DNA of 43,663 bases, from positions 1 through 43,663 of IMG/VR virus record IMGVR_UViG_3300044691_000085. The stretch is one strand, 5' to 3'. Position 1 is the stretch's first letter. Each line of letters starts with the position of its first letter. The stretch comes from a virus. Below are positions 1 through 43,663 of the stretch, piece after piece. A program made the position numbers and the translations under genes. The notes beneath the pieces are model-generated. The model saw only the letters and a list, made by a program, of their open reading frames with translations. It did no database searches and was not told where the DNA came from.

Positions 1-7
1 GCGAACT

Positions 8-128
8 GGACGGCGAGTGCCGCCGAATGCCAGAATGCGGTGCGCCGCTGGCATCGATCTCGTTTTCGTCCAGTTCGCGGTTCATCGCTTCGTCTCCCCG
101 CCGTCCCGTGGTTTGAACGCATGCAGCC
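8..128. repeat. Terminal direct repeat, left copy
   Basis: These 121 bases are identical to 43543-43663. They cover the end of the Lar/DUF551 gene and the first codons of the gene that begins at 43620, so they are coding sequence and not an intergenic end structure. This fits the overlap left when a circular or circularly permuted molecule is assembled. Bases 1-7 do not match the sequence before the right copy. Bases 1-12 are instead the reverse complement of 67-78, which suggests a small end artefact. Confidence 0.9.
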
Positions 129-1212
129 GTGGCGCCGGATTTGTGCTGATATCTTCGTTCGCAACTACGCTCCCGCCGTCCTGTGGCTTGAGGGCGCGGG
201 GACCATCCGGCTTCGGCATCCAATGTGTACAATCAGATTGATTTTTCGGAACGCATTCGTCCCCCTCACAGCGCCAGCCATCGCCTTCGTCATCCCAATA
301 ACCGATGCCAACGCCCGCATGTTTCCACCAAAGCAATATCTCGCCGTGGTTATGCGCCGTCTCGATTGGCTGCCATTCCCTCACTACTGGCGCCTCGGGG
401 ATCGATCCTTGCGCGCGTCGATAATCGTTCTCCTGACCACATGATGGGGTGGAATCGATGGTTGGCGCCTCGGGGATCGGGGATGGGGAGGCGGCAGTAT
501 CGGGCTTTAACGCCGGAACGTCAGTCCATTTGGAAACGAACCAACCTGTCACATAATCCGGATCACCCCATGAATGCCCCTCGCGGGTCAGGCCGTGGTC
601 CACATCCACCCCGTACCAGACACCGCCCTGCCACTTCGCGAGCCATCGGGAGTTGTCCTCATGACAGTATAGGAGAATAAACCGATCTGTCGGCGCGCTA
701 TCGATCGATCGCCACGCTACCGGCTCCGCTTCCCGTGGCGCATTCAGATATCTCAACATGTCCGATGCATTATCGAAACTGGCTTCCGGAGGGGCGGCGT
801 CGGCGCGTTTGATTTCGTCCGCGAACGCTTCCCGTGGTTGGGGAAGGGCGTAGAGGGGCTTGGTGAACTCGCCTTCCTCCCACGCCATCGCGTCGATGAA
901 GCCGCGATCATTCGCTGTGTCGCTGCCGGGCATTACCCAAGCGAAAGGCTTTTGCCTCACCCCGGCATTCCCCGCTGGCGCGGAGAGGCGGCGATTCCAC
1001 GCCTCGCACACTTGATCTTTCGAATGCCACCAGCAGGTTTGGCAGCCGCAAGAATCGCAGCGGATGATAAAACCTTCATTCCCACTTTCGCCCGGATACA
1101 CTTGCCCAGCGAAGCAGCACGGATCAGAACTGATGCGCTGATAATTTAGCCCGCAAAACGGGCACGGCTTCAACTCGCCGATCGGATCTGCTGCGGCTTT
1201 GATGGGGGTCAT
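82..1212 (-). CDS. Lar-type zinc-ribbon and double DUF551 accessory protein
   Basis: 376 aa mosaic protein. Residues about 14-75 match the Lar restriction-alleviation family: a CPFCG knuckle near residue 17, a CDSCG knuckle near residue 52 and the closing 'EAWNRR'. A second module (about 85-125) ends in 'KPLYALPQP', a signature of modular phage accessory proteins. Two DUF551-like modules follow (about 167-235 and 280-340), each opening with 'WRSIDSAP' or 'WQPIETA' and closing on a Trp-rich segment. Lar proteins of Rac and other phages modulate type I restriction; whether this one does is inference. It is the last gene before the contig joint and couples by ATGA to the gene starting at 43620. 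Confidence 0.75.
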   Translation of the reverse strand: MTPIKAAADPIGELKPCPFCGLNYQRISSDPCCFAGQVYPGESGNEGFIIRCDSCGCQTCWWHSKDQVCEAWNRRLSAPAGNAGVRQKPFAWVMPGSDTANDRGFIDAMAWEEGEFTKPLYALPQPREAFADEIKRADAAPPEASFDNASDMLRYLNAPREAEPVAWRSIDSAPTDRFILLYCHEDNSRWLAKWQGGVWYGVDVDHGLTREGHSWGDPDYVTGWFVSKWTDVPALKPDTAASPSPIPEAPTIDSTPSCGQENDYRRAQGSIPEAPVVREWQPIETAHNHGEILLWWKHAGVGIGYWDDEGDGWRCEGDECVPKNQSDCTHWMPKPDGPRALKPQDGGSVVANEDISTNPAPRLHAFKPRDGGETKR

Positions 1213-1215
1213 GGC

Positions 1216-1359
1216 TCAGTCCTCGACTTCAACGTCTGTTTCGGTGAAGGTGTCGCACGGCGCGCAGTACCAGCCGCCGAACTTGCTCGGGGCTTCCTCG
1301 TCAGGATCAGCCGCGACCCATTTGCATGATTTTCCGCAGACTGCACAGGATACGCTCAT
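1216..1359 (-). CDS. Small zinc-finger-like protein
   Basis: 47 aa. The start at 1359 is chosen because its ATG overlaps the upstream stop as ATGA; a longer in-frame version exists but reads as low-complexity basic sequence. Two CxxC knuckles (CAVC and CAPC) separated by about 26 residues suggest one structural zinc site. The C-terminus is acidic (TDVEVED). Function is unknown. It belongs to the tightly overlapping leftward early operon. Confidence 0.6.
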   Translation of the reverse strand: MSVSCAVCGKSCKWVAADPDEEAPSKFGGWYCAPCDTFTETDVEVED

Positions 1360-1787
1360 ACCGCCCCCTTGGGCTGGAGAACGGCGCGGGCGATCTGATG
1401 CATTTTGTACTCTCGCTGATGCGAGGGCGCAGGAGCGGCCCAACCAGGAGCGTTCACATATAAATCAGAAATCTCCCGCAGCGCCTTCTCCAGTTCCTCG
1501 ATGCGATCGGCGCGCCTATCGTTCTCAACTTCCGCATTGTGGACTGATAGCCGGCTTGTATCGAGTTGGAAGGTCAGTTCCTCCACATGGGCCGTGAGGA
1601 TGGCGTGGGCGGTGGCGTGTGCTTCCAACAACTTCATGAGATCAGGTTGCACAGTGAGCGCGAATGCGCCGCCGGTAACGTCTGTGACCGTGCAGTAGTC
1701 GGGACCGTCCGCGTATTGCAGCGGAAGGTTTCCGAGCATGCAGAGTGTGTCCGTGATGGGCTGACACTGTGGGGCTGGGGCGGTCAT
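1356..1787 (-). CDS. Hypothetical early protein with coiled coil
   Basis: 143 aa, no family recognised. Residues about 48-105 form a heptad-rich helix containing 'RADRIEELEKALREI', likely a coiled coil and hence oligomeric. The C-terminal part, with 'REYKMHQIARAVLQP', resembles the end of many small phage proteins. It overlaps both neighbours by 4 bases, so translation is probably coupled. Confidence 0.6.
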   Translation of the reverse strand: MTAPAPQCQPITDTLCMLGNLPLQYADGPDYCTVTDVTGGAFALTVQPDLMKLLEAHATAHAILTAHVEELTFQLDTSRLSVHNAEVENDRRADRIEELEKALREISDLYVNAPGWAAPAPSHQREYKMHQIARAVLQPKGAV

Positions 1788-2080
1788 ACGTTTTCCTTCG
1801 CGCGCTCCATCGCCTCAACCTTGTCCATGTCGGTTTCGAAAAACGACATGCGGTCATTCGATGACCATACGACGAGCGCGTGCTTAATGCGCTTACAGGC
1901 GGGACCGCCGATCTCACATTCAACGGCCTCGCGGATATGCTTTTCGGCGCCATCGCGGCTGTAATCGCAGCCGATAAACATGCCAGCAATATTGTTGATG
2001 AAGTTGTGCACGTTCTCGCCAGGAGCAAGAAGGCTTATTGCCTCGTCTGCGGTTAGAGTTATTTTGTCGTCCGATGACAT
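1784..2080 (-). CDS. Hypothetical early protein
   Basis: 98 aa, acidic at the N-terminus (MSSDDKITL) and with a predicted helical core. There are scattered Cys residues (GCDYS, VECEIGGPACKRI) but no regular zinc motif. No family recognised. It sits in the leftward early operon with an ATGA overlap to the following gene and a 25-base gap upstream. Confidence 0.6.
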   Translation of the reverse strand: MSSDDKITLTADEAISLLAPGENVHNFINNIAGMFIGCDYSRDGAEKHIREAVECEIGGPACKRIKHALVVWSSNDRMSFFETDMDKVEAMERAKENV

Positions 2081-2105
2081 CTGATAAATCCCTTCATTTG
2101 CTGCG

Positions 2106-2399
2106 TTATTTTGCCGGAGCCCAGAGCAGACCCTTCATCACCGACGATGCCGGCACTTGCGGGAGCCGATGCATCGCGGCATAGCAAGCGCAGATGCGAT
2201 CAAAGTCGTCTTCCGTTCTGCGATGAAGGCAATAGAAAGCGCTCTCGCCGTCAAATTCCATCATGCGGCGCTGGTAGTTATCGCCGATGTTCTGCGGATC
2301 GCTGGTGCGATGCGCACATTCAGGGCAGGCCTTTCGCCATCCCAACCCATCGGTGTGGGGCTTGATGTCGTGGCCCTCAATGTCTGGAAATACCCTCAT
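2106..2399 (-). CDS. Hypothetical Cys/His-containing early protein
   Basis: 97 aa. The start at 2399 is preferred because its ATG overlaps the stop of the small membrane gene upstream as ATGA; the longer open frame (to 2618) reads through that gene out of frame. It contains CPECAH and later CLHR and CACY, spaced as possible zinc ligands. Function unknown. Confidence 0.6.
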   Translation of the reverse strand: MRVFPDIEGHDIKPHTDGLGWRKACPECAHRTSDPQNIGDNYQRRMMEFDGESAFYCLHRRTEDDFDRICACYAAMHRLPQVPASSVMKGLLWAPAK

Positions 2400-2563
2400 C
2401 CGAACACCCGCTTGATAATCATCCCAAACGCACAGCAGAGAACGACTATCGCAAATACGCTCTCCAACAGCCCGTAGTGATACGCGCCAAATAGAAGTGC
2501 TGCGGTTAGAAGGGTCGCGTTGAATTGCCAGAGGCGGGTCGGGCCTATCCGGTTCTCGCCCAT
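2396..2563 (-). CDS. Small single-pass membrane protein
   Basis: 55 aa. A basic N-terminus (MGENRIGPTR) is followed by a hydrophobic helix at about residues 17-45, including 'LLTAALLFGAYHYG' and 'VFAIVVLCC', then a basic tail (IIKRVFG). This is a typical N-in/C-in hairpin or single-pass phage membrane peptide. The start overlaps the stop of the mini-TnpB gene (TAATG) and its stop overlaps the next start (ATGA), which supports real translation. Confidence 0.6.
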   Translation of the reverse strand: MGENRIGPTRLWQFNATLLTAALLFGAYHYGLLESVFAIVVLCCAFGMIIKRVFG

Positions 2564-2775
2564 TATGCGATCCTCCGGCTGTCTTCAACAAGACGCGGGG
2601 CACTCCGCGCGAGAGCAAGAATGTTCATGGCCGCGTTCACGTCGCGGTCGTGACTTGCGCCACAAGATGAACAATCTACGGCCCAGTTCCATACCTGGTT
2701 GACGGCATAAGCATGGGCCGCCAGCGCCTTGTTAGCGCGCCGATCCTTGATGCGATATTTGAAGGCTCTAATCAT
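2563..2775 (-). CDS. Miniature TnpB/OrfB-like protein (internally deleted)
   Basis: 70 aa, against about 350-400 for intact TnpB. Residues 1-34 match the N-terminal helical start of IS200/IS605 OrfB proteins (MIRAFKYRIKD ... VNQVWNWAV). They are joined directly to the C-terminal part: one zinc-ribbon knuckle (CSSCGA) and the last RuvC motif HDRDVNAAMNIL with its catalytic Asp. The central RuvC segments and the first CxxC are absent, so DNA cleavage is not expected. The frame is intact and coupled to both neighbours, so it may be a maintained short gene, not debris. No transposon ends or tnpA were seen. Confidence 0.7.
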   Translation of the reverse strand: MIRAFKYRIKDRRANKALAAHAYAVNQVWNWAVDCSSCGASHDRDVNAAMNILALARSAPRLVEDSRRIA

Positions 2776-2777
2776 GT

Positions 2778-2894
2778 TCAAAACCCCGGCCCAAAGAACG
2801 TCAGCACAACCAACCCGCCCATCATGAATATAAACGCCCACATTTTTATAGTGCCGTCGCGCTTGACTCTGCGCCTGATCTCTTCGGGGGTCAT
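2778..2894 (-). CDS. Small membrane peptide
   Basis: 38 aa. A charged head (MTPEEIRRRVKRDGT) precedes one hydrophobic helix of about 19 residues ending 'LVVLTFFGPGF'. The start overlaps the stop of the upstream gene by 4 bases (ATGA). It is common for phage early operons to carry such peptides; role unknown. Confidence 0.55.
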   Translation of the reverse strand: MTPEEIRRRVKRDGTIKMWAFIFMMGGLVVLTFFGPGF

Positions 2895-3145
2895 CGTTCT
2901 GGGTCCGCTACAAATTCGATCACGCCAAGCCTGCCCATGATGCGCCCAAGTTGTCCGCAGCCGCGCTGATCCCAGTCACCGCGACATGCGATGTCCTGTT
3001 TCGCTATCGAGGCCTTATGGCAGACGAAATGACAATCCTTGCGCGTTATCTCTCGGATGATTTCCGAGCGGCGTTCGTTGCTCACGATCTTGTCCGGACC
3101 GTACAGGCATTGGTCACATCGCTTGTCCATTACCTTGAATGTCAT
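2891..3145 (-). CDS. Cys-rich hypothetical early protein
   Basis: 84 aa. The start at 3145 gives an ATGA overlap with the HNH gene upstream; the frame extends further but only as a shadow of that gene. Four Cys (CDQC near residue 10, then FVCH and ACRG) and a His suggest a structural zinc site. The pattern KRCDQCL...CHK...CRGD is one I associate with small phage proteins of Rhizobiales. No function known. Confidence 0.65.
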   Translation of the reverse strand: MTFKVMDKRCDQCLYGPDKIVSNERRSEIIREITRKDCHFVCHKASIAKQDIACRGDWDQRGCGQLGRIMGRLGVIEFVADPER

Positions 3146-3501
3146 CGTTCGCGCTCCGCATTTACGATTGATCCGTCGAAGCGGCGCCAGGATCGGATGG
3201 TGCGAGGTTTCTTGATTCCGAGATGGCGCTTTCGGATACGATCGTTCTTGGCCCGAGTTGCTAAATCCTGTTTCGTCTTGACCTTGTGAGGCGCAATCAA
3301 TGCTGGCGCGAAGTTGCTCTCGCGATGTTCGCCGCCGTTGCAGAGCGCCAGAATGTGTTCTAGTTCCCACGCGTCGCTTGCGAGGATCTTCCGTTTCGAC
3401 AGGTAGCAGCTGCCGTCATATCGATTGAAAACGCGCAGGCGGATATAACCCGGCACCTTGGCGTCGTCGGTCTTGCCGATCCATTCTGCGGTGCTACGCA
3501 T
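3142..3501 (-). CDS. HNH endonuclease
   Basis: 119 aa. The HNH fold is visible in the middle: 'ELEHILALCNGGEH' followed by 'NFAPALIAPHKVK', giving the E-H, N and H residues of the metal site. The C-terminal part is basic (NDRIRKRHLGIKKPR) and should bind DNA. The start at 3501 lies 8 bases inside the end of the upstream gene. It may be a free-standing homing nuclease or a general phage HNH enzyme; its position in the early operon, away from terminase, argues against a packaging role. Confidence 0.75.
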   Translation of the reverse strand: MRSTAEWIGKTDDAKVPGYIRLRVFNRYDGSCYLSKRKILASDAWELEHILALCNGGEHRESNFAPALIAPHKVKTKQDLATRAKNDRIRKRHLGIKKPRTIRSWRRFDGSIVNAERER

Positions 3502-3970
3502 GTTCAAGGGCTCTCTTTTTGCTGTGCAGGGCGACGGTGAGAGCTTCGTCAATCGAGAAACCAATCTTTATGCGCCCATAAACCTGCTCATAGGTCAGCT
3601 TCGTGCCGCTCAGATCGACAGCTTCCGCCAAAGACATTTCCCGACCGGCGTAGGAGACCATGCGGTTAATGCTTCTATTCCGCTGTTGCGTTTTGCGAGC
3701 CGCCCAAATGCAATTGCCAGGCTCGTAATTGCCGTCATTATTTTTTCGCTCGATGGAAAACCCAGAACCGGGTCTTTCCTTCATATCTGCGAGAAAATTA
3801 TCAAACGAATTGGCCCATCGCTCACAAACGGAAATGCCTCGGGCGCCATATCTCGGATATTTGGGGTTATTCGGGTTGGTGCAGCGTTGTTTCATGCCAG
3901 TCCAAGCGCGATGCTCTGGACTGCGATTTCCAACCATCGAATGACCATGACGAACTATCCCTCCCACCAT
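3494..3970 (-). CDS. HNH/homing-endonuclease-like protein
   Basis: 158 aa. It has the conserved core of a widespread phage family: 'RAWTGMKQRC', 'YGARGISVCERW', 'FLADM' and 'DGNYEPGNCIWA'. The same core occurs in the rightward gene at 27980-28504, so the window holds two members. The C-terminal ~50 residues ('MSLAEAVDLSG' to 'FSIDEALTVAL') look like a small helical DNA-binding domain. ATG at 3970 is chosen in a GTGATG context; GTG at 3973 is an alternative that adds one residue. Confidence 0.7.
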   Translation of the reverse strand: MVGGIVRHGHSMVGNRSPEHRAWTGMKQRCTNPNNPKYPRYGARGISVCERWANSFDNFLADMKERPGSGFSIERKNNDGNYEPGNCIWAARKTQQRNRSINRMVSYAGREMSLAEAVDLSGTKLTYEQVYGRIKIGFSIDEALTVALHSKKRALEHA

Positions 3971-4491
3971 CACGCGCGCTCCATAGCAAGCCAGCCCTGG
4001 AATTGTTCATCCAGTTGATGCCAGAGGACGCGGGCCTTATGATTGGCCGCAAGTTCAACGCGAGAATTGACGCCGCACAAATGGCGCACAGCCTGCGCCG
4101 CAAGTGTCTCATCGCTGGCGTCATAGCCGTGCATTTCGCAAAGGAAGACGCGGAAGGTCGGCTCCGCACATCGAATGCCGGCTTGCGCCGCAGGCTGCAA
4201 ATCACGCCAGTCGCGCTTCCCCCGAGCCGACTTGGGATCTTGCTCGGGGGCGGGGGCGACGGAGGTTTTGTTCTCCTTTGCTGGCCGTTGAACGGGTGTT
4301 TCGTCGTCGCCAATTTCAACCAAAACCATCGCGTAGCGCGTGCCCATCTTTGCGGACGTGAAGCGCCGGTCCATATCGATTTCTTGAACCGTGAAGGTCA
4401 CGCGCCAATCTCCGGACTGCTTTTGAGAAAGGGCATCCTTCTTCGCTTCAAGCGATATGGCGAGGTTGCGGGCGTTATCGGCGATGGTCAT
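3970..4491 (-). CDS. Recombination-associated hypothetical protein
   Basis: 173 aa directly downstream of the Rad52-type annealase and coupled to it (TGATG). The N-terminal half contains 'DWRVTFTVQEIDM' and 'MGTRYAMVLVEIGDDE', a small beta-rich domain that I associate with annealase operons of alphaproteobacterial phages. A charged, Pro-rich linker follows, then a helical C-terminal domain. A role as partner in single-strand annealing is inferred from position only. GTG at 4494 is an alternative start. Confidence 0.6.
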   Translation of the reverse strand: MTIADNARNLAISLEAKKDALSQKQSGDWRVTFTVQEIDMDRRFTSAKMGTRYAMVLVEIGDDETPVQRPAKENKTSVAPAPEQDPKSARGKRDWRDLQPAAQAGIRCAEPTFRVFLCEMHGYDASDETLAAQAVRHLCGVNSRVELAANHKARVLWHQLDEQFQGWLAMERA

Positions 4492-5165
4492 CACGCGGCT
4501 TTCTTGGTGAGCGCGGCCTTCTTATCCATCACGGCCACCTTGAGCGTTTCGACCTGAGACGGCTCCAACTCGAACTTGCGGCGAGCCTCTTTCTGAGCGG
4601 GCGAGTTCCACCAAACAAGAAGCTGCTCAGCGTCGGCGTATTCGGCGATGGCCTCGCGGCATTCCACCATGAAGGCGTTGCGCTCGATCAGGGTTACGGC
4701 CGGCGGGGCGTCGTCGCCAACGCTTGCTTGCGTCTTGTCGTACAGCGCCAGCCCGAACGGATTGCCGAACGTCATGAACGCGCGCTTCATCGCGTCGGTT
4801 TCGGCTTCTTTGATCGCGCTCTCATGGGCTTGGCCCAGATCGCGATCGATCCCGTGACCGGCGCCGCAGCCTTCTCGCGCCACGCCGTCAACAATGACGC
4901 GGGCCTTGCAGAGATACGTTACTCCCCAACCGTCGTATCCGGCGAAGTTGTCCTTGACGCCGATCTTGCGCTCCTTCTCGGAAACGCACCGAATATCCAG
5001 GGTCTCACGGGTCCAGTTGTCGAAACCGAAAATTCGGTTCGCTTCCGCGATGACATGCCAGCCCTCGATATAACTGACCTTGCTCCGGCCCTGTTCGCGC
5101 GACTTGACGGCGCTTGGGGAAAGCTTGGCGGCGAGGGCGGCTTTTGCTTCGTCTGTAAAGCTCAC
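4491..5165 (-). CDS. Rad52/Rad22-family single-strand annealing protein
   Basis: 224 aa. The first ~140 residues match the Rad52/22 family: 'VSYIEGWHVIAEANRIFG', 'WTRETLDI', a long beta segment, 'GCGAGHG', then 'AIKEAETDAMKRAFMTFGN' and 'FGLALYD', the typical end of the annealase core. Such proteins form rings and anneal complementary single strands during phage recombination and replication. The C-terminal 80 residues are helical with 'WWNSPAQKEARRKF'. ATGA overlap joins it to the upstream gene. The family call is secure; no cognate exonuclease was recognised next to it. Confidence 0.88.
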   Translation of the reverse strand: MSFTDEAKAALAAKLSPSAVKSREQGRSKVSYIEGWHVIAEANRIFGFDNWTRETLDIRCVSEKERKIGVKDNFAGYDGWGVTYLCKARVIVDGVAREGCGAGHGIDRDLGQAHESAIKEAETDAMKRAFMTFGNPFGLALYDKTQASVGDDAPPAVTLIERNAFMVECREAIAEYADAEQLLVWWNSPAQKEARRKFELEPSQVETLKVAVMDKKAALTKKAA

Positions 5166-5389
5166 AACGCGCTCTCCAACGGCTTCGCTTCGTAAACGAA
5201 CTCGGCGGCGATGATCTTAGCGAGCGCGGTTTCGAGAACCTTGCGCGTCGCTGCCAACTCATCCTGCGCCACAGTTTGAAAATCAGCTCGGCATGGCAAC
5301 ATGCGAGCATGACGCGCGGCCATTTCGGCGCCAGCTTCGATGAATTGCAGATGTGAAGAGACGTTTGCGCGCCAGTCTGATAGGGTCAT
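5162..5389 (-). CDS. Hypothetical early protein
   Basis: 75 aa, mostly helical, no recognised family. It is coupled by ATGA to both the Rad52 gene downstream and the gene upstream, so it probably forms part of the recombination cluster. Confidence 0.55.
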   Translation of the reverse strand: MTLSDWRANVSSHLQFIEAGAEMAARHARMLPCRADFQTVAQDELAATRKVLETALAKIIAAEFVYEAKPLESAL

Positions 5390-5625
5390 AGCCGTTGCTC
5401 CTCGAATACCGACAACTCATGCTCACGAACCTGCATCTTGAAGGCCGAAGCTGTTTCGGCGATCAGGAGGCGAAGAGACTGTTCTGCCGGCGTCGTCAGT
5501 CGGCCGGATGCCGCGATGGACTCGCAATGCCCGATCAACGCGGCCACGGCATATCGTTGGGTCGCGGTCGGCATGAGCGCGTCAACGCGCTGGCGGTCCA
5601 TATCCAATTCAGACATTGCGCTCAT
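5386..5625 (-). CDS. Hypothetical early protein
   Basis: 79 aa, helical and acidic. The start at 5625 is favoured over the in-frame ATG at 5637 because it makes an ATGA overlap with the upstream stop. No family recognised. Confidence 0.55.
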   Translation of the reverse strand: MSAMSELDMDRQRVDALMPTATQRYAVAALIGHCESIAASGRLTTPAEQSLRLLIAETASAFKMQVREHELSVFEEQRL

Positions 5626-5906
5626 GGTTGCACCCATTTGCAGATCGGGATTTGCACGGAGCAGATAGCCTCAACCATTGCGCGGCCTTTTTCGGTGATC
5701 GTGTATTGCGATGATCGCGCGTCGGCAGGAGTTTCTTGCCAAATGTGATCCGGGATGATTTTTTCGATCAACCCTTCCTCGGCGAAGTGCTCAAACGTCT
5801 GGCTAACAGCCTCCGAGCGAGCGTGGTTGCTGTTTAACTGCGCATCGCGATAGTCAGCGACAATCGCGTAGACATGCAGTAGAATGTTGATGTTGAGCGG
5901 TGACAT
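5622..5906 (-). CDS. Winged-helix-like hypothetical protein
   Basis: 94 aa. The segment 'EHFAEEGLIEKIIPD' followed by 'SQYTITEKGRAMVEAI' has the helix plus beta-wing pattern of small winged-helix domains of the MarR/PadR sort ('YxxTxKGr'). The DNA-binding role is inferred from this pattern only. Confidence 0.5.
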   Translation of the reverse strand: MSPLNINILLHVYAIVADYRDAQLNSNHARSEAVSQTFEHFAEEGLIEKIIPDHIWQETPADARSSQYTITEKGRAMVEAICSVQIPICKWVQP

Positions 5907-6166
5907 CAGTAAATTTCCCCATCGCCGTTCTCAGCGCTGAATTGATTGTGGTCGAACTCGTCATCGGTAAGCTTCCGGACCTTGCGCGGAGCCTTGCACA
6001 TCGCGTCCCACTTTTCGCGCGTCGGGCATTTGTCGAAGCCGTAGACCTTGCCGAAGCTCTCGCAATAACTGGTGTAGAAGTCGAAGCTCGCAGGCGGTGA
6101 GGCGATCTCCGCTGTTGCCTGAACGATAGGCGACGAGACTTGCGCGGTGTTGCGGTGAAACGTCAT
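5906..6166 (-). CDS. Hypothetical early protein
   Basis: 86 aa. The ATG at 6166 follows a clear AGGAAG ribosome-binding site; the longer frame would need a TTG at 6199. Aromatic-rich N-terminal half (SFDFYTSYCESFGKVYGF) and charged C-terminus. No family recognised. Confidence 0.55.
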   Translation of the reverse strand: MTFHRNTAQVSSPIVQATAEIASPPASFDFYTSYCESFGKVYGFDKCPTREKWDAMCKAPRKVRKLTDDEFDHNQFSAENGDGEIY

Positions 6167-6195
6167 CTCGTCTTCCTGGCCTGCTTGTCGGGGGT

Positions 6196-6648
6196 TCAAA
6201 CTGCTGAGACTTTTCCAGCGACAAAATCGCGAATGCGTTTGGCGACGAAGCGCTCGCCAGCAGCTCCCGTGGTTTTATTGTCCGGGTATTGTTCAGCGGA
6301 AAAAAGCCAGAGGGCCTCTGATTTTTCGACGCCGAAGAATTTCGCCACGGCGGGAAATTCCTTTGACCCGTCAAATTTCGGGATTAGATGAAAGCCGCCC
6401 ATCCATGATGGTTTATAGGTGTAGGTGAGGCCGCTGCGGGCGAATGCCCCAGAGATGCATGCCAGCCCGACTGCACAGGCCGTGGTGCCGCAATCCACCT
6501 TGATTTCATCCTCTTTCGTATTCCACTGCCTATTCCATGAATCGCCAGACGGCGAAGCCCATGTACCCAAGTCGAATTTCACGCCCTTCTTGTTCTTCGC
6601 GTCCGCTTCAAGAAGATCGGCCAGCTTCAACAATCTGCGCTTGTTCAT
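6196..6648 (-). CDS. Hypothetical phage protein
   Basis: 150 aa. It contains 'VDCGTTACAVGLACIS', a Cys-rich stretch that recurs in a conserved uncharacterised phage family, then 'FGVEKSEALWLFSAEQYP'. The N-terminus is a basic helix (MNKRRLLKLADLLEADAK). No function known. Confidence 0.6.
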   Translation of the reverse strand: MNKRRLLKLADLLEADAKNKKGVKFDLGTWASPSGDSWNRQWNTKEDEIKVDCGTTACAVGLACISGAFARSGLTYTYKPSWMGGFHLIPKFDGSKEFPAVAKFFGVEKSEALWLFSAEQYPDNKTTGAAGERFVAKRIRDFVAGKVSAV

Positions 6649-6684
6649 TTGTTTTCGTCCTGCCTGCTTGTCTGTTGAGGGGGA

Positions 6685-7371
6685 TCAGCCAATCGTCTCT
6701 TCGGTCTTGATTGCGCGTTCCAGGAATGGCATCGCTCCCTGCAATCGGTCGGGCCGGTTGGCCTCGAACGTCGCGTATGAAAATCCCATTGGTGTGGCGC
6801 TGCGAAAGTTGGCGCGCTCGTCACCGGGCGGGGCCTTGTGGATTCGGTCGTCAGGCTCACCAAGCCACGGGGCGGGGCAGGGGTTCGGCATCACGAATCC
6901 GCCGCCGCTCCAGATGCAGGTTTTCTTGGTGTAATTGTCGTCAGCGCAGCGCGCCGCATATTGCCAAGGGTGGAAATAGTGATCGGGCTTGCCGATGTGC
7001 GGGACGCTCGACAAAAATCCGACGGAATTTTCCAGCATGTAAGGGATGCGCGCCCACTCGAAACACTGGCGAGCCGCTTCGAACATTTCGAGGGCATCGC
7101 GAAGCAGGTAGCCACGCTTCTTTGCAAAGTCCCGCGCGCCAGAGCCCGCTACATCAGTGCAGGGCGTGAAGGCGGCGCCGAAGATCGGACGATAACCGGC
7201 GGGCAGCGTATAGGAGCGAACATCGCCCCAGACGTAATGAACTTTGCCTTCAACGCGATCCTGCCGGATGCTGTGCTGTGTATCGACGCAAAAGCATTCG
7301 ATACCAGCCTCAGCCCATGGCCTAGCCATGTTGCCGGTCAGACTGCACATGAAGATTGCCGCGTCGATCAT
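6685..7371 (-). CDS. DNA cytosine methyltransferase-like protein
   Basis: 228 aa. It matches the short phage cytosine methyltransferase-like family: a cofactor-side start (FMCSLTGNMARPWAEAG), the catalytic-loop-like 'FTPCTDVAGSGAR' with a Pro-Cys pair near residue 70, 'MLENSVGFLSS' in place of the ENV motif, and 'KKTCIWSGG'. Such enzymes may protect phage DNA from host restriction or modify it, but target and activity are inferred. ATG at 7371 is chosen (TGATG with the upstream gene); GTG at 7377 is also possible. Second gene from the repressible leftward promoter. Confidence 0.72.
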   Translation of the reverse strand: MIDAAIFMCSLTGNMARPWAEAGIECFCVDTQHSIRQDRVEGKVHYVWGDVRSYTLPAGYRPIFGAAFTPCTDVAGSGARDFAKKRGYLLRDALEMFEAARQCFEWARIPYMLENSVGFLSSVPHIGKPDHYFHPWQYAARCADDNYTKKTCIWSGGGFVMPNPCPAPWLGEPDDRIHKAPPGDERANFRSATPMGFSYATFEANRPDRLQGAMPFLERAIKTEETIG

Positions 7372-7571
7372 CAGCACACCTGATCCGGATCAACGCCAGC
7401 GCGGATCAGCATCCCGCTCAAATCTTCGCCGAGCGTCAGCGGGCCGATTGTTGCGATACCGCCTTCGGCGCGCACCTTGGCGGCAAACCGCTCGGCCTTT
7501 TCCTCGTGAAGATGAAAACTGCGCGGCGCTTCCTCGTCCGGCATTCTGATCGTTACTGTCTTGCGTGCCAT
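7371..7571 (-). CDS. Hypothetical first gene of the leftward operon
   Basis: 66 aa, basic N-terminus (MARKTVTIRMPDEE), no recognised family. A ribosome-binding site of GGGAG type lies ahead of the start. As the promoter-proximal gene of the operon controlled by the operators at 7624-7673 it is expected to be made early. Function unknown; a role in the lysis/lysogeny decision is only positional speculation. Confidence 0.6.
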   Translation of the reverse strand: MARKTVTIRMPDEEAPRSFHLHEEKAERFAAKVRAEGGIATIGPLTLGEDLSGMLIRAGVDPDQVC

Positions 7572-7621
7572 CTATCCGTCTCCCCGTTCAGGCCGCCTGA
7601 TGTCGGCGGCTGACGAGAGCA

Positions 7622-7650
7622 GTATCACCACAAGTGATATCCGAGTGCAA
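7622..7650 (-). promoter_or_regulatory. Leftward early promoter (PL-like)
   Basis: On the minus strand a TTGCAC -35 box (7645-7650) is followed after exactly 17 bases by a TGATAC -10 box (7622-7627), about 50 bases ahead of the start at 7571. The spacer contains most of the operator at 7624-7638, so a bound repressor would block RNA polymerase directly. Confidence 0.65.
7624..7638. promoter_or_regulatory. Repressor operator OL1-like
   Basis: ATCACCACAAGTGAT, an inverted repeat with 6-bp half-sites ATCACY/RGTGAT around three central bases. Same pattern as 7659-7673 and 8310-8324. It overlaps the -10 box and spacer of the leftward promoter. Confidence 0.75.
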
Positions 7651-7658
7651 GGGAAATC

Positions 7659-7673
7659 TTCACCGTGGGTGAT
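7659..7673. promoter_or_regulatory. Repressor operator OL2-like
   Basis: TTCACCGTGGGTGAT, one mismatch from the consensus ATCACYNNNRGTGAT. Its centre lies 35 bp from the centre of the first operator, just upstream of the -35 box, a spacing that could allow cooperative binding of two repressor dimers. Confidence 0.65.
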
Positions 7674-7684
7674 TTTATTTTCAG

Positions 7685-7714
7685 GGCAAAGAAAACCCGG
7701 CTCTAAGGCCGGGC
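7685..7714 (-). terminator. Rho-independent terminator after the microprotein gene
   Basis: On the minus strand CCCGGC, six loop bases, GCCGGG and then TTTTCTTT. It lies between the secreted-peptide gene (7739-7876) and the leftward promoter, so it isolates the repressor/peptide transcript from the early operon. Confidence 0.8.
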
Positions 7715-7738
7715 TTTCCCGTCGAATCGTTGGTCAGA

Positions 7739-7876
7739 TCAGCGGCAACCGCAGGACTGCTTGCCGTTAAAGGTCGTGGTGCAGTTATAGGTCGTGCCGG
7801 GTGGGCATGCCGCCTTGGCTGGAATGACGGTGCCGAGCAACGCCAGTGCAGAAAGGGCTAAAAGCAAGTGCTTCAT
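7739..7876 (-). CDS. Secreted Cys-rich microprotein
   Basis: 45 aa. A clear Sec signal peptide (MKHLLLALSALALLGTVIPA, cleavage after about AKA at residue 23) is followed by a ~22-residue mature part with four Cys (ACPP, YNCT, SCGCR). A GGGGAG ribosome-binding site precedes the ATG, and a terminator follows at 7685-7714. It lies 48 bases downstream of the repressor on the same strand, so it is probably transcribed in the lysogen. I associate this kind of short 'CPPGT...CGC' secreted peptide with Rhizobiales; its function is unknown. Export to the periplasm is inferred. Confidence 0.7.
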   Translation of the reverse strand: MKHLLLALSALALLGTVIPAKAACPPGTTYNCTTTFNGKQSCGCR

Positions 7877-7923
7877 TCCAAGTTTCTCCCCATTATTACG
7901 CCGAAATTAGCGCAATTCCTTTT

Positions 7924-8280
7924 CTAAGTCCCTGTTTTGGTGACAGTTTTTGCAATATCCACGATCATTTTTCGCTCGCCGGGCTTGGCGCTGTCCCAGA
8001 TCGACCAAATGCCGTCCCCATCTGCCGGGTTCCGCATTAGGAGGCTCGCCACGTCCGTCTGCAGGGCATGGGCGACGGCTTCCAGCGTCTCTTGGGTATA
8101 GCCGCGTTTCCCGTTTTCCAGCATGGAGAGGTGGCTCTGGGTCATCTCCAGCCGCTCCGCAAGCTGCTCTTGGTTCAAGCCGCGATGCTCCCGCCATTGT
8201 TTGATGTAGGTCGGCCGGAACCTGGGCCGAGGGGGGGGCATCGTCGATTTTCTCATCCCGCCATTGAAAACGCCCGGCAT
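7924..8280 (-). CDS. Phage repressor, XRE-family (CI/C2-like)
   Basis: 118 aa. An XRE helix-turn-helix spans about residues 23-80: 'LNQEQLAERLEMTQSHLSMLENG' with recognition helix near 'TQSHLSMLE', then 'AVAHALQTDVASLLMR'. The C-terminal tail ('IWSIWDSAKPGERKMIV') is the conserved end of a rhizobial phage repressor family and probably mediates dimerisation; there is no S24 peptidase domain, so RecA-driven self-cleavage is not expected. It faces the Cro-like gene across an operator cluster. Alternative in-frame ATGs lie at 8256 and 8241. Confidence 0.8.
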   Translation of the reverse strand: MPGVFNGGMRKSTMPPPRPRFRPTYIKQWREHRGLNQEQLAERLEMTQSHLSMLENGKRGYTQETLEAVAHALQTDVASLLMRNPADGDGIWSIWDSAKPGERKMIVDIAKTVTKTGT

Positions 8281-8311
8281 TTGAAAAACTATCGGCTGGG
8301 GGTGATAAAAT
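8281..8311 (+). promoter_or_regulatory. Rightward early promoter (PR-like)
   Basis: TTGAAA (8281-8286) and GATAAA (8304-8309) are separated by 17 bases; TAAAAT (8306-8311) is an overlapping -10 choice. The -10 and start region coincide with the operator half-sites, so repressor binding should shut it off. Transcription would start about 30 bases before the Cro-like ATG at 8349. Confidence 0.55.
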
Positions 8312-8331
8312 CACTTGCGGTGATTATCACT
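8301..8331. promoter_or_regulatory. OR-like operator cluster between repressor and Cro genes
   Basis: Four 6-bp half-sites alternate in orientation: GGTGAT (8301-8306), ATCACT (8310-8315), GGTGAT (8319-8324) and ATCACT (8326-8331). The central pair forms a full ATCACYNNNRGTGAT operator (8310-8324) matching those at 7624 and 7659. The outer half-sites allow overlapping binding frames with 3- or 1-base spacing, which might distinguish the two regulators. Confidence 0.75.
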
Positions 8332-8348
8332 CCGGGTTATACGGGGGC

Positions 8349-8570
8349 ATGGCTAGACCCGAAAAAACCCATCCGTTGTACCGCTGGCGCAAGCTGAATG
8401 GGGACAAGACCCTTCAGGAAGTCGCCGATCTGGTCGGCGTTACGCAGTCACACCTTTCTGAAATCGAAAACTGGAAAAACGAGCCATCACTAGATCTCGC
8501 TGCGCGCCTTCACGCGCGCACCGGGATTGACATGAAGGATTTTGTTCGGTCGCCGGAGGCCGCTCAATGA
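8349..8570 (+). CDS. Cro-like HTH regulator
   Basis: 73 aa, almost entirely one XRE helix-turn-helix: 'KTLQEVADLVGVTQSHLSEIE' at about residues 19-39, with the same 'TQSHLS' recognition-helix core as the repressor, consistent with both reading the same operator. First gene of the rightward transcript. Its end overlaps the end of the oppositely oriented gene 8564-8812 by 7 bases. Confidence 0.75.
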   Translation: MARPEKTHPLYRWRKLNGDKTLQEVADLVGVTQSHLSEIENWKNEPSLDLAARLHARTGIDMKDFVRSPEAAQ

Positions 8571-8812
8571 GCCAGCGCGGTCCCGCCCCAGATGTGCAGC
8601 CCCTTGGTCGGTTTGTCGTCCAACATTTCGCGCGTCAGTCGGTTGGCGGTCTCGGCGCCGGCCAGCGAAATAACCAAGTTCAGTTGCGCGCCGCTGCCAA
8701 TGATGTAGCCGATACAGCGCAGTACGCCGTTGATTTTTCGATACCCTCCAAAGCCGTCGAAATAGAGCGTCGGCACGGTTCCAGCCTGCAGCAACAGTTC
8801 TTCGTCGGTCAT
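8564..8812 (-). CDS. Small hypothetical protein, paralogue of 8963-9187
   Basis: 82 aa. A beta-rich core 'LYFDGFGGYRKINGVLRCIGY' is followed by 'LNLVISLAGAETANRL'. The downstream gene on the same strand has the matching layout 'EIFFDGIHEVRIIEGIVRVVI' plus 'ARLALPLSELPDVI'. I associate such small proteins with rhizobial phages but know no function. It is transcribed against the rightward early operon. Confidence 0.6.
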   Translation of the reverse strand: MTDEELLLQAGTVPTLYFDGFGGYRKINGVLRCIGYIIGSGAQLNLVISLAGAETANRLTREMLDDKPTKGLHIWGGTALAH

Positions 8813-8924
8813 TCCAGTAGTCCCCCGGACAGAGCAAGGGGATACGCTGGCACAATGTCGGGTGGCGGACTATTAAACTTTCGCAACTCTGACGCATTAT
8901 GTTCACGCGAGACTTCTCAGCCAC

Positions 8925-8962
8925 AGATTGAATCAATCTTAACGATAGTTCCACACGGAACT
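8925..8962. other. Two perfect inverted repeats between the paralogous genes
   Basis: AGATTGAATCAATCT (8925-8939) is a 15-bp palindrome, and AGTTCCACACGGAACT (8947-8962) is a 6-bp stem with a 4-base loop directly after the stop of the gene 8963-9187. There is no T-run, so they look more like operators or RNA stabilisers than like a terminator. Apart from them the gap 8813-8962 shows no gene. Confidence 0.45.
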
Positions 8963-9187
8963 TCACGGCTGCGTCCCGCTCTTCGCAGCTTCCGTCAGCG
9001 CAATCACCAGCGCCTGGATCACATCAGGCAATTCGGACAGCGGCAGCGCAAGACGCGCGACGATCACGCCAACAGCATTCTGCCGGCTGAAAATCACAAC
9101 GCGCACAATACCCTCGATAATTCTGACCTCGTGGATGCCGTCGAAGAAAATTTCCTGGGTATTGTGCGGGTCGATCACGTCCATCAT
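8963..9187 (-). CDS. Small hypothetical protein, paralogue of 8564-8812
   Basis: 74 aa. ATG at 9187 is preceded by a good GGAG site; a second ATG follows immediately. The FFDGIHEVRIIEGIVRVVI strand pair and the following 'LALPLSELPDVIQALVIAL' helix align in layout with the neighbour at 8564-8812. Function unknown. Confidence 0.6.
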   Translation of the reverse strand: MMDVIDPHNTQEIFFDGIHEVRIIEGIVRVVIFSRQNAVGVIVARLALPLSELPDVIQALVIALTEAAKSGTQP

Positions 9188-9216
9188 TCTTCTCCAGTTT
9201 TGCCTCGGTGTCGCGC

Positions 9217-9525
9217 ATGAGAAACGGATATGGCGGCTGGGCAAACTATCAATCGATCGCTTGGGAAGACATCGCTCAAGATCATACGCGGCGGCGCACT
9301 GGGCTGCGAGATCACAAAGGCCGGTTTCAATTGAACGTTGAAGGCGAAACCCGCAATCCTTACGCTGACAACCCGGCCAACGCTGGTAGTCGAGATACTT
9401 TCGAAGCGATGAGGCATCAAATTGAATGCCTCATGCTGGAACGTCCCTCTGATGATCGTGACTTAACGCAGCGCATTCTCGGTGATCCCGTTCTTTGCCG
9501 TTCCGCGCTTGCGAGGCGCGCATGA
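9217..9525 (+). CDS. Hypothetical early protein
   Basis: 102 aa, start divergent from and only 29 bases from the gene at 9187. 'RTGLRDHKGRFQLNVEGETRNPYADN' is hydrophilic and probably globular. No family recognised and no strong ribosome-binding site; GTG at 9208 is an alternative. It ends 9 bases before the tRNA gene, which supports it being a real unit. Confidence 0.45.
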   Translation: MRNGYGGWANYQSIAWEDIAQDHTRRRTGLRDHKGRFQLNVEGETRNPYADNPANAGSRDTFEAMRHQIECLMLERPSDDRDLTQRILGDPVLCRSALARRA

Positions 9526-9534
9526 TTTCACTTA

Positions 9535-9609
9535 GCCAGCATAGCTCAGATGGAGAGCAGCCGCATTGTAGGCGGACGCGCGCAGACTCAAGCCCTGCTG
9601 TTGGCACCA
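9535..9609 (+). tRNA. tRNA-Thr (anticodon UGU)
   Basis: 75 nt including an encoded CCA. Acceptor GCCAGCA pairs 7/7 with TGTTGGC (one G-U). D-arm is GCTC/GAGC with a GG-containing loop. The anticodon arm has four of five pairs around the loop ATTGTAG, giving UGU with U33 and A37. A 5-base variable region and a T-arm of four pairs follow. Departures from consensus are A53-C61 and C54 in the T-arm and a G-A mismatch at the base of the anticodon stem. It would read ACA threonine codons. It lies in the rightward early operon between protein genes. Confidence 0.85.
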
Positions 9610-9641
9610 TTCCAATCCCGTTCGTGGAAGCCTCTCCGAAC

Positions 9642-9755
9642 GTGATCGCGGCCGTCGCGCAGGCACCTCCCCGGCCAGCCCCGAGCGCGACGGCCGTTAG
9701 TGTTTCTCCGATCACCAAAGAGATTTTCGACAGCCTAAACATGAGGGCGACATGA
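9642..9755 (+). CDS. Possible small protein after the tRNA
   Basis: 37 aa if GTG at 9642 is used; the frame is open from 9522, but that version reads through the tRNA. Ala/Pro-rich start then 'PITKEIFDSLNMRAT'. The stop overlaps the next ATG (ATGA), which hints at translation, but there is no good ribosome-binding site. Weak call. Confidence 0.25.
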   Translation: MIAAVAQAPPRPAPSATAVSVSPITKEIFDSLNMRAT

Positions 9756-10051
9756 CGTTTCACGTTGGGCAGAAAGTGGTTCTGGTCGGCTGGGTGGAAA
9801 CTCCGGTTAGCGAATGGAAAGCCATAGGGGCGTTTTATCCTAACGTCGGAGATGTCTACACCGTTCGCGCGATTAATCCTTGGAAAGAATGCGCCGTCCT
9901 TCTCCTCAACGAGATCGACAATTCGCACCTTGGTTACAAATTGGAGCCGGGATTTCGTCAGGAATTTTTCCGTCCCATCGTAGAACGCAAAACCTCCATT
10001 GAAATATTCACTTCGATGCTCAATCCCTCAAAGCAGGGAGTAGACGCATGA
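9752..10051 (+). CDS. Conserved hypothetical protein of rhizobial phages
   Basis: 99 aa. The N-terminal 'MTFHVGQKVVLVGW', central 'VYTVRAINPW' and C-terminal 'FRPIVERKTSIEIFTSMLNP' are recognisable as a conserved small family that I associate with Rhizobiales phages and genomes; it looks like a small SH3-like beta barrel. Function unknown. Coupled by ATGA on both sides. Confidence 0.65.
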   Translation: MTFHVGQKVVLVGWVETPVSEWKAIGAFYPNVGDVYTVRAINPWKECAVLLLNEIDNSHLGYKLEPGFRQEFFRPIVERKTSIEIFTSMLNPSKQGVDA

Positions 10052-10305
10052 AACATCGTTTCGGAATCATGAGCGAGCGGCTGGCCCCTTGGGGGCATTC
10101 ATGCAACCAGCCGCCCGCTGCACACGACGCAATACTGCCGTGCGGTTCGATATTACTTCCTCCCGCTGATGCGCCGCTCCCACGCTCGTATCTCTTTCAA
10201 ACGATGATTGATGTATTGGCGCTCACGTTCTTTGCGTTCTTCGTCAGCGTCGCCGGGGTTGGGCTCGCTGCGGCTGTCTTCATCATGTTTTTCGTCCAAA
10301 CCTAA
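10048..10305 (+). CDS. Small membrane protein
   Basis: 85 aa with a GGGAG ribosome-binding site and an ATGA overlap to the previous gene. The first 50 residues are polar and Pro-rich; residues about 53-85 form one long hydrophobic helix (VLALTFFAFFVSVAGVG...). A charged open frame on the opposite strand (10153-10392) lacks a ribosome-binding site, so this strand is preferred. Confidence 0.5.
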   Translation: MKHRFGIMSERLAPWGHSCNQPPAAHDAILPCGSILLPPADAPLPRSYLFQTMIDVLALTFFAFFVSVAGVGLAAAVFIMFFVQT

Positions 10306-10424
10306 GTGCCTGACTACGTTTGCCGTTAGAGCGGCAAGCGAAATAAAGCTGAGTGTTTCATTATCGTTGTCGTGGTGTGTGTCATTCCTCATGTTCGTTT
10401 TTTGTCATGAAGGGATTTGTAAAA

Positions 10425-10808
10425 ATGAAGGAAGAGACCCGTAAAATGAACAGTGCGGTATCGGACGTTGAAACGTTGAACGGGATGGCCCGTTTGCTGG
10501 AGCGCAGCGAAGTCAGGCGCGTCGGGTCTAAAGTAATGCAGGCGCGGAAAGACATCGCGCGGCGGCTCGGAATTACAGACGATCAAATAGAGAATTTTCG
10601 TTCGCTGCGAACAAAGGTCGTCCCGCATTGGTTGATGGGCCGCGTTCGCGCCGAACTAATCTCGGTTCTCCAATTGGAAGTTCAAAATCTTGAGCACGAA
10701 ATCCAACTCCATCGGCAAGCTGGCGCGGACCATTCTGGGACTGCGCTGGTCGCGGTTGAAACTCAGCTTGCGACGGCTCGTCAAATTCTTCGGGAGGAAG
10801 TGAAGTGA
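10425..10808 (+). CDS. Hypothetical early protein, helical
   Basis: 127 aa. 'GSKVMQARKDIARRLGITDDQIENFRSLRTKVV' looks like a helix-turn-helix, followed by a long amphipathic helix ('LISVLQLEVQNLEHEIQLHRQ'). This layout is seen in a rhizobial phage family of unknown function. Starts at 10407, 10425 and 10446 are all possible. Confidence 0.6.
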   Translation: MKEETRKMNSAVSDVETLNGMARLLERSEVRRVGSKVMQARKDIARRLGITDDQIENFRSLRTKVVPHWLMGRVRAELISVLQLEVQNLEHEIQLHRQAGADHSGTALVAVETQLATARQILREEVK

Positions 10809-11230
10809 TGAGAGAGTCTATCCAGCATATCGAGGACATCGAAATCCCGACCATTGAGATTACCGAGGGTTGGGCAGCGGCGTCGGTCAATTCGCAGAAG
10901 GACTGCGACGATGCATTTGCCTATCTCATGTCCGCGTGCGCTCAAATCGAATTCCAAATCGACAGCGAACTTACCAAGCCAAAGAATTTTCAGGATATGA
11001 ATTGGATGGCTCGGGCCAACTGCGCGCTTAAATATAAGAAGGCCGCGCTTCAGATTGTAAACCAGCGTCGCTCTTCAATCAATGTTGCGGCCAAACAAGC
11101 TGCACACGACACGCGAAATCAACGGTTGCTTGAGCACATCCGTTCTAGCGTGCCAGATGAAACCTTTATGAAATGGATTAGAGAGTCTGAAATTAGCAGC
11201 GGTGCACCCGATCTGTCGGAAGCCGCCTAG
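10808..11230 (+). CDS. Hypothetical early protein
   Basis: 140 aa, helical and acidic at the N-terminus, with 'MNWMARANCALKYKKAALQIVNQRR' as the most characteristic stretch. The ATG overlaps the upstream stop (TGATG). No function known; it travels with the preceding gene and the DnaA-like gene. Confidence 0.6.
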   Translation: MRESIQHIEDIEIPTIEITEGWAAASVNSQKDCDDAFAYLMSACAQIEFQIDSELTKPKNFQDMNWMARANCALKYKKAALQIVNQRRSSINVAAKQAAHDTRNQRLLEHIRSSVPDETFMKWIRESEISSGAPDLSEAA

Positions 11231-11248
11231 CATCACGGGGTAAGGGGC

Positions 11249-11752
11249 ATGTTGCACAATCCATTCGACGGCACAACGCCATCGCAGAGACAGGCGGCGG
11301 TGGCACACCGGGAGCGGCTGTTTCGATTGAGCGGTCACGCGGTTAAGCTTCGTGATGAAGTTCCGCCGACCGTTGAGGTTCAAACTTACCCCCTCGAAAA
11401 GCGATGGGCCGATCGGCAGAAAGAGGAATGGTTTTCCATCGTCGCAGAGGTTGGCCCGCCTCGGATCGAGGACATCATACGTGCGGTCTGCAAGCATTTT
11501 TCCGTCACCAGGATCGATTTGCTTTCAGCGCGTAGGACGCGGCGGATCACCGGCCCTCGCCAAGTCGGCTATTACCTCGCCAAGAAACTGACCAAGCATT
11601 CCCTGCCTGAGATCGCCCGCCGCTTCGGCAATCGCGATCATACATCTGCCCTGCATGGAATCAGAAAAATCGAGGAACTGCGACCCATTAATTCCCAAAT
11701 CGACGCCGACGTGCGCGAGATCGCAGGCTCATTCGGGGAGGTCATCGCATGA
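11249..11752 (+). CDS. Stand-alone DnaA domain IV protein
   Basis: 167 aa. Residues about 75-155 match the DnaA C-terminal DNA-binding domain: '[21 protein letters not shown]', '[41 protein letters not shown]', the last part being the signature that contacts DnaA boxes. There is no AAA+ ATPase domain. Host DnaA binds origin boxes through this domain, so the phage protein might compete at or recruit to such boxes. Good AAGGGG ribosome-binding site. First of the replication genes. Confidence 0.85.
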
Positions 11753-11934
11753 AACCAACCCCCATTCACCTTCTAATGGCTCGCCTGAAGCCGCTGAGCC
11801 TACCACAGCAGATCCATCACCTTCGCGCCCTCGTCGCTCTGGAGCGCCCCTACAGCGTTCGCAGGAACGAGCTGGAGAGCCTGTTGCGGGGGAAGATGGA
11901 ACGGCAGCTTCGCCGCGAAAGCCGCGCAGCATGA
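11749..11934 (+). CDS. Small basic hypothetical protein
   Basis: 61 aa, Arg/Leu-rich ('[22 protein letters not shown]'), probably a helical nucleic-acid or protein-binding peptide. ATGA overlaps at both ends tie it to the replication operon. No family recognised. Confidence 0.55.
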
Positions 11935-12161
11935 TCGCCAAACTCGCCTATCTCACAAGCCCGTCGCCTGATCGGTATCTCCTGAATTTTCAATCCTCGC
12001 ACGGGGTGAACTTCGAGGTCGAAATATCCGAAGGCCACTTAGCAAACATCATTGCCGATGGCGCGCATTACGCATTCCGTAAACAGTATCCCCACCGCGT
12101 TCCAGTTTCCACCGCAACAGAGAGCGCAGAGAATGTCGAGCGAGCCACAGGCCGGACATAA
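11931..12161 (+). CDS. Hypothetical protein in replication operon
   Basis: 76 aa. The start at 11931 overlaps the upstream stop by 4 bases. The core 'RYLLNFQSSHGVNFEVEISEGHLANIIADG' is a plausible small alpha/beta domain. Overlaps the start of the GapR-like gene by 29 bases. Confidence 0.55.
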   Translation: MIAKLAYLTSPSPDRYLLNFQSSHGVNFEVEISEGHLANIIADGAHYAFRKQYPHRVPVSTATESAENVERATGRT

Positions 12162-12384
12162 CGGGCAACTCAAGGCGATATGCGAGCGCATCAACCGCCT
12201 CGAGGACGAGAAGAAAGAGGCCGGCAAAGGCATTGCCGAGATCTACCTCGAGGCGAAGGGCAACGGCCTAAATCCCAAAGCCATTCGCGTGATCGTTCGC
12301 AAGCAACGCGCCGACGCCAAGAAGGCTGCGGAGCTGGCCGCGGACGTTGACGCTTACATGGTAGCGCTCGGGATGGCTGGCTGA
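12133..12384 (+). CDS. GapR-like DNA-binding protein (DUF2312)
   Basis: 83 aa, close to the family length. The DUF2312/GapR core is clear: 'ICERINRLEDEKKEAGKGIAEIYLEAKGNGLNPKAIRVIVR' and 'DAYMVALG' at the end. Cellular GapR is an alphaproteobacterial chromosome-binding protein that encircles overtwisted DNA and helps topoisomerases ahead of forks. In the phage it sits immediately before the initiator gene, with stop and start overlapping by one base, so a role in phage DNA replication is likely but inferred. Confidence 0.85.
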   Translation: MSSEPQAGHNGQLKAICERINRLEDEKKEAGKGIAEIYLEAKGNGLNPKAIRVIVRKQRADAKKAAELAADVDAYMVALGMAG

Positions 12385-13220
12385 TGGATTGGTTCCGATC
12401 CTGGCACGGCGCTCCGACCGATCCAAAATGGCTGCTCATTGCGAAACGCAGTGAAACGCAGGCTGGTTTCGTGTCCGCGATTGTCTGGGCGCTCTTCGAT
12501 TTTGCCAGCCAAAATTCGGCTGATCGCGGAAGCGTGGAAGCATTTGACACTGAAACATACGCGGCCTTTTCCGGGTTCGATGAAGCTACGGTCAGGCGCG
12601 TGATTGAATGTCTCAAAGAGAAAAAGCTTATTATTGATGGACACTTAGCGGCCTGGGAAAAGCGCCAAACTAAACGCGATGACAATTCAACTCCGCGTGT
12701 GCAGAAGCATCGTAACGCAAAGAAACGCAGTGAAACGCAGGAAACAGCTAGACTAGAAGAGATAAGAGAAGAGAAGAAAGATTCAGAAGCTAAAGCTTCT
12801 GGCGCCGAAGCGCCGCTTGATCCGTCGATACCCGAACGCGAGTATTTCCTTCGTGGAAGGGAAATTCTCGGCAAGGGGGCTGGTGGCCTCATTGGCAAGC
12901 TTCTCAAATCGAGAGGTGGCAACGTCGCTCTCGCCCGTGCGGCGATTGAGCAGGCCTCCCAAAAGCAAAATCCAACCGAATATGTCGCGGCTATTTGCCG
13001 TGGCCCGCCGGCAATTCGACCAAATACGGCACATCAGCAGGAACGGCAGACGGGAAGGGAGATACTTGATGACATCGGTAAATTTATCAGCGGCAGCGGC
13101 GGCGAAGCAGATCCTGGGCTTTTACGATACGATCCCGGCGATGGACCCGAAGGCGTTCGCTGCGGGCCTCGTGGAAATCTTGTCGAGTTATCCGGGTCCG
13201 GTTCTAGATCGCGCGGCTAG
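12384..13220 (+). CDS. O-like replication initiator
   Basis: 278 aa. The first ~95 residues ('MDWFRSWHGAPTDPKWLLIA', 'VWALFDFASQ', 'TYAAFSGFDEATVRRVIECL', 'HLAAWEKRQ') match a family of phage replication proteins with a winged-helix DNA-binding start. A charged linker follows, encoded by the iteron and purine-rich tract, then a helical domain near 'GAGGLIGKLLKSRGGNVALARAAIEQASQ'. The last ~50 residues overlap the next gene out of frame by 152 bases and are low complexity. By position and architecture it resembles lambda O; a cognate helicase loader was not recognised. Confidence 0.7.
   Translation: MDWFRSWHGAPTDPKWLLIAKRSETQAGFVSAIVWALFDFASQNSADRGSVEAFDTETYAAFSGFDEATVRRVIECLKEKKLIIDGHLAAWEKRQTKRDDNSTPRVQKHRNAKKRSETQETARLEEIREEKKDSEAKASGAEAPLDPSIPEREYFLRGREILGKGAGGLIGKLLKSRGGNVALARAAIEQASQKQNPTEYVAAICRGPPAIRPNTAHQQERQTGREILDDIGKFISGSGGEADPGLLRYDPGDGPEGVRCGPRGNLVELSGSGSRSRG
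12443..12462 (+). repeat. Iteron pair, upstream copy
   Basis: GAAACGCAGTGAAACGCAGG, two AACGCA units 10 bp apart. The same 20 bases recur exactly at 12722-12741. It lies within the winged-helix part of the initiator gene. Confidence 0.7.
12713..12795 (+). other. Putative replication origin: iterons plus purine-rich tract
   Basis: Three AACGCA units at 10-bp spacing (12714, 12724, 12734) include an exact copy of the upstream 20-bp repeat. They are followed at 12742-12795 by a strongly A/G-rich, T-poor strand of low stability ('GATAAGAGAAGAGAAGAAAG'). Iterons followed by an A-rich unwinding stretch inside the initiator gene is the plan of the lambda origin. Function is inferred. Confidence 0.55.
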
Positions 13221-13458
13221 CCCATCTCGCGGCTTGGCGGCGCTGGTTCCGTATCCAAATTTGGCGAAATTCAAGAAGCTGTTGGATGAATGGGCCGACG
13301 AATTTTACACGGACCAGGATCGCATTGCGCGGGCAAGCCGCAAGCGCCTTCCCGAACCGCCGCGCGATCCACAGGCCGAACATCGAATCTCGGAAGGCTT
13401 TGCAAAGCTGAAGATCCAGCTTGAGCGCGGAATCGGGCCGTCTACTGCGACGGATTGA
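13069..13458 (+). CDS. Hypothetical replication-region protein
   Basis: 129 aa. ATG at 13069 has a GGGAG site; it starts 152 bases before the initiator stop. 'LGFYDTIPAMDPKAFAAGLVEILSSYPGPVL' and 'PNLAKFKKLLDEWADEFY' form a helical fold typical of phage accessory replication proteins. It could be a helicase-loader analogue by position only; no ATPase motif is present. Confidence 0.6.
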   Translation: MTSVNLSAAAAAKQILGFYDTIPAMDPKAFAAGLVEILSSYPGPVLDRAASPSRGLAALVPYPNLAKFKKLLDEWADEFYTDQDRIARASRKRLPEPPRDPQAEHRISEGFAKLKIQLERGIGPSTATD

Positions 13459-13477
13459 ACCACAGGAAGGAGATCAC

Positions 13478-13687
13478 ATGAGCGAAGACACAATCGAAAG
13501 GCTTTCTGATGCGTTGATCGAAACCATTAACGATTTCGCGGAAACCAGCCGCCTTACGACCGGCGACGCAATGGGCGCGCTGTTCTCAGTCATGATTTCA
13601 TCCGCGAAAGCCAGTCCGCAATACGATCCTAAGCGGCTCGTCATCGAGGTAAATGAGAAAATCAAAGACGCTGTTGGGCTGCAATAA
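13478..13687 (+). CDS. Small helical hypothetical protein
   Basis: 69 aa, acidic and helical, with an AGGAAGGAG ribosome-binding site ahead of ATG 13478. 'DAMGALFSVMISSAKASPQYDP' is the most distinctive segment. Function unknown. Confidence 0.6.
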   Translation: MSEDTIERLSDALIETINDFAETSRLTTGDAMGALFSVMISSAKASPQYDPKRLVIEVNEKIKDAVGLQ

Positions 13688-13710
13688 CCACAGGAAGGGG
13701 ATATCGGAAA

Positions 13711-13944
13711 ATGACACGTGAAGAAGCGATCAAGATTATTTTTCAGGGGCGGCCGGAATTTTCCAGTCAAGCCGCGGCGGCGGTTGATGCCTACGTCGCC
13801 CTCGGCATGCTCAAGCTTGATGAGCCGAAGAGCCGGGCCGCAAAAATCATGGATGCCTGCAATCTCGCCGGGGTGGGCGTTATCGCGTGGCAGCGTTTGC
13901 TTGTGGGGCTTGAAGATGCCGGCCTGCGTATCGTCGAAAAATAA
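13711..13944 (+). CDS. Small hypothetical protein
   Basis: 77 aa with AGGAAGGGG site. N-terminal 'MTREEAIKIIF' and a helical bundle ending 'WQRLLVGLEDAGLRIVEK'. No family recognised. Confidence 0.6.
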   Translation: MTREEAIKIIFQGRPEFSSQAAAAVDAYVALGMLKLDEPKSRAAKIMDACNLAGVGVIAWQRLLVGLEDAGLRIVEK

Positions 13945-13960
13945 TTCCAACCGAGGGGCA

Positions 13961-14518
13961 ATGAACACGATGGCTAGGACGCGACGCAAGGGAAAACCGT
14001 ACAATCCGGCGGCTGTTCATGACCGGCGCTCGCAGGATCTGTTGCGCGGGGCACAGGTCGGAGCATTGGAGGTTGATGACCCGATGGGGCTGGAACCGGG
14101 GGACAAAATCGTAGTGCTGCGCTCAACCCGAGACGATCCCTTGGCGAGACTTCACGACCGCAAGCAGATCGATGAAGCACAGTACCTTGGCGGCCGGTCA
14201 TTCCAGAACGATTTCGAAACTGCCGAACGCGGCCCGCAGGCAATCGACCCGTCCAAAGAATATGTGGACGGCGGAAGGCTTCCCGAGCCAATCACAGAGG
14301 CGCAGCGGAAGGCGGTCATGCGTTTGAACTTGGCAGAGCGTCGGTTGGGCGCCGACGGGTCCGCGCTCGCCCACAGCGTTCTCATAGCCGGCATGACGGT
14401 TTCTCAAGTGGCGCGGCTGCGGGGTCTGACCGGAGAGCGGTGGGAGAAATACTTCGGCCTGCGATTCCGGGAATGCCTGGATTGCTTGGCTGTGGTTTAC
14501 GGGTTTGCGACCGCTTGA
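13961..14518 (+). CDS. Conserved phage protein, possible late regulator
   Basis: 185 aa. ATG at 13961 follows GAGGGGCA. N-terminal 'RRKGKPYNPAAVHDRRSQDLLRGAQVG', middle 'EPGDKIVVLRSTRDDPLARLHDRKQI', and a C-terminal helix-turn-helix-like stretch 'VLIAGMTVSQVARLRGLTGERWEKYFGLRFRECLDCLAV' that resembles the end of DUF6456 proteins and a sigma-region-4-like fold. As the last gene before a terminator and the packaging genes it is in the usual place of a late activator or antiterminator; that role is inferred. Confidence 0.6.
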   Translation: MNTMARTRRKGKPYNPAAVHDRRSQDLLRGAQVGALEVDDPMGLEPGDKIVVLRSTRDDPLARLHDRKQIDEAQYLGGRSFQNDFETAERGPQAIDPSKEYVDGGRLPEPITEAQRKAVMRLNLAERRLGADGSALAHSVLIAGMTVSQVARLRGLTGERWEKYFGLRFRECLDCLAVVYGFATA

Positions 14519-14572
14519 CAGACCGGTCCGGCAAAGTGTCTGTTTTCGTCATGGTGCAGTGATTTGCACTTT

Positions 14573-14605
14573 AACCGCCGGGAGAAATCCGAGGCGGTTT
14601 TCCGT
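14573..14605 (+). terminator. Terminator between early and late rightward genes
   Basis: AACCGCC (14573-14579) pairs with GGCGGTT (14593-14599), with an inner GGA-GAAA-TCC stem-loop, followed by TTCCGTTT. It follows a short inverted repeat GTGCA...TGCAC at 14555-14570. It would separate replication from late transcription. Confidence 0.7.
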
Positions 14606-14618
14606 TTGAGGACAACCC

Positions 14619-14711
14619 ATGGGCCTCCCGACATTGAACCCGTTCAAATGGGGATGGGCTTGGGTGCGGTTTCATGTCTGGCGCGTTCTGATCATGTATT
14701 TCGGGAGGTGA
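14619..14711 (+). CDS. Tiny Trp-rich peptide
   Basis: 30 aa, ATG at 14619 behind GAGGA. 'FKWGWAWVRFHVW' is strongly aromatic and amphipathic and could bind membrane. Its stop lies inside the very strong ribosome-binding site of the next small frame, so the two are likely coupled. Confidence 0.4.
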   Translation: MGLPTLNPFKWGWAWVRFHVWRVLIMYFGR

Positions 14712-14713
14712 GG

Positions 14714-14806
14714 ATGGAAGGCGAGTTCATGTATGCCATCAGCCATTGGGGTATGTTTCCCGTGAGTTATTATCGGGGTTGGCTTCCGCTTTGTGCGGCT
14801 GGTTAA
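14714..14806 (+). CDS. Tiny peptide behind a near-perfect Shine-Dalgarno
   Basis: 30 aa. GGAGGTGA, an eight-base match to the 16S rRNA tail, lies 5 bases ahead of ATG 14714, so initiation here is very likely. The product is short and aromatic. Another frame of the same stretch is open further and ends at the next ATG; a frameshift relation between them cannot be excluded. Confidence 0.4.
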   Translation: MEGEFMYAISHWGMFPVSYYRGWLPLCAAG

Positions 14807-14811
14807 GCGCG

Positions 14812-14910
14812 ATGAGCGCGGAAATCATCTTCTTATCGTTGGTGGGCGTTTTTATATCTGGAGCCATTATTTGGCTGCTTCGACTAGACGACAATACGTG
14901 TCCTTGGTGA
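14812..14910 (+). CDS. Tiny membrane peptide
   Basis: 32 aa: 'MSAEIIFLSLVGVFISGAII' then a charged tail with one Cys near the end. One transmembrane helix. Weak ribosome-binding site; called because of its start 5 bases after the previous stop and its sharply hydrophobic composition. Confidence 0.4.
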   Translation: MSAEIIFLSLVGVFISGAIIWLLRLDDNTCPW

Positions 14911-14914
14911 CAGC

Positions 14915-15112
14915 ATGAGCGCAACCATTTATCAGTTCGTCCCCAAGCCAAATCCGAACCGCGACAAGGGCATTTGCGAAACAAGTCCGGATTTCATCAT
15001 GGACCCCACGCATTATCCAGATCCGCCGCTGTCAGAATATATTGCCAGCGCTGGTTATCCAACCGACTGCGGCAACGCAATCTGGCCTGGGCCTGAGAAG
15101 GATGGGGCGTGA
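14915..15112 (+). CDS. Small conserved hypothetical protein
   Basis: 65 aa. 'MSATIYQFVPKPNPNRDKG' at the N-terminus is a motif I associate with small phage proteins in Rhizobiales; rest is Pro-rich and polar. Located in the cluster of small genes ahead of terminase. Function unknown. Confidence 0.55.
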   Translation: MSATIYQFVPKPNPNRDKGICETSPDFIMDPTHYPDPPLSEYIASAGYPTDCGNAIWPGPEKDGA

Positions 15113-15243
15113 TGCCGCGTCTGTTCCTGATAACTGATTTGGGGGAGATCGAATTGACGAATGATCTCCATATCCTCCGCAATCTGAACTGGTGCAATCC
15201 TCGCCTGCTTTGGCGTTACCCCTCAAGTCGAGTAAATGGCTAA
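15112..15243 (+). CDS. Small hypothetical protein before small terminase
   Basis: 43 aa. The ATG overlaps the preceding stop (TGATG) and its own stop overlaps the next start by 8 bases. 'ITDLGEIELTNDLHILRNLNW' followed by an Arg-rich end. Real translation is suggested by the overlaps only. Confidence 0.4.
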   Translation: MPRLFLITDLGEIELTNDLHILRNLNWCNPRLLWRYPSSRVNG

Positions 15244-15484
15244 AACTCCAACAGAAATCCGATCTTTGGCGCGGGCACATACCGAAACCGCGATCAATTG
15301 CCTCGCCGGCATCATGAATGAGCGTGAAGCGCCTCATGCGGCCCGTGTAAGCGCCGCTAATAGCCTGCTGGATCGCGGATGGGGCAAGGCAGCTCAGACG
15401 ATCGAGAACGGCGAAGATGGGCCGTTCGAACTGGTCCACAGAATCGAGCGTATGATTGTCAGCCCTCCGGATTCCAACAGCTAA
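15236..15484 (+). CDS. Putative small terminase subunit
   Basis: 82 aa. 'RSLARAHTETAINCLAGIMNEREAPHAARVSAANSLLDRGWGKA' is the conserved helix pair seen in proteins encoded directly before PBSX-type large terminases in alphaproteobacterial phages. It is shorter than most small terminases. The assignment rests on position and this pattern; DNA recognition at pac or cos is inferred. Confidence 0.6.
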   Translation: MAKTPTEIRSLARAHTETAINCLAGIMNEREAPHAARVSAANSLLDRGWGKAAQTIENGEDGPFELVHRIERMIVSPPDSNS

Positions 15485-16742
15485 GGTATTCCAGCCGCTT
15501 CTTGAGCCGGCGCGATACAAAGGAGCATGGGGCGGCCGCGGGTCCGGCAAATCGCATTTCTTCGGCGAGATGGTCTGCGAAGAATGCATGATGGTCCGGT
15601 CAACGCGGGCGGTCTGTATTCGCGAAGTCCAGCGCACTTTGGCACAGTCGTCAAAGCACTTGATCGAGAGCAAGATACGGGAGCTAAATCTACAGCGCGA
15701 GTTCAAGATCTGGAATGACCGGATTGAAACGCCAGGCGACGGCCTGATCATGTTCACGGGCATGCAGGATCATACTGCGGACAGCATCAAATCGCTGGAA
15801 GGTTTTCGGATAGCATGGATCGACGAAGCGCAGACGCTCTCAGCGCGCTCCTTGTCGCTGTTGAGGCCGACTATACGCGCCGAGAACTCGGAATTGTGGG
15901 CGAGCTGGAATCCACGGCGCAAGTCCGACGCGATCGACGACTTTCTGAGGCACAGAAATCCGACTGGTGCCGTTGTAGTCAAAGCGAACTGGCGCGACAA
16001 TCCTTGGTTTCCGAAGGTTCTGGAAGATGAACGCAAGCTTGACATCGAATTATACCCAGACCGTTACGACCACATTTGGGAAGGCGATTACGCCAAGGCT
16101 TTCGAGGGAGCATACTTTGCCGGATTGCTGGCAAGTGCGCGTTCTCAAGGAAGAATTGGGAGAGTCGCTGCTGACCCGTTGCTCCCCCTCCGCGCTTTCA
16201 TCGATATTGGAGGAAGCGGTGCGACTGCGGATGCTTTCACAATCTGGATCGTCCAATGGGTCGGGCAAGAGATACGAATACTCGATTACTACGAGAGCGT
16301 CGGACAAGTCCTAGCGTTTCACGTCAATTGGCTGCGTTCCAAGGGCTATCAGGACGCAATCCTGTATCTTCCCCATGACGGGGTGAACGAAAACAACATC
16401 ACCGGAAAGCGCTACGAAGAGCACCTGAGAGACGCGGGGTTCAAGGTTGAGCCTCCCGTCAAGAACCAGGGCAAGGGCGCCGCGGCGATGCGCATCGAAG
16501 CTGTCCGCCGGCTGGGCTCTCAGATGTGGTGGAACGAAGACACCACGGAATCGGGCCGCGATGCCATTGGATTTTACCACGAACGGAAAGACGAAACCCG
16601 CAATGTTGGTCTCGGTCCTGATCATGATTGGTCGTCGCATGCGGCGGACGCGCTCGGTCTGATGGCTGTGTGCTATGAGGAACCGGGCAGGTTGGCGAAT
16701 TTCAACCGCAAAATCATCTATCCGAGGACCGGCTACGCATGA
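15456..16742 (+). CDS. Terminase large subunit (PBSX-type)
   Basis: 428 aa, normal length. The ATPase half has Walker A GGRGSGKS (residues 26-33) and Walker B IAWIDEAQ (119-126). The RNase H-like nuclease half has Asp250 and Asp259 (FIDIGGSGATADAF), Asp308 (LPHDG) and Asp398 in 'DWSSHAADAL'. The motor packages DNA into the prohead through the portal and cuts it. The frame needs a TTG start at 15456, 29 bases inside the small-terminase gene; no upstream in-frame ATG was found. Its end overlaps the next start by ATGA. Confidence 0.92.
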   Translation: MSALRIPTAKVFQPLLEPARYKGAWGGRGSGKSHFFGEMVCEECMMVRSTRAVCIREVQRTLAQSSKHLIESKIRELNLQREFKIWNDRIETPGDGLIMFTGMQDHTADSIKSLEGFRIAWIDEAQTLSARSLSLLRPTIRAENSELWASWNPRRKSDAIDDFLRHRNPTGAVVVKANWRDNPWFPKVLEDERKLDIELYPDRYDHIWEGDYAKAFEGAYFAGLLASARSQGRIGRVAADPLLPLRAFIDIGGSGATADAFTIWIVQWVGQEIRILDYYESVGQVLAFHVNWLRSKGYQDAILYLPHDGVNENNITGKRYEEHLRDAGFKVEPPVKNQGKGAAAMRIEAVRRLGSQMWWNEDTTESGRDAIGFYHERKDETRNVGLGPDHDWSSHAADALGLMAVCYEEPGRLANFNRKIIYPRTGYA

Positions 16743-17044
16743 TTGATGTGCAGACTGTGATCGTTCAATTGCGCAAGCCTGATGCCTTCTCGCCGGGCCA
16801 CGTCACTACGGGCTATTACGTTGTGCGAGACGGCGCAATCATGATGACGTATGCCGACGGCGAGCCGGTCTACCGCGACCCGGAGAAAACCCTGACTTAC
16901 ACCCACCAGATATGCGAGGGCGATAATGTGCAGGCTATCGCGGGTGTTCTGACCAGACAAGTGCGGCGCGAATTAGCCGGTATTTCGGAAGAGCAGGAAG
17001 CGTTCGCGAGCCCGCTCAATTATCCGAGGGCCGGCGTTGCCTAA
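16739..17044 (+). CDS. Hypothetical protein between terminase and portal
   Basis: 101 aa. 'VTTGYYVVRDGAIMMTYADGEPVY' looks like a small beta domain; C-terminal 'RQVRRELAGISEEQEAF' is helical and ends in a segment resembling the end of the terminase (YPRAG/YPRTG). Coupled by ATGA to terminase. Function unknown. Confidence 0.6.
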   Translation: MIDVQTVIVQLRKPDAFSPGHVTTGYYVVRDGAIMMTYADGEPVYRDPEKTLTYTHQICEGDNVQAIAGVLTRQVRRELAGISEEQEAFASPLNYPRAGVA

Positions 17045-17636
17045 AATATCTACTGACGAACTCAAAGCGCTATTGAGTTCCGAAAAGTCCAACGCCATCG
17101 CGACCATGGACGCCTCCGACATTTCGTCGCAGCGCGAAGACGCGATGGATTATTACCTTGGCGACATGACCAAGGATATGCCGACGCAAGAGGGGCAGTC
17201 CAAGGCGGTCTCAACCGATGTTGCCGATACCGTGCTCGGCATGATGCCGTTCATGATGGATGTGTTCTGTTCATCGGAGGAAGTAGTCCGGTTCAACCCG
17301 GTTGGGCCGGACGACGAAAAGGCCGCGGAGCAGGAATCGGATTACGTCAACCACGTCTTCATGAACCAGAATCCCGGTTTCGTGGTGATGTATGAGTTGA
17401 TCTTTGATGCGCTGCTGGAAAAGCTCGGCGCGGTCAAGGTATGGTGGGATGAGCATGAAGAAGAAGAGAAGGAAACCTATCTCGGGCTTTCCGATGATCA
17501 ATTCGCACAGATCGCGTTCGATGTTCTGCAATCCAATGGAGAGATGAAGATCATCGCGCATACTGTGAACCAGGGCGGCGATGAAACGGATGAGCCGAAG
17601 GACGAAGCGAAAGAGCCGGAAGGGGCGATATCGTGA
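17037..17636 (+). CDS. Portal protein, N-terminal fragment (SU10-type)
   Basis: 199 aa. It matches the start of SU10-like portal proteins: 'REDAMDYYLGDM', 'VSTDVADTVLGMMPFMMDVF', 'DYVNHVFMNQNPGF', 'FDALLEKLGAVKVWWDE'. It stops after the strand 'EMKIIAHTVNQGG' and an acidic tail (DETDEPKDEAKEPEGAIS). The rest of the portal follows in another frame from a GTG that overlaps this stop (GTGA). The break falls in the loop between two strands of the wing region. Either a naturally two-piece portal or a frame break. Confidence 0.85.
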   Translation: MPKISTDELKALLSSEKSNAIATMDASDISSQREDAMDYYLGDMTKDMPTQEGQSKAVSTDVADTVLGMMPFMMDVFCSSEEVVRFNPVGPDDEKAAEQESDYVNHVFMNQNPGFVVMYELIFDALLEKLGAVKVWWDEHEEEEKETYLGLSDDQFAQIAFDVLQSNGEMKIIAHTVNQGGDETDEPKDEAKEPEGAIS

Positions 17637-19333
17637 ACGCCCCTTATCCGCCGCCACAAGGCCAGCCAATCGGAGGGCCGGCAGAGGCCTCGCTTGGCAC
17701 GATACCGCCTCAAGGGCCGGCACAGAACGCTATGGTGCCGCCGCCTTCTCCCGTCACGCACGATGTCACGATCCTCCGTACCAAAAACTATGCACAGGCC
17801 AAGGTCGAAGCCTGCGCGCCTGAAGAGATCGGCTGGGGCCGGAATACCCGGACCATCAAGGACTGCACCTATTTCTTCCACTCCCCGCCGAACCATACTG
17901 AAGGCAGCCTGATCGCGGAGGGGTACGATGAAGTCCAGATCAAGGAATTGCCAACCTATAACTTCGCGTCCAATTCCGAAGAACTCGCGCGGGACACGAT
18001 AGGCGAGGAAAACTTCTCCGCTGAAACCGCCAACCGGACGACGCGGCCTATTCAGGTCACCGAGCATTATATCAAGATGGACTATGAGGGCAACGATAAG
18101 CCCTGCCTGTACAAGGTGACGACCGGCGGGGGACAGAACGAAGTTCTGACCAAGAAAGGCAAGCCCGACGTTGAGGAAGCGGACGTTATCCCGTTCGCTG
18201 TCCTGACCCCCATCCTGCAGCCTCACAGGCTGGTCGGGAGGTCGATTGCCGATCTGGTGATGGATATCCAGCGGATCAATACCGCACTTCTCAGGGGCGT
18301 TCTGGACAACTCCTACATGGTGGCAAATCCCCGCCATGAGGTCGCAGAGGGTGGTGCCAACGCAAATACGCTGGATGATCTGTTGACCGTCCGCCGCAAC
18401 GGCATCGTGCGCGTGAAAGTATCGGGCACGGTTGTCCCGCTTGAAACTCAGTCGATCGTCGGCGAACTGCTCCCCGTCATGACCTATATGGATCAGATCC
18501 GGGAGATGCGCTCGGGCGTGACCCGGACAGGGCAGGGCGTAGACGCCAACGCTCTGCAGAACCAGTCGGCCACCGCGGTCAACCGGGTCTTCACGATGGC
18601 ACAAGCCAAGATGAAGATGATCGCGCGGGTGTTCGCTGAAACCGGCGTCAAGGATTTGTTCTGGCTGTTGCACGCCACGATCCGCAAGCACGGCCAAAAG
18701 GCTGAAACGGTCAGGCTGCGGAACAACTGGACCTCGGTTGATCCGAGGGAGTGGAAAACCCGCAACGACATGACCGTGCAGGTTGGGGTTGGGGATGGTG
18801 GAAAATCCCAGCAGTTCGCACAGGTGCAGGCCATCGGCGCGGCCCAAGAAAAGCTGCTCATGGGCGGCAAGACCAACCTTGTAGGAGATCGGGAGCTTTA
18901 CAATACAGCGGCCGAAATGGCTAGGATCATGGGGCACAAGAACCCGGACAAATTCTTCAACGATCCGAGCGCGCAAAATCCGGACGGCACGCCGAAGTAT
19001 CCCGCGCCTCCTCCTCGGGTTGATCCGAAGGTGCAGGCTGTCCAGGCACAGTCCCAGGCCGATCAGGCGGAAATCGCGCTGAAGGCCCAACTTGACCAGC
19101 AAAAGGCGGCAGACGCAAAAGCCTTGGCAGAGGTTAAGGCCGATTTTGAAGCCAAGCTGAAGCTGCTCGAAGCGCATATCATGCTGGTGCAGGAAGGGCA
19201 GAAAGCCCGCAACAGCCAGCAGGAGCACCACGCCAATATGGCTGAGACCGCATTAGGAATGGTCGCCACGGCTCACGCGCACGATACCAGGATTGAGCAG
19301 ATGAAACATCAGCCGAACAAGTCCGATGCCTGA
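17633..19333 (+). CDS. Portal protein, C-terminal fragment (SU10-type)
   Basis: 566 aa. After a Pro/Gly-rich leader of about 40 residues it continues the portal fold with 'VTILRTKNYAQAKVEACAPEEIGW', the crown/clip core 'GRSIADLVMDIQRINTALLRGVLDN', 'IREMRSGVTRTGQGVDANAL' and a long C-terminal helix rich in Ala, Gln and Lys. The GTG start has AGGGG upstream and overlaps the previous stop. Upstream, the frame is open only back to a stop at 17591-17593, so any indel that fused the halves would lie in 17594-17636. The portal forms the DNA channel at the head vertex. Confidence 0.87.
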   Translation: MNAPYPPPQGQPIGGPAEASLGTIPPQGPAQNAMVPPPSPVTHDVTILRTKNYAQAKVEACAPEEIGWGRNTRTIKDCTYFFHSPPNHTEGSLIAEGYDEVQIKELPTYNFASNSEELARDTIGEENFSAETANRTTRPIQVTEHYIKMDYEGNDKPCLYKVTTGGGQNEVLTKKGKPDVEEADVIPFAVLTPILQPHRLVGRSIADLVMDIQRINTALLRGVLDNSYMVANPRHEVAEGGANANTLDDLLTVRRNGIVRVKVSGTVVPLETQSIVGELLPVMTYMDQIREMRSGVTRTGQGVDANALQNQSATAVNRVFTMAQAKMKMIARVFAETGVKDLFWLLHATIRKHGQKAETVRLRNNWTSVDPREWKTRNDMTVQVGVGDGGKSQQFAQVQAIGAAQEKLLMGGKTNLVGDRELYNTAAEMARIMGHKNPDKFFNDPSAQNPDGTPKYPAPPPRVDPKVQAVQAQSQADQAEIALKAQLDQQKAADAKALAEVKADFEAKLKLLEAHIMLVQEGQKARNSQQEHHANMAETALGMVATAHAHDTRIEQMKHQPNKSDA

Positions 19334-19625
19334 CGAGTTCAAACTTCACCAGATCGCCAAGCGCGCGGATGAGGCGAGGGCTCTCCTTGAAAACCCGTTG
19401 CTCGCGGAATCGTTCGAGAAGCTGAAGCAGACCTACATCGGTCAATTGATGGACACCAACGTCACACAATCCGATTTGCGGGACCGATGCTGGATGGCCG
19501 CCCGCGTGGTCGATGTCGTGAAAGATCATCTAACTGCAATCGTGAATAACGGCGTGGTTGCCAAGAGCGATCTTGACCGTCTTGCACAGGAAGCCCAGCG
19601 CAAAAAGCGCTTTGGCATAGTCTAA
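19326..19625 (+). CDS. Hypothetical head-region protein
   Basis: 99 aa, helical and charged. 'RADEARALLENPLLAESFEKLKQTYIGQLM' and 'RDRCWMAARVVDVVKDHL' are typical of a small protein encoded after SU10-type portals. It overlaps the portal end by 8 bases. Function unknown. Confidence 0.6.
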   Translation: MPDEFKLHQIAKRADEARALLENPLLAESFEKLKQTYIGQLMDTNVTQSDLRDRCWMAARVVDVVKDHLTAIVNNGVVAKSDLDRLAQEAQRKKRFGIV

Positions 19626-19635
19626 AGGAAAATCC

Positions 19636-20778
19636 ATGAGTGATACCGCCAACTGGCAGCTTGCTGGATTGACTTCGCACATCTCGTTGATGCATCGGCC
19701 GTATGGCCCGCGCATCCATTTGAGCGATACAGCAGAGAGCGCGCCAGCGGGAATTGAACCCGCGCCGGTTATCTCGGCTCCAAATCTGGAGGGCGACAGC
19801 TTTTCAGTTGAGGAAGCCTTCGCGTCTTACCAGAACAAGAACAATCCCCCGGCAGATGGCGCGGACGACGCGACCGCCGGCAATGAATTGGCGGAAGCCA
19901 ACCCGGAATCTCCGGAAACGGAGACGACCGCGGAAGACCAGGAGACCGAACCGGCCAAGCCGGCGATCGATCCTCCGAAGTCTTGGACGAAAGACCTGCA
20001 TGACCACTGGGCAACCCTCGACCCCGCTTTACAGGAACACATTGTAACACGGGACAGGGAAGATCAGGCGGCTATCAAGCGATCTTTCAACGAAGCTGCT
20101 GAAGCCCGCAAAGCCGCAGAGGCAGAGCGAGCACAAGCGGAACAGGCGCGTAAAAAGTACGAGGAGAAGCTGCCGCTTCTGGAAAAGAAACTCCAGACGG
20201 TCGGCCCGTTCGCTGATGTCCAGTCCATGGAAGACCTGAGAAAGATGCAGGCGGAAGACCCCTTCCGCTTTCAGCAATATCAGCTCTATCAGTGGGAACA
20301 GCAGGCCGAACAGGCCGAACTGAAAGAAGCGGAAGGCCGAAAGCTGCAAGAGCGGATCGGCAAGCGTGGTGCATACGAGGCGGAGCAGAACAAGCTCCTG
20401 GCTGATTTGGTGCCGGAAATGGCAGATCCAAAGAAGGTCGGCCAAATGCGCGACGATGCCGTGAAGATGCTCGAAAATGACTTTGGGCTGAAAACCGATT
20501 TGCTTCAGCGCTGGATGAACGACGATGTTGGGCACGAGATCCTGTCCAATGCCGGCTTTCAAAAGCTTGTCGCCGATCAGTTGAAGGCCAAGGCCGTCAA
20601 GGCAGCCCCTCCGAAGGCCATCCCAAAACCTGTTCCCGCAGTGGTCAAACCCGGCATTGCCGCTCCTCGCGGAGCACAAGCAGCCGAATCCGTCCAAGCA
20701 TCCCGCAACAAACTCTCCGGCTCCGGCTCGGTAGAAGACGCTTTTGCGCTCTATCAGGCCAAACGGCGCCGGTCCTAA
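19636..20778 (+). CDS. Scaffolding protein
   Basis: 380 aa between portal and capsid genes, acidic N-terminal half, then a long Ala/Glu/Lys/Gln coiled coil (about 150-240) and a basic C-terminus (KRRRS), the usual make-up of a scaffold. A SVEEAFASYQ motif at residues 57-66 recurs as SVEDAFALYQ at 365-374. The first ~55 residues are unusual and overlie a tRNA T-arm-like sequence on the other strand. Start 19636 has an AAAGGA site. Confidence 0.75.
   Translation: MSDTANWQLAGLTSHISLMHRPYGPRIHLSDTAESAPAGIEPAPVISAPNLEGDSFSVEEAFASYQNKNNPPADGADDATAGNELAEANPESPETETTAEDQETEPAKPAIDPPKSWTKDLHDHWATLDPALQEHIVTRDREDQAAIKRSFNEAAEARKAAEAERAQAEQARKKYEEKLPLLEKKLQTVGPFADVQSMEDLRKMQAEDPFRFQQYQLYQWEQQAEQAELKEAEGRKLQERIGKRGAYEAEQNKLLADLVPEMADPKKVGQMRDDAVKMLENDFGLKTDLLQRWMNDDVGHEILSNAGFQKLVADQLKAKAVKAAPPKAIPKPVPAVVKPGIAAPRGAQAAESVQASRNKLSGSGSVEDAFALYQAKRRRS
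19736..19762 (-). other. tRNA T-arm-like sequence inside the scaffold gene
   Basis: On the minus strand GCGGG-TTCAATT-CCCGC forms a perfect T-stem and T-loop, followed by TGGCGC like an acceptor strand. The rest of a tRNA is not convincing: no good anticodon arm and no CCA. On the coding strand it reads 'AGIEPAP', the kind of peptide produced by translating a tRNA in antisense. Possible remnant of a tRNA end. Confidence 0.35.
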
Positions 20779-20797
20779 CCCTTAAAGGACTAAATCG

Positions 20798-21763
20798 ATG
20801 ACTATTCCCGTCAATGCCCAGACTACCTATCCCACGATCGGCAACCGCGAAGACCTCTCCGACGAGGTTTGGAAAATCTCGCCGACCGAAACCCCGTTCT
20901 TCTCGGCTATCGAAAAGATCGGTGCCAAGGCCGTCAACCACGAATGGCAGACCGTTGCATTGGATGCGGTCAACACCTCCAATGCCCAGCTCGAAGGTGA
21001 TACCTTCGCTCTGCTCGCGTTGACGCCCACCGTTCGCCTTGGCAATATCCATCAGATCAGCAGCAAGGCTGGCGGCGTGTCACGTACCCAGCGATCGGTC
21101 AATCCGGCCGGCCGCGCGGACGAACTCGGCTTTCAGAAGATGCTCAAGGGTCAGGCCCTCAAGATCGATATTGACTCGATCATTTGCGGCACCAACCAGG
21201 CCAAGGCCGCCGGCAACGCGACCACGGCGCGTACCACCGCCTCGGTTATCTCGTGGATCAAGACCAACACCGACAAGGCAACCGCCGGCACCGCTGGCGT
21301 TGACCCTGCGGCGGCTGACGGTACGGGCACCCGCACCGACGGCACCCAGATTGCGTTCACCGAACTTCGCATGAAGAACGTGCTTAACAAGATCTGGACG
21401 CAGGGCGGCAAGGCCAATCTGGTCATGGCCGGCGCCTTCAACAAGCAGGCGTTTTCGACCTTCACGGGCCGTTCAACCCCGATGGAAGAGGCGAAGTCCA
21501 AGAAGATCGTGGCCGCGGTCGATGCTTACGAATCCGACTTCGGCAAGCTCAAGATCGTGCCGTCCCGCAACGTGCGTACCCGCGACGTGCTGGTACTCGA
21601 AACGGGCAAGTGGGCTATTGGCCATCTGCCGGGGTCCGCAATGGTTTCCGAAGACCTTGCGAAGGTCAGCGATACCGAGCAGTTCGCGATTGTGAGTGAG
21701 TATGTTTTGGAAGCTCGCAACGAAAAAGCCTCCGGCGGCGTTTTCGACAATACCGTCTCGTAA
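20798..21763 (+). CDS. Major capsid protein (DUF5309, SU10-type)
   Basis: 321 aa. It matches the DUF5309/SU10 capsid family: 'DLSDEVWKISPTETPFFSAI' at the N-terminus, 'VNHEWQTVALDAV', 'QISSKAGGVSRTQRSV', 'VMAGAFNKQAFSTFTGR' and 'KIVPSRNVRTRDVLVLETGKWAI' near the end. Forms the HK97-fold shell; related phages include elongated heads. An intrinsic terminator follows. Confidence 0.9.
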   Translation: MTIPVNAQTTYPTIGNREDLSDEVWKISPTETPFFSAIEKIGAKAVNHEWQTVALDAVNTSNAQLEGDTFALLALTPTVRLGNIHQISSKAGGVSRTQRSVNPAGRADELGFQKMLKGQALKIDIDSIICGTNQAKAAGNATTARTTASVISWIKTNTDKATAGTAGVDPAAADGTGTRTDGTQIAFTELRMKNVLNKIWTQGGKANLVMAGAFNKQAFSTFTGRSTPMEEAKSKKIVAAVDAYESDFGKLKIVPSRNVRTRDVLVLETGKWAIGHLPGSAMVSEDLAKVSDTEQFAIVSEYVLEARNEKASGGVFDNTVS

Positions 21764-21781
21764 GCCTTCATCATCAACCTC

Positions 21782-21810
21782 GGCCGCTCCTCACGGGGCG
21801 GCCTTTCCTT
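21782..21810 (+). terminator. Terminator/attenuator after the capsid gene
   Basis: GGCCGCTCC (21782-21790) pairs along nine bases with GGGGCGGCC (21795-21803) around TCAC, followed by TTTCCTTT. Partial termination here would raise capsid message over downstream tail genes. Confidence 0.7.
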
Positions 21811-21821
21811 TGGAGGCTTAA

Positions 21822-22205
21822 ATGCCACTCGTTAAACCGCGGCCACTCAATGAAGTGCCGCTTGCGACTAATACCACCTCGATCGCAACTACTCCCGTTG
21901 CGGCAACCACGATTGCGACCGAGAGCGGCTTTGTCCAGCGCGTGATGGCCGCTGCCGGCGGCACGACCACGGGTACCATCACGGTAACCGTTATCATCAA
22001 CGGCGGCTCGGATATCGCGGCGGGTGCCTTGACGATCCCGGCGGCTACTGGTGCCCGCGCCGGGTCCGTTGTTGAATTTGCCATGGTCGGCGCGTCGTCC
22101 GGTGTGTTCGTCAACGAAGGCGACTGCATTACCTTCACGCCCTCGGGCGGAACGGGGGCGACCATTCCCGGCGCCTTTGCTCTGGTTCTCCGCTCAATCA
22201 CTTAA
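21822..22205 (+). CDS. Possible head decoration protein
   Basis: 127 aa, Ala/Thr/Gly-rich and beta-predicted ('TGTITVTVIINGGSDIAAGALTIP'). Placed directly after the capsid gene and flanked by two stem-loops, so probably made in quantity. A decoration or virion-surface role is positional inference. Confidence 0.5.
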   Translation: MPLVKPRPLNEVPLATNTTSIATTPVAATTIATESGFVQRVMAAAGGTTTGTITVTVIINGGSDIAAGALTIPAATGARAGSVVEFAMVGASSGVFVNEGDCITFTPSGGTGATIPGAFALVLRSIT

Positions 22206-22210
22206 CCCCG

Positions 22211-22240
22211 GCGCGCATCTTCAGGGTGCGCGCTCCTCTT
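22211..22240 (+). terminator. Stem-loop after the decoration-like gene
   Basis: GCGCGCA (22211-22217) and TGCGCGC (22227-22233) with a 9-base loop, followed by TCCTCTTT. The T-run is weak, so it may act as a partial terminator or RNA stabiliser. Confidence 0.45.
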
Positions 22241-22256
22241 TGAGGATCAATCCCGC

Positions 22257-22583
22257 ATGTCATTCTTTTCGAAGAAGGGCTCCTCTCGCCAAGGCGCGTC
22301 GCAGAATGTTGCATTCGCAGCAGCCGGCGGGGCGTCCGCTGCATCAACCGCGTTTGGTTCGCAAACCTATCAAATTCGCGTTTCGGTGTCGGGTACAGGC
22401 TTTGTAGCCGGAACCGGAGGCGTCCGCGTCCGGATCGGAGACGGAACGCCAACCGCTGGTGCAACCGACACGTTTGTCCCAAATACCCTCTTTGAATACT
22501 TCATTGTTTCACCGGGTCAGAAAATTGCCGTCCTCGGCAACGATGCCGGCGTGGGCAATCTAAGCGTGACGGAAATGTCTTGA
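22257..22583 (+). CDS. Hypothetical virion-region protein
   Basis: 108 aa, beta-rich with 'YQIRVSVSGTGFVAGTGGVRVRIGDG' and 'FVPNTLFEYFIVSPGQKIAVLGND'. It resembles small surface or Ig-like phage proteins and pairs with the preceding gene in composition. Function unknown. Confidence 0.5.
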   Translation: MSFFSKKGSSRQGASQNVAFAAAGGASAASTAFGSQTYQIRVSVSGTGFVAGTGGVRVRIGDGTPTAGATDTFVPNTLFEYFIVSPGQKIAVLGNDAGVGNLSVTEMS

Positions 22584-22627
22584 TCGAACTCCTCGAACAA
22601 ATCCTCAAACATCTGGAGAAACACCAC

Positions 22628-22786
22628 ATGAGCGACTTTGCCAAGCTGACCGCTGACCTCGCTGAACTTTCCGCGAAGGTTGACACCCTCATTGCCAAGC
22701 AGGCCCCGCCTCCGGTCGATGAGCAGCCGGCGGTTGATGCGGCCGACGCTGCCGTTCAGGCGATCATCGCGAAGATCCCGGCCTGA
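22628..22786 (+). CDS. Small coiled-coil protein
   Basis: 52 aa. ATG 22628 behind GGAGA. 'KLTADLAELSAKVDTLIAK' is a short coiled coil, then a Pro/Ala-rich tail ending 'IIAKIPA'. The frame is open upstream from TTG 22580, which would overlap the previous stop. Similar short proteins accompany virion genes in many phages. Confidence 0.5.
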   Translation: MSDFAKLTADLAELSAKVDTLIAKQAPPPVDEQPAVDAADAAVQAIIAKIPA

Positions 22787-22787
22787 T

Positions 22788-23144
22788 ATGACCGCGTTTC
22801 TTGTCGGGGAGGAGAAAGACCTCCTTCAAACCCAGCTTCATATTGATGAGGCCGACAAGACGTTCACGCTGAACCGCGTGCAGGATGTTGAACCGCACCT
22901 GGATTATAACAAGTTCCTCCAGTCGCTAAAGCAAACAAGCGACTGGGGGCGGTACGTCGCGCATGTCCCCAATATCTTCCTTGAGAAATGGCTACGGGAA
23001 GAATGGGACCGCGGCAACGTGAACCTGCGAATTTTTACCCCGGAATTTGATCAACTCATCGATAGCAAGATCAAAGACCCCGATTGGAAATTCCTGCGGA
23101 CGGACAGCCAGCAGGTGCAGGGCTTTTTGGGATTCGGTAGCTGA
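22788..23144 (+). CDS. Hypothetical head-tail protein
   Basis: 118 aa. 'RVQDVEPHLDYNKFLQSLKQTSDWGRYVAHVPNIFLEKWLREEWDRG' is conserved in proteins placed between DUF5309 capsid and adaptor genes; 'DPDWKFLRT' follows. Probably a virion or assembly protein; exact role unknown. Stop and next start overlap by one base. Confidence 0.6.
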   Translation: MTAFLVGEEKDLLQTQLHIDEADKTFTLNRVQDVEPHLDYNKFLQSLKQTSDWGRYVAHVPNIFLEKWLREEWDRGNVNLRIFTPEFDQLIDSKIKDPDWKFLRTDSQQVQGFLGFGS

Positions 23145-23797
23145 TGACCCTAATCACCGGCTATGCATCCCTTCAAACCACTGTCACGGAATATCTGGCC
23201 CGTGACCAGGACACAACCTTGATTGCGCGGATTCCGACGTTCATCCAGTTATTTGAAGCAAAGATGAACCGGGCGTTGTTCGTGCGGCAGATGGAAGCGC
23301 GGTCAGTGACCACAGTTGACACGACCACCACCTCGCCGGAAATGATATCACTGCCGCCCGATTTCCAGTCGATGCGGCGCATTCGTCTTTCCAGCGTATC
23401 GGGCAAGCCGCATCTGTCATTCCTATCTGGTACGCAGATGGATGAGTTTCGAACCTGCTCAGCCAACGCGGCCGGGCAACCGCGGTATTTCACCATCTTC
23501 GGAAGCGAGATCGAATTAGCCCCGACCCCGGATCAGAACTACACCATTGAGATGGTCTATCGCCAGAACATTCCAGCACTCGCGACGAATGATCCGAACT
23601 GGCTGATTACGCTCGCGCCGGATCTTTATCTCTACGGTGCATTGCTCGAATCCGCGCCTTACATCAAGGAAGACGCGCGCATTCAGACGTGGGGCCTCGG
23701 GCTGAAAGCTGCGCTGGATGATCTGAACAGTCTCGGTTTGGTTTCGACCTTCAACGCCGGGCCAATGCAAATGCGCGCTTCGGGTGTGACGCCATGA
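23144..23797 (+). CDS. Head-tail adaptor protein (SU10/T7 gp11-like)
   Basis: 217 aa. N-terminal 'LQTTVTEYLARDQDTTLIARIPTFIQLFEAKMNR' and the C-terminal 'LAPDLYLYGALLESAPYIKEDARIQTW' helices are the hallmarks of adaptor proteins that form a ring below the portal in short-tailed phages. Placement after the capsid cluster and before fibre and nozzle genes fits. Confidence 0.8.
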   Translation: MTLITGYASLQTTVTEYLARDQDTTLIARIPTFIQLFEAKMNRALFVRQMEARSVTTVDTTTTSPEMISLPPDFQSMRRIRLSSVSGKPHLSFLSGTQMDEFRTCSANAAGQPRYFTIFGSEIELAPTPDQNYTIEMVYRQNIPALATNDPNWLITLAPDLYLYGALLESAPYIKEDARIQTWGLGLKAALDDLNSLGLVSTFNAGPMQMRASGVTP

Positions 23798-23973
23798 CGG
23801 CATGGACACCTGTGGCAAAGCAGGGCGAGACTTGGACCGTAGAAGCGCAAACGACCGCTCGCACCTTTTCGCCTCTGACATTTTCGCGGCGTCCTGTTTT
23901 CGATACTGGGCCAAGTGCTGGCATTTGGGATACGAAGGTGAAGCAGTCCGAAATATGGACAGTTGAGCCCTGA
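23794..23973 (+). CDS. Small Trp/Thr-rich virion-region protein
   Basis: 59 aa, ATGA overlap with the adaptor gene. It contains a repeated short motif ('GETWTVEAQT', 'SEIWTVEP') separated by 'AGIWDTK', suggesting small beta-hairpin repeats. I associate this kind of gene with the adaptor/nozzle region of rhizobial phages. Role unknown. Confidence 0.55.
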   Translation: MTAWTPVAKQGETWTVEAQTTARTFSPLTFSRRPVFDTGPSAGIWDTKVKQSEIWTVEP

Positions 23974-25265
23974 TGGCAATCGTCATCGTCAAACATCATC
24001 CAAGCGGTGGTCCGGCTGATCCCTTAGCGCTAGTGGATGGTCCGACTTATGACGCCGATCCGCATATCGTCGCGGGTCTTGAAAACGTCCCGAACGTAGA
24101 CACCACGAACGCAAGCAACATCACTAGCGGAACGCTTGATCCGGCAAGATTACCAAACCCAATAATCACCGGCTCTCTCGCGGGCGGAACTGCCGCCGGT
24201 TCTTCCCTGACGTTGCAGTCTACCACCAATGGCGCACCATCAGGCGATACGACAAATGTGTTGGGATCAACGATCAATCTCAAAGGTTCGATATCCGAAG
24301 CACAGACTATAAATTTGGGTGGGGCAGGCGGTGGTGTAACGGTCAACATCGCGGCGGCGGGTGACGGGCTGAACGCACTGAACGTATTCAACGCTGCAGG
24401 TGGCAAACAGGTTTGGGTGCCCGGCGCGGGTTCAGGCACCACTCCGGGAACGATCACCTTTCCAGCCGCTACGGACACCCTTGTCGGCAAGGCCACGACT
24501 GACATATTAACGAACAAGACGCTCGTTGCACCGGCATTGGGAACACCTGCATCCGGCGTCGCCACCAATCTGACGGGCACGGCGGCGGGCCTGACCGCAG
24601 GCACTGTTACGACCAATGCCAACCTGACCGGGGCTGTTACCTCGGTCGGGAATGCCGCCTCTCTCGGCTCTTTCACGAGCGCCCAACTTGCCGCCGCGCT
24701 GACGAACGAAACAGGGAGCGGTGCCGCGGTCTTTGGAACATCCCCGACGATAGCAGCGCCGAATATAACGGGCCTCATTACCGCGAGCGGCGGCCAGATT
24801 GCATTCCCCGCGACGCAAAATCCGTCAGTCGATCCCAACACGCTTGACGATTACGAAGAAGGGACTTGGACTCCCGTTCTGACCTTCGCGACGCCGGGAA
24901 ATCTCAGCGTTTCATACTCGCTTCAAGATGCCAGCTATACGAAGATCGGGAACCGCGCTTGCATCAGCTTCGTCATCGTCACCTCTGCATTCACCTTCAC
25001 GACCGCTTCCGGAAATATGCTGGTCAACGGCCTTCCGTTCGCCTCAAGCAACGCCTCAGCTAATGCCAGATGGTACTCACCCATTATTTTTTCAGGAATA
25101 ACGAAGGCGGGTTATACCTCGATAGTTGGCGCTCTGCTGCCGAACACGACGCAATTGCAGTTTCTGGCGTCAGGCTCTGGGTTGGCCGTCTCCAATATCG
25201 CGACAACAGACACGCCGACGGCCGGCACAATGTTTATCGGCGGCGTCATGGTCTACAACGTATAG
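23973..25265 (+). CDS. Tail fibre-like structural protein
   Basis: 430 aa, Gly/Ala/Thr/Asn-rich and low in charge, with repeated beta-helix-like strands ('ATDTLVGKATTDILTNKTL', 'VATNLTGTAAGLTAGTV'). A C-terminal head begins at 'DPNTLDDYEEGTWTPVL', a boundary common to phage fibre and appendage proteins. Likely trimeric and receptor-facing. Start and previous stop overlap (TGATG). Confidence 0.7.
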   Translation: MAIVIVKHHPSGGPADPLALVDGPTYDADPHIVAGLENVPNVDTTNASNITSGTLDPARLPNPIITGSLAGGTAAGSSLTLQSTTNGAPSGDTTNVLGSTINLKGSISEAQTINLGGAGGGVTVNIAAAGDGLNALNVFNAAGGKQVWVPGAGSGTTPGTITFPAATDTLVGKATTDILTNKTLVAPALGTPASGVATNLTGTAAGLTAGTVTTNANLTGAVTSVGNAASLGSFTSAQLAAALTNETGSGAAVFGTSPTIAAPNITGLITASGGQIAFPATQNPSVDPNTLDDYEEGTWTPVLTFATPGNLSVSYSLQDASYTKIGNRACISFVIVTSAFTFTTASGNMLVNGLPFASSNASANARWYSPIIFSGITKAGYTSIVGALLPNTTQLQFLASGSGLAVSNIATTDTPTAGTMFIGGVMVYNV

Positions 25266-25274
25266 GACTAAAAG

Positions 25275-25526
25275 ATGCTGACAGAACAAGTCAATCCGAC
25301 TGACCGTATTGAGATTCTATCGGATGGCTCCCTTCAAATACGCGAAACGACTATAATCTTGCGTGATGGAGTTCCGGTTTCTTCGCCGATCTATCGCCGC
25401 TATGTCCTTGCTCCGGGTAGCGACCTGTCCAGTAAGGACGGGCGTATTGCGGCAGTCGCGGGGTTAGTTTGGACCGATGATGTTGTGAAGGCATATATTG
25501 CGGCACAAGCGGTTGAAGTGGTCTAA
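25275..25526 (+). CDS. Small fibre-associated protein
   Basis: 83 aa. 'RIEILSDGSLQIRETTIILRDG' and 'YVLAPGSDLS' occur in small proteins encoded next to phage fibre genes, often related to fibre assembly. No enzymatic motif. Its stop overlaps the next ATG by one base (TAATG). Confidence 0.55.
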   Translation: MLTEQVNPTDRIEILSDGSLQIRETTIILRDGVPVSSPIYRRYVLAPGSDLSSKDGRIAAVAGLVWTDDVVKAYIAAQAVEVV

Positions 25527-27229
25527 TGCCGCTTCTCCAATACTCGGATTGGCGCCCTGATACCACGGACTATGAGGGAACAAGCGTTCACAATATCCAG
25601 AACGTGCAGCCCCGCGGCGACGGCTACGGCCCAGTCCAAAGCTTCTCTGCGTACACGCAGGCGCTTCCCGCAGCGTGCAGGGGCGCTTTCTACGCCCTGA
25701 AATCTGACGGGACTGTCATCACCTTCGCAGGGACTGTTGACCGGCTCTATCAGATCAACAACACTGACTATACATGGAAGAATGTCAGTCTCCCCGCCGC
25801 TGTGTCCTCGATCTCGAATGCAAGCCCTGCGGTCATCACCTATACCAACACCTTTGTCGCAAATGACCCGGTGGTGCTGTCTACCTCGGGAACACTCCCA
25901 ACCGGATTGACTGTCGGCACAACCTACTATGTCAGCGCTACGGGCCTCTCAGGAAGCGTTTTAAGCGTCTCAGCTACTCCCGGAGGGGCGCGGATCAATA
26001 CCACTGGAGCGGGCTCCGGAACGCATTCGATCACCTCGATTTATTCCAGTCTGAGTGCTACCGCGCAATGGCAATTCGCGCAATTCGGCAATCTCGTCTT
26101 CGCAACGCAGGCCAACGCGGTGTTGCAAGTATTCGACCTCAGTTCTGCCAGCGCCTTTGCTGTCTGCGCTGGATCTCCACCGCAAGCCGCTTATATCAGT
26201 GTGGTTGGCCGGTTTCTTGTGCTCTCTGGTTTGCTCTCGGCAGCCTATCGCATTCAATGGTCCGGACTCAATGCCACGACGACATGGACAAGCGGGGTTA
26301 ACAGTTCGGACTTTCAGGACTTCCCCGATGGCGGCGTCGTTCGTGGCGTGGCCGGTGGGGAATCCGGGATCATCTTTCAGGACCAGGCCATCCGGAGAAT
26401 GTCCTACGTTCCGGGTTCGCCGATCATCTTTCAGATTGATCGTATCACGCAGGACAAGGGATTGTTCGCGCCGTACTCGATCATCCGGGCTGGTGAGATT
26501 ATCTTCTTTTTCGCGGGTCAAGGCTTTCACAAGATCGTCCCTGGTGGGGTTCCGGAACAGATCGGCCGTGAAAAGGTGGACCGGACTTTTCTGACCGATC
26601 TCGACAAGGGCAATCTGCAATTGTTCATGGGCGCGGCAGATCCTCGGTCAACGCGCATCTATTGGGCTTATCGTTCGGCGAACGGCATCAACCCGGCAAA
26701 CTATGACAAGTTGCTGGGCTATGACTTCCTGCTGGATCGGTTCTTCCCGATTTCGGCAACGGGGGAATATCTGCTGGGGATTTCGCAAAGCGGGCTGACG
26801 CTGGAAAACCTGGATGCAATTTCATCCTCAATTGATGCCCTGACGCTTTCGCTCGATTCCTACGCTACCGCGGTTCAGCCGCAGATCGCGCAGTTCAATG
26901 GCTCACATGTCCTCGGGTTTTTCAACGGGGCGAATCTGGAAGCGACGCTGGAAACCGCAGAGCAGGGCGCTGACGGCCAAAGAGTGACGCTGAGGGGTTT
27001 TCGCGCCATTACGGACGCGCCGACGCTTTACGGTTCGGTGACGTACAGGGATACCCAATCAGCCCCGTCAATCAGCGGAGCGGAAGTGCTGGTGAGCGCG
27101 AGAACCGGACGCTGCGACATGATGCGAGATGCACGATATATCCGCTACAAGACGCGCATTCCAGCGGGAACGACATGGACCTTTACGGCGGGTATTGAAC
27201 CTGACGTTACCACGAATGGCACGCTTTAA
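25526..27229 (+). CDS. Tail nozzle / stabilisation protein
   Basis: 567 aa. N-terminal 'NIQNVQPRGDGYGPVQSFS' and the beta-propeller blades ('LVFATQANAVLQVFDLS', 'GFHKIVPGGVPEQIGREKVD', 'STRIYWAYRS', 'LLGYDFLLDRFFPIS') match the nozzle protein family of short-tailed phages. Residues about 95-165 hold an inserted Ig-like domain with 'LPTGLTVGTTYYVSA'. It should form the hexameric tail tip that holds the DNA in. Confidence 0.75.
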   Translation: MPLLQYSDWRPDTTDYEGTSVHNIQNVQPRGDGYGPVQSFSAYTQALPAACRGAFYALKSDGTVITFAGTVDRLYQINNTDYTWKNVSLPAAVSSISNASPAVITYTNTFVANDPVVLSTSGTLPTGLTVGTTYYVSATGLSGSVLSVSATPGGARINTTGAGSGTHSITSIYSSLSATAQWQFAQFGNLVFATQANAVLQVFDLSSASAFAVCAGSPPQAAYISVVGRFLVLSGLLSAAYRIQWSGLNATTTWTSGVNSSDFQDFPDGGVVRGVAGGESGIIFQDQAIRRMSYVPGSPIIFQIDRITQDKGLFAPYSIIRAGEIIFFFAGQGFHKIVPGGVPEQIGREKVDRTFLTDLDKGNLQLFMGAADPRSTRIYWAYRSANGINPANYDKLLGYDFLLDRFFPISATGEYLLGISQSGLTLENLDAISSSIDALTLSLDSYATAVQPQIAQFNGSHVLGFFNGANLEATLETAEQGADGQRVTLRGFRAITDAPTLYGSVTYRDTQSAPSISGAEVLVSARTGRCDMMRDARYIRYKTRIPAGTTWTFTAGIEPDVTTNGTL

Positions 27230-27585
27230 TGGTTGCCTATGTTCCGGAGATTAATGAAACTGATCTCAAGAAGATCAATCTATCACTTCAACAGATAGCG
27301 GCCGGCAGATCGAACGCGACGGGAACAGTAACCCTCCGGACATCGAATGCAACAACGGTCGTCGTTCCAAATCAGAGCGGCATGATTGCCGCGGCTTCCG
27401 TAACGCCATCGGGGAATGCATTGCCACCGTCTCAAGTCATCCTGACCCCGACGACAGCGGCGGCGGCAGCAGAACTGGCAAGCGGCAATATGTATGTCTC
27501 TGCGGTCGCAAAGGACACATTTACGATTGCGCACACCAATTCAGCGACGGCCGGGCGAACGTTCGCTTATGCGATTTTGGGATGA
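27229..27585 (+). CDS. Small tail-region protein
   Basis: 118 aa, Ala/Thr-rich. It ends '[24 protein letters not shown]', a strand-rich C-terminus common in phage tail-associated proteins. N-terminal helix 'DLKKINLSLQQIA'. Start overlaps the nozzle stop by one base (TAATG). Confidence 0.6.
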   Translation: MVAYVPEINETDLKKINLSLQQIAAGRSNATGTVTLRTSNATTVVVPNQSGMIAAASVTPSGNALPPSQVILTPTTAAAAAELASGNMYVSAVAKDTFTIAHTNSATAGRTFAYAILG

Positions 27586-27983
27586 CGATTGATCTGGTCT
27601 GCGTAAATCCCAAAAACGTCAACAACATCTGGCCGCAGGCGAGACACCTCATCAAATCCGCAATCGAGCAAACCGGGCTTAGCGAATTTGCCGACATCGA
27701 ACATGCGGTTTTGTGCGGCGATCAGCTTTTGTGGCTGGCGCTGAGCGATCACGTCGAGGCGGCGGCGACCACGCATCTAATCCGGACATCCGGAAAGCCG
27801 GTCCTGATCGTGACAGCATGTGCAGGCGATCACATGGAGCGCTGGTTACCATTGCGTCAACGTGTCGAGAGCTATGCCAAGGCTGAAGGCTGTTCCTGCA
27901 TTCGTCTGTATGGGCGAAGGGGATGGGAGCGCACGTTGAAAGACTATCGCGTCGAATACATCATCATGGAGAAAAATTTGTGA
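27582..27983 (+). CDS. GNAT-like internal virion protein (T7 gp13-like)
   Basis: 133 aa. '[31 protein letters not shown]', '[18 protein letters not shown]' and '[22 protein letters not shown]' match the acetyltransferase-fold proteins placed where T7 has gp13. In phages these are usually virion-assembly proteins whose catalytic activity is unproven. Coupled by ATGA. Confidence 0.7.
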
Positions 27984-28504
27984 AGCGGAGCTTTGAAGGA
28001 AAGCATTTCGGTCGATGGACAGTATTGTCCGAGCCGATAGACCGCCAGTGCCGCTGCGTCTGCGATTGCGGGACTGCACGCCTTGTAAACAAATATTCAC
28101 TTTCGAGGGGCGACACCAAAAGCTGTGGTTGCCTGAATAGAGAGGCGGCCGGAGAAGCTTTTTCGAAATACGGCGGCTACTCAAAGGTTAGAAAAGCCAA
28201 TTACACTGAATCTAGAGCTTATGGAAATATGATCTATCGGTGCCTCAATCCTAATGCACAGGGTTATGAGGACTACGGCGGTCGGGGCATTACCGTCTGC
28301 AATCGATGGCTTTATGGGGAAAATGGCGTTCCTGGGTTTGATTGTTTTTTGGCTGATATGGGGAACAAGCCGTCGCCAAAACTAACTCTCGATCGTATCG
28401 AAAATGATGACGGATATTCGCCTGAAAATTGCAGGTGGGCGACGCGCAAGATGCAAGCGAACAATCGGCGGATGCCACGCCGCGAATATAAGGAAGCAGC
28501 ATAA
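27980..28504 (+). CDS. Homing-endonuclease-like HNH/AP2-type protein in the virion operon
   Basis: 174 aa from GTG 27980, which overlaps the preceding stop (GTGA) behind GGAG. N-terminal treble-clef-like part: 'GRWTVLSEP', 'CRCVCDCGT', '[14 protein letters not shown]'. C-terminal core: '[29 protein letters not shown]' and '[21 protein letters not shown]', the same core as 3494-3970. It splits the T7 gp13-like and gp14-like genes without disrupting either, as homing genes do. Confidence 0.72.
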
Positions 28505-29364
28505 TGGGCGGACAAAGCAGCACGAGCCAGACCCAATCATCTACGACCGCACCTTGGGCAGCCGCTCAGCCAACGGTCAACGGCATCCTCGGACAGGTCA
28601 ATACCGGCCTCAACAATACCGGCGTGACCGGCGCTGAAAACGGAGCCTTCAACACGATCGAGAACAACGCCAACGCAGCGTCAGCTAACTACGCGCCGGC
28701 TGTTCAGGGTTATGCTACGTCGCTTTTGGGCGGCGGCGGCGCAACCAATCAGGCCGGCAACGTCAACCAGAACTATCAGAACTATTACAACCAGACCAAT
28801 CCGCTGGCGTCAAACACGGACTATAACCCGTACAACACGCCGGGATTCAAGGACGCCATCAACACGATGACTTCCGACATCACGAACAATACCAATGGAT
28901 CGTTCGCGGCGGCCGGACGGGATTTCTCAGGTGCCAATTCGCAGGCGCTTGGCCGTGGTCTCTCGCAAGGCGTCGCTCCGACCATCGCGGCGCAGTACAA
29001 TACGAATGTAGGCCAGCAGCAGGGCGCGGCTGGCAATCTCTACAACGCCGGCAACACCAATGCGGGCATCCTCTCGGGAATGCAGCAGCAGTACCTCACC
29101 AACCAAGGGCAGGGCGTGACTGCGGCCGGGCAGGCGACGGATGCTGCGAACGCCGGCGCCAACGCGACCTTGCAGGCGGAAGCGCAGCGCCGGGGCATTC
29201 CGGTACAGGCGCTCGGGCTGTTATCGCAGATTGGTATTCCAATTGCGGGCCTTGGTTCGCAGAGCACGGGCCAGTCAAATGGAACGCAGCAGATGAGCGG
29301 CGCGCAGCAGTTTGCGATGCTCGGTCAAGGCGCTGGCGGTTTCGGCAAGCTGTTGTTCGGTTAA
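28504..29364 (+). CDS. Asn/Gln-rich internal virion protein
   Basis: 286 aa, about one third Asn, Gln, Ala and Gly, poor in charge. 'NTPGFKDAINTMTSDITNN' and 'EAQRRGIPVQALGLLSQIG' are the recognisable segments. By order it occupies the place of T7 gp14, an ejected protein, and the composition fits a flexible, ejectable virion component. Confidence 0.55.
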   Translation: MGGQSSTSQTQSSTTAPWAAAQPTVNGILGQVNTGLNNTGVTGAENGAFNTIENNANAASANYAPAVQGYATSLLGGGGATNQAGNVNQNYQNYYNQTNPLASNTDYNPYNTPGFKDAINTMTSDITNNTNGSFAAAGRDFSGANSQALGRGLSQGVAPTIAAQYNTNVGQQQGAAGNLYNAGNTNAGILSGMQQQYLTNQGQGVTAAGQATDAANAGANATLQAEAQRRGIPVQALGLLSQIGIPIAGLGSQSTGQSNGTQQMSGAQQFAMLGQGAGGFGKLLFG

Positions 29365-29376
29365 GGATTGAAATAG

Positions 29377-30981
29377 ATGGGCTTGCTTGACGCGCTCTTT
29401 CAGTCCGACAGTTACGGCGGCCAAGGCGGGGGTTTGCTCGATTTGATCCGCAGCACTCAGGCGCAGAATAGTCAGTATCAGCCGGGTACTGGCTTTCCTC
29501 CTGATGCGCCTCCCGCCAGTTTTGCAGATCGCTACTCGGCATTGCCCGGCGCCCCTCCCGCGTTCAATCCGGCACCGCGTCAACTCGATAGTGCCAGTTT
29601 CGATCCATCAACCTTTGCGCCAAATCAGGCTGGACCGATCGCGGTTGGTGGCTATCAGATGCCGCGCGCAGGCGATGCAGGACAGTACCAGCCGCAGCAG
29701 GCCGCGCTTCCGCCTAATCCGCAGCCTCCGACCGCGCCGTCAACCGATATTTCGGCGCAGAGCCGCCAACCGCAGCCGCAAGCTCCCCAGCAGCCTCTCC
29801 CGCCCGCGCTCGGGGGCAACTCATTCGGCGGCAATCTCGGGGCCAGCCTGCAAAGCTTCACCAATACGCCGGGGGGCTTAATCAACAAGCTAGTTGGCGG
29901 TACGTCGGCTCTGCTCACTGGCGATCGGACGGACCCGGCGGGGGTAACGCAGCAGAACCTTAAAGCTCAATATCAAGCCGTTCAGCAGACACTCCTTCAA
30001 TCCGGCATGTCTCCGCAGGAAGCAAATTCCAAGGCGATGTTGGCCGTGATGAACCCGGAGGCCGGGAAGACTATTCTCCAGGAAGCCCTGACCAGCAAAG
30101 AAAAGTACGGCATCACCAGTGAAGACCCGTTTGCTGGCAAGAAATACGGCTTCATTAACGAGCGCGATCAGACGGTCAATGGCAAGCCGATTAATGCGCA
30201 GGGCGACGGTTCATCTACCCCGCTCGCTGACATGGAGAAGGCCAAGGCGGCAGGCGTGCAGGGTGAGGCGCTTTATGAGTATCTGCCGAAACAGATTGCC
30301 CCAATGGTCAAGGCCATGATCGAGGGGCGACAGCCGCTTCCAACTGGTGCGGCGATGCGTAATCCGGCCACGCTAGCCTTGATCGACGCGGCCCATTCGG
30401 TCGATCCGACCTTTGACGCGACAAGCTGGGGCGCGCGCTCTGCCGGCGCAAAGGACTTCACGTCCGGCAAAAGCTCCGAGATGGTCCGCGCTGCAAACCA
30501 GACGCTTGCGCATGTCGGGTCCCTTTTGGATTCGATGGACAATCTGCATAATCGAAGTATGCCGGCATGGAATGCCGTTGGCAACGCGGTCAGCGAAGGG
30601 TTTGGCAGCGGAGAGCAGGGCGCGTTCCGAACGAACGCTCACGCTGTCGCGGAAGAAATGTCCAAGGTGTTTAAGGGCGCAAACCTCTCGGATTCTGAAA
30701 TCCGCCATTGGGAGCAAAATCTTTCGGAAAATATGTCACCCGCTCAGCAAAAGGCGCAGATCGGAAAGCTTTCTGAATTGCTGCATGGCTCACTTCAGGC
30801 ATTGGAAGAAAAGCGCGTCGCGGCTATCGGGCCGATGGCGGCTGAAAAAGCTGGGCCGGTTATTAAGTCCGAAGGCCAAGCCGTTCTAAAACGTATTGAC
30901 GAATGGGTGAACCGGAACGGCGCGCAAGCTGCGCCCGCTGCATCCGGCATTCCATCCGGTTGGTCGGTGAAAGTCCACTGA
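29377..30981 (+). CDS. Large internal virion protein
   Basis: 534 aa. Residues 1-190 are Pro/Gln/Ser-rich and probably disordered. The C-terminal half is helical, with 'QQTLLQSGMSPQEANSKAMLAVMNP', 'GKSSEMVRAANQTLAHVGSLLDSM' and 'LHGSLQALEEKRVAAIGPM'. It corresponds by position to the ejected core proteins of short-tailed phages. No enzymatic motif seen. Confidence 0.6.
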   Translation: MGLLDALFQSDSYGGQGGGLLDLIRSTQAQNSQYQPGTGFPPDAPPASFADRYSALPGAPPAFNPAPRQLDSASFDPSTFAPNQAGPIAVGGYQMPRAGDAGQYQPQQAALPPNPQPPTAPSTDISAQSRQPQPQAPQQPLPPALGGNSFGGNLGASLQSFTNTPGGLINKLVGGTSALLTGDRTDPAGVTQQNLKAQYQAVQQTLLQSGMSPQEANSKAMLAVMNPEAGKTILQEALTSKEKYGITSEDPFAGKKYGFINERDQTVNGKPINAQGDGSSTPLADMEKAKAAGVQGEALYEYLPKQIAPMVKAMIEGRQPLPTGAAMRNPATLALIDAAHSVDPTFDATSWGARSAGAKDFTSGKSSEMVRAANQTLAHVGSLLDSMDNLHNRSMPAWNAVGNAVSEGFGSGEQGAFRTNAHAVAEEMSKVFKGANLSDSEIRHWEQNLSENMSPAQQKAQIGKLSELLHGSLQALEEKRVAAIGPMAAEKAGPVIKSEGQAVLKRIDEWVNRNGAQAAPAASGIPSGWSVKVH

Positions 30982-32528
30982 TGCCGACTTTTGAACTTAC
31001 TTCGCCAGAAGGAAAAACTTACTCAGTCGATGGGCCGGATGGGGCCACGCCAGAGCAGGCTTTCCAGATATTGCAGCAGCACCTCGGAGCTACTCCGCAA
31101 GTCGGAATGGGCGAGGATGCAGCAAAGAGCGTTGCGGCCGGGCTTGGCAATGCGACAATCGGTACTCTTGGGGGCCTCGGGGACATTCGCTCGCTGGCAT
31201 CTCGAGGTGTGGATGCTGCCGGCGCAAAGCTCGGGTTTGATCCATCGACGGTTAAAAATGCGATATCTGGCGCTGCAAACATGACGCCGTTTGGCGCTGT
31301 AATCAACAATGCCCCGACTTCCCAGCAGGTTCGATCTACCGTCACTGATCCGATCGTCAATCCTGACTATCAGCCCCAGACAGGGCTTGGCAGCGTCCTA
31401 AAGACTGGCGCGGAGTTTCTGCCGGGAATGGCCGATCCTGAATTGGCTGGGCCGGCCGCGTTCAAGGCGGCGGCAAAGCTGTTCGCAACCCGCGTTGCCG
31501 CTCCTGCTCTCGCAAGTGAAGGCGCTGGCGCGCTCACGAAGGGAACTGACGCTGAACCCTATGCGCGTGTTATCGGCGCGCTCGCAGGAGGCGCTGGCGC
31601 CAGCAAGATTGCCAACTCGATGTCAGAGGCGCGGGCTTTAAGGGCAGCAACGCCAGCCTTAGCAGACGTGAAGGCCGATGCTTCTAATACTTACGACGCA
31701 CTGACAAGCCGAAATGTCGCTATTCCGATCCATCAATCGACGCTGGATAATCTCGCCTCCGATATTACGACAACCCTAAATAATAAGGGCATTCGGCCAT
31801 CAACGGCGGAAAGCATCCATAAGGCGGTTGAGGAAATCAAGTCGCCCGCTACTGCTGGCGCGGCAGACGTTGCTGATCTCGTCGCCGCCCGTCAGAATGT
31901 CAAGGGCCTGCTTACCTCTCCCGATGCCAACAAGGCAGGGGCATTTGTCGCTCTCGGCAAGATCGAAACCGCGATTGAACAGAACTCGCCCGGCACTATG
32001 AAAAGAATCCGGGAGGCGGACAAGAACTGGGGTGCCATGAGGGCCAACGAGGCCCTTGATAAGAAAATGGCCCGCGCCGATCTCAGGGCTGCTGGTGCCG
32101 ATTCTGGCATGAACGTGGGCAACAAGATCAGGCAGAAGGTAGCCGATCTCTTGTTGAGCAATGAGGCAAAATTCCTCCCGGCAGAAACCAAGGCCGATCT
32201 GGAAAAGATCGTTCGCGGAACATGGACGCAAAACGGAATGCGGCACGTTGCAAACCTCCTCGGTGGCGGCGGCGGTCTAGGGATGCTGGTCAGCGGTTCG
32301 GCGGGTTATGAGGCTGGCGGCGTTCCCGGCGCGATAGCAGCGGGTCTAGCTGGCCGGGGCTTCAAGATGGCAAATAATCGTTCGGTTCTGAAGCAGGCAG
32401 AACAGGCCGCGCAGAACATCCGTCTTCGTTCTCCACTCGGTCAGCAAACACCATTTGTGCCTCCTCCCAAAACTAGCGTGGCGCTGTCAGCGTTGTTGCC
32501 GGCGCTTCTTGCCCGCCCAAAGCAGTAA
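30981..32528 (+). CDS. Large internal virion / ejection protein
   Basis: 515 aa from ATG 30981, one base from the previous stop (TGATG). It opens with 'PTFELTSPEGKTYSVDGPDGATPEQAFQIL', a small domain found at the start of many phage ejection and virion proteins. A Gly/Ala-rich hydrophobic region and long helices follow; 'GGGGGLGMLVSGSAGYEAGGVPGAIAAG' near residue 430 is a possible membrane-inserting segment. Confidence 0.6.
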   Translation: MPTFELTSPEGKTYSVDGPDGATPEQAFQILQQHLGATPQVGMGEDAAKSVAAGLGNATIGTLGGLGDIRSLASRGVDAAGAKLGFDPSTVKNAISGAANMTPFGAVINNAPTSQQVRSTVTDPIVNPDYQPQTGLGSVLKTGAEFLPGMADPELAGPAAFKAAAKLFATRVAAPALASEGAGALTKGTDAEPYARVIGALAGGAGASKIANSMSEARALRAATPALADVKADASNTYDALTSRNVAIPIHQSTLDNLASDITTTLNNKGIRPSTAESIHKAVEEIKSPATAGAADVADLVAARQNVKGLLTSPDANKAGAFVALGKIETAIEQNSPGTMKRIREADKNWGAMRANEALDKKMARADLRAAGADSGMNVGNKIRQKVADLLLSNEAKFLPAETKADLEKIVRGTWTQNGMRHVANLLGGGGGLGMLVSGSAGYEAGGVPGAIAAGLAGRGFKMANNRSVLKQAEQAAQNIRLRSPLGQQTPFVPPPKTSVALSALLPALLARPKQ

Positions 32529-32666
32529 ATTACTAAGGGCAACAGTCGCGAGAAGTGCGGCGATGAATCCTAGTATCGACGTGAGATAAACGTTCGGCGT
32601 CCATTTCCAATAAATGTTGGACGCCATCACAGCGAACACAATCGAACATTGAAAAGCGAACCACAT
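32487..32666 (-). CDS. Small membrane protein on the opposite strand
   Basis: 59 aa, two predicted transmembrane helices: 'FQCSIVFAVMASNIYW' and 'SILGFIAALLATVALSNLLLW', with a basic end (GKKRRQQR). The sequence 'SNIYWKWTPNVYL' between them recalls a small membrane family that I associate with rhizobial phages. Its start codon shares bases with the start codon of the rightward gene at 32665 (CATG), and its 3' end overlaps the preceding rightward gene by 42 bases. Confidence 0.6.
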   Translation of the reverse strand: MWFAFQCSIVFAVMASNIYWKWTPNVYLTSILGFIAALLATVALSNLLLWAGKKRRQQR

Positions 32667-33381
32667 GGCTCTCGTTGACTCCATAGTCGGCGCGGAAAGC
32701 GGCGGCGATCCAAACGCCCAAAATCCGAACTCGTCTGCAATGGGGGCGGGGCAGTTTCTCAGGGGAACTTGGCTTGACACCCTCAAGGCAGCGCGCCCCG
32801 ATCTGGCGCAAGGAAAGTCGGACGACGAATTAGCGGCACTCAGGTCCGACCCTGAATTATCCCGTCAAATGACGGAAGCTTATGCAACTCAGAACCAAGC
32901 CACTCTATCAAAAGCCGGGCTCCCTGTAACCCCCGGCACAACGTATCTGGCGCATTTCGCAGGGCCTGGCGGGGCGGTAAAACTCCTCCAGGCTGATCCA
33001 ACCGCTTCGGCTGCGGACATCCTCGGTCCCGCCGTCGTCAAGGCCAATCCGTTCCTAGCTGGAATGACCGCCAAGGACGTACAGGCGTGGGCAGACCGGA
33101 AGATGGGCGGAAGTGCCCCCCAACCGCAAGCCCCACAGGCGAGTCCCGCAGCCCCAGCAAATGCCCCTCCCGGCCAACCTCTAAACCTGATCCCGCAACA
33201 GGCCCCGCCGATCTTCGCCCAACAGCCCCAAGCTGCGCCGCAACAGCAGGCAGCAGCTCCCGCCCCATTCGAGCAAATCCCGCCAATGCAGCAGGCCCCG
33301 ATCTTCTTCGCGCCCCGACGCTCGCCTGACATATCGAAACTCCGCGCCGCGTTCGCGCCACCTACTTTCCGAAGAGGCTAA
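32665..33381 (+). CDS. Virion-associated lytic transglycosylase-like protein
   Basis: 238 aa. 'LVDSIVGAESGGDPNAQNPNSSAMGAGQFLRGTWLDTL' has the Glu (ESGG) and the GxGQF motif of phage SLT-type transglycosylases; 'YLAHFAGPGGAVKLL' is also typical. Residues after about 150 are Pro/Gln/Ala-rich. Likely digests peptidoglycan locally during DNA entry. Confidence 0.78.
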   Translation: MALVDSIVGAESGGDPNAQNPNSSAMGAGQFLRGTWLDTLKAARPDLAQGKSDDELAALRSDPELSRQMTEAYATQNQATLSKAGLPVTPGTTYLAHFAGPGGAVKLLQADPTASAADILGPAVVKANPFLAGMTAKDVQAWADRKMGGSAPQPQAPQASPAAPANAPPGQPLNLIPQQAPPIFAQQPQAAPQQQAAAPAPFEQIPPMQQAPIFFAPRRSPDISKLRAAFAPPTFRRG

Positions 33382-33384
33382 TCA

Positions 33385-34371
33385 ATGACGCTATACAAGT
33401 GGAGCCAAACTGCGGCAAACGACGCCTCGGCAGACCCTTCGATCAACTGGATGGAAGGACAAAGCCCTTCCAGTATCAACGATTCCGCCCGCGCGATGAT
33501 GGCTGCGACTGCAAAATACCGCGATGACACCGCCGGCAGGATCGTCACGGCCGGAACTTCCACGGCCTATACCGCGACATCCAATCAGATCTTTGACTCT
33601 GTTGCTCATATGACCGGGATGGAAATTGCGGTCATTGTCCACGCAACCAATGGCGCTGCCCCCACGTTCAACGTTGATGGCCTTGGGGCGCTCCCGATCA
33701 GCACGGCGGCCGGCGTAGCTGTCCCGGCGGGAACGATGATTGCGAACTCTGCCTATTCGCTCTTCTGCAATGCCTCGGAATGGCTGCTCAAAGGCTTCTA
33801 TGGTAATCCGTACAACATCCCGATCGCGGGAATGATGGACTGGATCGCTCCTGCCGTTCCCAACAGCAATTTCGTTTTCCCGATCGGGCAGGCGATCAGC
33901 CGGACAACCTATGCGACATTGTTTGGTCTGGTCGGGACGACCTACGGCATCGGGGATGGTTCAACCACGTTCAATGTGCCTGATCTGACCGGGCGCGTTC
34001 CTGTCATGAAAGAGGCGAGCGCGACGCGGCTTACCTCTACTTATTTTGGCGGCAACTCGACTGTGCTTGGCGCGGTCGGGGGGTTGGAAAGCAATGCTCT
34101 TACGCTTGCTCAAGTGCCGACCGGCATCACGTCGAACGGAACGCTTTCGCTTAGCGGACCCGCCAGTTATCTCTTCAATTTGAACAACGACTTGACCGGG
34201 TTCAGTTCCACATCGGGCGGAAACGTGTTTCTCGCGTTTCCGCAGAGCACGACCCATTCCGTGGGTGGCGTAAACGCAAGCGGTACGGTCACGTCAAACA
34301 ACACCAGTGGCACTGCACATAACAACGTGCAGCCAACAATAATAGTTAACAAAATCCTACGAATTATTTGA
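33385..34371 (+). CDS. Tail fibre with phage collar domain
   Basis: 328 aa. After an N-terminal attachment region ('NWMEGQSPSSINDSARAMMA'), residues about 145-205 match the Phage_Collar domain: 'PIAGMMDWIAPAVPNSNFVFPIGQAISRTTYATLFGLVGTTYGIGDGSTTFNVPDLTGRVPV'-type layout with GDGSTTFNVPDL as the core. Beta-rich C-terminus ends 'NNVQPTIIVNKILRI', the usual 'QP.i..n.ii' close of such fibres. Receptor-binding role inferred. Confidence 0.8.
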   Translation: MTLYKWSQTAANDASADPSINWMEGQSPSSINDSARAMMAATAKYRDDTAGRIVTAGTSTAYTATSNQIFDSVAHMTGMEIAVIVHATNGAAPTFNVDGLGALPISTAAGVAVPAGTMIANSAYSLFCNASEWLLKGFYGNPYNIPIAGMMDWIAPAVPNSNFVFPIGQAISRTTYATLFGLVGTTYGIGDGSTTFNVPDLTGRVPVMKEASATRLTSTYFGGNSTVLGAVGGLESNALTLAQVPTGITSNGTLSLSGPASYLFNLNNDLTGFSSTSGGNVFLAFPQSTTHSVGGVNASGTVTSNNTSGTAHNNVQPTIIVNKILRII

Positions 34372-34993
34372 GTTTAAATCGAAACCAGTCTAAGCCTCGT
34401 TCGGTCAGATAATGGTTGGCGTGGGCGGCGAGGAACGAATTTTCCTGAATTGCCGTCCTTTCGTATCGGACTATCTTCTCTTTGATGGAGATGGGTCCGG
34501 GCCCGTTGTCGCTCAAGAATGAGACCTGCACATCTTTCTCTGCCGCGTGAGAGATGAACATGCGATCCCAGAGCATCTTCTTGGCGCCGATGCCGCAAAG
34601 TTCGTGAAGGGTCCGCTCTGGATCGGGAGAGAAGTGCAGCGCACCATTCGAGTGCATCACGTCAATGTAGCCAAGCCAGTCTTTGGCTTCTGAAATTCGA
34701 GTGAAGAACTGCAATCTATCGGTCGCAAGTTCTTTCGCTCTTTCGACCATCGCGGCGGTTTCGACAACTGCCCACCGTACATCTTGCGAGCGTGCTTGTT
34801 TGTAATGCAGGCCGCAACCCCCGCCAAAATCTAGAACCGTTGTCGCGCCATGCATCTCAGGCCAATCGCCTGCAGGTTCGTAAACGAGCGTCTTTCTGAA
34901 AATGACATCCACAAGTTCCGGTTGTTCGTAACCCTCGATTGTTTCGGAGGGGCGGAACAGGCGGCGTTTAACGGCTGATATCAACTGGCGCAT
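34364..34993 (-). CDS. SAM-dependent methyltransferase (TIGR04325-like)
   Basis: 209 aa. Motif I 'TTVLDFGGGCGLHY' near residue 55-70, an acidic post-I strand 'VRWAVVE', and 'IDVMHSNGALHF' later identify a class I methyltransferase of the TIGR04325 sort, a family often found with surface-polysaccharide genes. It lies against the late operon, its end overlapping the fibre gene by 8 bases. It could modify the host surface in lysogens; that is inference. GTG starts up to 35011 are possible. Confidence 0.72.
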   Translation of the reverse strand: MRQLISAVKRRLFRPSETIEGYEQPELVDVIFRKTLVYEPAGDWPEMHGATTVLDFGGGCGLHYKQARSQDVRWAVVETAAMVERAKELATDRLQFFTRISEAKDWLGYIDVMHSNGALHFSPDPERTLHELCGIGAKKMLWDRMFISHAAEKDVQVSFLSDNGPGPISIKEKIVRYERTAIQENSFLAAHANHYLTERGLDWFRFKLK

Positions 34994-35031
34994 AGCGCTA
35001 CCTACCACCACAACCCCACAGCGAGCAATAG

Positions 35032-35811
35032 ATGACCGCAGCGACTTACGACGCTGCCATGGTCCGCGTTTTTGCGGACGAAGGCGGCTATACGAACGAT
35101 CCGGTGGACCCCGGCGGGGCTACTAATTTCGGAATTACGATCTTCGATGCCCGGAAATACTGGAAACCAGACGCCACGCCGGCCGATGTCAAGGCGATGC
35201 CAAAGAGCGTCGCCAGCGATATCTACCGCCAGCACTACGCCAATCCAATGCGATACGACGACCTCCCGGCAGGCTTCGATTATTCGGTCTTGGACGCCGC
35301 TATCAACTCCGGTGCCGGAAGGGCTCCAGTCTGGGCAGGCAAGGCGCTGGGGGCGTCCGTCAAGGGGATTGGCGATGTAGTGCCGCTCGCCAATGCGGCC
35401 CCTGACAAGGTGTCCCTGATCCAGAAATACTGGGCTGTCCGGCTGTCCTTCCTGCATGGCCTTCGTACATGGAGCCATTTCGGGGGCGGGTGGGGCAGGC
35501 GCTGTGCACAGGGTGAAGCCGCCGCGGTTCGCATGTGGCTCTCGATCGGGGCGGCAATGTCAGCACCGGATGCCCGCAAGAAGCTGGACGAGGAATCCGC
35601 CAAGGCCAAGGCCAAGGTCAAGAAAGCCGGGACCGGAGCCGCTACGGCGGGGACTGGCGGCGCTGTGGCTCCCGCTGGCATCGATTACTCCAGCCTGACC
35701 GGAAAAATCCTTCTCGCCCTTTTGCTCGCCGGTCTGGGTGTTTTGATTGTCTACCTCATTCGACAAGCCATCCTTCATTCACAACGAGCCGAGGCTTACG
35801 CCAAGGCATAA
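35032..35811 (+). CDS. Endolysin, GH108 muramidase with C-terminal membrane anchor
   Basis: 259 aa. 'FADEGGYTNDPVDPGGATNFGIT' (catalytic Glu17 in EGGY) is the start of the GH108/DUF847 N-acetylmuramidase domain; 'VLDAAINSGAGRAPVWAGKALG' and 'FLHGLRTWSHFGGGWGRR' complete it. A Lys/Ala-rich linker leads to one transmembrane helix at about residues 226-248 and a short basic tail. The C-terminal anchor is unusual and suggests membrane-tethered lysis control. Confidence 0.85.
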   Translation: MTAATYDAAMVRVFADEGGYTNDPVDPGGATNFGITIFDARKYWKPDATPADVKAMPKSVASDIYRQHYANPMRYDDLPAGFDYSVLDAAINSGAGRAPVWAGKALGASVKGIGDVVPLANAAPDKVSLIQKYWAVRLSFLHGLRTWSHFGGGWGRRCAQGEAAAVRMWLSIGAAMSAPDARKKLDEESAKAKAKVKKAGTGAATAGTGGAVAPAGIDYSSLTGKILLALLLAGLGVLIVYLIRQAILHSQRAEAYAKA

Positions 35812-35820
35812 GGAGCTATC

Positions 35821-35943
35821 ATGCATGAAACCGTGACAGTTGGAATGATCGTGTGGCCGCTGCTCGGCTTGCTGGGCATCGCAGTAGTGATTGGCATTGT
35901 CATTTATGTACTTTCGATCTTTGCCGACGCCTTCAAACATTAA
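35821..35943 (+). CDS. Small lysis-cassette membrane peptide
   Basis: 40 aa with AAGGAG ribosome-binding site. One transmembrane helix (MIVWPLLGLLGIAVVIGIVI) between short charged ends. Holin-like or regulatory peptide by position between endolysin and holin candidates. Confidence 0.55.
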   Translation: MHETVTVGMIVWPLLGLLGIAVVIGIVIYVLSIFADAFKH

Positions 35944-35955
35944 GGAAATAATCAC

Positions 35956-36312
35956 ATGTGGTCTCTGTTTTTCATTCTGCCCGGTCTGATTTTCGGGTAC
36001 TTCTTTTTCCTTCGTCCGGTCCTCAAGGCCATTCCCGCGTTCAAGGCTTTCTATGCGGGAGCTGATGGTTTCTGGGCCAAGGTCAAGGCGCTTGGCGGAA
36101 ACTCGCTGACGATCGCGTGGGGATATTTCATGGCGGCGGTCGGTGTCATTGCCCAATGGATCGAGCCGCTGGGGACCATGCTCGGCGATCCCGATATCAA
36201 AACCCAGATCACCAATACGTTGCAGGCCAATCCGCAGATCCTCGGCTATGTGCTGATGGGGATTTCCGCCTTGACGATTGCTGCGCGGTTGCGCTCGATC
36301 GCGAAAGGCTGA
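35956..36312 (+). CDS. Membrane protein of lysis cassette
   Basis: 118 aa. Helices at about 2-20 (SLFFILPGLIFGYFFF), 50-68 (TIAWGYFMAAVGVIAQW) and 95-110 (ILGYVLMGISALTIAA). Three-helix layout is compatible with a class I holin; the protein next to it is an equal candidate. Confidence 0.6.
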   Translation: MWSLFFILPGLIFGYFFFLRPVLKAIPAFKAFYAGADGFWAKVKALGGNSLTIAWGYFMAAVGVIAQWIEPLGTMLGDPDIKTQITNTLQANPQILGYVLMGISALTIAARLRSIAKG

Positions 36313-36318
36313 TCCCCC

Positions 36319-36702
36319 ATGTGGATGGCAATCATCTCCTTTATTGGAGGCCCGGTTATTTCCGGGCTCATCAAGGCGTATCAGGCCAAGCTTCAAGCCG
36401 GGAACGTCGAGAGCAAGATCGCGGCTGATCTCGCCGCTTCTGAAATCGCCGCACAGACGCTCGAAACGCAGGCGATCACCAACCTGAAGATAGCAGAGAT
36501 TGGGCACCCATGGGAGCCTGAAAAGCTCGCGTTCTACATCGTGCTCGTATTCTTTGCGAAGTGCGTTGTCTGGGACACTATCCTTGGACTTGGCACAACG
36601 CCGGCACTCAAGGGCGATGTCAGTATTTGGGCCGGCCTTGTGATGTCGTTTTACTTCGGGAAGCGTACCTTCGAAAACGTCGCTCGAATTATTAAACGAT
36701 AG
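36319..36702 (+). CDS. Putative holin
   Basis: 127 aa. N-terminal hydrophobic helix 'MAIISFIGGPVISGLI', an Ala/Glu-rich amphipathic stretch, then two helices ('FYIVLVFFAKCVVW' and 'VSIWAGLVMSFYFG') and a basic tail. The arrangement is that of small holin-like proteins in phages and gene transfer agents. Encoded six bases after the previous gene. Confidence 0.6.
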   Translation: MWMAIISFIGGPVISGLIKAYQAKLQAGNVESKIAADLAASEIAAQTLETQAITNLKIAEIGHPWEPEKLAFYIVLVFFAKCVVWDTILGLGTTPALKGDVSIWAGLVMSFYFGKRTFENVARIIKR

Positions 36703-36718
36703 GGATCGGAATCCAGGA

Positions 36719-37051
36719 ATGACATTCGATCCAACTATCAACGTCGGAAACATGATCGTCGTCGTGTTGACGCTGATCGGGTTTATCGGCGGCTGGTACA
36801 AATTCGGCGGCCGTCTCGACATGCTGGAATATCGCGTCAAGGCAATCGAGGATACGCTCAAACTCATTGCTACGGCGATCGAAAAGCAGAACGCCAATGA
36901 AAGGCAACTGGCCCTTGTCGATCAGCGCGTGACTACCGCAGAGAGCCTGATTGAAGTCGTCTCCAGAGAGATTTCCGATCTTCGCCGGGGGGAGGGCTGG
37001 ATTCAAGCGCCACGCCGGGCAAACCTCGATGGAGAATACAAGAGGGAATGA
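36719..37051 (+). CDS. Membrane-anchored coiled-coil protein (i-spanin-like)
   Basis: 110 aa. One N-terminal transmembrane helix (MIVVVLTLIGFIGGWY) and a long periplasmic-type coiled coil ('LEYRVKAIEDTLKLIATAIEK', 'VTTAESLIEVVSREISDL'). This is the build of an inner-membrane spanin subunit, but the assignment is structural and positional. Confidence 0.55.
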   Translation: MTFDPTINVGNMIVVVLTLIGFIGGWYKFGGRLDMLEYRVKAIEDTLKLIATAIEKQNANERQLALVDQRVTTAESLIEVVSREISDLRRGEGWIQAPRRANLDGEYKRE

Positions 37052-37053
37052 AC

Positions 37054-37254
37054 ATGAAATCCCTCCTTCTCGCGGTCGCGCTCTGCATCCCAATCCCCGC
37101 ACACGCCGACGAACCAAAGCTACCCAACGGCCTGACCTGTGAAGACGTGCGCCGAACCGTGGCTGAAATCGGCAAGGTGAGAGCGCTGGCACTGGCTTTG
37201 GAGAATGGGGTGACATTTGCTCAAATACGCGAGGCGCGCAGATGTTTACGGTAA
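37054..37254 (+). CDS. Small secreted protein of lysis cassette
   Basis: 66 aa. A Sec signal peptide (MKSLLLAVALCIPIPAHA) precedes a 48-residue helical mature part with two Cys. No lipobox is evident, so a classical outer-membrane spanin lipoprotein is not supported. ATG 37048 is an alternative that makes an ATGA overlap with the spanin-like gene. Confidence 0.6.
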   Translation: MKSLLLAVALCIPIPAHADEPKLPNGLTCEDVRRTVAEIGKVRALALALENGVTFAQIREARRCLR

Positions 37255-37373
37255 TCGGCATCTTCATGCTGTTCGGCGGCGCTTGGGTCTGCACCCAAAA
37301 CACCCAGTCCAAGTTCGCGCCTTCGATCATGGTTGCGGGCGGCGTGATGCTGATCTGGAAAGCGTTTTCGTAG
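37242..37373 (+). CDS. Small membrane peptide, last late gene
   Basis: 43 aa, two short hydrophobic segments ('MFTVIGIFMLFGGAWVC' and 'SIMVAGGVMLIW'). It overlaps the previous gene by 13 bases. Ends the rightward late operon ahead of the strong terminator. Confidence 0.5.
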   Translation: MFTVIGIFMLFGGAWVCTQNTQSKFAPSIMVAGGVMLIWKAFS

Positions 37374-37443
37374 TCACCAATCGCCGGTACGTTCCAGCCG
37401 GCGGTAGCTCGAAACTCTGGAACGCCCTCCTGACGAAACTTAG

Positions 37444-37475
37444 CCCGGTGGCCGAAAGGTCATCGGGTGTTTTTT
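37444..37475 (+). terminator. Late operon terminator
   Basis: Ten-base-pair stem (37444-37453 with 37458-37467, two G-U pairs) closed by a GAAA tetraloop and followed by TGTTTTTT. It ends rightward transcription just before the convergent leftward gene at 37502. Confidence 0.88.
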
Positions 37476-37501
37476 GCTGCTTGGCCAGGATCGTTAGAGT
37501 C

Positions 37502-37780
37502 CTAGAACGGTATTTCGTCGTCGCTTACCGGACGACGCCGCGGCACGATCGACCAAAGCCAATCCTTCAGATCCCGCCACCATCGCCAGCGATTCCATTG
37601 CGCTTCTATCCGCTGGTATGCCGCCTCATGCTCGGCCTGCGCCTGCATCTCTTCGTTGGATAGCATCCGGCGCTCACCGCAGCGCTCGCATGTCGCCATT
37701 CCCGTCAGGATATCGCTATCCCAATAATCGTGATCGCAAAAATCGTCTGTGTATTCCCACTCGTCTGGATCGTAGACCAT
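37502..37780 (-). CDS. Zinc-finger-like hypothetical protein
   Basis: 92 aa. Acidic/aromatic start (DPDEWEYTDDFCDHDYW), one CERCGERR knuckle near residue 31, a Trp/Arg-rich helix, and the end 'RPVSDDEIPF'. The SDDEIPF end resembles the tail of single-strand-binding proteins, which recruits partners; whether it does so here is unknown. Last gene of the leftward transcript. Confidence 0.6.
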   Translation of the reverse strand: MVYDPDEWEYTDDFCDHDYWDSDILTGMATCERCGERRMLSNEEMQAQAEHEAAYQRIEAQWNRWRWWRDLKDWLWSIVPRRRPVSDDEIPF

Positions 37781-37798
37781 CGGTCTTGTCCTCTTCGC

Positions 37799-37939
37799 TT
37801 ACCACCACGGATGCCGTGGCGGCCATCCGCTAATGCGCCAGGCTGTCATGCGAGCAATCTCCGGGATCGGAATCGGCTGCGCCATATAGGCGTCGCGGTG
37901 GTGGCGATACCACGTCCAGACATGCTCATCTTGTTGCAT
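37799..37939 (-). CDS. Small Trp-rich hypothetical protein
   Basis: 46 aa: 'HVWTWYRHHRDAYMAQPIPIP', then 'WRISGWPPRHPWW' at the end. No family recognised, no clear strong ribosome-binding site. Called because it fills the space between genes on the same strand and has biased, protein-like composition. Confidence 0.4.
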   Translation of the reverse strand: MQQDEHVWTWYRHHRDAYMAQPIPIPEIARMTAWRISGWPPRHPWW

Positions 37940-37953
37940 CTGTCGATTCCTGT

Positions 37954-38115
37954 TTAGGATCGCGAGAGTGGGAATCGGCGGGTATAAACCTCGTCGATTG
38001 ATCTCTGTGCGCCCTGCAATTTTGCGTCATCGTTTATATCGTCGTACATCGGGCGCGTGAAGGCGATCAGCCGATAGGCCCATCGCAGTGCTACTTTGTC
38101 CAACCAATTTCTCAT
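37954..38115 (-). CDS. Small hypothetical protein
   Basis: 53 aa, mixed helical and charged ('MRNWLDKVALRWAYRLIAF'). No family recognised. It sits between the HNH gene and 37799-37939 on the same strand. Confidence 0.4.
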   Translation of the reverse strand: MRNWLDKVALRWAYRLIAFTRPMYDDINDDAKLQGAQRSIDEVYTRRFPLSRS

Positions 38116-38133
38116 GTTATCCTCTCTGCCTGC

Positions 38134-38795
38134 TCAAGACCGACGCACTGGGGCAAAGCGCGGCCGGTTTAATTCGTACCCCGATTTCAGCCCGAGGCGA
38201 TATGCGCGGCCCATGACGGCGCTCTCCGGTCGTCCAACATACTCGGCTGCCTTCCTGAAAGACATCTTCAAGCCGATGGCCTCTTTGAGCCTTGCGTCAT
38301 CTGCCGGCGTCCAATGGACGATCTTTGATGGCCTCGCCCAAGTCCGGCCCAACCAAATGTCGCTGACTGTCGATTCCGATATCCGGTATTGCTCGGCAAT
38401 CTGCCATTGGGTTTTATGCCCTTTAAAGCTCTGATCTCGTCGGCCAAGGCGAGGGATAGGCGCCCCTTGTTTCCGGTATCCGTCTTCGCTTGAGTTCCAT
38501 GCTCCCGGCAGTCAAGTTGATTTTCTGACTGCGTTTTCCAGGCGAGGTGCTTGGGATTCACGCAGCCTAAATGCCCGTTCCCGCATGAATGGGCGGCTTG
38601 GTGGGCGGGCGTAGGAGGCTCGCCGTGGACGAGCTCGCACATAAACCGATGGGCGTAATAGCCCTTGCCGAGATAGACGAAGGTGCCATAGCCCCGCGTT
38701 CGTGAGAATGGCCACATCAGGCACCAATCGTCATGTTGGTAGGCCTGATGATCGCGAATCCACTGGATCGTTTTGCCGTTGCCTTTGGTGGTCAT
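38134..38795 (-). CDS. HNH endonuclease with HTH domain, read in two frames (-1 shift)
   Basis: Frame one (from 38795) gives the nuclease: 'GTFVYLGKGYYAHRFMCELVHG', 'AAHSCGNGHLGCVNPKHLAWKT', an HNH_3-type core, then 'LALADEIRALKG'. From there the sense continues only in the -1 frame: 'HKTQWQIAEQYRISESTVSDIWLG', a clear helix-turn-helix, and a second HTH-like part to 38134. At the switch lies T TTA AAG (minus strand 38427-38421), a canonical slippery heptamer; slippage there gives a 220-aa fusion. Without it the first frame ends at 38268 with a nonsense tail. Programmed frameshift or a one-base indel. Confidence 0.72.
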
Positions 38796-38836
38796 CGCGT
38801 CCTCAAGAGCGTGAGAGTGGGTCTAAAGATCCTCGG

Positions 38837-39061
38837 TCAGCAGCGGGTAATAGTTGGATGGGTCGCATCCAGAAGCCAGAACCATGCATAAGGTCCAGCG
38901 TCAGTATCCAAGCAAGCGTGATGCGTCGGAGGTAGATCAAATACTCGAAATGAAAGGTTAGGGCGATCGAGCACCCGCATAGGCCGCGCGCCAAGGGCTT
39001 TCGCGAGCTCGATTGAGCATCTGACCTTGAACAGAGATTCCATCCTATCCACGCTCTCCAT
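38837..39061 (-). CDS. Hypothetical protein
   Basis: 74 aa. 'MESLFKVRCSIELAKALGARPMRVLDRPNLSFRVFDLPP' looks like a small alpha/beta domain. Starts 12 bases after the tRNA-like element. A shorter frame starts at the second ATG (residue 7). No family recognised. Confidence 0.45.
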   Translation of the reverse strand: MESVDRMESLFKVRCSIELAKALGARPMRVLDRPNLSFRVFDLPPTHHACLDTDAGPYAWFWLLDATHPTITRC

Positions 39062-39072
39062 TCGAAAGTAAC

Positions 39073-39167
39073 TGGCCCCGGTCGGGGGAATCTAACCCCC
39101 TGTTCGGCCTATCTCGCTGCCCGCCATGGACGGTCGGCTCGGTCGAGGGCTCTGCAACAGCACCGGG
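39073..39167 (-). ncRNA. tRNA-like element with encoded CCA
   Basis: 95 nt in the gap between two leftward genes. The 5' CCCGGT pairs with ACCGGG near the 3' end, a perfect T-stem/loop GGGGG-TTAGATT-CCCCC precedes it, and the end reads GACCGGG-G-CCA. CTGTT after the acceptor can pair with AACAG before the T-stem. The D-loop lacks GG and the T-loop lacks C56, and the only 7-base loop resembling an anticodon (TCCATGG) has no U33, so a working tRNA is doubtful. It might be a degenerate long-armed tRNA or a small RNA with tRNA-like end. Confidence 0.4.
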
Positions 39168-39175
39168 TAAAACCA

Positions 39176-39388
39176 TTAGCGCGGCGTCCCGTCAGGCTGG
39201 CGGGTGATCGCGACGTTCGCCCACATGGCATTGGAACGATGGCCGCGGATGACGAATGTCTTATCGGGGCCGTCCGGCAGATTGGCCTCAAGGGCCTCGC
39301 CGTAGACCTTGGCGGCCTCGCGGACCTTCGCCATCTGGGCCATCTGTTCGTCAGTCGGTTTCAGATATTCATAGGTCGAGGAATGCAT
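39176..39388 (-). CDS. Acb2-like anti-CBASS cyclic-nucleotide sponge
   Basis: 70 aa. 'YEYLKPTDEQMAQMAKVREAAKVYGEALEANLPDGPDKTF' followed by 'SNAMWANVAITR' is the helical-hairpin pattern of the Acb2/Tad1 hairpin family: a first long helix, a turn with Pro-Asp, and the '(A/V)MWAN.AI.R' second helix. Acb2 proteins form hexamers that sequester cyclic nucleotides and so disarm CBASS and Thoeris defence. The family match is by eye; ligand residues were not verified. AAGGAA ribosome-binding site. Located in the accessory stretch between attP and the HNH gene. Confidence 0.6.
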   Translation of the reverse strand: MHSSTYEYLKPTDEQMAQMAKVREAAKVYGEALEANLPDGPDKTFVIRGHRSNAMWANVAITRQPDGTPR

Positions 39389-39422
39389 TTTCAGTTCCTT
39401 GGTTTGAGGGGGTACGCACTGC

Positions 39423-39635
39423 CTACTGAGCAGCGCGTTGCTGCAAAAGCTCATACCGCTTGCGGACGAATGATTTGCTGGCGGCCGATAAAGGCTTCCC
39501 AGTCTTGGCCCGGTAAACCTTCTCGGCCTCCGCGGTGACGGCTGCGAGTTGATCGGGGGTCAGGGAATCAAAGTCCTGGCCAGCGGTGATACTGACGGCG
39601 GACAGGGCCGCTCGCGCCTCGCGAACTTTCTGCAT
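39423..39635 (-). CDS. Small helical hypothetical protein
   Basis: 70 aa behind a strong GGAGGAATAG site. 'VREARAALSAVSITAGQDFDSLTPDQLAAVTAEAEKVYRAKTG' and a basic end ('KRYELLQQRAAQ'). Acidic-basic helical bundle of unknown role in the accessory stretch next to the Acb2-like gene. Confidence 0.55.
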   Translation of the reverse strand: MQKVREARAALSAVSITAGQDFDSLTPDQLAAVTAEAEKVYRAKTGKPLSAASKSFVRKRYELLQQRAAQ

Positions 39636-39659
39636 CTATTCCTCCTTCACTACTGAAAA

Positions 39660-39860
39660 TCAGGTGAGTCCGATGGCATGACGCCATCCCTCGGTTCCGA
39701 ACTGGTCATCCTGCTCGTTGTCGTCTAGGAACATTTCGAGCGCATCGATGTGTTCAAAGAGCTTGGCGACCTCTTCTGGGGTGGCCTTCCCGACAAGGTT
39801 TTTGCCCCGGATGATATTGAGTGTTTTGTCGGCCTGTGGCTTTGGCGCTGGCATCGTCAT
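39660..39860 (-). CDS. Small hypothetical protein next to attP region
   Basis: 66 aa. 'TPEEVAKLFEHIDALEMFLDDNEQDDQFGTEGWRHAIG' is acidic and helical. No family recognised. A GCCGC/GCGGC stem-loop lies just upstream of its start (39867-39881). Confidence 0.5.
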   Translation of the reverse strand: MTMPAPKPQADKTLNIIRGKNLVGKATPEEVAKLFEHIDALEMFLDDNEQDDQFGTEGWRHAIGLT

Positions 39861-40017
39861 CCTTCTGCCGCCTTATGCGGCCTTTAATGGGTCGGTGACT
39901 GACTTCACCTAGTCTAATCAATGGGATATTCTCTGTGAGGGACACCGCGCAATCTGTCTAAGTGCTTTGTTTGTCTATAGTTTTTTATAAAGTCAGTCAG
40001 TCATCAGTCACATTCGG
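39861..40017. other. Candidate attP region with repeated arm-like sites
   Basis: 157-base non-coding stretch directly after the integrase. It carries the 13-bp direct repeat GTCAGTCATCAGT at 39996-40008 and 40017-40029 (21 bp apart), an inverted GACTGAC at 39897-39903, and an AT-rich segment around 39951-39990 that could hold the crossover site. Arrays of short repeats flanking an AT-rich core are typical of integrase-bound attP; the exact core cannot be fixed without the host attB. Confidence 0.5.
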
Positions 40018-41328
40018 TCAGTCATCAGTTTTGGGTCTGTTCCGGCCCTCGACCCGCAGCTTCATGACCTTGGCCGTAGCCTCAGCCTGGTTGCGGGTGT
40101 AGTCCGCCGTCTGCTCGATATTGCTATGGGTCGCCGCCTGTTGAACCCACTCTCTTGGCGCGCCAGCCATGTCTGCTTCCGAGATCGCCCCGGAACGGCT
40201 GTCCATGTTCCAGACGTCATCCGGGATACCGCAGTGCCGCGCTACCTTGCGCCATTTCCGGCGGTACTCATTCCCCGTCCAGGGCAGGCCGTTGGTGTCG
40301 CAGATCACGATCGGGCCAGATGCCGGCAGCAGATGACGATTGACGGTCACTTTCTTGGTGGCCTCGTCGGTCACGAGCAGGGGCTCGTCGCCGATAAGCA
40401 GTTGCAATTCCTCGATTACCATCGGCGCCAGCTTCAGATCGACCGTGACCAGCTTTTGCTTTTTGCTAGTGACGTGCTTCAAGATCAGGTTTTCGTCGAT
40501 CTCCTGCCAGACAATACCGCGAAGCCATTTTTGGGTGCCGATGATGACCTCGGAAATGCCGGGCTCGGAGATCGGGACCATCTCGCCGATAACGTCCTTT
40601 TGCCGAAACGTGCACTCGAACTGGTAAGCCTGCGCCAGCGCGAGCGAGGGCCAGCCAAAGTGTTCGCGCGCCGCGGTGCGGATCCGTATGGCGTATTCAG
40701 CCGTCACCTTCTTGCCACGCGATTCAATCCCCTCGAAGCGCATCTTGTGCATGACACCGGAGAGCCTTTCGCAATCGGAGTTTTCCAACAGAAAACCAAA
40801 ACTGAACAGAGCGCGAAGCTGGCTGACGAAGGCTAAGCCGCTCGACGGGTGCTTGCCATCCATACTCCATTCTCGATGCCATCCCAACAGCGTTCGCCAT
40901 TTGATTTCGGAGAGCAGCGTGTCGCCATATCGCACGGCGATACGGCGTAGTATGCTGTCGCGACCCTGCCGAACGTGAAAGCGGTTTTTCTGGTAGGGCG
41001 AATCCTTGTCGGTGCGATAGCAATGGATCAGCGATCGCAGGGAGTCTTTGAGGGCGTGGGCCGGAAGCTCGACGCCGCGGCTCCACATCAGCATTTCAGA
41101 TTGGAAGTGCTGGCACTGCATCGAAATGTGCATCGCCTCGGTCTTCGTCGGCGGTGCGGCCGGCAGGGCCTCCTCGCTTGTCCAGAGCTTGACGGATTTC
41201 GGCAGGTAACCCTTGGAAACCAGATCGGTGCGGGCCTGCCAAGTCGCGGACCATCTGGCATTTTTGCGTTCGCGCCAGACAAGTCCCGGCGCTTCATGAG
41301 CCATTTTCGGTGGCTGTCTTTCATCCAT
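40018..41328 (-). CDS. Tyrosine recombinase (phage integrase)
   Basis: 436 aa from ATG 41328. Catalytic residues: Arg242 (ECTFRQKDVIGEM), the beta-hairpin Lys near 289 (TSKKQK), Arg378 (NMDSRSGAISEA), His401 (ATHSNIEQTADY) and nucleophile Tyr410. The first box-II His is replaced by Met375-Asp376, as in a rhizobial integrase subgroup with 'MDSRAG..SEA'. It integrates and, with the excisionase-like partner, excises the phage at attP. ATG 41385 is an upstream alternative. Confidence 0.87.
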   Translation of the reverse strand: MDERQPPKMAHEAPGLVWRERKNARWSATWQARTDLVSKGYLPKSVKLWTSEEALPAAPPTKTEAMHISMQCQHFQSEMLMWSRGVELPAHALKDSLRSLIHCYRTDKDSPYQKNRFHVRQGRDSILRRIAVRYGDTLLSEIKWRTLLGWHREWSMDGKHPSSGLAFVSQLRALFSFGFLLENSDCERLSGVMHKMRFEGIESRGKKVTAEYAIRIRTAAREHFGWPSLALAQAYQFECTFRQKDVIGEMVPISEPGISEVIIGTQKWLRGIVWQEIDENLILKHVTSKKQKLVTVDLKLAPMVIEELQLLIGDEPLLVTDEATKKVTVNRHLLPASGPIVICDTNGLPWTGNEYRRKWRKVARHCGIPDDVWNMDSRSGAISEADMAGAPREWVQQAATHSNIEQTADYTRNQAEATAKVMKLRVEGRNRPKTDD

Positions 41329-41584
41329 TTCGGGATTCCTTTTGGGTTGGTGGAGCACCCACCATAAGCCCATTGTGTTTATCAAGCCACGCTTTCACCG
41401 CGGGCCAGTACCTTCTATCCCCGAATAACGGCTGTTTTTTCGGGAAGCCGAACTTCGTCTCCAGGCCGGGCAACATCGAGCGCATCACCTTGTCCGGCAC
41501 GCCAAGGCGCCGGATCAGTTCTGCATCGTTGAGATACAGCCTGTCTTTCTCGCGTTCGAGCGTATCCGGTCGCGGCGTGGTCAC
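41321..41584 (-). CDS. Excisionase-like winged-helix protein
   Basis: 87 aa, immediately upstream of and overlapping the integrase by 8 bases. 'RLYLNDAELIRRLGVPDKVMRSMLPGLETKFGFPKKQPLFGDRRYWPAVKAWLDKHNG' is the small MerR/AlpA-like winged-helix layout seen in proteins paired with rhizobial integrases. Likely recombination directionality factor. Confidence 0.68.
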   Translation of the reverse strand: MTTPRPDTLEREKDRLYLNDAELIRRLGVPDKVMRSMLPGLETKFGFPKKQPLFGDRRYWPAVKAWLDKHNGLMVGAPPTQKESRNG

Positions 41585-41772
41585 TTACTCTGTCCTCCCA
41601 CAGAACCGCGAGACCGCCCGTCACACCATCCCTCGACGTATTCGCGGGCCAAAAGCATTTTCTGCCGACGCTCGGCATCGTCCCTGTATTCCCATACGCG
41701 AAGGTCTTTGCCGTCGAGGCGGACGGAGATTCCGCCATCGTCAAAGTCGATAACGCTCGGTTGATTGCTCAT
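41581..41772 (-). CDS. Small hypothetical protein
   Basis: 63 aa. ATG 41772 overlaps the upstream stop as ATGA. 'VIDFDDGGISVRLDGKDLRVWEYRDDAERRQKML' begins with two beta strands then a helix. Operon-linked to the excisionase-like gene. Function unknown. Confidence 0.55.
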   Translation of the reverse strand: MSNQPSVIDFDDGGISVRLDGKDLRVWEYRDDAERRQKMLLAREYVEGWCDGRSRGSVGGQSK

Positions 41773-42062
41773 GGGATCGGCCTCGATGAGGGGTTGGAAA
41801 TCCAGTCCAGCACCTGCTCGTCGGGCTTGCCAGCCCACAGAACTGCGCGGCGCCGAAGCCGAGCGTCGTCATAGCGTGGGAAGCATTTGGGGCACAGTTC
41901 TGGGACATCCTCGCCATCGCATTCGTCACAATTGGCGTGGGCTTCTTCAGCCGTCTCTTGCTGCTGGAGGGCGTCCTGTAGGGCCTTGAGCCTGTCAGCG
42001 GCCAGAACATAATCGGGTTGGCCGTGCTCGTAGCAAAGCGAAATGATCTCGTCGGTTGTCAT
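41769..42062 (-). CDS. Hypothetical protein with zinc knuckles
   Basis: 97 aa. Residues about 45-62 contain 'CDECDGEDVPELCPKC', two CxxC pairs likely binding zinc. N-terminal helix and a helical C-terminus. Overlaps both neighbours by 4 bases. Function unknown. Confidence 0.6.
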   Translation of the reverse strand: MTTDEIISLCYEHGQPDYVLAADRLKALQDALQQQETAEEAHANCDECDGEDVPELCPKCFPRYDDARLRRRAVLWAGKPDEQVLDWISNPSSRPIP

Positions 42063-42382
42063 GATTGCTCCGTATCGTTCATGGCGCCGGCAGCCAACGA
42101 GACAAACGGGATGCCCAGCGCCTTCGCCAGCCCGTGCACGGTCCGAATAGTCGGGTTAACTGATCGACCGTTCTCTATTTCCCACATGTGCGATTTCGTG
42201 ATCCCGGCGCGATCGGCCACGTCCTGAAGCGACATCCCAAGGTCGAAGCGCATATCGGCAATCATTTTCCGCATTGAGAGCTTGCGGGTGCTTTCGATCT
42301 GCATTGCGGCGTCTGCCACAGCCTGCATGGCCTCGGCACGGAAAGCCTCAATTGCCGCGTCTATCCTTGCGCCCGGCCTCAT
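42059..42382 (-). CDS. XRE-family regulator
   Basis: 107 aa. After a helical leader the HTH is clear at about residues 45-95: 'DLGMSLQDVADRAGITKSHMWEIENGRSVNPTIRTVHGLAKALGI'. It lies in the integration end of the leftward operon, away from the main switch. It may control int/xis or host genes; not shown by sequence. Confidence 0.78.
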   Translation of the reverse strand: MRPGARIDAAIEAFRAEAMQAVADAAMQIESTRKLSMRKMIADMRFDLGMSLQDVADRAGITKSHMWEIENGRSVNPTIRTVHGLAKALGIPFVSLAAGAMNDTEQS

Positions 42383-42639
42383 TGGGACTCCCCTGATGTG
42401 GACACAGGAGTGACGGGGCCATCGACCGGAATACTCCAATCCTTATCCCCGGCGTTTATCCCTTTCGGGAATGGGCTTGGTGTGCCTTGCACCGACACCA
42501 AGCGAACGGCTGCAATCCTCTGGACAGGAGATTTTGTGCCCGAGGAGGCAAGCTCTGCTCCGCAATTGCACGGACCCGTAGGAAGGGCCGGGGCATTGTA
42601 AATCGCACAATCGCTGGAATTATGCACCAATTCATTCAC
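42379..42639 (-). CDS. Hypothetical protein with GTG start
   Basis: 86 aa. GTG at 42639 overlaps the upstream stop (GTGA); no ATG is available without running into the upstream gene out of frame. 'CAIYNAPALPTGPCNCGAEL' holds a CxC pair. The C-terminal half is Pro/Ser/Thr-rich. Function unknown. Confidence 0.45.
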   Translation of the reverse strand: MNELVHNSSDCAIYNAPALPTGPCNCGAELASSGTKSPVQRIAAVRLVSVQGTPSPFPKGINAGDKDWSIPVDGPVTPVSTSGESQ

Positions 42640-42884
42640 GGTGTTTCCCTTCCCTGTGGGGATTGAGCAGCCGCCAACGCCTCGCCAAGCACCTTGCGAA
42701 GTTCTTCCGTTTCCTTCGTTTTCGGCGCCGGATTGCAGATGTCGCAGCGCTTTGAGCAATACGAACAGTAGATGTCGTCCGTATCTACGCAGCAGCCGTC
42801 GATGCAATCGTTGACGCGACCTTCGCCGCCGCAGTTCCAGCACTCGCCGCCGTCGAGATGATCGTCGTAATCCATGTCGCTCAT
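42636..42884 (-). CDS. Zinc-ribbon protein
   Basis: 82 aa. Dense Cys pattern: CWNCGG near residue 15, CIDGCC near 27, CSYCSKRCDIC near 40-50, enough for two zinc sites. Then a charged helix (ETEELRKVLGEALAAA). Similar DnaJ-like Cys-rich small proteins occur in phage early operons; role unknown. Confidence 0.62.
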   Translation of the reverse strand: MSDMDYDDHLDGGECWNCGGEGRVNDCIDGCCVDTDDIYCSYCSKRCDICNPAPKTKETEELRKVLGEALAAAQSPQGRETP

Positions 42885-43123
42885 GGCTGTTTCTCCGCCG
42901 GAGGAATCGCCGGAGGCTCAAAGCCTAAAACCTTAAGGTAAGCTCGCGTGAGAGGGTCATAGGAACCAGCACGGTTGCGTAGCTTCTCACCGCCGTCTTC
43001 GTCCTTCGCGATCATGCGATCGACGTTGCCAGGACTGTCCTGCTCAAGGCGGACCCGATAAACTTGTTCGGACAGATCGCGGATATAGGACGGGTCAAAC
43101 GTCGGTTTTGGTTCGCGGCTCAT
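42881..43123 (-). CDS. Hypothetical early protein
   Basis: 80 aa, highly charged: 'RDLSEQVYRVRLEQDSPGNVDRMIAKDEDGG' and a Pro-rich end. ATGA overlaps on both sides. No family recognised. Confidence 0.55.
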   Translation of the reverse strand: MSREPKPTFDPSYIRDLSEQVYRVRLEQDSPGNVDRMIAKDEDGGEKLRNRAGSYDPLTRAYLKVLGFEPPAIPPAEKQP

Positions 43124-43620
43124 GGGATGTTTCCGTCAGTGGAGGACACGGTATCAGCCCCGGCGTCCCCGCTGGCGTCACTGCCTGGCGAACCGGAATT
43201 GTGAGCGGCGCTTTGAGCCGGGGCTGATTGGTGTGTCGATGACACCGTGGATGCGTCAAACTCCCGCAGGATTTCTTCGGCCACCTCAGACGATGATTTG
43301 CCGGTCTTCCAACCGGCGTCGATCATCTGAGCGATATCGGCACGCATTGGTGCTTGGGCAACACCACCAGGCTGAGGCGCTGCGTAGAGCGGCCGAATTT
43401 CATATAAACCGTCCTCGAAGGCGTCCTTCTCGTCTTCCTTAAACTTTTCGATTGGAATGTTGAGGCAAAACCAATCGCCCCAATCGCTGCCGAGGTTTTC
43501 ACGGTATTGCCAGGCAACCGGTGCATTGGCGGTGACAGGATAGGACGGCGAGTGCCGCCGAATGCCAGAATGCGGTGCGCCGCTGGCATCGATCTCGTTT
43601 TCGTCCAGTTCGCGGTTCAT
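43120..43620 (-). CDS. Modular phage accessory protein
   Basis: 166 aa. Residues about 33-84 ('APVAWQYRENLGSDWGDWF' to 'IRPLYAAPQPGG') form the same kind of module that ends 'KPLYALPQP' in the gene at 82-1212. A helix with 'ADIAQMIDAGWKTGKSSSEVAEEILREF' and a Ser/Ala/Gly-rich tail follow. The start lies inside the terminal repeat; on the circle its ATG overlaps the stop at 82-84. Confidence 0.6.
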   Translation of the reverse strand: MNRELDENEIDASGAPHSGIRRHSPSYPVTANAPVAWQYRENLGSDWGDWFCLNIPIEKFKEDEKDAFEDGLYEIRPLYAAPQPGGVAQAPMRADIAQMIDAGWKTGKSSSEVAEEILREFDASTVSSTHQSAPAQSAAHNSGSPGSDASGDAGADTVSSTDGNIP

Positions 43621-43663
43621 CGCTTCGTCTCCCCGCCGTCCCGTGGTTTGAACGCATGCAGCC
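43543..43663. repeat. Terminal direct repeat, right copy
   Basis: Exact copy of 8-128. Joining the two copies gives a circle of about 43,535 bp in which the leftward gene starting at 43620 follows the leftward gene ending at 82 with a normal ATGA overlap. A true short terminal repeat on the packaged DNA cannot be excluded from sequence alone. Confidence 0.9.

Follow-up and report, generated by a model that had tools for sequence, protein, structure and literature searches.

An SU10-type portal protein divided at one wing position between two genes in a soil phage and many related rhizobial phages

Few machines of tailed phages and herpesviruses are as conserved as the portal, which is regarded as a ring of single-chain subunits that links packaging with headful sensing and the joining of the tail. 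In phage operons, translationally coupled gene pairs have stop/start overlaps such as TGATG and GTGA. Portals of the SU10 type (PF23899) include SU10 gp6 (PDB 7z44) and the PaP3-type portal of PDB 7sxk, which we take to be that of Pseudomonas phage PaP3. Outside the profile definition, a single continuous polypeptide is usual for portals of this type. Split genes have been described in the Jug phages, in which terL and nrdD are divided by a homing endonuclease or an intron (PMC12363816). A limited search of the open literature, with subscription journals mostly outside it, found no earlier report of a split, two-gene or fragmented phage portal, and the novelty of the arrangement described here is stated tentatively on that basis.

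The DNA analysed here is a stretch of 43,663 nucleotides from a soil phage (IMG/VR record IMGVR_UViG_3300044691_000085), referred to as the window; features are on the + strand unless stated otherwise. The usual single polypeptide is replaced in the window by two open reading frames (ORFs), a portal N-terminal half (17037–17636, TTG start, 199 aa) and a portal C-terminal half (17633–19333, GTG start, 566 aa), both assigned by PF23899, phrog_1216 and alignment to 7sxk. The result showed that the N half matches positions 2–168 of the SU10_portal profile PF23899 (E 3e-52, 178 bits) and the C half positions 171–593 of 593 (E 3e-122, 410 bits), both far above the curated cut-off of 30 bits, and that both halves match the portal family phrog_1216. 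The two overlapping portal reading frames claimed in a preliminary description of the locus are thus present as described and match one portal family end to end. The GTG start, upstream AGGGG and GTGA overlap that it had reported are present too: the stop of the first gene and the start of the second overlap by 4 nt (GTGA, 17633–17636; relatives have TGATG, TAATG or GTGA there), and a Shine–Dalgarno (SD)-like AAGGGG (17620–17625) lies 7 nt before the GTG of the C half.

The terminase large subunit gene (15456–16742; PF04466, phrog_3717) lies upstream in the same head operon. Downstream are a conserved 99-aa gene (19326–19625), whose ATG overlaps the C-half stop and which is the same neighbour after the C half in relatives, a head scaffolding protein gene (19636–20778; phrog_3927) and the gene of an SU10-type major capsid protein (20798–21763; PF17236), so that the pair is found between the terminase gene and the scaffold and SU10-type capsid genes. 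Overlaps were also found between the terminase gene and a 101-aa ORF, between this ORF and the N half, and between the C half and the 99-aa gene. Because successive genes there overlap, the GTGA junction fits the style of the operon. A search of the 43,663-base record found no further copy of the portal. Opposite the C half, an antisense open frame of 577 aa (17498–19231, − strand) is probably a by-product of G+C-rich codon use. A tRNA gene (9535–9606) is the sole Rfam match in the window.

Alignment to 7sxk placed the N half at residues 26–190 and the C half at residues 180–678. Alignment to solved portals showed that the cut falls in a β-hairpin turn (7sxk residues ~175–181), around SILAQSVDDDGTYTIKI, and the earlier statement that the break lies in a surface loop is therefore sound. 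In SU10, portal residues 8–44 form the capsid-lining helix (PMC9509320). By homology, the N half comprises the equivalent capsid-facing helix and the first part of the wing, with an acidic tail at its end, and the C half comprises the remainder: a Pro/Gly-rich head, the rest of the wing, the stem, clip, crown and barrel. AlphaFold2 models of the halves taken singly, made from input alignments of 44 and 37 rows, were of low confidence (pLDDT 62 for the N half and 60 for the C half; pTM 0.27 and 0.28).

In the tree, the window's portal falls in one group with six fused portals (L003, L005, L006, L007, L058 and L059), with support of 100/100; the best identity to them is 81%. Because the frame of the C half is open from 17594 onwards, a single indel within 17594–17636 would join the two frames, as the preliminary description had rightly pointed out when it left room for a frame error. 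It had also held that continuous portal frames in all close relatives, with high identity through the junction, would speak against a genuine split. The six nearest relatives are indeed continuous, but it is exactly at the junction that their identity to the window collapses. Identity between the window and its fused kin is mostly 0.65–0.87 on the N side and mostly 0.6–0.85 past the junction; it drops to 0.49–0.64 at 17537–17596, and at 17597–17656 the fused kin have no counterpart. In the block starting at 17537, the window is 0.65–0.67 identical to four of five compared split phages and 0.51 identical to the fifth (L020), and ATGAAGATC, CGCATAC.GT.AAC and GTCACGCACGATGTCACGATC are common to the window and split types. 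A hypothetical joined window product would carry a 66-aa linker (24+42), compared with 16–21 aa in the fused close relatives. Judged from these alignments, a one-base change in a fused junction would not give the junction of the window. That the portal gene is really fused and the split a frame error of sequencing or assembly, a view to which the open C frame and the six fused relatives had lent some colour, is exceedingly unlikely in view of the long linker, a split-type junction complete with tail, SD-like site and stop/start overlap, and the same split in a cultured phage and in isolate genomes (see below).

With fused nearest relatives, the split could also be confined to the window, as expected if a recent inactivating mutation had broken the portal gene and left the phage defective. 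This is quite unlikely, because the junction, with its start codon, SD-like site and split-type flanking codons, does not resemble a once-changed fused gene, the neighbouring head genes examined (terminase, scaffold and capsid) are intact, and the split may be an old one. A topology in which the six fused relatives form a single clade next to the window was not rejected (p-AU 0.21), so an older split was possibly retained by the window. Either an older split persisted in the window while its kin re-fused, or the window gained a split junction by recombination. Since its six closest relatives are fused, the window's lineage tolerates both forms. No phage record was matched when the window's first 25 kb were searched with megablast, and plasmid records gave weak matches only.

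IMG/VR was scanned twice and GTDB genomes once; these scans, which favour close relatives, yielded ~130 portal loci. Frame analysis showed that in most of these the two halves lie in different frames or form separate ORFs and that 20 are fused; duplicates and a few additionally damaged loci are included in these counts. After removal of duplicates, 96 distinct portals remained, comprising 72 split, 23 fused and one with the C gene first; this set includes seven added distant phages, all fused. The position of the split is the same β-turn across 72 of the 96, and the alignment of related portals, which had been proposed earlier as a check, thus found the split conserved. Dozens of independent phages have this breakpoint, more than chance would give. 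Among isolates, PF23899 matches were found in 50 of 243 Bradyrhizobium-group genomes. The N and C pieces occupy separate places in 29 of the 243 (including two genomes with the pieces on different contigs and one with a C piece ending early), and about seven read across the junction (G097, G065, G238, G111, G055, G165 and G141). Where the pieces are separate, the N piece ends at profile positions 159–196, mostly 163–172, and the C piece starts at 161–197, mostly 168–175. The breakpoint is uniform in independently sequenced isolates, and sequencing error is therefore excluded as a general cause. The split is a real design, not damage, and is common to many related rhizobial phages.

The closest cultured phage is ppUSDA76Be-2 (OP596614), which is split at the same place with the same gene order; its overlap is TGATG, whereas that of the window is GTGA. 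It has been described as a podophage that Bradyrhizobium elkanii USDA 76 produces spontaneously, its capsid measuring 57 nm and its tail 38 nm, and DNase-protected DNA is enriched on the chromosome; its assignment among the strain's two particles was made partly via capsid phylogeny (PMC10127595). The PF23899 matches in OP596614 are the two halves and nothing else, and the large annotated ORFs scanned gave no match to other portal families. Because ppUSDA76Be-2 has DNase-protected DNA and these two halves as its PF23899 matches, a phage with only a split portal makes filled particles. These particles are the strongest functional point and bear on the window indirectly. The portal goes unmentioned in the paper on ppUSDA76Be-2 (PMC10127595). 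In the record, the portal C half (OP596614.1 19585–21246; L002 5959–7620) has no annotated gene, and the N half is labelled 'hypothetical protein'.

In other relatives the two halves are parted or reordered. Gaps of 0.8–3 kb between them were found in L019, L035, L049, L071 and others, and gaps of 4–5.6 kb in G005, G007 and G003, where cassettes with M23-peptidase genes lie around or between the halves. In L013, an HNH_3 endonuclease gene (1089–1565) lies between the halves. The C half is ahead of the N half in L032 (C 463–2184, N 3004–3576) and L053, and directly follows the terminase gene in L033; in all three the C half comes after terminase and the N half lies downstream past a 98-aa gene. 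Because the halves are kept though kilobases apart, parted by an HNH gene or reversed, a joined chain is unneeded in these phages. Neither the window nor 17 loci whose halves are separated matched an Rfam intron family. The arrangement is not that of an intron- or intein-interrupted gene: the window halves overlap by 4 nt, and an HNH gene between the halves was found only in L013. Cassettes between head genes, M23 peptidases among them, were also seen in L162–L166, L035, L049 and L071, together with a repeated family that begins like MSVNENGNLRPDG...GTYYWNPGSP. Extra partial portal C-terminal copies (profile ~456–593) were observed away from the main C half in L054 (4001–4435), L166 (9097–9558), G130, G173 and G179, and are probably duplications.

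Across 308 pairs of related split portals, which are non-independent, the median dN/dS was 0.086 for the N half and 0.138 for the C half, with a maximum of 0.23; at the level of codon substitution, both halves are under strong purifying selection. The N half has 51 invariant columns across aligned homologues, and in the 243 Bradyrhizobium-group genomes intact C halves are nearly always paired with an N half. With the N gene kilobases away in many relatives and able to bear added tails, one could suppose that the C half alone forms the ring and that the N half has another role, for example as a separate capsid or DNA-binding factor. That is improbable, since the N half carries the homologue of the capsid-lining helix (SU10 8–44, PMC9509320) as well as the first part of the wing, keeps its invariant columns and very low omega, and is nearly always retained alongside an intact C half.

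The relatives with overlapping halves gave 39 distinct overlaps, of which 33 are TGATG or TAATG and three GTGA (36 of 39 together), with an SD-like tetramer ahead of the second start in 34. The commonest overlapping junction in relatives is GAGGCGACGAGC TGATG GACGCC; the junction of L050 is also GTGA, and that of L051 is TTGA. The window has both marks of a coupled pair, a stop/start overlap and, inside the upstream gene, an SD-like site, and together these probably point to termination–reinitiation in the window. A hairpin was predicted at 17620–17645 (AAGGGGCG - ATATCGTGAA - CGCCCCTT), with GTGA in the loop and the SD-like AAGGGG covered. Its 8-bp stem (AAGGGGCG/CGCCCCUU) has AAGGGG as the 5′ arm and leaves the GTG in the loop, so that translation of the second gene would depend on ribosomes arriving from the first. 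The 60 nt around the window's junction gave a folding z of −2.0, and the hairpin shape is not conserved in relatives. Folding of the relatives' junctions was modestly above controls (mean z −0.61 vs −0.11; z below −1 in 17 of 38 junctions vs 41 of 228 controls, the sequences being related). As this excess is modest, the hairpin is put forward as a suggestion, a possible coupling switch in the window.

The preliminary description had regarded the junction as a translational coupling site, not damage. An evolved and conserved split, with a stop/start overlap and an SD-like site in most overlapping relatives, bears this out; however, coupling is no clade-wide requirement, because in many relatives the halves are kilobases apart or the C half precedes the N half. 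Another way to express such overlapping frames would be a programmed −1 ribosomal frameshift that joins them, so that a full-length portal is still made. Relative to the N half, the C half is read in the −1 frame, and in most overlapping relatives the two frames are jointly open over 10–139 nt, as a frameshift would need. Nevertheless, no slippery heptamer X XXY YYZ was found in the 39 distinct overlaps, the frame overlap in L010 and L029 is just the 4 nt of the stop/start, and halves that are kilobases apart or reversed cannot be joined in this way, implying that a frameshift is very improbable.

The split and fused states need about 4–5 changes over the tree, and the distant portals are all fused. 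A single origin of the split was considered and rejected: bootstrap trees never gave one event. Given about 4–5 changes, we claim neither that the portal split once and never fused nor that the window alone is split. We lean towards a rhizobial podovirus clade with an obligate portal of 12 N and 12 C chains, whose genes would be independent enough for cassettes, a homing endonuclease and reordering, and in which single- and two-chain forms would have been interconverted several times, including re-fusion in the window's group.

Taken together, the reading that we favour, with a probability of about 0.8, is that the soil phage of the window encodes an SU10-type portal as two separate polypeptides that reassemble in the wing, the two-chain assembly being deduced. 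The N half, with its capsid-facing helix and part of the wing, would dock onto the C half after translation, and the strands flanking the missing turn would still pair between chains, each of the twelve portal positions holding one N and one C chain. In the window, the chains would probably be made in equal amounts by termination–reinitiation at GTGA, perhaps with the SD-like site masked in the hairpin until this is opened by ribosomes translating the first gene. In place of the former loop there would be two free ends, the acidic tail and the Pro/Gly-rich head. From the genes and their junction we infer a two-chain ring, 1:1 stoichiometry and translational coupling.

A natural two-chain portal with a fixed wing break would be a system for asking which parts of the portal need covalent joining, how the wing communicates with the stem and what maintains the N:C stoichiometry. 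The analysis also corrects annotation, as OP596614 has no annotation for the C half, which makes up most of the portal, and single-gene searches can report split-portal phages as portal-less or as having a truncated portal.

Compared with the SU10-type portals (PF23899; SU10 gp6 and the PaP3-type portal), the window halves show homology over the whole profile once combined and occupy the same place between the terminase and the scaffold and capsid genes. The subunits of the solved portals are single chains, whereas the window encodes two chains, cut near 7sxk residues 175–181. The Jug-type split genes likewise have an essential gene in pieces, and L013 has an HNH gene between its portal halves; they differ in that the window and most close relatives have nothing between the halves and no intron match, and the halves overlap as coupled genes do. 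Coupled phage gene pairs share with the window a stop/start overlap, an SD-like site in the upstream gene and membership of one operon, but the window pair consists of two pieces of what is one protein elsewhere.
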